Below, in pieces: positions 1 through 50,934 of a stretch of DNA of 50,934 nucleotides. This DNA comes from Acidobacteriota bacterium (GTDB lineage Bacteria > Acidobacteriota > Thermoanaerobaculia > Thermoanaerobaculales > Sulfomarinibacteraceae): NCBI GenBank assembly GCA_024641545.1, contig JAHECW010000012.1, positions 1 to 50,934 on the forward strand. The letters run 5' to 3'. Position numbers and translations under genes: made by a program. Every line of letters starts with the position of its first letter. Within the stretch, counting starts at the first letter, position 1. Under the pieces are notes generated by a model that saw nothing but the letters and a program-made list of their open reading frames with translations, searched no databases and was not told the DNA's origin.

Positions 1-1961
1 GGTGCATCGATGGGAAACGCCGCCGTACCGGTGGCGTCGGTCAGGCCGGCGCCGAGGAGCGTCCCGTTCTGAGTGACGCCGACCATGGCCAGGGCAACCG
101 GTCCGATCGCACCGTCGCTCACGGTCACTGTGAAGGTGTCCGCAACCGGGGGTACCACCGGCGGCGCACCCACCGTCACGGCGATGGGCGCCCGGGTGAA
201 GGGGTCGAGAGTCGGGTCGCCGTTGAGGTTGTAGCAGCGCCAGTAGTACTCCTCGTTGCCGCCCCTCAGGGTGACCTCCGTCAGACCGGAGTAGCACGCC
301 GCAATGTTCGAGTACTGCCCGTCGAGGGTGATCAGATTGCCGGCCATGTCGGTGTCGAACATGGAGTCGAAGAAGCCCTTCTCGAGCCAGTCGTCCTCGT
401 CCCAGTAGGTCGATGCCGAACCGCCCCAGTAGGATACGAAGCCCTTCGACGGCTGGGTCACCGCCGCCTCGCCGAAGACGTCGGCGTAGTTGTACCACTC
501 GTTCGAGGAGCAGGAGTGGCCGTGGGCGATCGAGTACATGTTCGAGTTCCCGAAGTTCGGCATGTCGGTGCTGCTGAGCGGCGGATCGCCGGACCACCCG
601 CTCGGCCCGGAGTGGGCCGAGTAGACCGCCCATCCACGGCCGCTGTTGAGGTCGTCGATCAGCTGCTGGGTGGTCGGGTTCTGCGTGTCGCCGTACCAGA
701 GCGCGCACTCGGCACTGTTCGGCGCCGGCTGCATCAGTTGCGCGATCACTTCTTCATGGGTTGTCACACCGTTGGGGATGTAATCGTCGCCGGCGAGGAA
801 GAGCGCCCGGTTGAGCCACGCCGAGTTGGCGGCGGTCGGCTGCTCGTAGAAGAGGATCTTGTCGCGCATGTTGGCCAGCTCGGTCGAGTCGTCGATGGGC
901 CAGCGGGCGATCATGAGATCGGGGTAGAGATCGCCGTCCATCTGGACGTAGGGAAGATCCGTGCCGCCGCCACCGCCCGGGGTTTGCGACCAGGTCGCCA
1001 ACGGCGTCGGAGAGTCGCCGATCATGAGAATGTAGACCGGCGGGTTCGGGCCGTTGTAAAGACCGGTGATGTAGCTCTTGATCGCCGTCGTCGAGGTGCC
1101 GGTGACATCGGTCGTCACCACCGCCACGTTGTAGCCGGTGCTCGTCTTCCACTCGACGAAGGGCGTCAGATCGGTGACGAACTGCGGCGGCGTGATGATC
1201 AGGAACTCCACCGGCGCGTCATCAGGGTAGGCCCACGCGGCGGCCTCCGTGAGGTTCAGATTGACAGCGGCGTCCGCGAGGAACGCGTCGAACTGGCGAC
1301 TCGACAGCCGCTCCTTGACGCGGGCGGTGGCGGCGGCGTCGCCGCCGCTGATCGTCACGGTGACCCGTGTCCTGGTGGCGATCTCGACGGTTCCGGCGGC
1401 GGGGTCGTAGGCCGCCGGCGAAGCGGTCACCATGATCATGCGGTGGTCACGCAGGGTGAAGGGCCCCGAGATCCGGGGCGCGCCCCGATCGATCGCTCCC
1501 TGATAGGCGCTGGGCTGGAAGCTGAACCGCCACGCGTCGGCCTCGGGGCAGGCGCACTTGGGCATGGGAAGCTGGACCGGATAGAGCAGCGATGCCAGGT
1601 TCTCAGCGGCAAGATCCACCGTCGCGCGATCCAGGACCGTGGCCGAAACTTCGGCGGTTGCACCGAGCGGAATTTCGACGAATCGTCGCAGGGCGGGCAG
1701 CAGCGGCTCGCCGGGTCGGCCGATCTGGCCGAGTCCGGGCACGTTCAACCGGGTGAAGGCACCGGCTTCGGTGGCGACGTTCTCAACCGCCACGCCGGGG
1801 ATCACGAGATCGAACTCGACGGTGTTCGCGCCGGTCCTCCCGACCTCGATTCGGGCTTCCGAAAAGGGCCGATCATTCGTGAAACCAACCCATGATTCGT
1901 CTGCAGCCGCACCGCCGACGAGCGCCATCAACGCCAGAGCAAAACCGATTCTGAGTCGCAT
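1..1961 (-). CDS. Secreted gingipain-like cysteine peptidase (family C25), 3' end outside window
   Basis: At least 653 residues are visible; the C-terminus runs off the left edge. The start at 1961 is preceded by GGAGGGG (1967-1973) and begins a signal peptide (MRLRIGFALALMALVGGAAA). Residues of about 30-220 resemble the C25 propeptide, and the peptidase domain follows. The likely catalytic dyad is His450 (VYSAHSG) and Cys484 (AHGHSCSSNEW), 34 residues apart, close to the gingipain spacing. A beta-sandwich-like region (VPPVADTFTVTVSDGAIG) starts near the edge. Family knowledge: C25 enzymes are caspase-like secreted proteases, often carrying C-terminal sorting domains; that part is not visible here. 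Specificity is unknown. The protein is probably extracellular or surface-bound and used for protein degradation (inference). Confidence 0.85.
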   Translation of the reverse strand, partial: MRLRIGFALALMALVGGAAADESWVGFTNDRPFSEARIEVGRTGANTVEFDLVIPGVAVENVATEAGAFTRLNVPGLGQIGRPGEPLLPALRRFVEIPLGATAEVSATVLDRATVDLAAENLASLLYPVQLPMPKCACPEADAWRFSFQPSAYQGAIDRGAPRISGPFTLRDHRMIMVTASPAAYDPAAGTVEIATRTRVTVTISGGDAAATARVKERLSSRQFDAFLADAAVNLNLTEAAAWAYPDDAPVEFLIITPPQFVTDLTPFVEWKTSTGYNVAVVTTDVTGTSTTAIKSYITGLYNGPNPPVYILMIGDSPTPLATWSQTPGGGGGTDLPYVQMDGDLYPDLMIARWPIDDSTELANMRDKILFYEQPTAANSAWLNRALFLAGDDYIPNGVTTHEEVIAQLMQPAPNSAECALWYGDTQNPTTQQLIDDLNSGRGWAVYSAHSGPSGWSGDPPLSSTDMPNFGNSNMYSIAHGHSCSSNEWYNYADVFGEAAVTQPSKGFVSYWGGSASTYWDEDDWLEKGFFDSMFDTDMAGNLITLDGQYSNIAACYSGLTEVTLRGGNEEYYWRCYNLNGDPTLDPFTRAPIAVTVGAPPVVPPVADTFTVTVSDGAIGPVALAMVGVTQNGTLLGAGLTDATGTAAFPIDA

Positions 1962-2006
1962 ACAAACCCCTCCAGGCCGGTCGATGCCGGACCGATCGAT
2001 CAAAGC

Positions 2007-2035
2007 ATGATCGACAGTCCTGCAAACCTTGTCAA
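2007..2035 (-). promoter_or_regulatory. Putative sigma70-type promoter of the C25 peptidase
   Basis: On the minus strand TTGACA (2030-2035) is followed after exactly 17 bases by GATCAT (2007-2012), about 45 bases upstream of the start codon. It lies in a locally AT-richer stretch. The -35 is consensus and the -10 matches 4 of 6. Confidence 0.5.
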
Positions 2036-2168
2036 TTCTGATATTTAGAACCATTCCTAATAACTCGGAAACCAGGTGCCGACCTCCCCCGGGGCGTGCC
2101 GGGCGCGACTCAGAAGGCCGGGGCTCCGACAAGCCCGCAACCGCGGCCGCGATGCCGACGGCAGCGCC

Positions 2169-2245
2169 TTGTAGCACCGGCCTTCAGGTCGGCGTCTCCC
2201 CTTCGATCATCGGTGCCGACGCCCACTTGGAAGTGGGCGCTACAA
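2169..2245. repeat. Inverted pair of short GTAGC-type palindromic units (REP-like)
   Basis: TTGTAGCACC..GGTCGGCGTC (2169-2196) faces its degenerate reverse complement GCCGACGCCC..GCGCTACAA (2215-2245), whose centre CCACTTGGAAGTGG is itself a palindrome. Two head-to-head units of this size are typical of dispersed REP/BIME elements. Copy number in the genome is not known. Confidence 0.55.
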
Positions 2246-2305
2246 AGGGGCCCCGTTCCCGCCTACGGGTCCGTGGCCGCACCCCCGGGAAGCCAAGGCC
2301 GAGCC

Positions 2306-2402
2306 CTCACCGGGGCGTGCCGGGCGCGGCATTGTGCAGGCAATAGCCCCCGGCAGCCCTACAAGCACCGCACAATGCCGACGCCGGGCAACCCGCGGCG
2401 AG
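2306..2402. repeat. Bipartite inverted-repeat element, copy 1
   Basis: The left arm CTCACCGGGGCGTGCC..GGCATTGTG (2306-2336) and right arm CACAATGCC..CCGGGCAACCCGCGGCGAG (2371-2402) form a long imperfect hairpin. The same two arms recur at 41400-41498 and, inverted, at 27229-27321. It is followed by CCGGTGCATCTG (2409-2420) and GGCGGCCCAGAAGGCCGGAG (from 2522), modules also seen at 39013-39109. Confidence 0.6.
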
Positions 2403-2574
2403 AACGACCCGGTGCATCTGTTCCCGTCGACATGAGGCCGCCGGCGCGCCATCGGCGTGGACGCCACCCTTCAATCTTTTCTCTTGCGACCACGCCGATG
2501 GTGCGACGCTGGGTCGCCGGAGGCGGCCCAGAAGGCCGGAGCCCCGGAAAGCCGGGGCAGCGATCGAAAATCCG

Positions 2575-2665
2575 GACGCGGATACGGATGCGGGATCGGA
2601 GGCGGACGCGGACGCGGACTCGGATACGGATACGGATACCGGGGAGGGATAGGGAGAGGGAAAGG
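2575..2665. repeat. Degenerate hexamer tandem tract
   Basis: Units of the form CGGATA, CGGACG and CGGACT recur at a 6-base period, followed by a purine-rich GGGA/GGGAGA stretch. The tract ends about 20 bases before the next start codon. Similar hexamer tracts occur at 5217-5256 and around 7062-7150. Confidence 0.65.
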
Positions 2666-2676
2666 GAGCGACCGCA

Positions 2677-2682
2677 TATACT
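2677..2682 (+). promoter_or_regulatory. -10 element (TATACT) 6 bases before a GTG start
   Basis: TATACT ends 6 bases before the GTG start at 2689 and no Shine-Dalgarno site is present (CCCCCG instead). A transcript would begin at or within a base or two of the start codon, so a leaderless mRNA is likely. No clear -35 is seen in the purine-rich tract. Confidence 0.4.
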
Positions 2683-2688
2683 CCCCCG

Positions 2689-5217
2689 GTGCCGAGATCC
2701 ATCGCCCCCGCCCTCCTCACCCTGTCGGCGTTTGCGTCCGGGGTCGCGGCGCTCGTGCTCGAGCTCCAGTGGGGGCGCCAGCTCGCTCTGACCTTCGGCG
2801 GATCGCACAACGCGGTCGCCGCGGTTCTCACCGCGTTCATGCTCGGGCTCGGGTTGGGCAGCTGGTTCGGAGGCCGTGCCGCCGACCGGCTCCATCGCCC
2901 GGCGCTGGCCATCGCGGTGATCGAAACCGCCCTCGCCGGTCTCGGCCCGGTGCTCGCTCTCCTCCTGGCCCACCTCCCGGCTCTCGCCGCTCACTGGCTG
3001 CCGGAAGCGGCCTCGGCCGACCAACCGATCTTCGTCGCCTCGCGCCTCGTCTTCGCGCTCGGACTTCTCATCGTTCCCGCCACCCTCATGGGCGCGACCT
3101 ATCCGATCCTGGTGCGCGCGAACGCCACCGATCTGGATCGCCTGCACGGCGGCATCGGCCGGCTCTACGCCGCCAACACCCTCGGCGGGGTTGCCGGTGT
3201 TCTGCTTGCCGGGTTTGCCGTGCTGCCCTCCTGGGGCATCCCCGGATCCATCGCGGTCGCCGCGGCGGCCAACCTGGCGGCCGCCGGCGCGGCTCTGGGC
3301 GCGCACCTGGGCGCGGGCAGGGTCTCGCCCACGGGCGGTGACAACCGACGATCGGTGACGGATTCGTCGATCAGACCTGCCTGGACCCTGCTGGCCGCGG
3401 CGGGCTGCTCCGGCGCCCTCGTCCTCGGGGCGGAGACCCTGTGGCACCGGGCGCTCAAAATGGTGCTCGCCAACTCGACCGCCACTTTCACCCTCCTGCT
3501 CGCGCTCACGCTCACCGGGCTCGGGTTGGGCGCCGTGGCGGGCTCACCGCTGCTTCGGCGCGCGAAGATCCTCACCTCCTGGTCGAAGCTCCAGCTCGGG
3601 GCCGTGGCGCTGCTCGTCGCCGAGGCCGCATTCCTGCCCGAGATCGCCACCCTCGTGCGTCTCATCCGGCCCGACACCGGGTGGCCGCGGGTCCTCGCGC
3701 CGCCGCTGGTCGTGGGCGGCATCCTGGTCCTCCCCGCGACCCTTCTCTTCGGCGCCGCATGGCCGTTGCTGCTCAAGGCCGCCACGCCGAGCATCGGCGA
3801 CGGCGGCCGAAACATCGGCCGGATGGGTATCGTCAATTCGGTGGGCGCCGCCGTCGGGGCGGCGGTCGCCGGGCTGGTGATCCTCCCGAGCGCAGGGTTC
3901 GGTCGTTCCATGCTTCTGATGGCCGCTCTCGGGGCGGGCCTCGTGGTGTTGGGTCTTTCCGCCGAGTCGGGAACGAAATCCAGATCAAGCCGGCGCGCGA
4001 GATCATCCGCCGCGATGGCCTGCATCGCGCTCATCGTCGCCTCGGCGGCGTCTCCCTCGTTCGGCCGGGTTCCTCTGCCGTCCATGGCGTTGGATCCCGA
4101 GGGGGTCGAGGTCCTCAGCTACACCGAGACTTCATCGGGGACCGTGGTGGTGACCGAACACCGGCGGACCGGCGCACGTTCGATGTATGTCGACAACAAC
4201 GCGGTCATCGGTGCGAGCTACGACGCGCTCAAGGTCGCACGGATGCTGGGTCTCGTTCCGACCCTCCTCCACCCCGATCCCCGGCGGGTCCTCGTCATCG
4301 GATTCGGCGCGGGGGTCACCACGGCTACCGTCGCCGGCGCCCCGGGAGTCGACACCGTGGACGTGGTCGAGATCGTCGCCGGAGTGGTCGACGCCGCTCA
4401 CCGGTTCGAAGATCTCAACCACGGGGTCGCCCGCGACCCGCGGGTGAAGCTCGATGCCAACGACGGCCGCAACCACCTCCTGCTCCACCCGGGGCCGTGG
4501 GACGTCATCACCTGCGATCCCGTCCACCCGCTCTACGGATCGGCGGCGCTCTACTCCCTCGACTTCTTCTCACTCGCCCGGAGCCGACTCGCCCCCGGCG
4601 GGATCGTCTGCCAGTACCTGCCGCTCCACCGCATGCCCGGCGACGCCTTCCGCCGCGCCATCGCCACCTTCCAGGAGGCCTTCCCCGAGAGCTGGGTCCT
4701 CTTCGGTCTCGGGCACGCCATGCTGCTCGGCTCGGACCGGCCCATCGAGCTCGACTGGCGGCGCTGGCAGCGACAGATCGAAGCGCACGCCTTCCGCGAA
4801 GATCTCGCCACCTCGGCCCTGGCGTCGCCGGCTCAGATCGCCGCCCTCCTCCAGCTCGATCCCGCCGGCTGCCGACGGGTCGGCCGCGGCGAGGCCTCCA
4901 CCGATCTCCACCCCCGCCTCGAGTTCCTCGCCCCGGCCGCCTACCGGCCGGGTCTGTGGCCGGCCAACGCGCGGATCCTGGTCGAGGCCTACAGCTCGCC
5001 CATCGACCGCATCGAGCATCTCCCCCCGGGGATGGGGCCCGAGCTGCAACGCGTGGTCGCCGGCAAGCGGCTGTTGCTCTTTTCGCTTCTCGAGCGCTCC
5101 GAGGGCAATCTCGAAGGAGCGAAACGATGGCTCGCGAGCGCCATCAAGATCGCCGGCGACGACCCCGAGGTCGTCTTCTACGCCCGCCAGTTGGCGGCGG
5201 AAACCCGGGGACGGTAG
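2689..5217 (+). CDS. Membrane-fused spermidine synthase-like protein
   Basis: 842 residues. The first ~460 form a polytopic membrane domain with repeated small-residue helices (FMLGLGLGSWFGG, LTLTGLGLGAVAG), resembling the MFS-like half of fused spermine/spermidine synthases. Residues ~490-720 form a Rossmann methyltransferase-like aminopropyltransferase domain: RSMYVDNNAVIG, VLVIGFGAGVTTATV (SAM-type glycine loop), DVVEIVAGVV, and WDVITCDPVHPLYGSAALYS. In true SpeE the region corresponding to CDP reads DS.DP, so the key acidic residue arrangement is altered and polyamine synthesis is uncertain. The ~120-residue C-terminal tail is helical. Such fusions are common in Acidobacteria-like genomes and mostly uncharacterised. 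The GTG start follows a -10 box directly. Confidence 0.75.
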   Translation: MPRSIAPALLTLSAFASGVAALVLELQWGRQLALTFGGSHNAVAAVLTAFMLGLGLGSWFGGRAADRLHRPALAIAVIETALAGLGPVLALLLAHLPALAAHWLPEAASADQPIFVASRLVFALGLLIVPATLMGATYPILVRANATDLDRLHGGIGRLYAANTLGGVAGVLLAGFAVLPSWGIPGSIAVAAAANLAAAGAALGAHLGAGRVSPTGGDNRRSVTDSSIRPAWTLLAAAGCSGALVLGAETLWHRALKMVLANSTATFTLLLALTLTGLGLGAVAGSPLLRRAKILTSWSKLQLGAVALLVAEAAFLPEIATLVRLIRPDTGWPRVLAPPLVVGGILVLPATLLFGAAWPLLLKAATPSIGDGGRNIGRMGIVNSVGAAVGAAVAGLVILPSAGFGRSMLLMAALGAGLVVLGLSAESGTKSRSSRRARSSAAMACIALIVASAASPSFGRVPLPSMALDPEGVEVLSYTETSSGTVVVTEHRRTGARSMYVDNNAVIGASYDALKVARMLGLVPTLLHPDPRRVLVIGFGAGVTTATVAGAPGVDTVDVVEIVAGVVDAAHRFEDLNHGVARDPRVKLDANDGRNHLLLHPGPWDVITCDPVHPLYGSAALYSLDFFSLARSRLAPGGIVCQYLPLHRMPGDAFRRAIATFQEAFPESWVLFGLGHAMLLGSDRPIELDWRRWQRQIEAHAFREDLATSALASPAQIAALLQLDPAGCRRVGRGEASTDLHPRLEFLAPAAYRPGLWPANARILVEAYSSPIDRIEHLPPGMGPELQRVVAGKRLLLFSLLERSEGNLEGAKRWLASAIKIAGDDPEVVFYARQLAAETRGR

Positions 5218-5256
5218 GCAGGGGCAGGGGCAGGGGCAGGGGCAGGGGCAGGGGCA
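5217..5256. repeat. (GGGGCA)6 perfect hexamer microsatellite
   Basis: Six perfect GGGGCA units (5221-5256) preceded by a partial unit that begins at the last base of the preceding stop codon. It lies between two convergent genes. Length polymorphism by slippage is plausible. Confidence 0.9.
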
Positions 5257-5345
5257 GCGAACAATACTCCCCTCACACCGGCAGTCAACCTCCACTTGCG
5301 CGGGCTCGGTGCCTGGCTCTCCTTTCGCCGCGAAAAGGTGCCAAC

Positions 5346-6980
5346 CTACTCCACCGGTTCGGCGACGAACCTCGACCAGAGAATGATGGCGACGATACCG
5401 ACGCCGAGGAGAATCCAGGGAGAGACCTCGACGAGGGCGTCTGGCAGGTATCCGATGACGATCGCCAGCCCCGCCCCCAGCAGCGCGTACGGCAGTTGGG
5501 TTCGCACGTGATCGACGTGGTCGCAGCTCGACGCCATGGACGACAGAATCGTGGTGTCCGAGATCGGCGAGCAGTGGTCGCCGAAGACCGACCCGCCGAG
5601 GATGGCGGCCACCGTCGCTTCCAGAATCATGGTGTCGCCCGGGGCCTCGGCGAGAATCAGCGGCACGGCGAGAGGGGTCAGAATCGCCATCGTCCCCCAC
5701 GAGGTCCCGGTGGAGAACGAAACCGCTGCCGCCACCAGGAAGATGGCCACCGGGAGCAAACCCGGCGGGACGTGGGGACCGACCGCACCCTTGATGTAGG
5801 CCGCGGTCGCGAGATCGGTGCAGACCTGGCCGAGCGACCAGGCGAGGGTGAGCACCACGAAGGCCATCAGCATGCTCTTGAATCCGTTGATCATGGCTTC
5901 GAGGGACTGCCTGACGGTCAGGGCCCGGTGGCCGACGGCGAGGACGATGGATGCGGTCAGGCCGACGAGGCTCGCCCAGAGCAGGACCGTGAACGGGTCG
6001 GAGGCGCCGATGATGCTGCTCATGGAAAAGCTCGCGGCGCCGTCGGCCAGCAGGCTCTCCCGCCCGGTCACATAGAGACCCGCAAAGGTCGTCAATATCA
6101 CCAGGAGCACCGGCACGGCAGCGTTCCACCAGCGCCTGGGCGTGTCGTCGTCCGGCGCCAGCCCGGTGCTCTCGTAGTCGGCCAACGGCTGCGAGGTCGC
6201 CGCCATCAACTCGCCGGCCCGGGCCCGCCGCTCGGCCGCGAGCATGGGCCCCCAGTCGCGGCCCGACACCGCGATCGTGAAGGTGACCACCAGGGCGAAG
6301 ATCGGGTAGAAGGCGAACGGAATCGACCGCAGGAAGACCGCGAACGGGTTGAGGTCGGAACCCGCTTTCTCGAGCGCATCTCCGACCAGCGAGACCTGAT
6401 AGCCGATCCAGGTCGAGACCAGGGCGATGCAAGCCACCGGCGCGGCGGTGGAATCCACCAGGTAGGCCAGCTTTTCCCGGCTGACGTGGTGGCGATCGGT
6501 TACCGGACGCATGGTGTTGCCGACGATCAGGGTGTTGGAGTAGTCGTCGAAGAAGATCGCCACCCCCATCAACCAGGCCACCACCTGGGCGCGGCGCGGG
6601 GTTGTCGCGTAGGGTTCGAGGGCCTTGACCACCCCGTGGGTGCCGCCGCTCCGGCTCATGACCCCGACCATGCCGCCGAGCAGAATCGAGAACAGGATGA
6701 TGCTCATCTTGTCGGAATCGGTCAGGGCGTCGCGGGCATATGTGTCGATGACGCGGAGAAAGCCGGCCGCAGCGTTGCCGTTGGCGAGCAGCGTCGCTCC
6801 CAGCCAGACCCCGACGAAGAGCGACAGCACGACATCGCGGTATGCCAGCGCCAGCGTGATGGCGACCAGGGGTGGCAACAACGACCACCAGCTCTGGGTC
6901 ACCACATCCACGGGCGGCGTGAACAGAAGAAAGGCCCCGACTCCGCCAACCAGCAGCACGATTTTCAACCAGGATGACAT
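5346..6980 (-). CDS. nhaC: NhaC-family Na+/H+ antiporter
   Basis: 544 residues with about 12 hydrophobic segments. Hallmarks of the NhaC/ion-transporter superfamily are GVAIFFDDYSNTLIVG, STAAPVACIALVSTWIGYQ, FSTGTSWGTMAILTPLAVPL and GSVFGDHCSPISDTTILSS. Family knowledge: these are inner-membrane secondary transporters, many exchanging Na+ for H+, others malate/lactate or amino acids; the exact substrate cannot be read here. It runs convergently with the spermidine synthase-like gene. No Shine-Dalgarno site precedes the ATG; TAATCT lies 6 bases upstream, so a leaderless mRNA is possible. Confidence 0.88.
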   Translation of the reverse strand: MSSWLKIVLLVGGVGAFLLFTPPVDVVTQSWWSLLPPLVAITLALAYRDVVLSLFVGVWLGATLLANGNAAAGFLRVIDTYARDALTDSDKMSIILFSILLGGMVGVMSRSGGTHGVVKALEPYATTPRRAQVVAWLMGVAIFFDDYSNTLIVGNTMRPVTDRHHVSREKLAYLVDSTAAPVACIALVSTWIGYQVSLVGDALEKAGSDLNPFAVFLRSIPFAFYPIFALVVTFTIAVSGRDWGPMLAAERRARAGELMAATSQPLADYESTGLAPDDDTPRRWWNAAVPVLLVILTTFAGLYVTGRESLLADGAASFSMSSIIGASDPFTVLLWASLVGLTASIVLAVGHRALTVRQSLEAMINGFKSMLMAFVVLTLAWSLGQVCTDLATAAYIKGAVGPHVPPGLLPVAIFLVAAAVSFSTGTSWGTMAILTPLAVPLILAEAPGDTMILEATVAAILGGSVFGDHCSPISDTTILSSMASSCDHVDHVRTQLPYALLGAGLAIVIGYLPDALVEVSPWILLGVGIVAIILWSRFVAEPVE

Positions 6981-6986
6981 TTCAAA

Positions 6987-6992
6987 AGATTA
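6987..6992 (-). promoter_or_regulatory. Candidate -10 (TAATCT) of the nhaC gene
   Basis: On the minus strand TAATCT ends 6 bases before the ATG at 6980, with a weak TCAACT 17 bases further upstream. There is no ribosome binding site between them, consistent with a leaderless transcript. Confidence 0.35.
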
Positions 6993-7061
6993 GCATGGGG
7001 CGCGTGGGGAGTTGAGTGCCGGCGGGTCCGAGGGTTCGGGCGCCCGGGGTCGTCACCGCGA

Positions 7062-7150
7062 CCGCCGCTGCTCCGGCCGCTGCCGCTGGTCCTGCCCCGA
7101 CCGCAGCCGCTGTTCCTGCCGCTGCCCCGGCCGCTGTTCCTGCCCCGGCT
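7062..7150. repeat. Imperfect GC-rich tandem tract upstream of recO
   Basis: GCCGCTGTTCCTGCC appears at 7106-7120 and 7130-7144 (about 24-base period), within a longer run of CCGCTG/CCGGCC/CCTGCC hexamer-like units. It lies in the 223-base divergent spacer between nhaC and recO, which holds no other recognisable feature. Confidence 0.6.
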
Positions 7151-7203
7151 TCCCGAAACCCAAGAACGTCCCGGTGGGCGCCCGACTCCGATACCATGAA
7201 ACC

Positions 7204-7845
7204 ATGCCCGTCTTCGACGACGACGCCCTGATCCTCGATCACCTTCCCTTCAAGGAAAGGCACCTGATCGTCGCGGCACTCACCCGCTCTCACGGCGTCG
7301 TCCGCGGAGTCCTGCGATCGGCCCGCGGCGGCAAATCCCCGCTTGCGGGATCGATCCAGATCCTCTCCGAGGTCCGGATGTCGTTCTTCCGCAAGGCCCA
7401 GGCCGAGCTCGCCACCTTTCAACACGTCGATCTGCTGACCTCGTCCTACCCGCTGGCGAGAGATTTCCGCCTTTCGACCGCCGGCGCCGTGGTCGCCGAA
7501 CTCCTTCTGACCTTCTGCCCGTTGGACGAACCGGCGCCGCGCCGTTACCGCCTCGGCGCCTCGGCGCTCGCAGCTCTGCTCGACTCGATCGATCCCGACC
7601 GCGTCATCGCCTACGTCCAGTATTGGGTGCTCCACCTCGGTGGGCTGATGCCGCCCCCTGAAACCCTCGAAGGCGACCCCACGACCGATGAGCTCGCCTT
7701 CATCATCGGCTGTCGGCGGGTGCCCCTCGCAGACCTCGACCTCGAAGTACCCGCATCGGCCGTGCGCCGCCTCGACGCCATGGTTCGCAGCCAGGCCGAA
7801 CGGCCGCTGCGAGCCCTCGATTTCTACCGCCAGCATGGAGGCTGA
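7204..7845 (+). CDS. recO: DNA recombination/repair protein RecO
   Basis: 213 residues. The N-terminus matches the RecO OB-fold (DALILDHLPFKERHLIVAALTRSHG, VRGVLRSARGG, EVRMSFF), and the helical C-terminal domain follows (YVQYWVLHLGGLMP). RecO binds SSB and single-stranded DNA and helps load RecA with RecR. It is shorter than typical RecO (~240), and the usual zinc-binding cysteine cluster is absent: only one Cys (FIIGCRR) lies in the region. The start at 7204 was chosen because the family N-terminus begins there; the open frame upstream is repeat sequence. Its stop overlaps the next start (TGATG), implying translational coupling. Confidence 0.85.
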   Translation: MPVFDDDALILDHLPFKERHLIVAALTRSHGVVRGVLRSARGGKSPLAGSIQILSEVRMSFFRKAQAELATFQHVDLLTSSYPLARDFRLSTAGAVVAELLLTFCPLDEPAPRRYRLGASALAALLDSIDPDRVIAYVQYWVLHLGGLMPPPETLEGDPTTDELAFIIGCRRVPLADLDLEVPASAVRRLDAMVRSQAERPLRALDFYRQHGG

Positions 7846-8522
7846 TGCCGGTGTCGCGCAGTCTATCCCTGATTTGCGATGAGCGATCCACGACGATTGT
7901 CCTTGGATCACCGGTTCTGGCGCGGCGGGTCCTCGGTGACATCGCCGCCACCCTCGACGAGCTCCGGGAAGCGCCCTCTCCGCTCCCCCTCGTCCTCGCC
8001 TCGGCCCACCCGACGATCTTCCTCGCCGGCGCTCATCTCGGGGAGATCGCCGGCCTCGACCGGCGCAGTTGCATTCCCTATGCCGGGCTTGGGCGTTCGG
8101 TCGTCGATCGCCTCGCTTCGCACCCGGCCGCGGTGGTCGCCGCGGTCCACGGCAGCTGTTCCGGGGGCGGTTTCGATCTGACGATGGCGTGCGACGTCGT
8201 CATCGCCTCGCCCAGTGCCACGTTCAGCCATCCCGGCGTGCATCGCGGCCTGGTCACCGGCTGGGGCGGAACCGCCGGCCTCGACCGAGCGCTCGGGCCG
8301 TCGCTCCTGCGCCGCGCCCTGCTCGAGGGTTCCAGCCTCGACGCGGCCACGATGAAGGAGCTCGGAGCGGTCCAGGAAATCGCGGGTGATCCACGGGCGG
8401 AAGCGCGCGCCGTCGCCGGCAGACTCGGTCTCATTCACGCCTCCCGGCTGGCCGCGTGGCGGCTCCTCCGGAGCTCGACTTTCGTTGACAGATTCCGCGC
8501 CTTCGTGGTAGAAAAGTCATGA
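7845..8522 (+). CDS. Enoyl-CoA hydratase/isomerase (crotonase) family protein, short, atypical active site
   Basis: 225 residues with the crotonase fold signature: FLAGAHLGEIAGL, the oxyanion-hole region AVHGSCSGGGFDLTMACDVV, and FSHPGVHRGLVTGWGG. Typical hydratases carry Glu in GGG.EL..ACD and Glu in the PE...G segment. Here these are Asp (GGGFDL) and His/Gly (HPGVHRG), so hydratase chemistry is doubtful and another crotonase reaction, or a non-catalytic role, is possible. The C-terminal helical arm is short. It is coupled to recO by a one-base overlap, and a promoter for the next gene lies inside its end. Confidence 0.75.
   Translation: MPVSRSLSLICDERSTTIVLGSPVLARRVLGDIAATLDELREAPSPLPLVLASAHPTIFLAGAHLGEIAGLDRRSCIPYAGLGRSVVDRLASHPAAVVAAVHGSCSGGGFDLTMACDVVIASPSATFSHPGVHRGLVTGWGGTAGLDRALGPSLLRRALLEGSSLDAATMKELGAVQEIAGDPRAEARAVAGRLGLIHASRLAAWRLLRSSTFVDRFRAFVVEKS
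8485..8514 (+). promoter_or_regulatory. Putative promoter of the response-regulator gene
   Basis: TTGACA (8485-8490), an 18-base spacer and TAGAAA (8509-8514), inside the end of the crotonase gene. It would give a leader of about 125 bases that contains the perfect 12-base palindrome CGTGAATTCACG (8587-8598), a possible operator or small hairpin. Confidence 0.5.
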
Positions 8523-8647
8523 AAATCGGCAACTTGTCTGGTATTCGGGCAGGAAACGATGAACCCCGACGACACGAAAATTCGAGCGTGAATTCACGGT
8601 GCCGTCCGGGACGATTCACACAGCCGGAAGCGCGATCAGGAGAGCAC

Positions 8648-9862
8648 ATGAGCGGTACGATCCTTCTCGCAGACGACAGCCTGACCATCCAAAAGGTCGT
8701 TGAGCTCACCTTTGCCGACACCGACTACCGTGTCGTCGCGGTGTCGAGCGGGGACGAACTCCTCGTGCGACTCACCGACTCCCGACCGGATCTGATCATC
8801 TGCGACGTGATCATGCCGGGCAAAGACGGCTACGAAGTCTGTCAGCAGATCAAGTCGAGCTCCGAATGGCTCCACTTGCCGGTGATTCTCCTGACCGGCA
8901 CCTTCGAACCCTTTGATCGCGACCGGGCCATCGCCGCCGGCTGCTCCGAAATCATCACCAAGCCTTTCGAGGCCCGGAAGCTGGTCGACACGGTCGAACG
9001 GCTGATCGGCGGCCCCGAAACCCAGTCCCGCGAGACCGCCGGCGCCGGTCCTTCGGTGGCGTACGACGGCGAGACCTGGCCCGAAGAGGCGACACCGATC
9101 GATGTCCCCACGGTCGCCGATCCCGAGGAGTTCGGAACCCAACTGTCGGCGCCCAGAGCCGAGGAAGACGGCATCGAGTTCACCACCAGCGGCTTCGCCG
9201 AAATGGAAGCAGCCGGCCGAGCACCCAGAGGCCCTTCCACCGGCGGCGCCGCGGACGACGGCCTCGAGTACGAGTTCGGCGACTCCGACGACGAAAATTC
9301 CGCGGGGATCGCCCCATCGAGACCAGCACCGGCGATGACCGTGGATCCCTCGGCCCAGACGGTCAGGATCGACATCTCGTCGATCGACCAGGAACCCGAA
9401 CCCGGACACGAACAGCCGCATTTCGAGGCGCCGATCGACGACGCGGCGCCGGCAGGAGCTGCGGTCGACTCCGCACAGTTCGGCCGGCAGACGCCCGAAG
9501 AATCGGCAGCGGTGCCCTTCCCCACCCCGGACCGCGAGCCGTTCGAGGCCTCAGCCCAGGCGGCGACCGACGAGGCCGGAGAAGACAAGTTCAAAGATGA
9601 GCCGTCGATGGCCGACACATCGCCGGTGGACCTGCCGCCCGAGGACGGCGACTCGGCCGGCGCGGCCCCGACCGTCGGCCCCTTCACGCTGACCGAAGAC
9701 GACATCGACCGGATCGCGCGGCGCGTGATCGAGCTGGCATCGGATCGCCTCGACCAGATCGCCTGGGAGATCGTCCCCGACATGGCGGAGATTGTCGTTC
9801 GTCAACGCATCCGCGAGCTCGAAGCCGAATCCGAAGCCTCCTCGACCGACGCCGTACAGTGA
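8648..9862 (+). CDS. Response regulator with long acidic linker and PopZ/DUF2497-like C-terminal helix
   Basis: 404 residues. Residues 1-120 are a CheY-like receiver: ADDS near the N-terminus, phospho-acceptor Asp53 (LIICDVIMPGKDGYE), VILLTG, and the Lys in IITKPFEARKL. Residues ~125-340 are a low-complexity Glu/Asp/Pro/Ala-rich linker. The last ~60 residues (LTEDDIDRIARRVIEL, AWEIVPDMAEIVVRQRI) resemble the conserved C-terminal helices of the DUF2497/PopZ family and similar tails on acidobacterial and myxobacterial regulators. No DNA-binding or enzymatic output domain is present, so output is probably by protein interaction or localisation (inference). The start at 8648 follows AGGAGA and gives a normal receiver N-terminus; an in-frame ATG at 8519 would add an unlikely leader. 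Confidence 0.8.
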   Translation: MSGTILLADDSLTIQKVVELTFADTDYRVVAVSSGDELLVRLTDSRPDLIICDVIMPGKDGYEVCQQIKSSSEWLHLPVILLTGTFEPFDRDRAIAAGCSEIITKPFEARKLVDTVERLIGGPETQSRETAGAGPSVAYDGETWPEEATPIDVPTVADPEEFGTQLSAPRAEEDGIEFTTSGFAEMEAAGRAPRGPSTGGAADDGLEYEFGDSDDENSAGIAPSRPAPAMTVDPSAQTVRIDISSIDQEPEPGHEQPHFEAPIDDAAPAGAAVDSAQFGRQTPEESAAVPFPTPDREPFEASAQAATDEAGEDKFKDEPSMADTSPVDLPPEDGDSAGAAPTVGPFTLTEDDIDRIARRVIELASDRLDQIAWEIVPDMAEIVVRQRIRELEAESEASSTDAVQ

Positions 9863-9879
9863 CTCTGTCGCCGCCGCTA

Positions 9880-9908
9880 TTGACGCTGATCGAGACGGCG
9901 CCTAGATT
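9880..9908 (+). promoter_or_regulatory. Promoter of birA
   Basis: TTGACG (9880-9885), 17-base spacer, TAGATT (9903-9908): a good sigma70-type promoter. The expected start of transcription is near 9915, just before GGAG (9916-9919) and the TTG start at 9926, giving a leader of about 11 bases. Confidence 0.6.
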
Positions 9909-9925
9909 GTGAGTTGGAGTCTCGA

Positions 9926-10705
9926 TTGAGGTCCCGCGAAGACGCCCTGCGGCTTGCCAATGCAGCACGACCGGCGGTTGAAAACGTGGTCGTGCATCAG
10001 CAGATCGACTCCACCCACGCCTGGGCGCTGCGCCTCATCGAGCAGGCCGAATCCGAGGAGATTGTCCTCCCGACGACGATGGCCGTCGCCGGTCAGCAGG
10101 AGCACGGGCACGGTCGGGCCGGACGGTTGTGGGAATCCCCTCCCGGAGGTTTGTACCTCAGTTGGATCGCCGCCGGACTGGATGCACCGACCATCGCATC
10201 GCTGCCCATGGTCGCCGCAGCCGCCGTCCACACCGCGATCAGCGCACTCGGCATCGATCGGGCGGAGATCAAGTGGCCGAATGACATCCTCGTTGGCGGA
10301 CGCAAGCTGGCGGGTCTTCTGGTCCACTCTCGCCTCGGCGTCACCAACTGGGTGACCGTCGGCATCGGCATCAACATCGACCGGGCGCCGACGATCCGGG
10401 ACGGCAGCACGACCCGGGCCGTCTCCATCGCCGACCTGGTCCCGAACGGTGACTTTCTGTCGTGGTCCGAAATCCTCATTCGGATCATCGCTGAAGAGCT
10501 GCGAGCCGGCGTCACCAGCCCCGGTGAGCACGTTGCCCGATGGCGGGAGCACCTTCACCATCGATCGGGGGACGAGATGATCGTCCGCGGCGCTGACGGC
10601 TCGCAAGCCCGCGGAAGGTTCGCAGGGCTCACCGGCGAGGGTCACCTCCGCCTCGTCATCGACGGTGTCGAGCGGGTCTTCTCCAGCGGCGACGTGATCG
10701 AGTGA
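9926..10705 (+). CDS. birA: Biotin--[acetyl-CoA-carboxylase] ligase, without repressor domain
   Basis: 259 residues. Biotin protein ligase core: STHAWALRL, the biotinyl-5'-AMP loop HGRAGRLWESPPGGLYLS, IKWPNDILVGGRKLAGLL, GIGINI, and the small C-terminal SH3-like domain (GRFAGLTGEGHLRL). It activates biotin with ATP and transfers it to the lysine of BCCP for fatty-acid synthesis. The N-terminal winged helix of E. coli BirA is missing, so it should not repress transcription itself. I chose TTG at 9926 because GGAG lies six bases before it and the promoter starts transcription just upstream; a TTG at 9914 is the alternative. It ends 3 bases from the convergent dsbD stop. Confidence 0.88.
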   Translation: MRSREDALRLANAARPAVENVVVHQQIDSTHAWALRLIEQAESEEIVLPTTMAVAGQQEHGHGRAGRLWESPPGGLYLSWIAAGLDAPTIASLPMVAAAAVHTAISALGIDRAEIKWPNDILVGGRKLAGLLVHSRLGVTNWVTVGIGINIDRAPTIRDGSTTRAVSIADLVPNGDFLSWSEILIRIIAEELRAGVTSPGEHVARWREHLHHRSGDEMIVRGADGSQARGRFAGLTGEGHLRLVIDGVERVFSSGDVIE

Positions 10706-10708
10706 CCG

Positions 10709-12472
10709 CTATTCGAGGCGCTCGAGGAACTGGTCGGCCGATTCGAACCCGGTGAGTCGAAACACCTCTTTGCCTTCCCGATAGACCATCACGGTCGGCA
10801 CCCCGAGAACGTTGAACTCCGCGGCGAGCTCGACGGCCTGCTTGCTGGCCCGGGTCTGATCGACCTTGAAACGGACAAAGCCGTCGAGGATCTCCTTGAT
10901 CCGCGGATCCGAGAACGTCTTCTCGTCGAGCTCGCGACACGGTGCACACCAGTCGGCGTAGAAGTCGACGATGACCGGCTTACCGGAATCGACGGCGTCC
11001 CGGAAAGCCGCGCCGTCGTAGGCCGCCCAGACCAGATGGTCGCTTCCGGAGACGGCATCGGCGCCGCCGCGGGCGATGGGAAGCATGGACAGACCGACGA
11101 CGAGCAGGCCGGCGCAAACCAAGCGCATGACCCGATCGATGGCGGGCTGTTCATGTCCCGTCCGATCGATGACCAGGAGATAGAGCGCACCCATCGCCAG
11201 GGTCAGGCCCATCAGCCAGTCGCCGCCGCTTCCCGGCAACATCGGAGCCGCAAAATAGGCCGCCATGGCGATGAGGATCACCCCGAAGACCCGGCGAACA
11301 CCGATCATCCACGCGCCCGAAGCCGGCAGGCGATTGACCAGCCCGGTGAAGGTGCCGAGGAGGAGATACGGCAACCCCAGACCGGCCGCCAAGGCGAAGA
11401 ACACGAAGAAACCGAAGACCGGATCGCCCTTCTGGCCCACGAAGGTGAGCAACCCGATGACGAAGGGGCCGATGCAGGGGGCGGCGACGATGCCCATGAG
11501 AAGACCCATGATGAGCGCGCCGAGCATGCCGCTGCGGCCGCCCGAGGCGTTCATCGCCCAGGCCGGAGGTCGGATCTCCCAGGCGCCGAACATCGAGGCG
11601 GCTAGGGCGAGCAGAACCAACACGATCACGACCACCACAATCGGGTTCTGGAGCGCACCGCCGAAGATCGCACCACCCAGAGCGGCGAGGACGCCGAGGA
11701 CCGAGTAGGTCAGAGCGATGCCGATGAAGTAGGCGAAGGCGAGACCGAACGAGTTGCCGGTGCCGCCTTTGGTCTGCTGCGAGAAGAAACCGATGGTGAT
11801 GGGGATCAGCGGGAAGACACACGGCGTCAGGTTCAAGGCCAACCCACCGAGAAACACGGTCAGCAGAAGCAGCGGCAACGACATCCCTGCCAGTCTGCTC
11901 GCATCATCATCGGCGGCGGTTGCTCCGGACTCGACCGGGACCGGGATCGCGAAGAGCTCCTGGTTGACCGGCTCGGACGAACCGCCGGCCGGCACGACCT
12001 CGAGATCGACCCCCGCCTTGACCGCGACCGGCGGCAGGCACTGGGTGTTGTTGCACGCCTGGGCGGTGACCTCGACCCGCGGCCGGACCGCGCCCCCGGC
12101 CGTGTCCGGGACGGTCACACGGCCCAACAAGACGACCTTGCCCTCCCAGACCTCGATGGGGACTTCCGAGAAATCGAACTCGAGCTGTTCGCCGTCGGGG
12201 AAGAGCGTCACCGGTTCGGGCCAGCCGTCCGGCATGTTCCACCCCACCGTGGTGGGCATGGAAAACTCGTCGCCCGGGTCATCCGAGTTGATGTGCCAAC
12301 CCGACTCAACCGTGACAACGGCGGCGAGCTGCAGCACTTCACCCGCCACCACCGGCTTGTGATCGGGGAGCAGCGCGACGGTGAACACGGGATCGGCGTT
12401 GAATCCCTGGGCGGAGGCTGCGAGAGCCGCCAGACACACCAGAGCCAACGGTAGAAGGGTCTTTCTTTGCAT
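10709..12472 (-). CDS. dsbD: Thiol:disulfide interchange protein DsbD
   Basis: 587 residues in the full three-domain arrangement. A signal peptide (ALVCLAALAASAQG) leads an N-terminal periplasmic domain with the cysteine pair in QACNNTQCLPP. An eight-helix membrane domain follows, with cysteines in LNLTPCVFPLIP and VAAPCIGPF. The C-terminal thioredoxin domain has WCAPC (FYADWCAPCRELDEKTF). DsbD carries electrons from cytoplasmic thioredoxin across the membrane to periplasmic partners such as DsbC or cytochrome maturation proteins. The start at 12472 has GAGG about 9 bases upstream; an ATG at 12481 is possible but too close to it. The gene follows trmD by 34 bases, so it is probably the last gene of the ffh-trmD operon. 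Confidence 0.93.
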   Translation of the reverse strand: MQRKTLLPLALVCLAALAASAQGFNADPVFTVALLPDHKPVVAGEVLQLAAVVTVESGWHINSDDPGDEFSMPTTVGWNMPDGWPEPVTLFPDGEQLEFDFSEVPIEVWEGKVVLLGRVTVPDTAGGAVRPRVEVTAQACNNTQCLPPVAVKAGVDLEVVPAGGSSEPVNQELFAIPVPVESGATAADDDASRLAGMSLPLLLLTVFLGGLALNLTPCVFPLIPITIGFFSQQTKGGTGNSFGLAFAYFIGIALTYSVLGVLAALGGAIFGGALQNPIVVVVIVLVLLALAASMFGAWEIRPPAWAMNASGGRSGMLGALIMGLLMGIVAAPCIGPFVIGLLTFVGQKGDPVFGFFVFFALAAGLGLPYLLLGTFTGLVNRLPASGAWMIGVRRVFGVILIAMAAYFAAPMLPGSGGDWLMGLTLAMGALYLLVIDRTGHEQPAIDRVMRLVCAGLLVVGLSMLPIARGGADAVSGSDHLVWAAYDGAAFRDAVDSGKPVIVDFYADWCAPCRELDEKTFSDPRIKEILDGFVRFKVDQTRASKQAVELAAEFNVLGVPTVMVYREGKEVFRLTGFESADQFLERLE

Positions 12473-12506
12473 GGTCGTCATCCTCGTTTCGATCGGGACG
12501 CGCCGG

Positions 12507-13259
12507 TCAAGCGCGTTCGGGATCCAGTTGCGGAGCATAGCGCCGGATCAGGCGCCGCACCTCGGTTGGATATCGCTCCCAGTTCTTGATGATCAAATCC
12601 GGCCGTCTGGTTACCGTCGACTCCACGGCCCGCTCGAGTCGCCACCTGGAAATCTTTTCATGGTTGCCCGATCGAAGGACATCCGGGACCTCGACTCCTT
12701 CGACTTCCGGAGGCCGGGTGTAGGACGGATGGTCGAGCAGACCGGCGGCAAACGAGTCCTCGTCGACGGATCCCGGGTCGCCGACGACACCTGGGACCAG
12801 CCGCGCCACCGTCTCCATCACGACCATGGCCGCGACCTCGCCGCCACCGAGGATGTAGTCACCGACGGAAACCTCATCGGGCTCGAGAATCTCGGATACC
12901 CGCTCGTCAAACCCCTCGTAGCGACCGCACAGCAGCACGAGCCGGGGCTCCCTGGAGAGTTCCTCGACCAGTGCCTGGTCGAGTACCCGACCGCGGGGCG
13001 AGAGCAACACGTTCCGCACCGGGCCGCCACGAGCCTCGAGTTCGCGAACCGCCGCAATCACCGGCGGCGCCTGGATGAGCATCCCCGGCCCTCCGCCGTA
13101 GGGTTCATCGTCGAGTTGGCGCCACTTGTTGTCGGCCCAGTCGCGCATGTCGTGGACGTCGATCCCGATCAACGCACTCTCGACAGCCTTGCCCAGCACA
13201 CCGGTGGTGCGGAAGCTCGAGAAGAACTCGGGGAAGATGGTTAGAACATCGAAATGCAT
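12507..13259 (-). CDS. trmD: tRNA (guanine-N1)-methyltransferase TrmD
   Basis: 250 residues, a normal length. Family motifs: FDVLTIFPEFF at the N-terminus, YGGGPGM, LLCGRYEGFDERV, SVGDYILGGGEVAAMV (the SPOUT trefoil-knot SAM site), and DEDSF..LLDHPSYTRP. The enzyme makes m1G37 in tRNAs reading CNN codons and prevents frameshifting. The start at 13259 gives the conserved N-terminus; upstream in-frame codons come from the palindrome and are not credible. A 26-bp palindrome lies between it and rimM (13336-13391). Confidence 0.96.
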   Translation of the reverse strand: MHFDVLTIFPEFFSSFRTTGVLGKAVESALIGIDVHDMRDWADNKWRQLDDEPYGGGPGMLIQAPPVIAAVRELEARGGPVRNVLLSPRGRVLDQALVEELSREPRLVLLCGRYEGFDERVSEILEPDEVSVGDYILGGGEVAAMVVMETVARLVPGVVGDPGSVDEDSFAAGLLDHPSYTRPPEVEGVEVPDVLRSGNHEKISRWRLERAVESTVTRRPDLIIKNWERYPTEVRRLIRRYAPQLDPERA

Positions 13260-13335
13260 TCTCGTGTCCACGTTTCTGACGCGGGTATTGAAACACATGG
13301 AAGTGGCGCAGCCAAATGAATCCCGTGGTTTTTCT

Positions 13336-13391
13336 TTTTTCCGCCCGGTGTTTTCGGGCGACAGGTCGCCCGAAAACACCGGGCGGAAAAA
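13336..13391. repeat. Perfect 26-bp inverted repeat with 4-base loop between rimM and trmD
   Basis: Arms 13336-13361 and 13366-13391, loop CAGG. The core is CCGCCCGGTGTTTTCGGGCG and its complement, with T5 on the left and A5 on the right completing the stem. Neither strand has a T tract after the hairpin, since runs of A follow it in both directions, so it does not look like an intrinsic terminator. It lies inside the transcript of the ffh-trmD operon, upstream of trmD. Confidence 0.9.
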
Positions 13392-13403
13392 GGGGGGGTC
13401 GGT

Positions 13404-13946
13404 TCAGGCTGTGATAAACGAATCGTCAAGAAGACCCGAGGGGGCGTCGATCGTCACCGTGCCGGCCTCGAGATCGACATCGACCACGATTTCGGGGACA
13501 TACGGCACGAGAAACTCGCGCCGTCCGCGGCGGACGATGAGCCGCCGCTGCCCCGGTCCCTGATCGACCCCGGTCACCTCACCGAGCTCATCGCCCTGCG
13601 GCGACCGGCAGGCGAGCCCGACGATGTGGTGCTCGTAGTAGAAGCCCTCGGGCAGCTCGTCGAGCGCTTGCTCCGGGAGATAGAGATACCGTCCGCGCCA
13701 GGACTCGGCCGCGTCGCGGTCGCGCAGGTCGCGCACCGACAGCAGCCAGCGGCCCTTGTGAAAGCGAATCTTGAAGACCTCGTGGAATTCGCTCGGGGCG
13801 GTCTCATCACCGAGTCCGAAGGTCATGCCGTCGGTCAGCCGTTCGGGAAAATCAGTGATGATGTCGACCAGAACGTCACCGTGGACGCCGTGCGGCTTCC
13901 CCGCCCGGCCCACGATGAGCCAGTTCCGGGAGTCTTCGGAGCTCAC
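13404..13946 (-). CDS. rimM: 16S rRNA processing protein RimM
   Basis: 180 residues. N-terminal domain motif VGRAGKPHGVHGDVLV, then the PRC-barrel domain (GFYYEHHIVGLACRS, EFLVPYVPEIVVDVDLEAGTVTI). RimM binds ribosomal protein S19 and aids maturation of the 30S head. The GTG start overlaps the last base of the khpA TAG stop (TAGTG), implying coupled translation. It sits in the standard rpsP-khpA-rimM-trmD order. Confidence 0.95.
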   Translation of the reverse strand: MSSEDSRNWLIVGRAGKPHGVHGDVLVDIITDFPERLTDGMTFGLGDETAPSEFHEVFKIRFHKGRWLLSVRDLRDRDAAESWRGRYLYLPEQALDELPEGFYYEHHIVGLACRSPQGDELGEVTGVDQGPGQRRLIVRRGRREFLVPYVPEIVVDVDLEAGTVTIDAPSGLLDDSFITA

Positions 13947-14185
13947 TACTCCAGGATTTCCAGCACGAACCGTTTGTGGATCTTCATCCCGGCGGCGGAA
14001 AGGAGGGTGCGAATCGCCCGCGCTGTCCTGCCCTGCCGGCCGATCACCTTGCCCAGATCCTCATTGCGGACCCGCAGTTCCAGAACGGTTGTCTGCTCGC
14101 CTTCGACCTCAGTCACCTGAACGTCTTCGGGATTGTCCACCAGCGCTTTCGCGATCTCTTCGAGTAGCTCTTTCATCGCACTCAC
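13946..14185 (-). CDS. khpA: KH-domain RNA-binding protein KhpA
   Basis: 79 residues. It is a single KH domain with the GXXG loop ([18 protein letters not shown]). KhpA partners KhpB/Jag in some Gram-positive bacteria and binds many RNAs; here the assignment rests on the sequence and the classical position between rpsP and rimM. The GTG start at 14185 is preceded by AAAGGAG six bases upstream; an internal ATG at 14176 is less well placed. Confidence 0.93.
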
Positions 14186-14223
14186 GGGGAACTCCTTTCA
14201 CGGCGAGGGATCGAGAGGGGTGC

Positions 14224-14484
14224 TCACACCTGCGGCACATCCTGCTTCTGCTTCATTGCCTTCTGGATCAAGGACTGGACGGTATCCGAGACTCCCGCGC
14301 CCTGCTTCTGCCACTCCTCGACCTTGTCGAGATCGATGTTGATCTCGGGGGGTTCCTGATTGGGGTCGTAGAAACCGACCTGCTCGAGGTAGTTCGCCAG
14401 CGGCGTCTTCCGCGAATCCGAAACAACAACCCGGTAGATGGGTTTTCTCTTGGCGCCTCCACGGCGCAGACGAATCATCAACAT
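14224..14484 (-). CDS. rpsP: 30S ribosomal protein S16
   Basis: 86 residues, typical for bS16. It begins MLMIRLRRGGAKRKPIYRVVVSDSR and contains LEQVGFYDPN, both family signatures. The C-terminal tail is short and polar. It lies 53 bases after ffh and 38 bases before khpA on the same strand. Confidence 0.97.
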   Translation of the reverse strand: MLMIRLRRGGAKRKPIYRVVVSDSRKTPLANYLEQVGFYDPNQEPPEINIDLDKVEEWQKQGAGVSDTVQSLIQKAMKQKQDVPQV

Positions 14485-14537
14485 TGGAACGGTCCTCCCT
14501 GCTCGCGATCACTTTTCATTATTCGATTCAATATATT

Positions 14538-15869
14538 CTACAGGCCCAGCTGTCGTTTCAGCGCCTTCGGGTCGGCTTTTCCAAGCCGTTTCATCAGCTT
14601 ACGCATTTGGCCGTACTGGCGCAAGAGGCGATTGATCTCTTCGACACTGGTGCCGGATCCCTTGGCGATCCGACGTTTTCGGGATCCGTTGAGGAGTTGG
14701 GGGTGCCGCCGCTCCCTGGGTGTCATCGAGTCGATGCACGACGAGAATCTCTTGAGCTGGCGCTCCTGACCCTCGGTGACGCCGCCCTTGGGCATCATTT
14801 TGTTCATGCCCGGCACCATCTCCATGACGGACTGCAAGGGCCCCATCTTCTTGAGGCTCTTCAACTGGTCTCTCAGGTCATCGAGGTCGAACTTGTTCTT
14901 ACGGAGCTTTTCCTCGAGCTTTCGAGCCTTCGTTTCGTCGATGACCCCCTGAGCCCTCTCGACCAGGCTGGCGACATCGCCCATCCCGAGAATCCTGCCG
15001 GCCATCCGATCGGGGTGGAACTGCTCGAGACCATCGAGCCGTTCGCCGACACCGGCAAAAACGATGGGGCGGCCCACAACCTCGCGCACCGACAACGCGG
15101 CGCCGCCGCGGGCATCGCCATCGAGCTTGGTCAGCACCACGCCCGTAATATCGAGCCGCTGATGGTAGGCGCGGGCGGAACGGACGGCATCCTGACCGGT
15201 CATGGCGTCGGCCACGAAGAGGATCTGCTTGGGCTTGAGGATCTCCTTGAGCCGTTCGAGCTGATCCATGAGTTCGTCGTCGATATGGAGCCGCCCCGCG
15301 GTATCGAAGATCAGGACCTGGTAGCCCTTGATGGAGGCCTCACGCAGCGCGCGCCTGGCGATTTCTTCGGGATCGTCCATGTCCCTGGTATCGACCGTCG
15401 GGATCTTGGCCTGCTCGCCCAACACCAGGAGCTGCTCCCGCGCGGCCGGTCTCGAGGTGTCTGCCGGGACCAGCAGCGGGAAGAGATTCTTCTTCTCTTT
15501 GATCCACTTTGCCATCTTGGCCGCGGTGGTGGTCTTGCCCGAGCCCTGCAGACCGACGAGCATGACCACGGCCGGCCGGCCCTTGAACTCGAGTTCGGTA
15601 GTGGAACCGCCGAGCAGCTCGACGAGCTCGTCGTGGACGATCTTGGTCACCATCTGCGCCGGGGTGACCGAGGTCAATACCTCACCACCCAGGGCGCGTT
15701 CACGCACCCTGGCGACGAACTTCGTGACCACCTCCACCGCCACATCCGCTTCGAGTAACGCGAGCCGAATCTCGCGCAACGCGGTGTCCACGTGGTACTC
15801 GGTGAGGTGTCCCTCACCGCGTAGAGTCTTGGTGACCCGACCGAGACGTTCCTGCAGCGCCTCCAACAT
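14538..15869 (-). CDS. ffh: Signal recognition particle protein Ffh
   Basis: 443 residues. NG GTPase domain: GLQGSGKTTTAAKMA (P loop), DTSRPAAREQL, DTAGRL, TKLDGDARGGAAL. The Met-rich M domain carries the 4.5S RNA-binding segment (SMTPRERRHPQLLNGSRKRR, IAKGSGTSVEEINRLL). Ffh binds signal sequences on the ribosome and targets membrane proteins through FtsY. It is the first gene of the ffh-rpsP-khpA-rimM-trmD(-dsbD) operon. The M domain tail is short, as in many bacteria. Confidence 0.97.
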   Translation of the reverse strand: MLEALQERLGRVTKTLRGEGHLTEYHVDTALREIRLALLEADVAVEVVTKFVARVRERALGGEVLTSVTPAQMVTKIVHDELVELLGGSTTELEFKGRPAVVMLVGLQGSGKTTTAAKMAKWIKEKKNLFPLLVPADTSRPAAREQLLVLGEQAKIPTVDTRDMDDPEEIARRALREASIKGYQVLIFDTAGRLHIDDELMDQLERLKEILKPKQILFVADAMTGQDAVRSARAYHQRLDITGVVLTKLDGDARGGAALSVREVVGRPIVFAGVGERLDGLEQFHPDRMAGRILGMGDVASLVERAQGVIDETKARKLEEKLRKNKFDLDDLRDQLKSLKKMGPLQSVMEMVPGMNKMMPKGGVTEGQERQLKRFSSCIDSMTPRERRHPQLLNGSRKRRIAKGSGTSVEEINRLLRQYGQMRKLMKRLGKADPKALKRQLGL

Positions 15870-15982
15870 GGGACCGGAAGTCTAAGGCGAGGAGTCGCCT
15901 ACGGTCAAGGGCAGGGCGGAAAAAAGAACCGCGGCGCACGATCGGCGGCCAAACCGCGGCGGATCAGCACCTTCGCCGTCCA

Positions 15983-16012
15983 TCGACTCGAAACAGGCAC
16001 ATCAGGTACAAT
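15983..16012 (+). promoter_or_regulatory. Putative promoter of the LuxR-type regulator
   Basis: TCGACT (15983-15988), an 18-base spacer and TACAAT (16007-16012). The predicted transcription start (about 16019) is only a few bases before the ATG at 16024, so the leader is nearly absent. This also argues against the TTG at 16012, which lies in the -10 box. Confidence 0.45.
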
Positions 16013-16023
16013 TGTCAGTCGAG

Positions 16024-16920
16024 ATGGAGGACGCACGCACGATTATCCTGCCGCCCGAAGCAGCAATGGGCGATGACCTCGGGTTGCGACAGATGCTCGA
16101 GTTCTTCGCCGAATGCACCGGCACCCGGTGGACCGAGCTCGCAATTCGAACGCGGGACCAGGAGCGCCTGATCACCGTCGGCAAACCGACCGCCACGTCG
16201 GTGTCGGTGGAGATGACCCTCGACGAGGGGATTGCAGCGGTGGTGACCCTGGCCGGGGAAACCCCGCCGAACGAGCGCGTCCTCGGTCTTTTCGCAGCCA
16301 ATCTCGGCCGCGAGCTCGAGCGTCTCCGTCTCCTGGCGGAATCCGAGCTCCTGCAGAGCGCGGCCAACTCGGCTGATGCCGCGCTGCTGATCTTCGGCGC
16401 CTCCGGGAACATCCTGTTCGCGAACCACCGCGCCGATGCGCTGATCTCGAAGCAGACCGAGAACGAGCTGACGGTCGGCTGGAAGACGCAGCACCCACAA
16501 CCGCTCTTTCGCCTGCTCTGCGCCAAGGCGGCCGACGTCATCGACGCCGGCCCGGGCGAACCGTGGCGAGACTGGGTCGAGGTGTCGGACGGCAGCGAGC
16601 TGACCATCGAGATGGTCCTGCTGGAGAGCGACGGCGGGGAGTTCGGACCATCGGTGATGGCGATTCTCCGTGAGGTTGCGGGACCACCGGACCAGCGAGT
16701 CGACGAGTTTGCCGCCCTCCATCAGCTCAGCCCCCGCGAGCAGGAAGTGCTTCGGCTTCTCGTTCAAGGTCACGACACCGCCGGCCTCGCCGAACGCCTC
16801 GGGATCAGTCCCCACACGATTCGAGATCATCTCAAGAATGTCTTTCGCAAGACCTCGACGCGCTCGAGGAGCGAACTTCTCAGCGCCCTGGCCGGCGCCG
16901 GGAACCACGTCCCGGGCTGA
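16024..16920 (+). CDS. LuxR-family transcriptional regulator with PAS-like sensor region
   Basis: 298 residues. The last ~65 residues form a GerE/LuxR helix-turn-helix: LSPREQEVLRLLVQGHDTAG, LAERLGISPHTIRDHLKNVF. A central region (~110-200; ALLIFGASGNILFANHRADALI) looks like a PAS fold that could bind a ligand. The N-terminal ~95 residues resemble a GAF-like input, with low confidence. There is no receiver domain. The ATG at 16024 was chosen over TTG 16012 because of the promoter position. It is divergent from ffh and 66 bases upstream of a secreted protein it might regulate (inference). Confidence 0.8.
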   Translation: MEDARTIILPPEAAMGDDLGLRQMLEFFAECTGTRWTELAIRTRDQERLITVGKPTATSVSVEMTLDEGIAAVVTLAGETPPNERVLGLFAANLGRELERLRLLAESELLQSAANSADAALLIFGASGNILFANHRADALISKQTENELTVGWKTQHPQPLFRLLCAKAADVIDAGPGEPWRDWVEVSDGSELTIEMVLLESDGGEFGPSVMAILREVAGPPDQRVDEFAALHQLSPREQEVLRLLVQGHDTAGLAERLGISPHTIRDHLKNVFRKTSTRSRSELLSALAGAGNHVPG

Positions 16921-16986
16921 GAAAGCGGAGCTCGCGGCCCGATGATCTACAATATGGAGACCAGGAACGACACTGGAGGTGTCCCT

Positions 16987-17742
16987 ATGCGGCGCGTCTT
17001 CGCCCTCTCGGCTGTCATTTGCGTACTCATCGTCGCTCAGATCGCGAGCGCGAGCGGCTATGTCGTGATCCTCAAGAACGGCCACAAGATCCGCTGCAAG
17101 GAAGTCATGGAAGTCGTGGGCGACATGGCTTACATCACCCTTGTGACCGGCACCGTAACCAGCTACCCCCTCACCCAGATCAATCTCATCGAAACCGAGA
17201 GATACAACCAGCAGGGCCTCGGGGACGCGGTCGAGATCGAGGAGCTGTCCATCATCAACGAGGTGCTTCCAACGCCGACGCCGAGGGGACCTCTCGGCAA
17301 CTTCGTGACCCTCGACTCCATGGAGCGGAACCCGGAGTTGAAAACCAATCTGGCCCCGACCGCGACTCCGACTCCGGGAATCCGGCTCCAGACCTACCCC
17401 TATCACGACGAGCGGGTGACCCGCGCCTTCGAAAAGGTCTTCAACGACGAGAAGCTCTACCTCTACCACACCAGCGGCGGGACAAAGCAGGGGTACTTCT
17501 TCGTCCAGGCCGTAACCGACTCCGAGGAGGAGGTCTTCCACGCGCTGGAGACGGTGTGCCACGCATTCTTCCTGATCCGTGCAGCGGATCCTACGATCGC
17601 TCCGGAGGTCGTCGAGCTGCAGATGGTTCAGACCTCGCGAAAAGCCGCCGGGACGTTCAGAATCACCCCCGAAGACGCCGCGGGGCTGCTCAACGGCACC
17701 ACCTCGGTGCAGAACTTCTACATCAGGAACGTGATCTTCTGA
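16987..17742 (+). CDS. Secreted protein of unknown function with SH3-like N-terminal segment
   Basis: 251 residues. The signal peptide MRRVFALSAVICVLIVAQIA ends at an SA|SG-type site, and GGAGGT lies before the ATG at 16987. Residues ~25-70 (YVVILKNGHKIRCKEVMEVV, ITLVTGTVTSYPLTQINLIE) match a small beta-rich pattern common in exported acidobacterial proteins. A Pro/Thr-rich spacer (PTPTPRGP, APTATPTPG) separates it from a C-terminal domain (~140-251) that I do not recognise. TACAAT at 16948-16953 is a possible -10 box. Probably periplasmic or envelope-associated; function unknown. Confidence 0.75.
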   Translation: MRRVFALSAVICVLIVAQIASASGYVVILKNGHKIRCKEVMEVVGDMAYITLVTGTVTSYPLTQINLIETERYNQQGLGDAVEIEELSIINEVLPTPTPRGPLGNFVTLDSMERNPELKTNLAPTATPTPGIRLQTYPYHDERVTRAFEKVFNDEKLYLYHTSGGTKQGYFFVQAVTDSEEEVFHALETVCHAFFLIRAADPTIAPEVVELQMVQTSRKAAGTFRITPEDAAGLLNGTTSVQNFYIRNVIF

Positions 17743-18076
17743 GGTCAGCGCTCGCTTCGCTCGCTGTGACAAGGTGAGCGCTCCCTGCGGTCGCTGTCAG
17801 TGCTCGCTTCGCTCGCTGTGAGGGGTGAGGAAGTGAGAAGTCAAACCGCTCCATCGTGACCGTCTCGGCTCCCGATCTTCTCACCGTCTGACCCTCTCAC
17901 CTTCTAACCTCCTGACCTCCCAATGCAGCGGAGCCGCAACCAAAATTGACCCGGAAGGCGAGAATTCTCCGCTCGAAAAATCGCTCGTAAGCCTTATAAT
18001 TGAAATACCTTACGGATGCGACGCTGGATTGAGCTTCGAATTTTCGAAGTTGTTGAAGTGTAAGTGGCTAACTTCC
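17743..18076. other. Repeat-rich 334-base spacer with an AT-rich island
   Basis: From 17744 there are three ~25-base units built on GCTCGCTTCGCTCGCTGT, then GGTGAGGAAGTGAGA (17824-17838), then a run of CTCACC/CTGACC octamer-like units (17878-17924). The 17940-18060 part is unusually AT-rich. It contains TATAAT (17995-18000) flanked by CGTAAG and CTTACG, and the palindrome CTTCGAA-TT-TTCGAAG (18034-18049). No credible gene is seen; a small RNA is possible but unproven. Confidence 0.55.
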
Positions 18077-19252
18077 TTACCCTTCACTCTTAACTCTCAA
18101 GCCCCCCTCTCCACTCTGCAGTCGCGGCGCCACGACAAACCACGTCACCGCCACGACTACGGAGAACCCGGCGGCGACCAGAAAGGAACCGGAACCACCC
18201 AGCGCTCCGTAGAGCGGACCGGCGGCGGCGGTTCCGACCACGATTCCGAGACCGAAGACAAGTCCGGAGTACAGCGCCTGGGCATTCCGACGCGCGCCGG
18301 CGGGCACCAGCCGTTGGACCAATTGAACCCCGGCCAGATGCGCCACGGCGAAGGTCAGGGCGTGGCCGAGCTGGGCAACCACGAGGATCGGCAGGGTCGG
18401 CGGCAACGCCAGAAGAAGCCAGCGGACGGGTGTCATCCCGAGGGCGAGTCCGAGCAGAGCACGCAGCCCGAGCCGTCGTTGCAGGCTCGCTCCCTTGACG
18501 AACGCAACCATCTCGGCGAGGACCGCGAGGGACCACAGTCCGGCCACCATCCCGGTCCCGACCCCGTGTTCGCCGAGGTGGATCGAAAAAAACGCATAGT
18601 AGGGCCCGTGCGCGACCTGGTGCAGAGTCAGAACAACGAGAAGGACCCACACCGCGCCCTCGAGCGACGTACCGTCCCCCCCGCCGTGCCTGGGCCGCGC
18701 CTCACCTTCGAGGGTCAGAGCGACGAGACCGAGGAGGCCCAACGACACCACCAGCGCGAGCGGGAAGCGATCGAAACGGCCGCCGCGGAGGAGGATCGCG
18801 GTCAGCGTCGCGCAGGCGATGAACCCCGCCGAACCCCACCAACGAACGAATCCATACCCCTTCGCCGGAGGCCGTTCCAGGACCGCGGCCTCGACCAGCG
18901 GCAACACGGTTCCGTACCCGAGTCCCATCACCAGAAAGGCAAACCCCAGCAACCACGGATTCACCGCAACCAACACCACCGCCGCAGCGGCGACCGAAAG
19001 CGACATGTGCACGCTGAGCATCCCGAAGAACCAGCCGCCCCTGTCGATCCATCGCCCGAGAAAGGGAGCGTAGCCGAGCTTGGCGAGGGAGAAAGCAGCG
19101 GTCACCAGGCCCACCGCCACGGCGCCGAGCCCACGCTGGGTCAGAAACGGCCCGAGGAACGGCAGCACCACTCCGAGCACGGCGAAGTAACAGGCATAGA
19201 ACGCTCCAGCCTGCTTTGACGGAACCGCGGTGCTCGGATAGCGTGGAGTCAT
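18077..19252 (-). CDS. MFS transporter (PPP/nucleoside-symporter-like, MFS_1_like)
   Basis: 391 residues with 12 predicted membrane segments, split 6+6. The loop after helix 2 (YAPFLGRWIDRGG) and the pattern SLAKLGYAPFLG..WWGSAGFI fit the MFS_1_like group that includes HcaT and LacY-type symporters. The substrate is unknown. The ATG at 19252 overlaps the ATG of the divergent oxidoreductase (shared CATG), and no ribosome site precedes it; a later start would cut helix 1. The C-terminal residues (RVKSEG) come from the intergenic repeat. Confidence 0.8.
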   Translation of the reverse strand: MTPRYPSTAVPSKQAGAFYACYFAVLGVVLPFLGPFLTQRGLGAVAVGLVTAAFSLAKLGYAPFLGRWIDRGGWFFGMLSVHMSLSVAAAAVVLVAVNPWLLGFAFLVMGLGYGTVLPLVEAAVLERPPAKGYGFVRWWGSAGFIACATLTAILLRGGRFDRFPLALVVSLGLLGLVALTLEGEARPRHGGGDGTSLEGAVWVLLVVLTLHQVAHGPYYAFFSIHLGEHGVGTGMVAGLWSLAVLAEMVAFVKGASLQRRLGLRALLGLALGMTPVRWLLLALPPTLPILVVAQLGHALTFAVAHLAGVQLVQRLVPAGARRNAQALYSGLVFGLGIVVGTAAAGPLYGALGGSGSFLVAAGFSVVVAVTWFVVAPRLQSGEGGLRVKSEG

Positions 19253-20594
19253 GAACGAAATCGCAATCGTCGGAGCCGGCCTCGCGGGGCTGACTGCCGC
19301 GCTCAGGCTCTCCCAAGCAGGATATCGGGTCCGGGTCTTCGAGCGCTATCCGCGTCCGGGCGGTCTCGCCCGCGCCCTCGAAGTCGGCGGTGAGCCCATC
19401 GAGGCCTTCTACCACCACATCTTCACGACCGACACCGACTACATCGCCTTTGCAGAGGAGCTCGGACTCGGCGACGAGATCGAGTGGCTGCCCTCCAAGA
19501 TGGGGATCTGGGCCGACGGCCGACTGTGGGAGTTCGGTACCCCGGCGTCGCTGCTGCGTTTCGGACCCATGGGCATCATCGACAAGCTCCGATTCGGTCT
19601 CTCGACTCTCTGGCTTCAGCGCCAGCACGACCCCCGCCCCTTTGAATCCGTGACCGCCGCCGACTGGATTCGCCGCCACCAGGGTGAACGCACCTGGCGG
19701 TCGGTCTGGGGGCCCCTGCTCTACCAGAAATTCGCCGACGACGCAGAACGGGTCGCCATGGTCTGGTTGTGGCGCAAGATCTCGCTCCGGGGCGGATCAC
19801 GGTCGAAATCCGGAATGGGCGAACGCCTCGGCTATATGCGCGGCTCGTTTATTCGGCTCGTCGAAACCCTGGTTGCGAAGATCGAGGCCGCCGGAGGGTC
19901 ATTCCACCTCACCGAGGAGGTCCGTCGCCTCGATGCGGTCGACGGCGGTTTTTCCGTCGTCACTCGACGCGGATCCCACGCCGCGGACCGGGTGTTGGTC
20001 GCTGCACCGGTCCCCGATCATCTCGCGGTGGCGGGCCATCTCCTGGCCGATGGCGAGCGCGATGCCCTCGGCCGTCTCAGAGCCACCGGGGCGATCTGCA
20101 CGATCCTCGAACTCGAACACTCCCTGACGCCTTTTTACTGGCTCAACATCGCCGATTCCGAGATGCCCTTCGGCGGCCTCATCGAGCACACCAACTACAT
20201 CCCCTCCGAGCGTTACGGCGGCCGGATCCTGCTTTACATCTCGAACTACCTCTTGACCGACCACCCGCTCTTCAAAGCAAGCAAATCGAAGGTCCTGGAG
20301 GAGTACCTCCCCCATCTCCAGCGGATCAATCCCAGCTTCGAGGCCTCGTGGATCCGCGCGAGCCACCACTTCAGGGCGGATTACGCCCAGCCGGTCGTCA
20401 GCACCGGCTATCGCGAGCAGATCCCTCCGATGCGAACCTCGGTCCCCGGGCTCTATCTCTGCACCATGGCCCAGATCTTCCCCGAAGACCGCGGTCAGAA
20501 CTACGCCATCGCCTACGGTCAGAAGGTTTCCGAACTCATGCTCGAGGATCTCGAGCGAGGTGAGGAAGTGAGAGCGTTGAGAGATGAGAGTTAG
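19251..20594 (+). CDS. FAD-dependent oxidoreductase (protoporphyrinogen oxidase/amine oxidase-like)
   Basis: 447 residues. It begins with a textbook FAD dinucleotide fold: IAIVGAGLAGLTAALRLSQA, then VFERYPRPGGLARA. Internal motifs (YHHIFTTDTDYIAF, WGPLLYQKFADDAERVAM, GSFIRLVETLVAKI) and the C-terminal FAD motif near GLYLCTMAQIFPEDRGQNYAIAYG fit the amine-oxidase/HemY-like superfamily used in heme, carotenoid or sugar-nucleotide chemistry; the substrate cannot be told. GTGGAG precedes the ATG. The last residues (RGEEVRALRDES) are encoded by the GGTGAGGAAGTGAGA repeat that also lies at 17824. Confidence 0.82.
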   Translation: MNEIAIVGAGLAGLTAALRLSQAGYRVRVFERYPRPGGLARALEVGGEPIEAFYHHIFTTDTDYIAFAEELGLGDEIEWLPSKMGIWADGRLWEFGTPASLLRFGPMGIIDKLRFGLSTLWLQRQHDPRPFESVTAADWIRRHQGERTWRSVWGPLLYQKFADDAERVAMVWLWRKISLRGGSRSKSGMGERLGYMRGSFIRLVETLVAKIEAAGGSFHLTEEVRRLDAVDGGFSVVTRRGSHAADRVLVAAPVPDHLAVAGHLLADGERDALGRLRATGAICTILELEHSLTPFYWLNIADSEMPFGGLIEHTNYIPSERYGGRILLYISNYLLTDHPLFKASKSKVLEEYLPHLQRINPSFEASWIRASHHFRADYAQPVVSTGYREQIPPMRTSVPGLYLCTMAQIFPEDRGQNYAIAYGQKVSELMLEDLERGEEVRALRDES

Positions 20595-20719
20595 ACGTTA
20601 GACGTTAGACGTTCGACGTGAGCATCCTCCTTACTCCACTCTCCTGACTCTCTTCTCGAGACTCCTAACGAGCGAGCGGAGCGAGCGCTGACCTTCTGGC
20701 CTCCTCACCTTCCAATCGT
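20559..20719. repeat. Repeat cluster downstream of the FAD oxidoreductase
   Basis: GGTGAGGAAGTGAGA (20559-20573) is followed by four 7-mers GTTAGAC/GTTCGAC (about 20590-20617), a reversed copy of the GCTCGCT element (20668-20693), and a 29-base segment (20688-20716) that is 24/29 identical to 17896-17924. The same modules lie on the far side of the MFS gene, so the MFS/FAD pair is bracketed by this family. Confidence 0.65.
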
Positions 20720-20780
20720 GTAGTACTATGAGGCCGTCTCGGCGGTCAGCTGCCGACAGACACCTTGGAGGCAGAACTCG

Positions 20781-21110
20781 ATGGCAGGAAAAGCAGTGCA
20801 AATCACCGACGCGAATTTTCAGGACACGGTACTGAATTCCGACAAGCCCGTCCTCATTGATTTTTGGGCGGTGTGGTGCGGCCCGTGCCGGGCTGTGGCC
20901 CCCATCGTCGAAGAAATCGCCGAGGAGTACGAAGGCCGGGCCGTGGTCGGCAAGATCGACGTCGACAGCAACCGCGACACCGCCATGAAGTACGGGATTC
21001 AGGCCATCCCGACTCTCTTCCTGGTCAAGGGTGGAGAGATCGTCGACAAGATCGTCGGTAACGTCGCGGACAAGAACAACATCAAAGCCAAGCTCGACGC
21101 GCTTCTTTAG
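20781..21110 (+). CDS. trxA: Thioredoxin
   Basis: 109 residues, a normal thioredoxin. The active site is WCGPC (Cys33, Cys36), with the buried Asp27 (VLIDFWAVWCGPC) and the cis-proline loop IQAIPTLFLVKGG. It is a general cytoplasmic disulfide reductase; the DsbD in this window would draw electrons from such a thioredoxin. GGAGG (20767-20771) precedes the ATG. Confidence 0.97.
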   Translation: MAGKAVQITDANFQDTVLNSDKPVLIDFWAVWCGPCRAVAPIVEEIAEEYEGRAVVGKIDVDSNRDTAMKYGIQAIPTLFLVKGGEIVDKIVGNVADKNNIKAKLDALL

Positions 21111-21289
21111 GGCGCACTGCAATCATCGGAATGGAGTATCGACTGCGCGGATCCATTCCTGTCGTGGCGCGGTGGACCGGTATTCGTCATCGCCGCGGGT
21201 CGTCCGGTCGGCTTGTCCGAGCCTGATGAATGAGACAGGATCGCATCGACCCCGACGAGCCACGGCGGAAGGCCGGAAGAGGGAGTGAC

Positions 21290-22147
21290 ATGAAGATCCG
21301 AACCGTCGGCATCGTCGGGGCCGGTCAGATGGGGGGCGGCATCGCTCACGTCGCCGCCCTCGCAGGGTTCGATGTCGTTCTCACCGATATTGATGCCGAA
21401 ATCCTCGATCAGGGCATGGCGTCCGTCGCCGCCAACCTCGACCGCCAGATCCGCCGGGGCACCGTGGATGCTGCCGAGCGGGACCGGATCCTCGGCCACA
21501 TTCAAACCAGCACGCATCTCAAGGACCACGCCCGGGCAGAGCTCGTCATCGAGTCCGCGGTGGAACGGTTGGACATCAAGGCGGAGATCTTTCGTCAGCT
21601 CGACGACAACTGTCCGGAGTCGACCATTCTGGCTTCCAATACGTCGTCGATCTCGATCACCAAGCTGGGCACGGCCAGCCGACGCCCGGACCGCGTCGTC
21701 GGGATGCACTTCATGAACCCGGCGCCGTTGATGCGCCTGGTCGAAGTGGTTCGCGGTCTCGACACCTCACCCGAGACCATCGAGGTCGTCAAGCATGTCG
21801 CGCGAACCATGGACAAGACCCCCGTCGAGTGCGCTGATCTCCCCGGTTTTGTCTCCAACCGCCTGCTCATGCCCATGATCAACGAGGCCATCGTCGCGGT
21901 GGCCGAGAACATCGCCACACCCCAGGCCGTCGATGAGGTCATGACGCTCGGCATGAACCACCCCATGGGGCCCCTCGCCCTCGCCGACCTCATCGGGCTC
22001 GACAACTGCCTCTCGGTCATGCGTACCCTCCACGGCGAACTCGGCGATCCCAAGTACCGCCCCTGCCCGCTGCTCGTCCGGATGGTCGATGCCGGCCGCC
22101 TCGGCCGCAAGTCCGGCCGCGGCTTCTTCACCTACCCGGAGGCCTGA
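21290..22147 (+). CDS. hbd: 3-hydroxybutyryl-CoA dehydrogenase
   Basis: 285 residues. NAD-binding fold VGIVGAGQMGGGIAHVAALA, SNTSSISIT, catalytic His in GMHFMNPAPLMRLVEVV, and the C-terminal domain motifs DLPGFVSNRLLMPMINEAI and GMNHPMGPLALADLIGLD. It oxidises 3-hydroxyacyl-CoA to 3-ketoacyl-CoA in beta-oxidation or the butyrate pathway. GGGAG precedes the ATG at 21290, which gives the family N-terminus. The next gene starts 4 bases after its stop. Confidence 0.94.
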   Translation: MKIRTVGIVGAGQMGGGIAHVAALAGFDVVLTDIDAEILDQGMASVAANLDRQIRRGTVDAAERDRILGHIQTSTHLKDHARAELVIESAVERLDIKAEIFRQLDDNCPESTILASNTSSISITKLGTASRRPDRVVGMHFMNPAPLMRLVEVVRGLDTSPETIEVVKHVARTMDKTPVECADLPGFVSNRLLMPMINEAIVAVAENIATPQAVDEVMTLGMNHPMGPLALADLIGLDNCLSVMRTLHGELGDPKYRPCPLLVRMVDAGRLGRKSGRGFFTYPEA

Positions 22148-22151
22148 ACCG

Positions 22152-23975
22152 GTGCTGTGTCAGCTCTGCGGCGTTGCCAACCCTGACGGTCTCGAGCACT
22201 GTCGGAACTGCGGCCAAAAACTCCTGGTCGTGTCCGGGGTTTCACAATTCGCCGACGAAACCGACGACGAAATCCTCCTCGAAGCCCAGGAACAGCTCGA
22301 CGAGCACCTTCTGGAACGGATCACCTCGCTCGAGGAGGCGGTCCGAAAAATCGGTGCGGCGGTGTCGTCGTTTGGTGATCGCATGGGTCACCTGGAGCAC
22401 TCGCTGGCGGTCGCGCACGCCGGGGTCGAGAACATCGCGAACCTCCTCGAGGAGGAGGGCGTCGTCACTCGTACCGAAATCGCGGACGGCTGGCTGCGAT
22501 CCGCCAACCGCGAGCTCACCTCGCGTGACCTGATGCGACGGCTCCGCCTGCGGCAGAGCCGGATTCTGTCGCACGCGCGCCACGACGGGCACCCGACCGA
22601 GGCGTTCTCGCGCATGCTCAAGTCCCTCGAAGCGGCTCTCCTCGACCGCGATCTCGACGCCGTGCACAACATTCTCGCCGAACTCGCAGCAGCGGCGCCC
22701 GGCAACGACGAGCTCTGGAGTTTCATCGGCGAGGCGGCGTTCTCAACCGGCAAGCCCGAGACCGCGGAAACGGCGTTTCGTCGGGTCCTCGACCTCAGAG
22801 GCCCCCACTTCGAAAGCCTGGTCTATCTCGGCAACTCCGCCGCCGATCTCGGCCACTGGGAGCAGGCGCTCGACGCCCTCGAGCGGGCCCGTGAAATGGC
22901 TCCCGAGTCGTTCCTCCCCGACTTCGCCCTCGGCGGCATCGAGCTCCGCAGGGGCAATCACCGCCGGGCGATTCACCACCTCGAGGCCAGCGTTGCCCGC
23001 GAGGAGCTCCCCCAGGCGCTCTATCTCCTCGGCAGTTCCCGCCTCCAACTCGGCGAGAGCGGCCGCGCGATCGCCGCCCTGAAGAGGGCCGTCGAACTCG
23101 ACCCGGCGTTCGAGGAGGCCATCGACCACCTCGGCGTCGCCTACCTCCGCCGGGGATGGACAAAGCTCGCTTTGGAGACCTTTCAACGGCTCGAGCGGTT
23201 GGATCCCCACCGGCTCCGCTACCGGGAAACGGTTCGGTTGCTCGCCGCCCACCCACCCAAGGGGTTGTCTCGCGGGACGGCTCGCCTCATCGAGCGCGCC
23301 GACCGGGCCCTCGCCGGAGGGCAGAGCGAGATCGCGCTCGATCTCTATGAAGCCGCCGGACGCGAGGCGCCCGAAGAGCCCTCCCTCCACGCCACCGCCG
23401 CGCTCCTGGCGTCGACCCTGGGCCGCACGCGGCGCGCGGTCGCCCTCGCCCGCCGCGCGTTCGGAGAGCAACCCGACGGTTCGCCGTTCGCGGCCGCCGC
23501 CACCACGGCGCTGCTCGAGTCCCTGCGGGCGGCCGGCAGACCGCGAGCGACCCGGCGCGTTGCCGACGCCATCTACCGCGACGGGACCGATGATTTCAGC
23601 CGCGGCATCGCGGCCTATGAGCTCGCGCTGGTGGAGTCCGAACTCAACGGCGACCTCCGCCGCGCGCGAGCGTTGGCCCGCGAAGCGTTGGAAAGCACGC
23701 CGCGGGAGCTCCGCAGTTATCCCTTGGCAGCTCTCGCGGCCATCGCGCTTCGACGTGGTCGTTTCGCCGAGGCCCGCAGCTATCTCGAGAGAGCCGCCGA
23801 GGGCCAAGAAAACACGGAAACGAGCCCCGCCGAAGGGCCCCCCGAGGCCGGTGTCGGCATCGCCGGGCAGCCATCGGCGGTCACCGGGCCCCGGCTCGAG
23901 ACCGGCATCGACCACGAATTGCTGACCCATGTCCGTCGTCTGTCGAACCTCGCGCGAGATCTCGCGCGCCGCTGA
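22152..23975 (+). CDS. Zinc-ribbon protein with coiled coil and TPR repeats
   Basis: 607 residues. The GTG start at 22152 places a zinc ribbon at the extreme N-terminus (CQLCGVANPDGLEHCRNCG). Residues ~35-115 are charged and helical, likely coiled coil. From ~165 to ~560 there are helical repeats of TPR type, clearest in LWSFIGEAAFSTGKPETAET, LVYLGNSAADLGHWEQALDA, and ALYLLGSSRLQLGESGRAIA. No enzymatic motif or membrane segment is seen. It is probably a cytoplasmic scaffold; function unknown. It is coupled to hbd (4-base gap), and the proS open frame overlaps its end, though proS probably starts downstream. Confidence 0.78.
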   Translation: MLCQLCGVANPDGLEHCRNCGQKLLVVSGVSQFADETDDEILLEAQEQLDEHLLERITSLEEAVRKIGAAVSSFGDRMGHLEHSLAVAHAGVENIANLLEEEGVVTRTEIADGWLRSANRELTSRDLMRRLRLRQSRILSHARHDGHPTEAFSRMLKSLEAALLDRDLDAVHNILAELAAAAPGNDELWSFIGEAAFSTGKPETAETAFRRVLDLRGPHFESLVYLGNSAADLGHWEQALDALERAREMAPESFLPDFALGGIELRRGNHRRAIHHLEASVAREELPQALYLLGSSRLQLGESGRAIAALKRAVELDPAFEEAIDHLGVAYLRRGWTKLALETFQRLERLDPHRLRYRETVRLLAAHPPKGLSRGTARLIERADRALAGGQSEIALDLYEAAGREAPEEPSLHATAALLASTLGRTRRAVALARRAFGEQPDGSPFAAAATTALLESLRAAGRPRATRRVADAIYRDGTDDFSRGIAAYELALVESELNGDLRRARALAREALESTPRELRSYPLAALAAIALRRGRFAEARSYLERAAEGQENTETSPAEGPPEAGVGIAGQPSAVTGPRLETGIDHELLTHVRRLSNLARDLARR

Positions 23976-24003
23976 GAAAATCGAGAGCAACGAGGAGCCA
24001 AGC

Positions 24004-25737
24004 ATGCGCTGGAGCCAGACTTTCATCTACACCCTCCGTCAGGACCCCTCTGACGCCGAGGTCATTTCTCACCGCCTGCTGGTGCGTGCGGGCTTCATCG
24101 CCAAGGTCGCGGCCGGGATCTACAACTACCTCCCGCTGGCGACACGTTCGCTGGCCAAGCTCTCGGCCATCGTCCGCGAGGAAATGGCCGCCGCCGGTTC
24201 GGCGGAGCTCGTCATGCCCGCCGTCCAACCGGCGGAGCTGTGGCAGGATTCGGGACGCTGGGCCGAGTACGGCCCCGAGCTGTTGCGGATCAAGGATCGC
24301 CACGATCGCGAGTTCTGCTTCGGCCCGACCCACGAGGAGATCATCACCGACATCGTTCGTGGAACCGTGACTTCGTACCGCCAGCTGCCGGTCAACCTCT
24401 TCCAGATCCAAACCAAGTTCCGCGACGAGATCAGACCCCGGTTCGGTCTCATGCGGGGGCGCGAGTTCGTGATGAAGGACGCCTACACCTTCCACGCCGA
24501 CGACGGGGACCTCGATGTCGCCTACCGGGCCATGGAACGGGCCTACCGGCGCGTCTTCTCCCGTTGCGGGCTGCGCTACACCCAGGTCGAGGCCGACACC
24601 GGCAACATCGGCGGTTCCGAGTCGCACGAGTTCATGGTGCTCGCCGAAACCGGCGAGGACGCCATTCTCTCCTGCCCCGAGTGCCACTACGGCGCCAACG
24701 TGGAAAAGGCCGAGGCCGGCGCCCTCGAGGCGGCGCCGCCGTGGCCCCTCGACACCCCCGATACCCCGCGCGAGGTCGACACGCCGGATCAACGAACCAT
24801 CGAGGAGGTTTCCGAATTCCTCGGCATCTCGCCGGCGCACCTCGTCAAGACTCTCATCTTCGAGACCGATGAGAGCTTCGTCGCCGTCCTCATCCGCGGC
24901 GACCTCGAAGTCAACGAGATCAAGCTCAAGAACGCCCTCGGTTGTCTCCACCTCCAGCTCGCCAGCGAACAGAAGATCCTCGAGATCACCGGCGGACCGC
25001 AAGGGTTCTCCGGGCCGGTCGGTCTCGCCGGCATCCGCCTGCTCGCCGATCCCTCGGTGATGGCGCTCGAGGCCGCCGCCACCGGCGGCAACAAAGATCA
25101 CACCCATGTCGTGGGGGTAGTCCCCAACCGCGATTTCACCCCCGACGAAGTGATCGAGCTCCGCCTCGCCCGGGCCGGCGATCCGTGCCCGCGTTGTGCG
25201 GGCGCCCTCGTCGAGAAGCGCGGCATCGAGGTCGGCCACGTCTTCAAGCTCGGCACCAAGTACTCCAAGGCCATGCGCTGCACGTTTCTCGATGCCGATG
25301 GCGAAGAGCGGCTCATGACCATGGGTTGCTACGGCCTCGGGGTGAGTCGGACGATCGCCGCCGCGATCGAGCAGAACCACGACGACAAGGGCATCATCTG
25401 GCCGTTGCCGCTGGCCCCCTACGAAGTCGACCTCGTCCTTCTCAATTCGGACAAGGAGGAGGTTGTGGAAGCCGCTGCGAAACTCTATGAAGAACTCGTC
25501 GATGCGGGTATCGACGTCCTCTTCGACGACCGCCCGGAACGTCCCGGGGTCAAGTTCAACGACATGGACCTCATCGGCTTCCCGGTGCGGATCGTGGTCG
25601 GCAAGCGCGGCCTGGAGTCGGGCGAAGTCGAGCTCAGCCTCCGCCGCGACGGCGAACGGAGATCGACCCCCATTGATCAACTCGTCCCCGCGGTCCAGGG
25701 ACTGCTCGACGAACTCAAGGGAGAGATCGCGCCATAA
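24004..25737 (+). CDS. proS: Prolyl-tRNA synthetase, bacterial type with editing domain
   Basis: 577 residues. Class II core motifs: motif 2 region (FRDEIRPRFGLMRGREFVMK), GPTHEEIITDIV, and motif 3 (MGCYGLGVSRTIAAAIEQ). The INS/YbaK-like editing domain is inserted at ~240-390 (VSEFLGISPAHLVKTLIF, THVVGVVPNRD). The anticodon-binding domain is at the end (DDRPERPGVKFNDMDLIGFP). It charges tRNA-Pro and clears Ala-tRNA-Pro. The ATG at 24004 follows GAGGAG and gives the MRWSQTFIYTLR family start. Its TAA stop overlaps the putative ATA start of the next gene. Confidence 0.97.
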   Translation: MRWSQTFIYTLRQDPSDAEVISHRLLVRAGFIAKVAAGIYNYLPLATRSLAKLSAIVREEMAAAGSAELVMPAVQPAELWQDSGRWAEYGPELLRIKDRHDREFCFGPTHEEIITDIVRGTVTSYRQLPVNLFQIQTKFRDEIRPRFGLMRGREFVMKDAYTFHADDGDLDVAYRAMERAYRRVFSRCGLRYTQVEADTGNIGGSESHEFMVLAETGEDAILSCPECHYGANVEKAEAGALEAAPPWPLDTPDTPREVDTPDQRTIEEVSEFLGISPAHLVKTLIFETDESFVAVLIRGDLEVNEIKLKNALGCLHLQLASEQKILEITGGPQGFSGPVGLAGIRLLADPSVMALEAAATGGNKDHTHVVGVVPNRDFTPDEVIELRLARAGDPCPRCAGALVEKRGIEVGHVFKLGTKYSKAMRCTFLDADGEERLMTMGCYGLGVSRTIAAAIEQNHDDKGIIWPLPLAPYEVDLVLLNSDKEEVVEAAAKLYEELVDAGIDVLFDDRPERPGVKFNDMDLIGFPVRIVVGKRGLESGEVELSLRRDGERRSTPIDQLVPAVQGLLDELKGEIAP

Positions 25738-27182
25738 CTCCCATTCGCCGCATCGTCCACGCGTTCATCCTCGCCGGTGGGATCTTCGCCGCCGCGATCG
25801 CGTTGGGGTGCGCTCCCCGAACCGACGACACCAGGTCGGCGAAACCGTCCGACCCGCCAAACGTGATTCTCATCCTGGTCGACGCCCTTCGTCGCGATCA
25901 CGTCGGAACCTATGGCTACCATCAACCGACGACACCTTTCATCGACGAACTCGGCGCTCGCGGAGTCGTCTTCGAAGATGCCCTGTCCCAGGCGCCGCAG
26001 ACCCTCAATTCCACCGCAAGTCTCTTCACCTCGCGGCATTTTCCGTTGCTCTTGTGGGGCGTGGAGCACGATCCGATTCCGGGCGTCGCGGACGACCGCA
26101 GGGAACAATGGGCGAGGACTCCGCGCCTGGCCGCCGCCAATCTCACGGTGGCCGAAGTGCTCAGCGCCGCCGGCTACCAGACCGTCGCGCTCTTCAACAA
26201 CCCGCACCAGCACGCCACATCCGGTTTCTCACAGGGCTTCGACAGCGCGCGGCTCCTCGATCGCGACGCCGGTCAGGCCTACGCCCGGGTGGATTCGCTG
26301 ACCACCGCCTTCCTCGACTGGCACTCCGGCCGCGATCCCGAGCGAGCGTATTTCGCCTACCTTCACCTCATGGAACCGCACAACCCCTATCGGCCGCCGG
26401 CCGAGTATCAAGCGCTCTTCCCGCCCGGTTCGGGCCGCCACCTCTACGCCAACGGCCCGCCCCCACCCGGGTTCACCGGCAGCGACCTCGAGACCATGAC
26501 CGCTCTCTACGATGCCGAGATCCGATTTCTCGACGACGGTCTGCGGCGGCTCGTCGGCGAGCTCGAACTCCGCACCGACCTGGAAAAGACCCTGATCATC
26601 ATCACCGCCGACCACGGCGACGAGCTTCTCGACCACGGCGGGCTCGGCCATGGAAAGACCGTCGAGCTCGAGTTGCTCCGGATTCCCATGATCATGACCG
26701 GCGGGCCGGTGGGCCCGCATGCCGGAACCCGCGTCGAGGCTCTGGTGAGAAACATCGACCTCGCACCCACCATCGTCGAGATGGCCGGTCTCGACGAGCC
26801 CGGGGACTTCCAGGGCCGCAGCCTGGTGCCCTTGATCGACGGAGCCGAGCCGGCGATCGAGCCGCCGGAGATTTCCTACGCCTGGATCGCCGAGCTCCGA
26901 AGCCTGACCTCGGCCGAGTGGCACTGCATGCGCGATCTCGCGAACGGTCGGCTCACCCTCTACCACCGGTCGGAGGACCCCCGCGGCACCCTCGATGTGG
27001 CCGGCGAACGCCCCGAGATCGCAGAGCTCTGTCTCGCCGCATTGGATCGATTGGAAGCCGAGGGGGAGGAGGCCCGGAGAACGGCCGAGGCCCTCAAGAC
27101 CGTCGAAACCGACGGCGCAATCACACCGGAAAACGCCGCTGTGCTCGAGCAGTTGAAGGCACTCGGCTACGTCGAAGAGTAA
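25734..27182 (+). CDS. Sulfatase/alkaline phosphatase-superfamily lipoprotein, apparent ATA start
   Basis: 482 residues if translation starts at ATA 25734. From there the frame encodes a lipoprotein signal peptide (IRRIVHAFILAGG, then AAAIALGC), and AAGGGAGA (25717-25724) lies nine bases upstream. No ATG, GTG or TTG occurs in frame until TTG 25803, which would remove the signal. The sulfatase fold is clear: PNVILILVDALRRDHVGTYGY (metal-binding Asp), NSTASLFTSR (nucleophile region, not the classical C/S-x-P-x-R), LHLMEPHNPYRPP, and ADHGDELLDHGGLGHGK. Formylglycine chemistry is therefore doubtful; it may act on phosphate or sulfate esters. Probably anchored in the envelope. Confidence 0.75.
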   Translation: MTPIRRIVHAFILAGGIFAAAIALGCAPRTDDTRSAKPSDPPNVILILVDALRRDHVGTYGYHQPTTPFIDELGARGVVFEDALSQAPQTLNSTASLFTSRHFPLLLWGVEHDPIPGVADDRREQWARTPRLAAANLTVAEVLSAAGYQTVALFNNPHQHATSGFSQGFDSARLLDRDAGQAYARVDSLTTAFLDWHSGRDPERAYFAYLHLMEPHNPYRPPAEYQALFPPGSGRHLYANGPPPPGFTGSDLETMTALYDAEIRFLDDGLRRLVGELELRTDLEKTLIIITADHGDELLDHGGLGHGKTVELELLRIPMIMTGGPVGPHAGTRVEALVRNIDLAPTIVEMAGLDEPGDFQGRSLVPLIDGAEPAIEPPEISYAWIAELRSLTSAEWHCMRDLANGRLTLYHRSEDPRGTLDVAGERPEIAELCLAALDRLEAEGEEARRTAEALKTVETDGAITPENAAVLEQLKALGYVEE

Positions 27183-27228
27183 GCCGCTGCGGGTAGGCGC
27201 GTCCAGCACGATCCTCCCGTTGCAAGGC

Positions 27229-27321
27229 GCCGAGGGAGCCACCCATAGCATTGTTCGGCGGATCGATTTCGTGCCCTGAAGCTGAGTGGGAGCCGAACAA
27301 TGCAACAAACGGCACCCCGTC
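27229..27321. repeat. Bipartite inverted-repeat element, copy 2 (inverted)
   Basis: GCATTGTTCGGC (27248-27259) and GCCGAACAATGC (27292-27303) are perfect inverted arms. Outward they continue into GCCGAGGGAGCC on the left and GGCACCCCGT on the right, matching the arms of the elements at 2306 and 41400 in the opposite orientation. It lies in the 246-base spacer between two convergent genes. Confidence 0.55.
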
Positions 27322-27428
27322 CATCGGTTGATCTTCGTCTCATCGACGAAGTCCGCCACCCTCAGGACCTCAAGTCCGGGCGCCGAAGGCGCCGGCCACG
27401 CCCTCACGCCTTCACCTCTCACGAACAA

Positions 27429-28535
27429 TCACACCGCGCGATTCAGGATCTCCCCGACGATTCGGCCGAGTTCACCCTTACCCTGGATGAGCATCTTGAG
27501 GTCCGACCCCATGCCTTCGGGATCGAGGAGGCGCTTGATCTCCTGCCGTGCGGCCACGGTCCCGGCATCGAGATCGGCCTCGATCCCGAACCCGGCTTCA
27601 TCGACCCGCTCGGCAATCCCGGCGCGGATGAGAAACTCCGCCAGCGGCATCAACCCGATCTCGGTCCATCCGCACTTTGCCGCAGCCAGCCGGAGATCGT
27701 CCCAGTTGACGTGGGCGGTCAGATCCCGCTCGCCCGGTGAGTCCAGCACCTCTCGGTCGACCTCATGGGCCCGGTAACTCACCAGCGATCCATGCCGCCG
27801 TCCGCGGGAGTCGTAGAGGCGCACGGCCTCGTAGCCGTAGTCGAGAACGAGTGCGACTCCGTTCCCGCAGCTCTCGAGCACCTCCCGGTGAGCCGACTCC
27901 GCCTCCGGGTTGACCTCGGCGACCTGACCCTCCTCAAGCCGGACTCCGTGGCGAAGGAAATACTCTTCGAGATCGGTTCCCGCCGGGCGCCGCCCCCACC
28001 GAAGCCCGGCCTCCGTTCCCACCACCGTGAGCTCGAGCAACCCCGCTGCGGTCTGCTCGACTAAGTGCACCGGCATGGCGTCGTAGAGTTCGGATGCGTG
28101 GACCACGGTGGGTTCGGCGCTGTCGCCGACGAACCGATCGGTCACCTGCACCGCGAGAGCACCACCCGCGAGGCGGTCGGCGATCCGTTTCCTCAGCACC
28201 GAAGACCGCTCCACGGCGGTCGTCCCCGCCAGCACATCGACCGCACCCGCACCCAGCGCCGTGAGCACCGAACCGAGGAAGCTGCCGTCGCCGGCGGCGC
28301 AATCCACCAGCCGGTACCGGCCTCCGAATCGAGTCGAGATCTCGCTCAACATCCCGGCCACGGTGGCGCCGTACCATGTCGATGCGGTGGGTGCGGTCAG
28401 ATAATCGCCGCCCCTGCCCCACGGCAGTCGTCCCGAGGTGTAGTACCCGTGCTCCGGGTGGTACAGGGCGAGCTCCATGAACCGTCGAAAACCGACCTCG
28501 CCCCCGTCCCTGCTGATCTCACTTAAGATCCACAT
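27429..28535 (-). CDS. MidA/NDUFAF7-type SAM-dependent methyltransferase (DUF185)
   Basis: 368 residues. Signature of the MidA family: FMELALYHPEHGYY, GRGGDYLTAP, then the SAM loop LVDCAAGDGSFL, ASELYDAMPVHLVEQ, and DYGYEAVRLYD. In mitochondria the homologue dimethylates an arginine of complex I subunit NDUFS2; bacterial targets are largely unknown. The usual aromatic after YLTAP is replaced (TASTWYG). The ATG at 28535 is preferred because an upstream TTG (28544) lies in the TATAAT box. There is no ribosome site, so the mRNA is probably leaderless. It is divergent from the rimP operon. Confidence 0.88.
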   Translation of the reverse strand: MWILSEISRDGGEVGFRRFMELALYHPEHGYYTSGRLPWGRGGDYLTAPTASTWYGATVAGMLSEISTRFGGRYRLVDCAAGDGSFLGSVLTALGAGAVDVLAGTTAVERSSVLRKRIADRLAGGALAVQVTDRFVGDSAEPTVVHASELYDAMPVHLVEQTAAGLLELTVVGTEAGLRWGRRPAGTDLEEYFLRHGVRLEEGQVAEVNPEAESAHREVLESCGNGVALVLDYGYEAVRLYDSRGRRHGSLVSYRAHEVDREVLDSPGERDLTAHVNWDDLRLAAAKCGWTEIGLMPLAEFLIRAGIAERVDEAGFGIEADLDAGTVAARQEIKRLLDPEGMGSDLKMLIQGKGELGRIVGEILNRAV

Positions 28536-28543
28536 TCCCAACA

Positions 28544-28549
28544 ATTATA
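28544..28549 (-). promoter_or_regulatory. Consensus -10 (TATAAT) of the MidA-type gene
   Basis: TATAAT on the minus strand ends 8 bases before the ATG at 28535, so transcription should start at or within a base or two of the start codon. Upstream at the -35 distance there is only GTTCCG, a weak match. Confidence 0.55.
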
Positions 28550-28586
28550 CTCGTGCGCAAGTGGCCCGGAACGACGGGAATGCGGC

Positions 28587-28615
28587 TTGCCTTTCGGGAG
28601 TTTCTATGGTAGAAC
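28587..28615 (+). promoter_or_regulatory. Promoter of the rimP-nusA-infB operon
   Basis: TTGCCT (28587-28592), exactly 17 bases, TAGAAC (28610-28615). Transcription would start near 28622 and run straight into the hairpin/U-tract at 28636-28661. Confidence 0.55.
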
Positions 28616-28635
28616 TACGCCGCTGCTTTCGTTGG

Positions 28636-28661
28636 AAAGTGGGCCATTGGCCCACTTTTTT
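28636..28661 (+). terminator. Intrinsic terminator/attenuator in the rimP leader
   Basis: AAAGTGGGC (28636-28644), loop CATTG with an inner A-T/C-G extension, GCCCACTTT (28650-28658), then TTT: six T in a row (28656-28661). It lies between the promoter and rimP, so it must be read through to express the operon. Premature terminators before rimP-nusA are known in other bacteria, and NusA autoregulation is an attractive explanation (inference). Confidence 0.75.
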
Positions 28662-28686
28662 AATGCAGCAATGAAGGGTATCGCTC

Positions 28687-29175
28687 GTGAAGCTGGACCA
28701 GGAAACCGTCGATCAGATCGCCGCCATCGCGGCCGATGAAGGGCTCGAGTTGCTGACCACCGAGATGGTCGGTCACGGGCCCAAGGCGGTGCTTCGCCTG
28801 GTTGTCGACGGCCCCGACGGAGTCAGCCTGGATCAGTGTTCTGCGGTGTCGCGACAGGCTTCGGCCCTGCTCGACGTGAACGATTCGATTCACCATGCAT
28901 ACACCCTCGAGGTGAGCTCTCCCGGTCTCGATCGGAAGCTCTATTCGCGCGAGGACTACACACGGTTCACCGGCCAGCGGGTCAAGGTCAAGATGCAGCC
29001 GAGCTATCGCGAGCACCGAGTCGTCACCGGCACCTTGCTCGGCATCGCCGGCGGGATGATTCAGGTCGGGGACGACGACCGAGGATCGACGGATCTGCCC
29101 TTCGATCAAGTGATGGAAACTCGGATCGAAGTCGACTGGGACGCGATCATGAAGGAAGGGAAAAACCGGCAATGA
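28687..29175 (+). CDS. rimP: Ribosome maturation factor RimP
   Basis: 162 residues, normal length. N-terminal domain with GLELLTTEMVGHGPKAVLRL, DGVSLDQCSAVSRQASALLD, and YTLEVSSPGLDRKLY (family hallmark), then an SH3-like C-terminal domain. It assists 30S assembly. The GTG at 28687 follows AAGG nine bases upstream; an out-of-frame ATG at 28671 is not used. The stop overlaps the nusA start (ATGA). Confidence 0.95.
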   Translation: MKLDQETVDQIAAIAADEGLELLTTEMVGHGPKAVLRLVVDGPDGVSLDQCSAVSRQASALLDVNDSIHHAYTLEVSSPGLDRKLYSREDYTRFTGQRVKVKMQPSYREHRVVTGTLLGIAGGMIQVGDDDRGSTDLPFDQVMETRIEVDWDAIMKEGKNRQ

Positions 29176-30620
29176 AGCTGGACATCAACACCCTCGTAGG
29201 ACAGCTCGCCGCAGAACGGGACATCGATCCCGCAAAGTTGATTGATGCCATCGCCGAGGCGATTTCGTCAGCAGCGCGCAAACAATACAAAGATCGCGGC
29301 GTTCACACCGAGATCGATCCCGAAACCGGCGAGGTCGAATCATGGCGGATTCGAATGGTCGTCGAGGAGGTCGAAGATCCCGAGGTCGAACTGACCCTCG
29401 AGGAGGGCCGGGCCATCGATCCCAACATCGAAATCGGCGGCATCATCAAACTCGAGGCCCTCGACAATTCGTCCCTCGGTCGCATTGCGGCGCAGTCGGC
29501 GCGGCAGGTCCTTTTCCAACGGGTCCGCGAGGCTGAACGTGCGGTCGTCTACCGCAACTACTCCGAGCGGGTCGGCGAGATGATCAACGGAATCGTCAAG
29601 CGGATCGACCGCGGAGCCATCGTCGTCGAACTCGGCGACACCGAGGGAATCATCCCCCGCAACCATCAGGTTCGGCACGAGCGTTACACGCAGGGTGACC
29701 GCATCCGGGCGGTCGTGGTCGAAGTCACCATGGACGCCAGCCGGCCCCAGGTGGTCATGTCGCGAACCGATTCGATGCTTCTCGAAAAACTCCTCGAGAT
29801 GGAGGTTCCGGAGATTTACGACGGGACCGTTGTCATCAAGCTCTGTGTTCGAGAGCCGGGCGAACGGGCCAAGGTGGCGGTCTTCTCGAAGGACCGCGAT
29901 GTCGATCCGGTGGGTGCCTGCGTCGGACTCAAAGGCGCCCGCGTCCAGGCCATCACGCGCGAACTCAAGGGCGAGAAGATCGACATCATCCCGTGGAACT
30001 CCGATGTCGTCAGCTTCGCTCAGAATGCGCTCGCGCCGGCGAAGATCAACCGCGTCGCGGTGCGCGAAGAGCCGACGCTGATCAAGGTCCGCGACGAAGA
30101 CGGCAACCTCGTCCTTGACGAGGCCGGCGAGCCCATGACGCAGGCGAGCCGCGAGACCATCCTCGACGTGATCGTCGGCACCGAACAGCTCTCGCTCGCC
30201 ATCGGGAAGCGCGGTCAGAACGTCCGTCTCGCCTCACGTCTGCTCGACTGCCGGATCGAGATCAAATCCGAGGAGGCGGTCAAAGATGAGCTCGCTTCCG
30301 CCCTCGCCAGCATGCTCCGCGAGATGGAGGGGGTGACCGACGAAAGCGCCCTGCCGGACGTCGAGGCGGCCCCGCAGCGGATCGCCTACGATGAGCTCAT
30401 TCCTCTCGAAGAGCTTGAAGGCCTCACCGACCGCCTTCGAGAGCGTCTGGAAAGCCACAGCATTCACACCGTTCAAGACATCCTGGCAAAGACTCCAGAC
30501 GAGCTGTCGTCGATCCCCGGCATCGGTCCGGTGACTGCCCAGAGGATGCTGGATATGGCACAGGTCACCCTGGATGAGGCCCTCGCCGAGATCGCCGATT
30601 CACTCGGTGCGGAGGAGTAA
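29172..30620 (+). CDS. nusA: Transcription termination/antitermination factor NusA
   Basis: 482 residues. N-terminal RNA polymerase-binding domain (1-125), S1 domain (GIVKRIDRGAIVVELGDTEG), KH1 (VGACVGLKGARVQAITRELK), KH2 (LSLAIGKRGQNVRLASRL), and a C-terminal helix-hairpin-helix (LSSIPGIGPVTAQRMLDMA). NusA modulates pausing, termination and rRNA antitermination. The acidic repeats of E. coli NusA are not present. Four-base overlap with rimP. It may control its own operon through the leader terminator. Confidence 0.96.
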   Translation: MKLDINTLVGQLAAERDIDPAKLIDAIAEAISSAARKQYKDRGVHTEIDPETGEVESWRIRMVVEEVEDPEVELTLEEGRAIDPNIEIGGIIKLEALDNSSLGRIAAQSARQVLFQRVREAERAVVYRNYSERVGEMINGIVKRIDRGAIVVELGDTEGIIPRNHQVRHERYTQGDRIRAVVVEVTMDASRPQVVMSRTDSMLLEKLLEMEVPEIYDGTVVIKLCVREPGERAKVAVFSKDRDVDPVGACVGLKGARVQAITRELKGEKIDIIPWNSDVVSFAQNALAPAKINRVAVREEPTLIKVRDEDGNLVLDEAGEPMTQASRETILDVIVGTEQLSLAIGKRGQNVRLASRLLDCRIEIKSEEAVKDELASALASMLREMEGVTDESALPDVEAAPQRIAYDELIPLEELEGLTDRLRERLESHSIHTVQDILAKTPDELSSIPGIGPVTAQRMLDMAQVTLDEALAEIADSLGAEE

Positions 30621-30622
30621 CG

Positions 30623-33484
30623 ATGGAACAACTTCGAGTCGTAGACCTAGCCCATACCATGGGCATCTCGGCCAAGGAGCTGATCTTCAAGCTCCGTTCC
30701 ATCGGCGTCAGCGTGGCGAGTGAGGAAGATGCCCTAGATCTGTCGACCGTGCGCTCGATCATCACCGGTGAGACTCTGCAACGCCGCCCCCGAGAAGTCA
30801 TCGTCCGGGCCGAGAAAAAGGACGAGGACACGGCCACGACCACGGCTCGCGACCGCATGGTCAAGCGGCGCCGGCGTCAGGTCGTCAAGACCGACAAGGA
30901 GATCCTCGAGGTTCGGGCCGCGAAGGACGCCGACGAACCGATCGACGAAACCGACGCGGTCGCGCTCGAAGCCTCCCTCGTCGACGACGGTGAAACCGGA
31001 ATCGAGGACGTCGATCTGGATGAGATCGAGGTCGAAGAGGTGGCCGAAACCGCCGCCGATGTTCTCGAAAAGACCGAAGAGGTCTCCGAAACAGCCGAGA
31101 CCGCCGACCTGCCCGCCGCAGCCGAGGCTGCAGCAGCCGGCAAAACGGAGGAGGCCGAAGAAGAGGCCGAGGATCGGCCCGAGGACGACGCCACGATCGC
31201 GGGAGAGGTCCTGGAAGCTGCCGACGACGAGAGCGCCTCCGCGGAAGAGGAGATCGAGACAGCCGAGGACATCGACGAAAAGCCGATCTCCGATGTCGAA
31301 ATCACCGAGGAGGAGATCACTGCCGGCCGAGCCGAAAGCGAAGAAGAGGCTCCGCGGCGGGTCCGCCCGGGGCGGGCCAAGACACCTCTCGAAAAGACCC
31401 TGCGCGAGCTTTCGCCCGACGAGATCCGCCAGCGTCTGCAAGCGCAGAAGGCCGCTGAGATCGCGCGCAAGGCCGAAAAACGAGGCGGTCGGAAGGCCAA
31501 ATCCGCGGCTGACGCGCAGGAGATTCGCGAACTCCTCAACAAATTCGAGGAGCAGAAGCTCAAGGGCCAGCAGGAAGGCGGAACGTCGTCGACCCGCTCG
31601 GCCGCCCGTCCCACCGCTGGACGATCGGAGAAGAAGGGGCGCCGTCGTCAGCCACGCGACACCGAGCGGCGTCCGGCGCCGCCGTCGCCGACTCGCACCC
31701 TCCAGTTCAAGGATGGTGAGAAGCCGGAAGGCCCGATTCTCCTGTCGGAGATGGTCACGGCGCGCGAACTTGCCGAAAAGCTCAACATCACCGCAAAAGA
31801 CCTTCTCGGCCTGCTGATCCAGAAGGGGGTCATGGTCACGACCAACCAGGCCCTTCCCCACGAACTGGCGGAAGAGATCTGTGCCGACCTCGAGATCGAC
31901 GCCATGGTGGCGTCGGCCGAGGAGCTCATCGACTACGAGCGCGAAGAATCCGAAGAGGAGATCGGACCCCAGGTGTTCCGCCCTCCCGTCGTCACGGTCA
32001 TGGGTCATGTCGATCACGGCAAGACGTCTCTCCTCGACGCGATTCGGTCGACCCGCGTCGCCGAGGGCGAAGCGGGCGGGATCACCCAGCACATCGGCGC
32101 CTCGCGAATCGTTGCGGCTGACGGGAGAACGGTGGTCTTCATCGACACCCCCGGCCACGAGGCATTCACCCAGATGCGCGCCCGAGGCGCCCAGGTCACC
32201 GACATCGTGGTTCTGGTCGTCGCCGCGGACGACGGCGTCATGCCGCAGACCAGAGAGGCCATCAACCACGCGCGGGCAGGTAACGTGCCGCTCATCGTGG
32301 CGGTCAACAAGATCGACAAAGCCAATGCCAACCCGGACCGGGTGCTCCAGCAACTCGCCGAACAGGAGGTTCTGGTGGAGGCCTGGGGCGGGGATGTCCC
32401 GCAGGTCATGGTTTCGGCCAAGACCGGGCAGGGAATCTCGGACGTCCTCGACATGATCCTGCTCGTCGCCGAGATGAAGGAGCTCACCGCAGCCAAGGAG
32501 GGTCCGGCGCGTGGCGTGGTCCTCGAAGCACAGAAGGAAAAGGGCCGGGGCATCGTCGCGACCGTACTCATCCAACAAGGCACGCTGGACATCGGTGATT
32601 ACTTCTTCTGCGGCTCCACCTGGGGCCGAGTCCGCGCCCTCGCCGACGATGCCGGAACGCGGATCACCCAGGCAGGACCATCCATGCCGGTCGAGATCAT
32701 GGGTTTCGACGAGGTCCCCGCGGCTGGAGACGTGCTCCAGGTGACCAACGACGAGGCCAAGGCTCTCGAGGTCGCAAGCTACCGCAGGCAGCGAGCGAAA
32801 GAAGAAGGGCTCATGGCGAACCGCAAGGTTTCGCTGGAGAATCTCTTCGACTCCATCGCGGAATCAGAGCTCAAGGAACTCAACGTCGTCATCAAGGCCG
32901 ATGTCCAGGGTTCGGTCGAGGTCCTCCGTGAAACCCTCAACACTCTCACCACCGAAAAGGTGGCGATCAACGTGTTGCACGGGTCGGTCGGTGCCATCAC
33001 GACCAACGACGTCATGCTCGCCTCCGCATCCAACGCCATCATCATCGGCTTTGCGGTGCGGCCCGAGCGGACCGCCCGCGATCTCGCCGAGAGCGAGCAG
33101 GTGGACCTCCGCCTTTACACCGTCATCTACGACCTCGTCGACGACGTCAGAAAGGCGATGGTCGGTCTTCTCGATCCCATCTTCAAAGAGGAGGAGCTCG
33201 GCCACGCCGAGGTTCGCGAGATCTTCAAGGTACCCAAAGTCGGCGCCATCGCCGGCTGCAAAGTCACCGACGGCGTCATCACCCGCACCGCCAAGGCCCG
33301 CCTCCTGCGCGACAACGTGGTCGTCTACGAGGGCGAGTTGGCATCGCTTCGGCGCTTCAAGGACGACGCCAGCGAAGTCCGGCAGGGTTTCGAGTGCGGT
33401 ATCGGGCTCAGCCGTTTCAACGACATCAAGGAAGGCGACGTCATCGAGGCATTCAAAATGGTGGAGGTCGCTCCCGAGCTGTAA
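30623..33484 (+). CDS. infB: Translation initiation factor IF-2
   Basis: 953 residues. An IF2_N domain opens the protein ([20 protein letters not shown]). A very acidic Glu/Ala-rich stretch (~100-265) and a basic Arg/Lys stretch (~270-360) follow, then a second IF2_N ([20 protein letters not shown]). The G domain starts near residue 455: GHVDHGKTS (from 461), [30 protein letters not shown]. Domains II-IV follow to the end. It places initiator tRNA on the 30S subunit with GTP. GAGGAG precedes the ATG, two bases after the nusA stop. Confidence 0.97.
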
Positions 33485-33569
33485 CACCCCAAACACGGGG
33501 CGGGCCGGCTGTCATGAATAACGAAACCGCGGCGGGCGAGTGCACCTTGGCGGCCCGCGAAGAACAATC

Positions 33570-33872
33570 ATGAGCAAGAGGAACATCTACGTCGGTATCG
33601 CGCGGCTCGGGCTCCATATCCCGGAGGCCCGGAGCCTCAAGGCCAAACGAAGCCAAACCCGCTCGCTGGTGGAGCGGCTTCGCAGCCGTCATCAGGTCAT
33701 GGTTCTGGAGACCGATCACCAGGACCTCCATCAGCGGGCCGACTTCGCAATCTGCGCGGTATCGACCGACGTGGTGGACGTCGAGGCGCGACTGCAACGG
33801 GTCTCGGACACCATCGAGCGAAACTGGACCGGCTATATCCTCGACTGGGATGTCGAGGTGCACCAGGTCTGA
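33570..33872 (+). CDS. ylxP: DUF503 family protein (YlxP-like)
   Basis: 100 residues. Matches the DUF503 pattern: VGIARLGLHIPEARSLKAKR, VERLRSRHQVMVLETDHQDL, and VDVEARLQRVSDTIE. The family occurs between infB and rbfA in many bacteria and has been linked to ribosome assembly, but the function is unsettled. The ATG at 33570 gives the normal N-terminus; an upstream GTG at 33540 would add residues outside the family. The ribosome site is weak. Confidence 0.88.
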   Translation: MSKRNIYVGIARLGLHIPEARSLKAKRSQTRSLVERLRSRHQVMVLETDHQDLHQRADFAICAVSTDVVDVEARLQRVSDTIERNWTGYILDWDVEVHQV

Positions 33873-33911
33873 GGATGCGGCCCCGACCGGGCGGAAAGGC
33901 GAGAGTGAGTC

Positions 33912-34316
33912 GTGAATCAGCAGAGTTACAGCCGAAACCCCCGTCTCGAGGGTGAGATTCGCGTCGTGCTGACGGAGCTGCTCCAACACGAAGTCAACGA
34001 CCCGCGCCTCGCCGGTGTCACTGTGTCGGTCGTCCGGCTTTCGGCCGACCGTTCGCACAGCCGGGTTTATTTCTCGGTGATCGGCGACGATGAGCGGGAA
34101 CGTCAGGCCGCCGACGGGCTTGCCGCGGCCAACCCATTTCTGCGCCGGGAGCTCGGCCGCCGAATGCGGCTGCGGATGGTCCCCTCGTTGGAGTTCCTCC
34201 GCGACACCAGCTACGAGTACGGCGACCACATGGAGCGGGTCTTTCAAAAGCTCCACGATGAAGGTGTTCTGGCCCCGGACGAAGACGGCGCGACCGACGA
34301 CGGAGAGCCGCAGTGA
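33912..34316 (+). CDS. rbfA: 30S ribosome-binding factor RbfA
   Basis: 134 residues. KH-like fold signature: LEGEIRVVLTELLQHEVNDP, RLAGVTVSVVRLSADRSHSR, and LRRELGRRMRLRMVPSLEF. RbfA binds the 5' end of 16S rRNA during late 30S maturation and cold adaptation. It has a GTG start and an acidic C-terminal tail (PDEDGATDDGE). Four-base overlap with the next gene (GTGA). Confidence 0.95.
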   Translation: MNQQSYSRNPRLEGEIRVVLTELLQHEVNDPRLAGVTVSVVRLSADRSHSRVYFSVIGDDERERQAADGLAAANPFLRRELGRRMRLRMVPSLEFLRDTSYEYGDHMERVFQKLHDEGVLAPDEDGATDDGEPQ

Positions 34317-35296
34317 CCCCCACCGGAAACAATCCGGCGCTTGCCGTCGACCGACTCCGCAGCGCCCGCCGTTTGCTCTTGACGTGCCACCGCAACCCCG
34401 ACGGCGATGCCATCGGTTCCGAGCTCGCCCTCGCTGAACTCGCCTCCGCCTTCGGGATTGAGACGGTGATCGTCAATCGCGACCCGGCGCCGATCAATCT
34501 GGCCAAATTGCCCGGCGTCGAGGCGGTGGTGGTGGCCGAAAGCCTGCCCCCGGACTTTCCCGAAGGCTTCGATCTCGTCGTCACGGTGGAGTGTCCCGAG
34601 CTCGACCGGGCCGGGTTCGATGGGCTCGACCGGGTTCCGATCCTCAATATCGACCACCATATGGCCAACCCGGCCTACGGCGAGGTCAACTATCTCGACG
34701 AGAAGGCGCCCGCCGTCGGCGAAATGGTCTGGTCCATGTTCAAAACCGCCGGCGTGGAACCGTCCCCCGCCGCCGCCGTCAACACCTATGTCGCCCTGAC
34801 CACCGACACCGGCGACTTCAGGTACTCCAACGCGCGGCCGCGCGCCTTTCGAGCCGCGGCCGAGATGGTCGAGCGCGGCGCCGATCCGCCGACCATCTCC
34901 GAATGGGTGCACGACGGTCGATCCGAAGCCTCGGTGCGGCTGCTCGGCGAAGCCCTCAAGACGCTGCGGTTTCTCTGCAACGGCCGGCTCGCCAGCCTCG
35001 CCGTGGATGAGGCTGCGTTCGCACGCGCCGACGCCGACAGCACCGACACCGACGAGATCATCAACATCCCCCGCGCCGTCGCCGACGTCGAGGCCGTGAT
35101 CTTCTGCAAGCAATGGGAGCCCGGAGTGGTCAAGGTCAGTCTCCGCTCGCGCGGTCGCGTCGATGTTTGCGTCGTCGCGGCTGCGTTTGGCGGCGGCGGC
35201 CACACCAACGCGGCAGGCTGTGCGCTCGCAACCGATCTCGAAACCGCCAGGGCGCGCCTCGAAGCCGCCCTCAGCGACGTCCTTGGAGGTCGGTGA
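34313..35296 (+). CDS. nrnA: DHH/DHHA1 phosphoesterase, NrnA-type oligoribonuclease/pAp phosphatase
   Basis: 327 residues. DHH motifs: LLLTCHRNPDGDAIGSELAL (motif I), a VECPE segment where most relatives have Asp, LNIDHHMANPAYGEVN (motif III), and TTDTGDFRYSN (motif IV). DHHA1 ends with FGGGGHTNAAG. NrnA removes short RNA oligonucleotides and/or 3'-phosphoadenosine 5'-phosphate. The GTG start overlaps rbfA, and the stop overlaps truB (TGATG), giving tight coupling. The Glu in VECPE is a small departure in a metal-binding region. Confidence 0.92.
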   Translation: MTPTGNNPALAVDRLRSARRLLLTCHRNPDGDAIGSELALAELASAFGIETVIVNRDPAPINLAKLPGVEAVVVAESLPPDFPEGFDLVVTVECPELDRAGFDGLDRVPILNIDHHMANPAYGEVNYLDEKAPAVGEMVWSMFKTAGVEPSPAAAVNTYVALTTDTGDFRYSNARPRAFRAAAEMVERGADPPTISEWVHDGRSEASVRLLGEALKTLRFLCNGRLASLAVDEAAFARADADSTDTDEIINIPRAVADVEAVIFCKQWEPGVVKVSLRSRGRVDVCVVAAAFGGGGHTNAAGCALATDLETARARLEAALSDVLGGR

Positions 35297-36264
35297 TGAG
35301 CCGACGGCGCCCGCCCCGTTTCTCGGGTCTGCTCCCGGTGATCAAGGAGAGCGGTCCGACCTCGCACGATGTGGTCGACAAAGCGCGTCGGGCTCTCAAG
35401 GAACGCCGCATCGGCCACACCGGCACCCTCGACCCCATGGCGGAGGGCGTTCTCCTGCTCTGCATCGGTCACGCAACCCGACTCCAGCAGTACCTGCTCG
35501 GCTGGCCCAAGACCTACAACGGCATCGTACGCCTCGGTTTTGCCACCACCACCTATGATCGCGAGGGCGAGGAGATCGAACCCCGCGGCGAGGCTCCGGC
35601 CATCGACCTCGAACTCCTGTCGGACCTGGAGCGACGATTCACCGGCACCTTCGATCAGGTGCCGCCGCCGTACTCGGCGAAAAAGGTCGACGGAAAGAAA
35701 CTCTACGAGCTGGCGCGGAACGGCCAAACCGTGGAGATCGAGCCCAAATCGGTGACGGTCCATGGGCTGAACCTCCGGTCGGAAAGGCCATCCGAGATCG
35801 ACCTGACGGTCGAGACATCCACCGGTTTCTATGTCCGGTCCCTCGCCCATGACATCGGCGTTCTCCTCGGGTGCGGCGGCTACCTCCACCATCTCTGCAG
35901 GCTCGCCATCGGCCCGTACAACCTCGAGAACGCGTTGCCCCAGAAGGTCCTGGAGACCACCAAGGACCCGATGGAGATCATCGATTCGGATGCCTGGATT
36001 CCACTCGACAAGGCGCAGCTTCCCTTTTCTGATCTGACGGTGAACGCAACAGCCGCCGACCGCTTCACCCACGGCCAGGAGGTTGTGGTCTTCCGATCCG
36101 GGTCCGAGACGGTCGAAATCGACGAACACGTGACCGTCCGAGCGCCCGACGGGGCCCTGATCGGAATCGGAACCGTCAAGGCCGTCCTGGCGCGGGGAAG
36201 AACCCTGACAATCCAACCGGCGATGGTGTTTGCCGATGACGCCGCGCACGGGCGCAGACGCTGA
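35296..36264 (+). CDS. truB: tRNA pseudouridine(55) synthase TruB
   Basis: 322 residues. N-terminal KESGPTSHDVVDKARRAL, catalytic Asp in RRIGHTGTLDPMAEGVLLLC, QVPPPYSAKKVDGKKLYELA, and STGFYVRSLAHDIG. It has a C-terminal PUA-like domain (DEHVTVRAPDGALIGIGTVK). It makes psi55 in the T loop. The ATG at 35296 overlaps the nrnA stop; an upstream open frame from 35113 is a shadow of nrnA. Confidence 0.96.
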   Translation: MSRRRPPRFSGLLPVIKESGPTSHDVVDKARRALKERRIGHTGTLDPMAEGVLLLCIGHATRLQQYLLGWPKTYNGIVRLGFATTTYDREGEEIEPRGEAPAIDLELLSDLERRFTGTFDQVPPPYSAKKVDGKKLYELARNGQTVEIEPKSVTVHGLNLRSERPSEIDLTVETSTGFYVRSLAHDIGVLLGCGGYLHHLCRLAIGPYNLENALPQKVLETTKDPMEIIDSDAWIPLDKAQLPFSDLTVNATAADRFTHGQEVVVFRSGSETVEIDEHVTVRAPDGALIGIGTVKAVLARGRTLTIQPAMVFADDAAHGRRR

Positions 36265-36295
36265 ATTTACCGGTTTCCGTTGAATAGGGACGCAC

Positions 36296-36354
36296 AATAA
36301 TTGCCAGAGAATGAAGTTCCTGCTAACGTACCTGAGCCTCCTTGCCACCGGAGG
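36296..36354 (+). promoter_or_regulatory. rpsO leader: possible -10 (AATAAT) and CCTCC/GGAGG hairpin
   Basis: AATAAT (36296-36301) could be a -10 box for rpsO with a weak -35 (TTTCCG). In the following leader CCTCC (36337-36341) can pair with GGAGG (36350-36354), close to the GTGGAG ribosome site (36358-36363). Ribosomal protein S15 often controls its own mRNA, but no specific known S15 motif can be claimed here. Confidence 0.3.
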
Positions 36355-36370
36355 ATAGTGGAGATATGCA

Positions 36371-36640
36371 ATGAGTCACTTTGACGCCCAGAAGCCAACC
36401 ATCATCGATGAGTTTCGGACCCATCCCAACGACACCGGTTCGCCGGAAGTGCAGATCGCACTGTTGACCCGCCGGATCCAGTTCCTCACAGAGCACTTCA
36501 AGTCCTTCAAGAAGGACTACCACTCCAGGAGAGGGCTTCTCAAGCTCGTCGGCCGTCGCCGTCGTCTTCTCGAGTATCTGAAGGGCAAAGACATCACCCG
36601 ATACCGACAGCTCGTGGAGCGCCTGGGCCTGCGCGGCTGA
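36371..36640 (+). CDS. rpsO: 30S ribosomal protein S15
   Basis: 89 residues, exact family length. Signatures: [54 protein letters not shown]15 binds the central domain of 16S rRNA early in assembly. It lies 106 bases after truB and 14 before pnp, the standard rpsO-pnp pair. Confidence 0.97.
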
Positions 36641-36654
36641 GATAGGAAACCCCA

Positions 36655-38877
36655 ATGAACGTCACTACGAAATCCGTCGATATCGGCGGAAAAGAGCTCA
36701 CGTTTGAGCTCGGCAAGCTCGCGAAGCAGGCCAACGGTTCCGTCGTGGTCAGCCTCGGCGACACCATGGTCCTCGTGACCGCGTGCGTCGAGGACGATGT
36801 CCGCCAGGGCGTCGACTTCATGCCGCTGACCGTTGACTACCGCGAGAATGCCTACGCCGGAGGCCGGATTCCCGGCGGCTTCTTCAAGCGCGAGGGCCGT
36901 CCGACCGAGCGTGAAATCCTGACCTGCCGGGTCATCGACCGGGGCCTCCGCCCGCTCTTCCCGGACGGCTGGTACCGCGAAACCCAGGTCATTGCCTGGG
37001 TGATGTCCGCCGATCCCCAGCACTCGTCCGACGTCCTCGGCATCACCGGCGCCTCGATGGCCCTGATGGCCGCCAAGGACATCCCTTTCGACACCCCTCT
37101 CGCCGGCGTCCGCGTCGGCCGGGTGAACGGCGAGTTCGTCCTCTTCCCGACCTTTGCCGAGCTCGCCGAGAGCGAGCTCGACCTCGTGGTCGCGGGCACC
37201 GAAGACGCCATCGCCATGGTCGAGTGCGGCGCTTCGGGGCTTGCCGAAGCGGTCATCCTCGACGCCCTCGATCTCGCCCATCGGGAGATCAAGAAGCTCA
37301 TCGCCCTGCAGCGCGAGATCGTCGCCGAGCGCGGTGTGGTCAAGACGGCTTTTGCCGCCCCGTCCACGCCGTGGACGGCCGAGTTCGAGGATGCGCTGCG
37401 CTCCAAGTGGACCGTCGAGCTCCGAGAAGCCATGAAGACCCTCGGCAAGTTCGACCAGAAGGATGCCATCAAGGCCGTCCGCCAGAAGGCCCTCGACGAA
37501 ATTTCCGGCGAGGACGGCGACGACCAGAAGCGCTGGGCCAAGAGCGTCTTCTCAGCCATGGTGAAGGACATCACCCGCGCCACCATCCTCGATGAGGGCA
37601 AGCGCCTCGACGGCCGCGCCTTCGACGAGATCCGACCGGTGAGCTGCGAGGTCGGCGTTCTTCCGCGCACCCACGGTTCCGCGCTCTTCACCCGCGGCGA
37701 GACCCAGGCCATCGTCACCTGCACCCTCGGCACCTCGCAGGATTCGCAGATCGTCGAGGCGTTCGAGGGCGACACCCGCAACCCGTTCATGCTGCATTAC
37801 AACTTCCCGCCGTTTTCGGTGGGAGAGGCGCGCTTCCTGCGCGGTCCCGGTCGGCGGGAAATCGGCCACGGCGCCCTAGCGCGGCGGGCCTTGGTACAGG
37901 TGCTCCCGGGTCCGGACGATTTCCCCTACACCATCCGCGTGGTGTCCGACATTCTCGAGTCCAACGGCTCGTCGTCCATGGCTTCGGTCTGCGGCGGCTC
38001 GATGGCCATGATGGACGCCGGCGTTCCGCTCAAGAGCGCCGTCGCCGGCGTGGCAATGGGTCTGGTCTCCGACGGATCGCGTTTCGCGGTGCTCACCGAT
38101 ATCGCCGGTCAGGAAGACCATTACGGCGACATGGACTTCAAGGTCACCGGCACCACCGAAGGCATCACCGCCCTCCAGATGGACATCAAGGTTTCCGGCC
38201 TCAGCCGGGAAATCATGGAGCAGGCGATGGACCAGGCCCGCCGCGGCAGGCTCTTCCTGCTCGAGCGCATGGCGACCGCCATCACCGAAGGTCGTGAGGA
38301 AGTCTCGCCCTACGCCCCGAGGATCTACTCCATCAAGATCGACGTCGAGCAGATTCGCAACGTCATCGGCCCCGGCGGCAAAATGATTCGCTCCATCGTC
38401 GAGCAGACGGGGTGCAAGATCAACGTCGAGGATGACGGCACCGTGCAGATCGCTTCGAGCGACGAGGCTGCGGCGCAGAAGGCCATCGACATGATCATGG
38501 GCCTGACCAAGGTCCCGGAGATCGGCGAGGAATTTGAGGGCGTGGCCAAGCGGATTGAGCCCTACGGCGCCTTTGTCGAGATCCTGCCCGGCAAGGACGG
38601 CCTGCTGCACATCTCCGAGACCTCGATGACGAGAATCCCCGATATCCGCGACGTCCTCAACGAGGGCGACACCATCAAGGTCCGGATCATCGACATCGAC
38701 GGCAACGACCGGATCAAGCTGTCGCACCGCGTCATCCTCGAGGACGAAGCCCGCGCCCGCGGCGAGGACGTCCCCGAGCGTGACCCGCTCCGCGGCGGAC
38801 GCCCCAGCGGCGGCGGTGGCCGCGACAGCCGCGGCGGCGGCAGAGGCCCGCGCCGGGACGACCGCCGTCGGCGGTAG
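36655..38877 (+). CDS. pnp: Polyribonucleotide nucleotidyltransferase (PNPase)
   Basis: 740 residues. Two RNase PH domains (first with YRENAYAGGRIPGGFFKREG; second with GRAFDEIRPVSCEVGVLPRT and FPPFSVGEARFLRGPGRREI), a KH domain (RNVIGPGGKMIRSIVEQTG), and an S1 domain (GEEFEGVAKRIEPYGAFVEI). The C-terminal tail is Gly/Arg-rich (GGGRDSRGGGRGPRRDDRRR), likely RNA-binding. It degrades RNA phosphorolytically and can add tails. A strong terminator follows at 38903. Confidence 0.97.
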   Translation: MNVTTKSVDIGGKELTFELGKLAKQANGSVVVSLGDTMVLVTACVEDDVRQGVDFMPLTVDYRENAYAGGRIPGGFFKREGRPTEREILTCRVIDRGLRPLFPDGWYRETQVIAWVMSADPQHSSDVLGITGASMALMAAKDIPFDTPLAGVRVGRVNGEFVLFPTFAELAESELDLVVAGTEDAIAMVECGASGLAEAVILDALDLAHREIKKLIALQREIVAERGVVKTAFAAPSTPWTAEFEDALRSKWTVELREAMKTLGKFDQKDAIKAVRQKALDEISGEDGDDQKRWAKSVFSAMVKDITRATILDEGKRLDGRAFDEIRPVSCEVGVLPRTHGSALFTRGETQAIVTCTLGTSQDSQIVEAFEGDTRNPFMLHYNFPPFSVGEARFLRGPGRREIGHGALARRALVQVLPGPDDFPYTIRVVSDILESNGSSSMASVCGGSMAMMDAGVPLKSAVAGVAMGLVSDGSRFAVLTDIAGQEDHYGDMDFKVTGTTEGITALQMDIKVSGLSREIMEQAMDQARRGRLFLLERMATAITEGREEVSPYAPRIYSIKIDVEQIRNVIGPGGKMIRSIVEQTGCKINVEDDGTVQIASSDEAAAQKAIDMIMGLTKVPEIGEEFEGVAKRIEPYGAFVEILPGKDGLLHISETSMTRIPDIRDVLNEGDTIKVRIIDIDGNDRIKLSHRVILEDEARARGEDVPERDPLRGGRPSGGGGRDSRGGGRGPRRDDRRRR

Positions 38878-38902
38878 GTCGGCACAGCAAACCACGACAA
38901 CC

Positions 38903-38933
38903 GACCGCCGGCAACCGCCGGCGGTCTCTTTTT
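38903..38933 (+). terminator. Rho-independent terminator after pnp
   Basis: GACCGCCGGC (38903-38912), loop AACC, GCCGGCGGTC (38917-38926), then TC and five T (38929-38933). The stem is perfect and is the likely end of the rimP-pnp transcript. Confidence 0.9.
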
Positions 38934-39284
38934 GCGCCTTCGACAATCACCGCGTCCGCTTCCGTTTCCGCGCCCGATGAGACGTTCGCCGGCCGGAACA
39001 GGGGCAGTCTCCCACCGGGGCGTGCCGGTGCATCTGCCCCGGCTCCGCCATGAGGTCACCGATCGCACGACTCTCGGCCGCCGAGGGCGGCCAAGAATGA
39101 CGGAGCCCCTGGCGGCCGAAACGACGACCACAAACCATGGTCGCCCCCGCCAGCTGTCTCGACCTACCCGAGAACGGGGAGAAGCCGGCAGGTAGCCCTC
39201 GTTCCTCAACATCCACTCACGAGACCGGATGGCGATTTCTCCGCCGTCCGATCCGATGAATTGCCGCATCTCGGCAAAAATCCC
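38934..39284. other. Gene-free spacer with composite repeat
   Basis: Between the pnp terminator and the acyl-CoA dehydrogenase promoter. It holds the modules CACCGGGGCGTGCC (39013-39026), CCGGTGCATCTG (39025-39036) and GGCGGCCAAGAATGACGGAG (from 39086), in the same order as in 2306-2545. It lacks the CATTGTG arms. I see no credible gene here. Confidence 0.6.
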
Positions 39285-39313
39285 TTGATTTTGTGCCGCG
39301 GTTCAAAGAGAAT
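39285..39313 (+). promoter_or_regulatory. Putative promoter of the acyl-CoA dehydrogenase
   Basis: TTGATT (39285-39290), 17 bases, GAGAAT (39308-39313). The -10 overlaps the palindrome at 39311-39332, so a bound repressor would block RNA polymerase. Confidence 0.4.
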
Positions 39314-39332
39314 GAATGAGTGCTCATTCATT
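39311..39332. promoter_or_regulatory. FadR(TetR)-type operator palindrome
   Basis: Perfect 10-base arms AATGAATGAG and CTCATTCATT with spacer TG. The inner TGAATGA-N4-TCATTCA matches the box described for the Bacillus TetR-family fatty-acid degradation repressor FadR. Its position before an acyl-CoA dehydrogenase supports acyl-CoA-responsive control (inference). No TetR gene is present in this window. Confidence 0.7.
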
Positions 39333-39395
39333 TGACCGATGACTCCGTCCACACCCACGTTGTGGATGCCATCACGTTGCCCAAGGAGGTCGTTC

Positions 39396-41237
39396 ATGGA
39401 CTACAAAGTTGATCTACGCGACGTCAAGTTCCAGCTCTTCGAGTGGCTGCCAACCGCCAAGTTGCTCGAGGCCGAGAAGTTCGCCGACTGGGACCTCGAG
39501 AACATCGAAATGGTCCTCGACGAAGCCGTCAAGATCGCCCAGCAACAGATGGCGGCGTGCAACGAGGACGGCGACCGGATCGGGGCGCAATGGAACGACG
39601 GGGTGGTCACCCTTCCCGAGAGCTTCCACACCGCCTACCAGACCGTCACCGAGGGCGGCTGGATCGGTCTCCTCGCCAACCCCGAGTATGGCGGAATGGG
39701 CCTGCCGGAAATCATCGGCACCGCGGTCAACGAGTTTTTCAACGGCTCCAACGTCGCCTTTTCGCTGACCCTCATGCTGACCCGGGGCGTCGGCCATATG
39801 ATCGAGGGATTCGGCACCGAGGAGCAGAAAAGGCTCTTCGTCGAGAAGGTGCTCGCCGGGCAGTGGGCCGGCACGATGTGCCTCACCGAAGCCCAGGCCG
39901 GATCCGATGTCGGCGCGTCCAAGACCAAGGCCGTCAAGAACGACGACGGCAGCTACCAGATCACCGGAGAAAAGATCTTCATCACCGGCGGCGACCACGA
40001 CCTCACCGAGAACATCATCCACCTCGTATTGGCCCGCACCCCCGACGCCCCCGTCGGCACCAGGGGACTCTCCCTCTTCATCATCCCGAAGATCAAGGTC
40101 AATGCCGATGGTTCGTTGGGCGAGTCCAACGACGTGTACTGCAACAACATCGAGGAGAAAATGGGGATCCACGGATCGCCGACCTGCACCCTCGTCTTCG
40201 GTCAGAACGACAACTGTCGCGGCTTCCTCCTCGGTGAGGAGGGCCACGGCATGAAGCTCATGTTCCACATGATGAATGCGGCCCGGATCGATGTCGGTCT
40301 CCAGGGGTGCGCTGCCGCCGGCGCCGCCCACCAGCAGGCGCTCGCCTACGCCCACGAGCGCCTCCAGTCGCGCTCCTGGAAGGAGATGCAGAACCCCGAG
40401 GCGCCCCAGGTGCCCATCGTCGAGCATCCCGACGTCCGCCGGATGCTGCTCAGCTCCAAGGCCTACACCGAAGCCATGCGCGCGATTCTCCTCCAGACCT
40501 CCTACTACCTCGACATGCACCACCTCCTCGAGGGCGAGGAGTCCGAGAAGTACAAGTCCTATGTCGAGCTGCTGACGCCCATCTGCAAGGCCTGGTGCTC
40601 GGAGTGGGGCGTCCAGGTCACCCACTGGTGCCTGCAGGTCCACGGCGGCTACGGCTACACATCGGACTACCCCGCGGAGCAGTACATGCGCGACGCCGAG
40701 ATCGCCTGTATCTACGAGGGCACCAATGGGATCCAGGCCCTCGACTTTGTCGCCCGCAAGCTGCCGATGAACGGCGGGAAACCGATCCGCGAGATCCTCG
40801 GCGCCGCCGAGAAGACCTTTCAACGGGCAAAGTCAGACAGTGAATTGATGGAACCGGCCTGGATGCTGGCGGCCGCGTTGAAACAGATCGAGACCATCTC
40901 CAAGGAGCTCACCAAACGGCCCGACGCGATCCAGATGGTGCTGCTCAACGCGCCGCCCCTGCTCGACATGGTCGGCACCGTGGTCGGCGCCCACCTGCTC
41001 CTCGACCAGGCCATGCTGGCGAAGACCAAGCTCGCGGCCATTCTCGAAGAGAAGGGGATCGGGACCCAGGACAAGAAGGCATACAAGGAGTTCCTCACCG
41101 GCCACGCCGAAGCGGCCTTCTACCACAACAAGGTTCAGACCGCGATCCACTTCTGCTACCGCGCCCTGCCCACCGTGGCGGCCAAGGGCGCGGCGATCAG
41201 GTCCGGCGAACGGAGCCCGTTCTTCGCGATCATGTAG
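39396..41237 (+). CDS. Long acyl-CoA dehydrogenase (about 600-residue type)
   Basis: 613 residues. Acyl-CoA dehydrogenase core: GLLANPEYGGMGLPEIIG, MCLTEAQAGSDVGASKTKAV (FAD/substrate signature), YQITGEKIFITGGDHDL, and IYEGTNGIQALDF carrying the usual catalytic Glu. A C-terminal extension of ~130 residues fits the long DmdC/FadE-like group with an extra helical domain. It introduces the C2-C3 double bond in acyl-CoA; chain length is unknown. AAGGAGGT (39383-39390) fixes the ATG at 39396. A FadR-type palindrome lies upstream and a terminator downstream. It is immediately followed by the GCAATTCG element. Confidence 0.92.
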   Translation: MDYKVDLRDVKFQLFEWLPTAKLLEAEKFADWDLENIEMVLDEAVKIAQQQMAACNEDGDRIGAQWNDGVVTLPESFHTAYQTVTEGGWIGLLANPEYGGMGLPEIIGTAVNEFFNGSNVAFSLTLMLTRGVGHMIEGFGTEEQKRLFVEKVLAGQWAGTMCLTEAQAGSDVGASKTKAVKNDDGSYQITGEKIFITGGDHDLTENIIHLVLARTPDAPVGTRGLSLFIIPKIKVNADGSLGESNDVYCNNIEEKMGIHGSPTCTLVFGQNDNCRGFLLGEEGHGMKLMFHMMNAARIDVGLQGCAAAGAAHQQALAYAHERLQSRSWKEMQNPEAPQVPIVEHPDVRRMLLSSKAYTEAMRAILLQTSYYLDMHHLLEGEESEKYKSYVELLTPICKAWCSEWGVQVTHWCLQVHGGYGYTSDYPAEQYMRDAEIACIYEGTNGIQALDFVARKLPMNGGKPIREILGAAEKTFQRAKSDSELMEPAWMLAAALKQIETISKELTKRPDAIQMVLLNAPPLLDMVGTVVGAHLLLDQAMLAKTKLAAILEEKGIGTQDKKAYKEFLTGHAEAAFYHNKVQTAIHFCYRALPTVAAKGAAIRSGERSPFFAIM

Positions 41238-41239
41238 CG

Positions 41240-41276
41240 GCAATTCGTCGGACGAATTGCGGTGGCGGTCGCTTCG
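41240..41276. repeat. GCAATTCG two-hairpin element, copy 1
   Basis: Starting two bases after the TAG stop: GCAATTCGTC (41240-41249), G, GACGAATTGC (41251-41260), then GGTGGCGGTCGCTTCGCTC, which folds with CCGCC just beyond. The same order and wording follows the stop of the aldolase gene on the other strand (43731-43767 and beyond). Confidence 0.65.
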
Positions 41277-41302
41277 CTCCCGCCAATCCATCGCAAAACA
41301 CC

Positions 41303-41329
41303 AACCCCCGCCGACCGGCGGGGGTTTTT
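41303..41329 (+). terminator. Rho-independent terminator after the acyl-CoA dehydrogenase
   Basis: AACCCCCGCC (41303-41312), loop GACC, GGCGGGGGTT (41317-41326), then TTT. Perfect GC-rich stem with a five-T run in total. Confidence 0.88.
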
Positions 41330-41399
41330 CGTGACCCGGGGTCAAAGGCAGCGGCAGTGGCAAGCATGCGTGCACGGAGCCGGGTACGCGGAGAAACCG

Positions 41400-41498
41400 C
41401 TCACCGGGGCGTGCCTCGGGTTTGACATTGTGTCGGCAACGTCCGACCGGCTCCTCGCAGCGCCCCGCACAATGTCATACCGGGCAACCCACGGCGAG
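41400..41498. repeat. Bipartite inverted-repeat element, copy 3
   Basis: The left arm CTCACCGGGGCGTGCC..GACATTGTG (41400-41432) and right arm CACAATGTC..CCGGGCAACCCACGGCGAG (41468-41498) pair through GACATTGTG/CACAATGTC. A tail resembling the GGCGGCC-AAGAA module follows (about 41526-41554). It lies between two convergent genes and no gene is seen in this 340-base spacer. Confidence 0.65.
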
Positions 41499-41577
41499 AG
41501 CCATCCGAAGCGTCCTTCCCGGCGCGGAGGGAGGCCGCAAGAACGAGGCCCTCACCATCTGCGGCGACGACCGTCTG

Positions 41578-43467
41578 TCAGCTTCCTCCCACGGTCCCCG
41601 ACCACTCCGTCGTGTTTCCTGACTCGAAGCCGTCGCTGAACAGGACGGCCCAATCACGAAAGACGGCAAAACCGCCCCAGTCGGACGCGGTATAGACGAG
41701 ACCATCCGCAACAGCGACCCCGATGGCGATGGGTGGGTCGACCGGATCGCCAATCTCCACCGGCGCGGCCGGGTTACTGACATTGAAAACCCTCAGGCCC
41801 GCGTAGGGGTCGCCCACGTAGACCAAACCGCCTGAAACCGCAACAGCCACCGCGAAGGCAGAGGCGCTTCCAACCAGCACCGGCGTTGTGGGTTCGCTCA
41901 CGTCGACGACTTTGAGGCCACCGTTAGAGTCCGCAACATAGGCGTAATTCCCCGACACGGCCACCGCCCACGCATGGCTAACGTCAGTGCACGCTCCAAC
42001 CTCTATGGGGGAGCCCGGAACGCTGATGTCGATGATCCGCAGACCACCCCAGCCATCGGCAACGTAAGCAAACCCTCCGGCAACCGCGACGCCCTGCGCC
42101 TGAGCCGGAGTGTCGATCGACGCAACTCCGACCGGCGCAGACGGATTCGCGATGTCGACGATCCGCAGGCCATAGCTGAGGTCAGCCACGAATGCGTAGT
42201 CGCCGGACAAGGCGACACCGTAGGCGTAACCGGGGGTATCGCTGGTCCCGACCTGAACCGGTGCAGCAGGTGTGGAGACATCGATGATCGCCAGACCGTC
42301 CTCTCCATCGGCAAGATAGGCATAGTCTCCGGATACGGCGATACCCGGGTTTGCCGTGTAGCTGTAGTAAGTACCGACATCGAAGGGCTGGGCGGGATCG
42401 GTGACATCGACGATTCGGAGACCCTCCTGCACCTCGGCGATATAGGCGTAGCCGCCCGACACGGCGACGGCGTCCCCGAGGCCGGGGGTGTCGATATGGC
42501 CGATTTCGACGGGCGACGAAGGCGAGTTGATGTTGAAGATGCGGAGCCCGCCGCCACCATCGGCCAGGAGGACGATGGTCCCCGAAACCGTCAGGTCATG
42601 GCCGGTACCATCGGTGTTCCCTATGTACCGCAGGTCCATCTGAGTCGGATCGCTCACGTCATAAACGATCACACCGCCGACGCTGGTGGTCACATATGCC
42701 CAATCGCCGAGAACCTCGACAGCCGTGCTGCCCGCAAGCGATGAGGAGTCCGCCAGTATCGGCGATGACGGATCACTGACGTCGACCGCCAAGAAGAAAC
42801 CGGAAGCCACGTAGGCGTGGGATCCACCGATCGCGACGGCATAGGCCGAGCCCCCCGAGTACGACCCGACTTCAACGAGACTGGTCGGGATCGAAACATC
42901 GATGATCCGAAGACCCTGTGTCCCGTCCGCCACAAACGCGTGATCACCCGAGACCGCCACCCCGTAGGCATGGCCCGGTGTATCGAGGGACCCGGTCTCG
43001 ACCGGTGCCGATGGCGTGCCGATATCGACCACTCGTAGTCCCTGTGATCCATCGGCAACATAGGCGAAGCCGCCCGACACCTCGACATCGTTCGCGTACC
43101 CGGGGGTGTCGATGGATCCGATCTCCACCGGCGTCGAAGGAGTACCGACATAGATCACACGAAGCCCCAAACTTCCTGCTGCCACATACGCGTATCCACC
43201 CGAAACCGAGATCCCCTGCACCACGCCTGGGAGGAGGATTTCTCCCACGACATGAGGGTTCGATGGGTTGGAGATATCGGCGATGAGCAAGGCCATCCCG
43301 CTACCGAAGTAGGCGAAGTTGCCATCCTTCGCGACGGCCTTCGCCTCCGAGTGCGGCAGCCAGCTCACAGGCTCGGGACAGGTCTGCGAAAAGACCGTGC
43401 CGGCTCCGCCGGTTATCACCATCAGACACACCCACACGACACCTGCTACCCACGATTCTCGTCGCAT
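41578..43467 (-). CDS. Secreted LVIVD-repeat beta-propeller-like protein with C-terminal DGFESGN..W tail
   Basis: 629 residues. A signal peptide (VAGVVWVCLMVITGGAG) precedes about 13 full and one partial repeat of ~42 residues. The consensus is roughly AVSGDYAYVADG..GLRIIDV, then S.P..PVEVGS.DTPG, i.e. the LVIVD family, expected to fold as beta-propeller blades. The last residues (LFSDGFESGNTTEWSGTVGG) match a short tail seen on many exported proteins of acidobacteria-like and xanthomonad genomes. Probably extracellular or surface-located; function unknown, perhaps binding or adhesion. The ATG at 43467 was chosen because it starts the signal peptide and has GGGGGTG upstream. Confidence 0.85.
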   Translation of the reverse strand: MRRESWVAGVVWVCLMVITGGAGTVFSQTCPEPVSWLPHSEAKAVAKDGNFAYFGSGMALLIADISNPSNPHVVGEILLPGVVQGISVSGGYAYVAAGSLGLRVIYVGTPSTPVEIGSIDTPGYANDVEVSGGFAYVADGSQGLRVVDIGTPSAPVETGSLDTPGHAYGVAVSGDHAFVADGTQGLRIIDVSIPTSLVEVGSYSGGSAYAVAIGGSHAYVASGFFLAVDVSDPSSPILADSSSLAGSTAVEVLGDWAYVTTSVGGVIVYDVSDPTQMDLRYIGNTDGTGHDLTVSGTIVLLADGGGGLRIFNINSPSSPVEIGHIDTPGLGDAVAVSGGYAYIAEVQEGLRIVDVTDPAQPFDVGTYYSYTANPGIAVSGDYAYLADGEDGLAIIDVSTPAAPVQVGTSDTPGYAYGVALSGDYAFVADLSYGLRIVDIANPSAPVGVASIDTPAQAQGVAVAGGFAYVADGWGGLRIIDISVPGSPIEVGACTDVSHAWAVAVSGNYAYVADSNGGLKVVDVSEPTTPVLVGSASAFAVAVAVSGGLVYVGDPYAGLRVFNVSNPAAPVEIGDPVDPPIAIGVAVADGLVYTASDWGGFAVFRDWAVLFSDGFESGNTTEWSGTVGGS

Positions 43468-43766
43468 CGACGGCACCCCCGGTCGAAGATCAGCCCCCGC
43501 GGATGACGAGGACCATGTCGATTGTACCATCTCAAAGCTGTCAATATTTATGAGACAAAGACCCTACTTCATGATCAGCAACAATTACCGCGGTAACCCG
43601 CGCTCGGCTGGCGAGCAAGTTGGGCCAAGGACCCGGAAAAGAAAAAGCGGAGCCGTTCCCGGCCCCGCTTCGCATGATTGTCTGTCGCACCCCCCCGGTC
43701 CGATTGGCGCGAGTGCCGCCGAGCGCCACCGCAATTCGTGCCGCCGGTCGCCGGCGGTGCGAATTG
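43468..43766. other. 299-base spacer between the LVIVD protein gene and the upstream aldolase gene
   Basis: Both flanking genes are on the minus strand. The part next to the LVIVD gene is AT-rich (about 43510-43590), with TTGACA and TACAAT on the minus strand, but they are only 12 bases apart, so no promoter is claimed. The rest holds the aldolase terminator and the GCAATTCG element. No gene is seen. Confidence 0.5.
43636..43670 (-). terminator. Terminator after the aldolase gene
   Basis: On the minus strand AAGCGGGGCC (43670-43661) and GGCTCCGCTT (43654-43645) pair with one G-U, followed by TTTCTTTT. It lies about 100 bases after the aldolase stop. Confidence 0.75.
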
Positions 43767-43767
43767 C
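43731..43767. repeat. GCAATTCG two-hairpin element, copy 2
   Basis: On the minus strand the element begins with the G of the aldolase TAG stop: GCAATTCG, a GC-rich inner hairpin (CACCGCCGGCGACCGGCGG), then CGAATTGC (43738-43731). It continues GGTGGCGCTCG..CTCGCGCCAATC, parallel to the sequence after the acyl-CoA dehydrogenase stop. Confidence 0.65.
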
Positions 43768-44816
43768 TAGGCGACGGTCACCTCGTCGCACAGGAACACA
43801 TCCTGGATTGAATTGAGCAGCTTGACGCCGTCGGCCATCGGCTTCTGGAAGGCCTTGCGGCCGGAGATGAGCCCCATGCCTCCGGCCCGTTTGTTGATGA
43901 CCGCGGTCGTCACCGCCTGGGCGAGATCGTTGGCGCCCGACGAACCGCCGGAGTTGATGAGGCCGATACGGCCCATGTAGCAGTTGGCGACCTGCCAGCG
44001 GGTGAGCTCGATGGGGTTGTCCGGCACGAGCTTGCCGTAGACCAGCGGATGCGTCTTGCCGAAGTTCAGCGCCGTGTAGCCGCCGTTGTTGGTCGGCTGC
44101 TTCTGCTTGACGATGTCGGCCTCGATGGTGACGCCGAGGTGGTTGGCCTGGCCCGTGAGATCGGCCGATGCGTGGTAGTCGGTGCCCTCGTGTTTGAACG
44201 CGGGATTGCGCAGATAGCACCACAAGACGGTGAACATCCCGAGCTCATGCGCCTGTTGGAAGGCGTCGGAGATCTCCATGATCTGTCGGCGGCAGTTCTC
44301 CGAACCGAAGTAGATGGTCGCGCCGACGCCGGCCGCGCCGAGGTTCCAGGCCTGCTCTACCGAGGCGAAAAGCGTCTGGTCGTAGAAGTTGGGGTAGGTC
44401 AGAATCTCGTTGTGGTTGATCTTGACCATGAACGGGATCTTGTGCGCGTATTTCCGCGACATCGACCCGAGCACACCGAGGGTCGAGGCGACGGCGTTGC
44501 AGCCGCCCTCGATGGCAAGCTTGACGATGTTTTCGGGGTCGAAGTAGATCGGGTTCGGCGCAAACGACGCGGCCCCGGAATGTTCGATACCCTGGTCCAC
44601 CGGCAGGATCGAAACATATCCCGTTCCCGCTGCCCGGCCGTGATCATAGAGCGACTGGAGCGACCGCAGCACCTGGGGGTTGCGATCGGTCTGCGCCATC
44701 ACCCGGTCGATGAAGTCACTCCCGGGAAGATGAAGCTGGTCCTTGGAAACGCCGGTGCACCGGTAGTCGAGAAGTGACGCCTGGTCACCGAGAAGTTCTT
44801 GAATTCTTTCGATCAT
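43767..44816 (-). CDS. fbaB: Fructose-bisphosphate aldolase class I (FbaB/DhnA type)
   Basis: 349 residues, very similar in layout to E. coli FbaB. Motifs: [89 protein letters not shown], and [20 protein letters not shown]. It cleaves fructose-1,6-bisphosphate through a Schiff base; this branch is common in archaea and in gluconeogenic bacteria. GGAGGAAT precedes the ATG. TACAAT (44843-44848, minus) with TTTCGC 17 bases upstream is a plausible promoter. The stop is fused to the GCAATTCG element. Confidence 0.95.
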
Positions 44817-44905
44817 GGCTATTCCTCCGTAGTGGCGGGGGTATTGTATTCGATCCTGCCCGGCCGCGAAAACGCGCCCCGGCGAAATCGCTGAAAACCT
44901 GAATC

Positions 44906-46249
44906 TCATCCCCGCCCGTGGCGCACGAGAAACAAGATCCCGAGGACCGAGCCCTTGATGACGGTGGTGCCGGCAATGGCGATCCACACCGCCTCGACCC
45001 CGAGACCGAGAGCGACGAGCGCCATCGCGACGGGGACCCTCGCCGCGGTGAACCCGATTTCGACGGCGGCCGGCACGGCAGTCCACTGAGCGCCGGCAAA
45101 CGCCGAGAAACAGACCACTTCAAAAGCCATGAAGAGCTGGCTCAAGCCGGCGAGGAGGACATATGTCGTTCCGGCCGAGACCACCGCAGGGTCGGCGTTG
45201 AACACCGCCACCGCCTGTTCGGGGAATGACACCAGGACCAGGGTCACGGCACCCACCGGCAGGCACGTGAGAAAGAGGGTCCGCCATGTCGCGCGAGCCG
45301 CACGCGCAGGATTGCCGGCGCCGAGGTTCTGCGCCACAAGGGTGGTCGCGGCGGCGCCCATGCCCGCACAGACGAAGTAGTTGAGCAGCTCGAGCTTGTG
45401 GCCGACACCGAGGGCCGCCACCGCCGGTGTCCCGAAATCGGTGGTGACCTTGGTGAGAAAGATGTAGATCACCGAGAAGAAGGCGCCTTCGGCGGCGAGC
45501 GGCAGCCCGACCTTGAGCGCTCTCCAGCTCTCTTTCCCGGGTGGCCGCGCGAGATCCCGCAGCAGAGGGCGAAGTCCCATCGCTCCGAGGAGCCGCCAGC
45601 CCCAAACTGCCGACACGAGCCACGCCGAAATGGTCGCCAGCGCGGCCCCCGTCACGCCGAGGGCCGGGATCGGTCCGAGGCCGAAGATCAAGATCGGATC
45701 GGCGATCACGTTGACGGCCGCCGCAATGGCCAGCAGCTTGAGCGGAGTCTGCGCATCGCCGGTGGCGCGGAAGGCCGCCGACAGCCAGGTGAAGACGAAG
45801 TAGGCCGGGATCCCGAGCAGGATCACCCGGAGATAGCTCAGGCCGGCGGTACTGACGTCGCCCGCCGTGCCCATGAACACAAAGACCCCGTGGGCGCCCG
45901 CCAGCCCGGCGGTGGAGACCAGCGCCGAGCCCCACACCGCGAGCGCCTGCCCCGCCGAGGAGGCCCGGCGCGCTCCGGGTTCGTCGTCGGCGCCGACGGC
46001 GTTGGCGAGCACCGCACCCGAGCCGTTTGCGGCTCCTTCGCCGAGGGTCTGCGCGAGCCACATGACAAAGCCGGCGGTCGACGCGGCGGCGATGGCGACC
46101 GCGCCGACCCGACCGAGCCAGAAGGTATCGACCACGAGAAACCCGGCCTGGAGCAGGGCGGCGAACGCCGCCGGCGCCCCGAGGTGGAGGATCGCCCGAT
46201 CGATCGAGCCGAAGACCATGAGCTCGCGGTGGCGGAGAGCGTCATTCAC
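44906..46249 (-). CDS. MATE family efflux transporter
   Basis: 447 residues with 12 membrane segments in two matching halves: [20 protein letters not shown] in the first, and [20 protein letters not shown] in the second. MATE proteins export cationic drugs or metabolites using Na+ or H+. It begins with GTG at 46249 without a clear ribosome site; an ATG at 46219 ([10 protein letters not shown]) is an alternative. The substrate is unknown. Confidence 0.88.
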
Positions 46250-46300
46250 GGCAAAGGAGGATACCAGGGGGGATGCTCGAGCGAGGACCGGAGGACAGGA

Positions 46301-46329
46301 CCGACGCGGGCCGAACGGACCCGCGTCGG
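46301..46329. other. Perfect 10-bp stem hairpin without T tract
   Basis: CCGACGCGGG (46301-46310) and CCCGCGTCGG (46320-46329), loop of nine bases, in the 111-base gap between the secreted unknown gene (46361) and the MATE gene, both on the minus strand. No T run follows on either strand, so its role is uncertain: RNA stabiliser or weak terminator. Confidence 0.5.
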
Positions 46330-46360
46330 GAATGACCGTTGTGGGAAAGCCGCGGTCGGA

Positions 46361-47002
46361 TTACTTGATCGTCACGTCCTTGAGATAAACCGGATCATTC
46401 GGGAACTCATCGATGGTGAACTTGTTGCCGATGTGGTCGAACCGGACCTTCGCCCCGACGAACAGTCTGCCGACGCCCTTTTGCCAGGTACCGTCAGCGT
46501 CCTTGTGGAACTTGAGGAGAATGAAGGAAAGCGGGTACTCGGCCAACTTGGAGCCGTCGGCCCCTTGCGCCTTGGAACCAAACCCGATGTAGAGGTTGGT
46601 GATCAGAATGACCTCTCTCGTTTCGTCTCGCACGATCTCGTTGGCGTAGCGCAGGGTCGACTTGCGGGGGTCTCTTCCCGGCCCTCTGCCGCCTCTGGGA
46701 TCGAACCTGGCGAATCCCGCGTCGGGTTGGTCGTTCATGGCGGTAGCGAGAGCGTGGTTGCCCTCGGACTCAAGGATCGAAACGAGCGCCTCCCGTTCTT
46801 CATCGGTCGACCACCGGTCGACACGGATATCGAGCAAATCAGACGCGGCCCGCTCGATCGCCAGCCTGCTGATCGCCCGTGCCTGGAAGGTGACCTCGGT
46901 CCCGGTATTGTCAGCCGCTTCCACGGCCGTCAGCGCGGTGAGAGCCGATCCCAGAACGGCGATCATGACTCCGAACTTCATCTTTTTGTACTGAGCACAC
47001 AT
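46361..47002 (-). CDS. Secreted protein of unknown function
   Basis: 213 residues. A signal peptide (KKMKFGVMIAVLGSALTALT, then AVEA) follows an ATG at 47002 with AAGGAGG seven bases upstream. The mature part is mixed alpha/beta with no cysteine and no motif I recognise; a Gly/Arg-rich loop (DPRGGRGPGRDPR) lies near the middle, and the C-terminal half is beta-rich (VILITNLYIGFGSKAQG, YPLSFILLKFHKDADGTW). Probably periplasmic. It lies between the MATE gene and the saccharopine dehydrogenase pair, on the same strand, but a terminator separates it from the latter. Confidence 0.7.
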   Translation of the reverse strand: MCAQYKKMKFGVMIAVLGSALTALTAVEAADNTGTEVTFQARAISRLAIERAASDLLDIRVDRWSTDEEREALVSILESEGNHALATAMNDQPDAGFARFDPRGGRGPGRDPRKSTLRYANEIVRDETREVILITNLYIGFGSKAQGADGSKLAEYPLSFILLKFHKDADGTWQKGVGRLFVGAKVRFDHIGNKFTIDEFPNDPVYLKDVTIK

Positions 47003-47114
47003 GGTATGCCTCCTTGTTCTTCAATCACTACGCAACTGTAGCGACAATGGTTCCTGAAAGAAATACGAGAAAATCGGCAGCGTCGCTCCCGCCGTCCAAA
47101 ATCGTCACTAAAGT

Positions 47115-47141
47115 TAAGAAAATGGGGCCGATAGGCCCCAT
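47115..47141 (-). terminator. Terminator of the argF-saccharopine dehydrogenase operon
   Basis: On the minus strand ATGGGGCC (47141-47134), loop TATC, GGCCCCAT (47129-47122), then TTTTCTTAAC. The stem is perfect and starts about 30 bases after the stop of the last gene. Confidence 0.88.
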
Positions 47142-47169
47142 GTCAAAAGTCGTAAAATGTGCTGGTGAA

Positions 47170-48504
47170 CTACGCTTTCGCCACCTCGACCGCTTCGGTG
47201 AACTTGATTCCGAGACGTTGAAGCTCCTCGAGCACCGGTTCGTAGAACTCGGGTATCACCGGGACGATGACTCCTGGTTGAGAGAACCGACCTTCGAGGA
47301 TGAACCGGACACCCACCGCTGCGGGCAGACCCACGGTGCGGTTCATGGATGAGTCGCCCCCGGGGATACCGAAATCGATCATGGTCGATGTGATGTGCTC
47401 TCTGCGATCGGGAAATTCGGCCATGAAGGTGTGTTGCAGCACCAGCATGTCCCGCTCACCCTGGTCGTATGACATCTCCTTCAACATCCGCGCGGTGAGG
47501 ATGTCCACCGGAGCAGCGGGACCGGGCAGCGGATCCGCGCCGAGCAGACCGAGCCACTCCATATTGGCGATCTCGGGACCATCGGCATCGATCCCGAGAT
47601 GAGCCGCAACCTTGTTCTTGAGGTCGGTGGTGTCGTCGGCGCCGGCCAGACGAGCGGTGACGTCGGCGTAGGTCTTCCCTTTGAGACCCGCCATGGCGTC
47701 GGTGCCGAGCCAGCCGAGACGTGCCACCTGCTTCATGGAACCACACCAACCCGGATTGCGCAGCGTGCCCCGGAACATGACGTCGCGCGGCTTGATGCCG
47801 TAGACGTCCTGGTAGGGCATGGAGTCACGGTTGGGGTAACCTTCGAGCTCGGTGGGAACGCCCTCGAGCGCGACATCGACCTTCCACACGTGGTCGAAGA
47901 GTTCGCGGCCGGGCACCTCGACCACTTCGCCGTAGCGCTTGTAGCGCGCGTTGTTGAGGCCGGCGAGCAGCACACCGCGCGGACTCCAGGAGAATTTGTA
48001 ACCGTAGGGGTTGTTGTTGGCCTCCGGCGCCGGCAGTCCACCGCAGTAGGACTGGAAAGTGGTGATCTCACCGCCCTCGGCGTGGACACGGTTGATGACC
48101 TTCATCGCGGTCATGTGATCGATGCCGGGATCGACACCGAGCTCGTTGATCAGAATGATCCCCTTGTCTTTCGCCTCTTTGTCGAGGGCCATCATCTCGT
48201 CCTTGACGTAGGAGGTGGTGACCATGTGCTTGCCCTCGTCGAGGCATGCCCTCGCGACCTGCGGATGGTACTGCCACGGCAGCAGACTCACCGCCAGGTC
48301 GTGTTCGGCGATGATCGCCGAGAGCCTGTCGGGTTCGGTGCTGATGTCATAAGCGATGGGAGTCCCGTTCGGGTGTCCGTGGATGATCTTCTCGGCCTTG
48401 GAAACTGTCCGGCTGGCCACGGTCACGGCGAACCCATGTTCCAACAGATAGCGGACGTGGGCGCGCACCACCAGGCCGGCCCCGAAGACGACGACTTTCT
48501 TCAT
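47170..48504 (-). CDS. Saccharopine dehydrogenase, LYS9 type (copy A)
   Basis: 444 residues. NAD(P) fold KKVVVFGAGLVVRAHVRYLL, then ELGVDPGIDHMTAMKVI, FQSYCGGLPAPEANNNPYGY, KFSWSPRGVL, LEGYPNRDSMPYQDVYGI, FRGTLRNPGW, and NRTVGLPAAVG near the end. This matches the glutamate-forming saccharopine reductase (LYS9; C-terminal half of human AASS), which interconverts saccharopine with aminoadipate semialdehyde and glutamate. AAGGGGAT precedes the ATG at 48504. Third gene of the argF operon, 34 bases after copy B. Lysine breakdown is the simplest role, but no lysine-ketoglutarate reductase gene is visible in the window. Confidence 0.88.
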   Translation of the reverse strand: MKKVVVFGAGLVVRAHVRYLLEHGFAVTVASRTVSKAEKIIHGHPNGTPIAYDISTEPDRLSAIIAEHDLAVSLLPWQYHPQVARACLDEGKHMVTTSYVKDEMMALDKEAKDKGIILINELGVDPGIDHMTAMKVINRVHAEGGEITTFQSYCGGLPAPEANNNPYGYKFSWSPRGVLLAGLNNARYKRYGEVVEVPGRELFDHVWKVDVALEGVPTELEGYPNRDSMPYQDVYGIKPRDVMFRGTLRNPGWCGSMKQVARLGWLGTDAMAGLKGKTYADVTARLAGADDTTDLKNKVAAHLGIDADGPEIANMEWLGLLGADPLPGPAAPVDILTARMLKEMSYDQGERDMLVLQHTFMAEFPDRREHITSTMIDFGIPGGDSSMNRTVGLPAAVGVRFILEGRFSQPGVIVPVIPEFYEPVLEELQRLGIKFTEAVEVAKA

Positions 48505-48538
48505 GCTCAATCCCCTTTCGCGGACGATGCCGCCGGTC

Positions 48539-49885
48539 TCACAACGGCTCGATTCTCTCCATGAACTCGAGACCCTCGGCGCGCAGGCGCGCGAGGATCG
48601 AATCGCAGATTTCCGGGTGACTCGGCAGCAGGCAGCCCCGCAGTTCGATCTCACCCGTCAACAACATCTCAACTGCAATGGCTGCGGGCAAACCGACGGT
48701 CTTTGCCATCGCCGACATCCGCAGCGGCTCGCCGTATTCGACCATGGTGAAGGTCTGCCTTTCCGAATCCCGGTCGCTCTCCGGGTATTCGACCTCCATC
48801 TCGTGGACGATGATCACCATGTCTCGCGACTCGGGCAGCGGCGCCAACCTGGTCTCGAGCAGATGGGACAACATGGCGGCCGCCGTGTCACCGCTGCACC
48901 CCGTCGGCTCATCGTCGAAGAGGCCGAGAAAACGGAGATTCTCCATCTGCCGGCTGGTGGGGTTGAGCTCGAGGAAGAGGGTGGCCGCAGCTTCGACGCG
49001 CTCCGGCGGGACCGGGATGGGCAGAAACATCTCCACCACCTCGCGTGGAGATCGACTCCCGAGGCTTGGAATGTGGATGGTGTCGTTGGTCAGCCCGAGC
49101 TTCACCACCTTCGACCAGGTCTCGCAGAAACCCGGATGGCGAAGGGTCCCCCGGATCATCGTGTGCACCCCGTTGAGACCGAAATGCTCCAGATAGGAGA
49201 GCGAATCGCGGTTCGGATAACCCTCGAGACGACCGACACCATCCACATCCACCGGCCAGGTATGGAGGAAGAGCCGACTCTGGGGCACGATGCGGATCCG
49301 CCCGTCCTGCAGGTACTGGGCGCCGGCGCCGCCCGAGGTCGCCACGTTCCACGGGTTCCAGGTCACCAGGTACTGCAACGGGTTGGAGAGCGAGTCGGGG
49401 GCCGGTACCCCGCTGCCGAACGAACGGAATGACCGCACCACTCCACCCGCATCGACGGTCGCTCGAACCGCTTCGGCCGCCATCATGTGGTCGATGCCGG
49501 GATCGAGACCCATCTCGGCGAGCAGGAGGACTCCCCGCTCGCGCGCCCACGAATCCAGGTTCTGTGTTTCCTTCTGGAGGTAGGAAACCGAGACCATGTG
49601 GACCCCGGCCTCGACGCAGAGCCGCGCCACCCTTCCCTGGAAGGCGGGGGCGAGGACGTTGACGACCACATCCGCGGTGCCGATCCAACTCGCCATCTGC
49701 TGCTCGTCCGAGGCGTCGAGGGCGATCGCGCGGCCGTTGGGATGACCGGCAATCCGTGCTTCGGCGAACGCGAGGTCGCGGTCGGCAACGGTCACCTGCC
49801 AGCCGTGGACGGTGGCGGCTCCGAGCAGACGTTTGATGACGTACGGGGCCGACCGACCTGCCCCGAGGATCAGAATTCTTCTCAT
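48539..49885 (-). CDS. Saccharopine dehydrogenase-like protein, divergent subfamily (copy B)
   Basis: 448 residues. Same fold as copy A: RRILILGAGRSAPYVIKRLL, EMGLDPGIDHMMAAEAV, GSGVPAPDSLSNPLQYLVTW, LEGYPNRDSLSYLEHFGL, IRGTLRHPGFC, AKTVGLPAAIAVEMLL. The segment YLVTWNPWNVATSG replaces the KFSWSPRGVL of copy A. The overall style is closer to the saccharopine dehydrogenase-like proteins of Bacteroidota than to copy A (from memory). A different substrate is possible. GAGGT precedes the ATG at 49885. It begins 20 bases after argF. Confidence 0.85.
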   Translation of the reverse strand: MRRILILGAGRSAPYVIKRLLGAATVHGWQVTVADRDLAFAEARIAGHPNGRAIALDASDEQQMASWIGTADVVVNVLAPAFQGRVARLCVEAGVHMVSVSYLQKETQNLDSWARERGVLLLAEMGLDPGIDHMMAAEAVRATVDAGGVVRSFRSFGSGVPAPDSLSNPLQYLVTWNPWNVATSGGAGAQYLQDGRIRIVPQSRLFLHTWPVDVDGVGRLEGYPNRDSLSYLEHFGLNGVHTMIRGTLRHPGFCETWSKVVKLGLTNDTIHIPSLGSRSPREVVEMFLPIPVPPERVEAAATLFLELNPTSRQMENLRFLGLFDDEPTGCSGDTAAAMLSHLLETRLAPLPESRDMVIIVHEMEVEYPESDRDSERQTFTMVEYGEPLRMSAMAKTVGLPAAIAVEMLLTGEIELRGCLLPSHPEICDSILARLRAEGLEFMERIEPL

Positions 49886-49905
49886 GGTTGGTGACCTCGC
49901 GAAGG

Positions 49906-50886
49906 TCAGCGACCCAGGGTCGCGACCATCACTGCCTTGATCGTGTGAAGTCGGTTTTCCGCCTCGTCGAAAACTCGTGACTGCGGCCCTTCGAAGACCT
50001 CGTCCGAGACCTCGCGGATATCGGGGAACTGCCTGGCGACCTCGGTTTCGAGGTTGTGGAACGCCGGGAGACAGTGGAGGAAGATCGCCTCTCGACGCCC
50101 GGTTGCCGCCATCACTTCCGGTGTGATCTTGTACGGCCCGAGCACTGCGGCGCGGTCGGCGATGAGCGCTTCCTCGCCCATGGAGGCCCAGACATCGGTA
50201 TAGACGGCGTGGGCGCCGTCGACTCCAGCGGACACGTCGGTGGTGACGGTGATCCTGCCGCCGGTCGCGGCGCAGATGGCGGCCACCCGGTCGACCAGGC
50301 CGGTTTCCGGGTGGAGCGGTTCGGGGGCCACGATCCGAACATCCATTCCGAGCTTGGCGCAACCCACCATGAGCGAGTTGGCCATGTTGTTGCGGCCGTC
50401 ACCGACATACGCCAACGCCAGACCATCGAGGTGACCGAACTCCTCCTGCACGGTCAGCAGGTCGGCGAGAATCTGTGTCGGGTGCCAGGTGTCGGTGAGC
50501 CCGTTCCACACCGGCACGCCGGCATACTCGGCGAGGGTCTCGACCGTGGCGTGGGAGAAACCGCGGAACTCGATCCCGTCGAACATCCGCCCGAGGACCC
50601 GCGCCGTGTCGGCGACGGTCTCCTTCTTGCCGAGCTGGATATCGCCCTTGCCGAGGTACTCGGGGTGGGCGCCCTCGTCGATGCACGCGACCGTAAACGC
50701 GCAACGCGTCCGGGTCGACGGCTTTTCGAAAATCAGGGCGATGCTCTTGCCTTCGAGGGTTCGGCCACGCAACCCCGCTCGTTTGTTGGCCTTCAGTGTC
50801 GCCGAGAGGACGAGCAGATCGCGGATTTCTTCCGACGTGAAATCGAGCAGCTTGAGGAAGTGACGACCACGGAGATTGCCTGCCAT
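49906..50886 (-). CDS. argF: Ornithine carbamoyltransferase (ArgF/ArcB)
   Basis: 326 residues, complete. Carbamoyl-phosphate loop [12 protein letters not shown], then [11 protein letters not shown], ornithine-loop DVWASMGEE, and HCLPAFH with the catalytic Cys. It transfers a carbamoyl group between carbamoyl phosphate and ornithine/citrulline. The sequence layout ([34 protein letters not shown]) resembles the catabolic ArcB side of the family, so direction is open. GGAGG before ATG 50886 fixes the start. First visible gene of the operon with the two LYS9-type enzymes. Confidence 0.94.
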
Positions 50887-50934
50887 GAGAGCCTCCAGGC
50901 GGGACTTTGTGAATTCCCGCACAGCGCCCGCATC

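Follow-up and report, generated by a model that had tools for sequence, protein, structure and literature searches.

The perfect palindrome that lies between rimM and trmD in this bacterial genome is a member of a dispersed, genus-restricted family of intergenic elements, about 45–60 bp long, which form perfect or near-perfect palindromes. At many sites different species of the genus share a hairpin shape and its location, and the letters of the stem turn over, nearly always on both arms together. Our best overall explanation, to which we give a probability of roughly 0.6, is a genus-restricted family resembling REP elements, whose arms would be kept alike by template switching and whose RNA hairpin would act as a barrier. 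In the following, the window is the whole stretch of DNA analyzed (50,934 nucleotides), G000 is the genome carrying it, and G001 and G002 are genomes from the same genus, whose members are uncultured.

The palindrome between rimM and trmD

An inverted-repeat search placed the palindrome at 13336..13391, with a left arm (13336..13362) and a right arm (13365..13391), both as read on the plus strand, which are 100% complementary over 27 nt and separated by a 2-nt centre. This confirms the palindrome reported in an earlier note on this DNA. The note had described a 26-bp stem with a four-base loop; the predicted RNA fold has 25–26 pairs and a 4-nt loop. On either strand the element has five T's at its 5' end and five A's at its 3' end, and it is far ahead of the next-best inverted repeat of the window (23 nt, 87%). 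The fold energy of the isolated RNA is −50 kcal/mol and the z-score of the RNA hairpin is −6.6 in context and −9.8 alone.

The palindrome, supported by the repeat search, the fold and an ortholog in G001, was assigned to the minus strand together with the surrounding genes, which were identified by NCBIfam: ffh (signal recognition particle protein, 14538..15869), rpsP (ribosomal protein S16, 14224..14484), a gene for a KH-domain RNA-binding protein in an operon with rimM-trmD (13946..14185), rimM (13404..13946) and trmD (12507..13259). The stop codon of rimM, the upstream gene, is located 12 nt before the palindrome, and the ATG of trmD, the downstream gene, is found at 13259, 76 nt after it. 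Neither terminator-like nor sigma-70-like promoter sites were detected around the palindrome, at 13150–13650. No Rfam family scored above its gathering score for this element, and mir-35 (22.8 bits against a cut-off of 70.2) was rejected as a chance match to a long hairpin.

The earlier note had also proposed a genome search for the palindrome core. The core proved to be single-copy in G000, with one forward and one reverse match, both inside the rimM-trmD palindrome; when three mismatches were allowed one extra match was found elsewhere (C212). Since the core thus has one genomic place, an exact-copy repeat is ruled out.

A family of long intergenic hairpins

A search for the pattern T5C...GA5 returned a second palindrome of like build, and sampling of the genome gave more. 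Both G000 and G001 carry many intergenic palindromes of 19–29 bp, perfect or near-perfect, whose inner stems differ and whose 5' ends are T-rich, often TTCAATTCT or TCTTTTTTC. The T-first kind, to which the rimM-trmD palindrome belongs, has ends such as TTCAATTCT, TTCTTTTCT, TCTTTTTTC or TTTTTCC. A second kind among the long palindromes consists of an A-run, a GC stem and a T-run and resembles bidirectional terminators (L163, L183, L184, L197), and a few are of neither kind (e.g. in L135 and L129). Palindromes scoring at least 13 numbered 16 in 803,649 bases of G000, as compared to none after one dinucleotide shuffle of the same bases.

Long palindromes were counted at a score of at least 18 and a loop of at most 10, a count that mixes T-first, terminator-like and other kinds. 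G000 had 13 in 1,197,725 bases, five of them from stretches picked for a match (the window, C251, C166 and C295), and G001 had 10 in 241,927 bases, two of them from C168, which was likewise picked. None were found in G002 (114,721 bases), G006 (99,299) or G007 (79,238), at 27 trmD loci of the family or order (99,089) or at three named loci of the family (27,717). Among other taxa, two were found in 716,710 bases from 77 loci.

Where T-first elements lie between co-directional genes, nine of 11 start 8–33 nt after the upstream stop codon, as judged with a home-made gene caller. Among 33 elements there were seven non-Watson-Crick pairs, three of them G-T. In the G000 sample TTCAATTCT, a 9-mer, occurs 8 times against 2.5 expected, an excess too mild to support the reading of these ends as an uptake signal. 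In the open-licence PMC literature we found no report of such a hairpin family in this lineage.

The distribution of the family was further analyzed by model searches, in which only part of the first-look candidates (150, 107 or 21 per genome) were scored, so that all counts are lower bounds. A first model (R1), built from 10 elements including the rimM-trmD palindrome and its G001 ortholog, gave matches in at least two of 59 genomes, G000 and G001, at E 1e-4. A second model (R2), built from 16 elements without these two, gave at E 0.1 at least eight sites in G000, at least 11 in G001, at least three in G002 and at least one weak site (E 0.06) in G006; four of the eight G000 sites, seven of the 11 G001 sites and none of the three G002 sites belong to its training set. 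R2 recovered the G001 trmD palindrome, on which it was not trained, at E 7.9e-5. Among the matches listed for R2 at E 0.1 there were none in G005, G007, G009 or G011, and the rimM-trmD palindrome of G000 itself was absent. When the model search was extended to 297 genomes from the phylum, with a cut-off of E 1e-4, G000 alone was found among the matches listed. The recurring end motifs and R2 sites are seen in all three genomes of the genus, with different inner stems. A loose pattern search over the 59 genomes was uninformative, as the counts exceeded the reversed control in most of them and the places look like coding background.

Conserved sites with changing stems

The earlier note had suggested a comparison of the rimM-trmD gap in relatives, which revealed a palindrome in G001 and not in G002. 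In G001, whose TrmD is 86% identical to that of G000, the corresponding gap holds a 27-bp perfect palindrome, separated from rimM by 15 nt and from trmD by 71 nt. Three stem pairs differ between the two species, each on both arms, and the centre differs too; the elements are identical at 49/56 positions and the flanks at 236/297 and 230/295. A comparable palindrome before trmD was found at two of 30 loci examined (G000 and G001; 30 of 57 found loci covered), and the other 28, G002 and 27 loci outside the genus, had stems of at most 9 bp within 300 nt upstream of trmD. The palindrome is therefore not needed for trmD in general. The earlier claim that its perfection implies recent origin or strong selection is too narrow, as G001 has a palindrome at the same site and perfection has been kept while the arms changed together.

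The flanks of 13 G000 palindromes were sought in G001 and G002, and 10 of the sites were located in G001. Comparable palindromes were present at seven of these. The one at a gyr-type topoisomerase gene is perfect over 29 bp; the others measure 24 bp at iscR, 24 at C295, 19 at tilS, 23 with one mismatch at C14 and 24 with two mismatches at C9, and the fad counterpart has 22 with a 30-nt loop. Of the remaining three sites, lpxL and rsmA appear to have decayed, and at C51 there is no palindrome. The names gyr, iscR, tilS, fad, lpxL, rsmA and msrA are putative, based on the translations and on family features. The perfect palindrome at C42 is a different one in each of three species, and at msrA the palindromes of G001 and G002 differ.

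We then compared the stems pair by pair in nine ortholog pairs, selected for having a palindrome in both species (the fad, C9, lpxL, rsmA and C51 pairs were excluded). Out of 204 stem pairs 144 were unchanged, 55 had changed on both sides and five on one side, and all 55 both-sided changes led from one Watson-Crick pair to another. The alignments of gyr and of C42 between G000 and G002 are uncertain, and without them 31 both-sided changes stand against five one-sided. At the gyr site, which precedes a topoisomerase A-subunit gene, the stem has been rewritten: the element is identical at 25/53 positions, as compared to 278/299 and 254/299 in the 300-nt flanks (85–93%). An element can thus be much less conserved than its flanks, as at gyr, but this is not always so (trmD). 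At iscR and C14 the two species differ in the centre of the palindrome, one having T and the other A. The comparison covers three genomes of the genus, one of them sampled, from which the order of the stem changes cannot be reconstructed, and strong selection on pairing may have played a part.

Maintenance of the perfect stems

Two processes would be required to produce this pattern, one that changes both arms together and one that retains the hairpin in place. The first is probably template switching within the palindrome at replication (quasipalindrome correction), by which a change in one arm would be copied to the other and the arms kept identical. The mark expected of template switching, changes on both arms together, was observed in the nine chosen pairs (55 vs. 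5 in 204 stem pairs). Template switching fits since the arms are perfect, the differences are paired and span several bases, and the centres at iscR and C14 are T or A, a swap that is equally well explained by plain substitution. Inverted repeats corrected by template switching are known to share these features, including possible inversions of the centre; the difference is that here a whole set of sites in one genus is involved, with recurring end motifs.

Template switching is put forward as both maker and keeper of perfect stems in PMC8794818, according to which U-A pairs and G-C pairs should both be over-represented. In the 5' arms of our elements T exceeds A (255 vs. 104) and G does not exceed C (186 vs. 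216), so the simplest intrastrand switch model failed in its G-over-C prediction. How perfect stems persist is debated, between selection with stepwise compensation and a copying mutation, and in PMC8794818 the strongest evidence of that study for stem maintenance is called circumstantial. A genus with many long, perfect palindromes conserved in site offers replicate natural cases for testing stem maintenance, and would alter the reading of both-sided changes as proof of RNA function. It may be, at slightly less than even odds, that the sites pass on shape and not sequence, through repeated rewriting by template switching, so that orthologous hairpins would have position, polarity (T outermost at the 5' end, A outermost at the 3' end) and perfection in common but not their letters. 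If so, these genomes would preserve a natural record, genome-wide, of how quasipalindromes are corrected, together with selection that keeps a long hairpin, of RNA or DNA, in set positions. A self-perpetuating element without function is possible as well, because self-correction lowers the selection required for a palindrome to persist.

Alternative explanations

Perfect palindromes can arise artificially from a foldback read or a chimera, and the G000 assembly consists of 310 contigs. However, G001, a different assembly, has its own perfect palindrome at the matching place with paired differences, and the pattern is repeated at many sites across three genomes, which leaves an assembly artefact with a negligible probability. 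An artefact, or the lack of a homologue in close relatives, would according to the earlier note have overturned its reading; the homologue in G001 speaks against both. It is also highly improbable that the element is a bidirectional intrinsic terminator with an unusual tail. Like intrinsic terminators it has a GC-rich stem, a short loop and a location near a stop codon, and the palindromes with A-run, GC stem and T-run in the same genomes do look like bidirectional terminators. The rimM-trmD palindrome, in contrast, has the runs reversed and sits within a conserved operon. On both strands the stem is followed by an A-run instead of a T-run, and the earlier statement that this is not a standard terminator stands.

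The ends common to unrelated loci, the confinement of the family to one genus within the sequences searched and the absence of the element from a site near iscR in G002 would all suit a mobile element that is non-autonomous, like a REP or a MITE, with a transposase reading the hairpin or a terminal motif of the TTCAATTCT type. Y1 transposases (PF01797) are indeed present, with 17 matches in G001 and three in G002, but only two in G000, and no comparable palindrome was seen at seven Y1 loci examined (five in the genus, including two of the 17 from G001). No target-site duplication of at least 3 nt, as looked for in a MITE, was found in 28 elements, and the inner stems are too divergent for recent copying; we therefore regard mobility of this kind as unlikely. 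Of the suggestion of an inserted palindromic element, the dispersed, genus-restricted family is borne out, whereas neither a target-site duplication nor a linked transposase was found in the elements and loci examined. Ordinary selection on the RNA hairpin, with one-arm mutations later compensated and no special mutational process, agrees with the persistence of sites between species, with the high stability of the hairpins and with the G-T share of the non-Watson-Crick pairs (three of seven). Nevertheless, the excess of both-sided over one-sided changes leaves few intermediates, and whole stems have been rewritten (gyr, C42) while flanking genes stay similar, which makes selection by itself a doubtful explanation. 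We thus favor template switching within a family of retained hairpins.

Likeness to known elements and possible role in RNA

The family works most like REP elements and the protective hairpins of operons. REP/BIME elements (GTAG and CGTC families) are likewise short, dispersed, intergenic, often transcribed and confined to related species, with proposed roles in mRNA stability. In the family described here, by contrast, the inner stem differs at nearly every locus, no RAYT linkage was seen at the seven Y1 loci examined and REP tags are rare: within 8 nt, GTAG was found at three of 28 elements and CGTC at three of 28, with none at the rimM-trmD palindrome. REP stems are given as 5–13 bp in a section of PMC3733652, as compared to 19–29 bp in the family and 27 bp at rimM-trmD. 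As tags and stem length are unlike REP, with no target-site duplication and no Y1 link at the loci examined, we rejected a RAYT/REP identity and class the family as a variant intergenic palindromic element.

In the mRNA the 25-bp hairpin, a few nt after the rimM stop codon and without a U-tract, may form a barrier to decay or a processing barrier rather than a terminator, and such a barrier would allow trmD and the rpsP-rimM part to differ in level. An RNA role is suggested by the location of the T-first elements, nine of 11 beginning 8–33 nt after the upstream stop. From this we tentatively propose that the RNA hairpins may serve as decay or processing barriers between genes, a role for which we would put the odds below even; for the rimM-trmD hairpin, an RNA processing site or a stability barrier, both raised in the earlier note, appears plausible from the sequence. 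E. coli operon hairpins without a U-tract are described, in part of PMC5927463, as shielding the upstream mRNA from 3'-5' exonucleases. Those protective intercistronic hairpins (malE-malF type) are, according to the same part, also stable and near the upstream stop codon; perfect symmetry and stem turnover are features of the genus family, for which the role is a prediction.

Additional repeats

In G002 the rimM-trmD gap (L006 1116-1316) has 28-nt, 100% inverted arms 145 nt apart with GATCCC-like repeats, and the palindrome at the G002 topoisomerase site is likewise composed of repeats, of CGCGTC type. L135 carries a pair of related long palindromes spaced by about 900 bases (14055-14118 and 14930-14983), of the GGTCAGACGATTCAGA... 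type and not T-first, which fall within an open frame according to the home-made gene caller. L129 (2612-2656) and its G001 ortholog (L232) have long palindromes that differ between G000 and G001, and the right arm reaches, and in G001 enters, what seem to be the final codons of a gene in convergent orientation (GCATCTTC...).

A second repeat family in the G000 sample has a CATCGCA...TGCGATG core with AT-rich, roughly inverted flanks, e.g. ATTCATAATTC / GAATTATGAATT. The core had nine matches in the sample, eight of them with AT-rich flanks, and its places are L129 2548 and 9687, L143 3005, L145 1240, L160 6241, L252 39, L261 6962, L264 8856 and, in part, L134 10867-10963.
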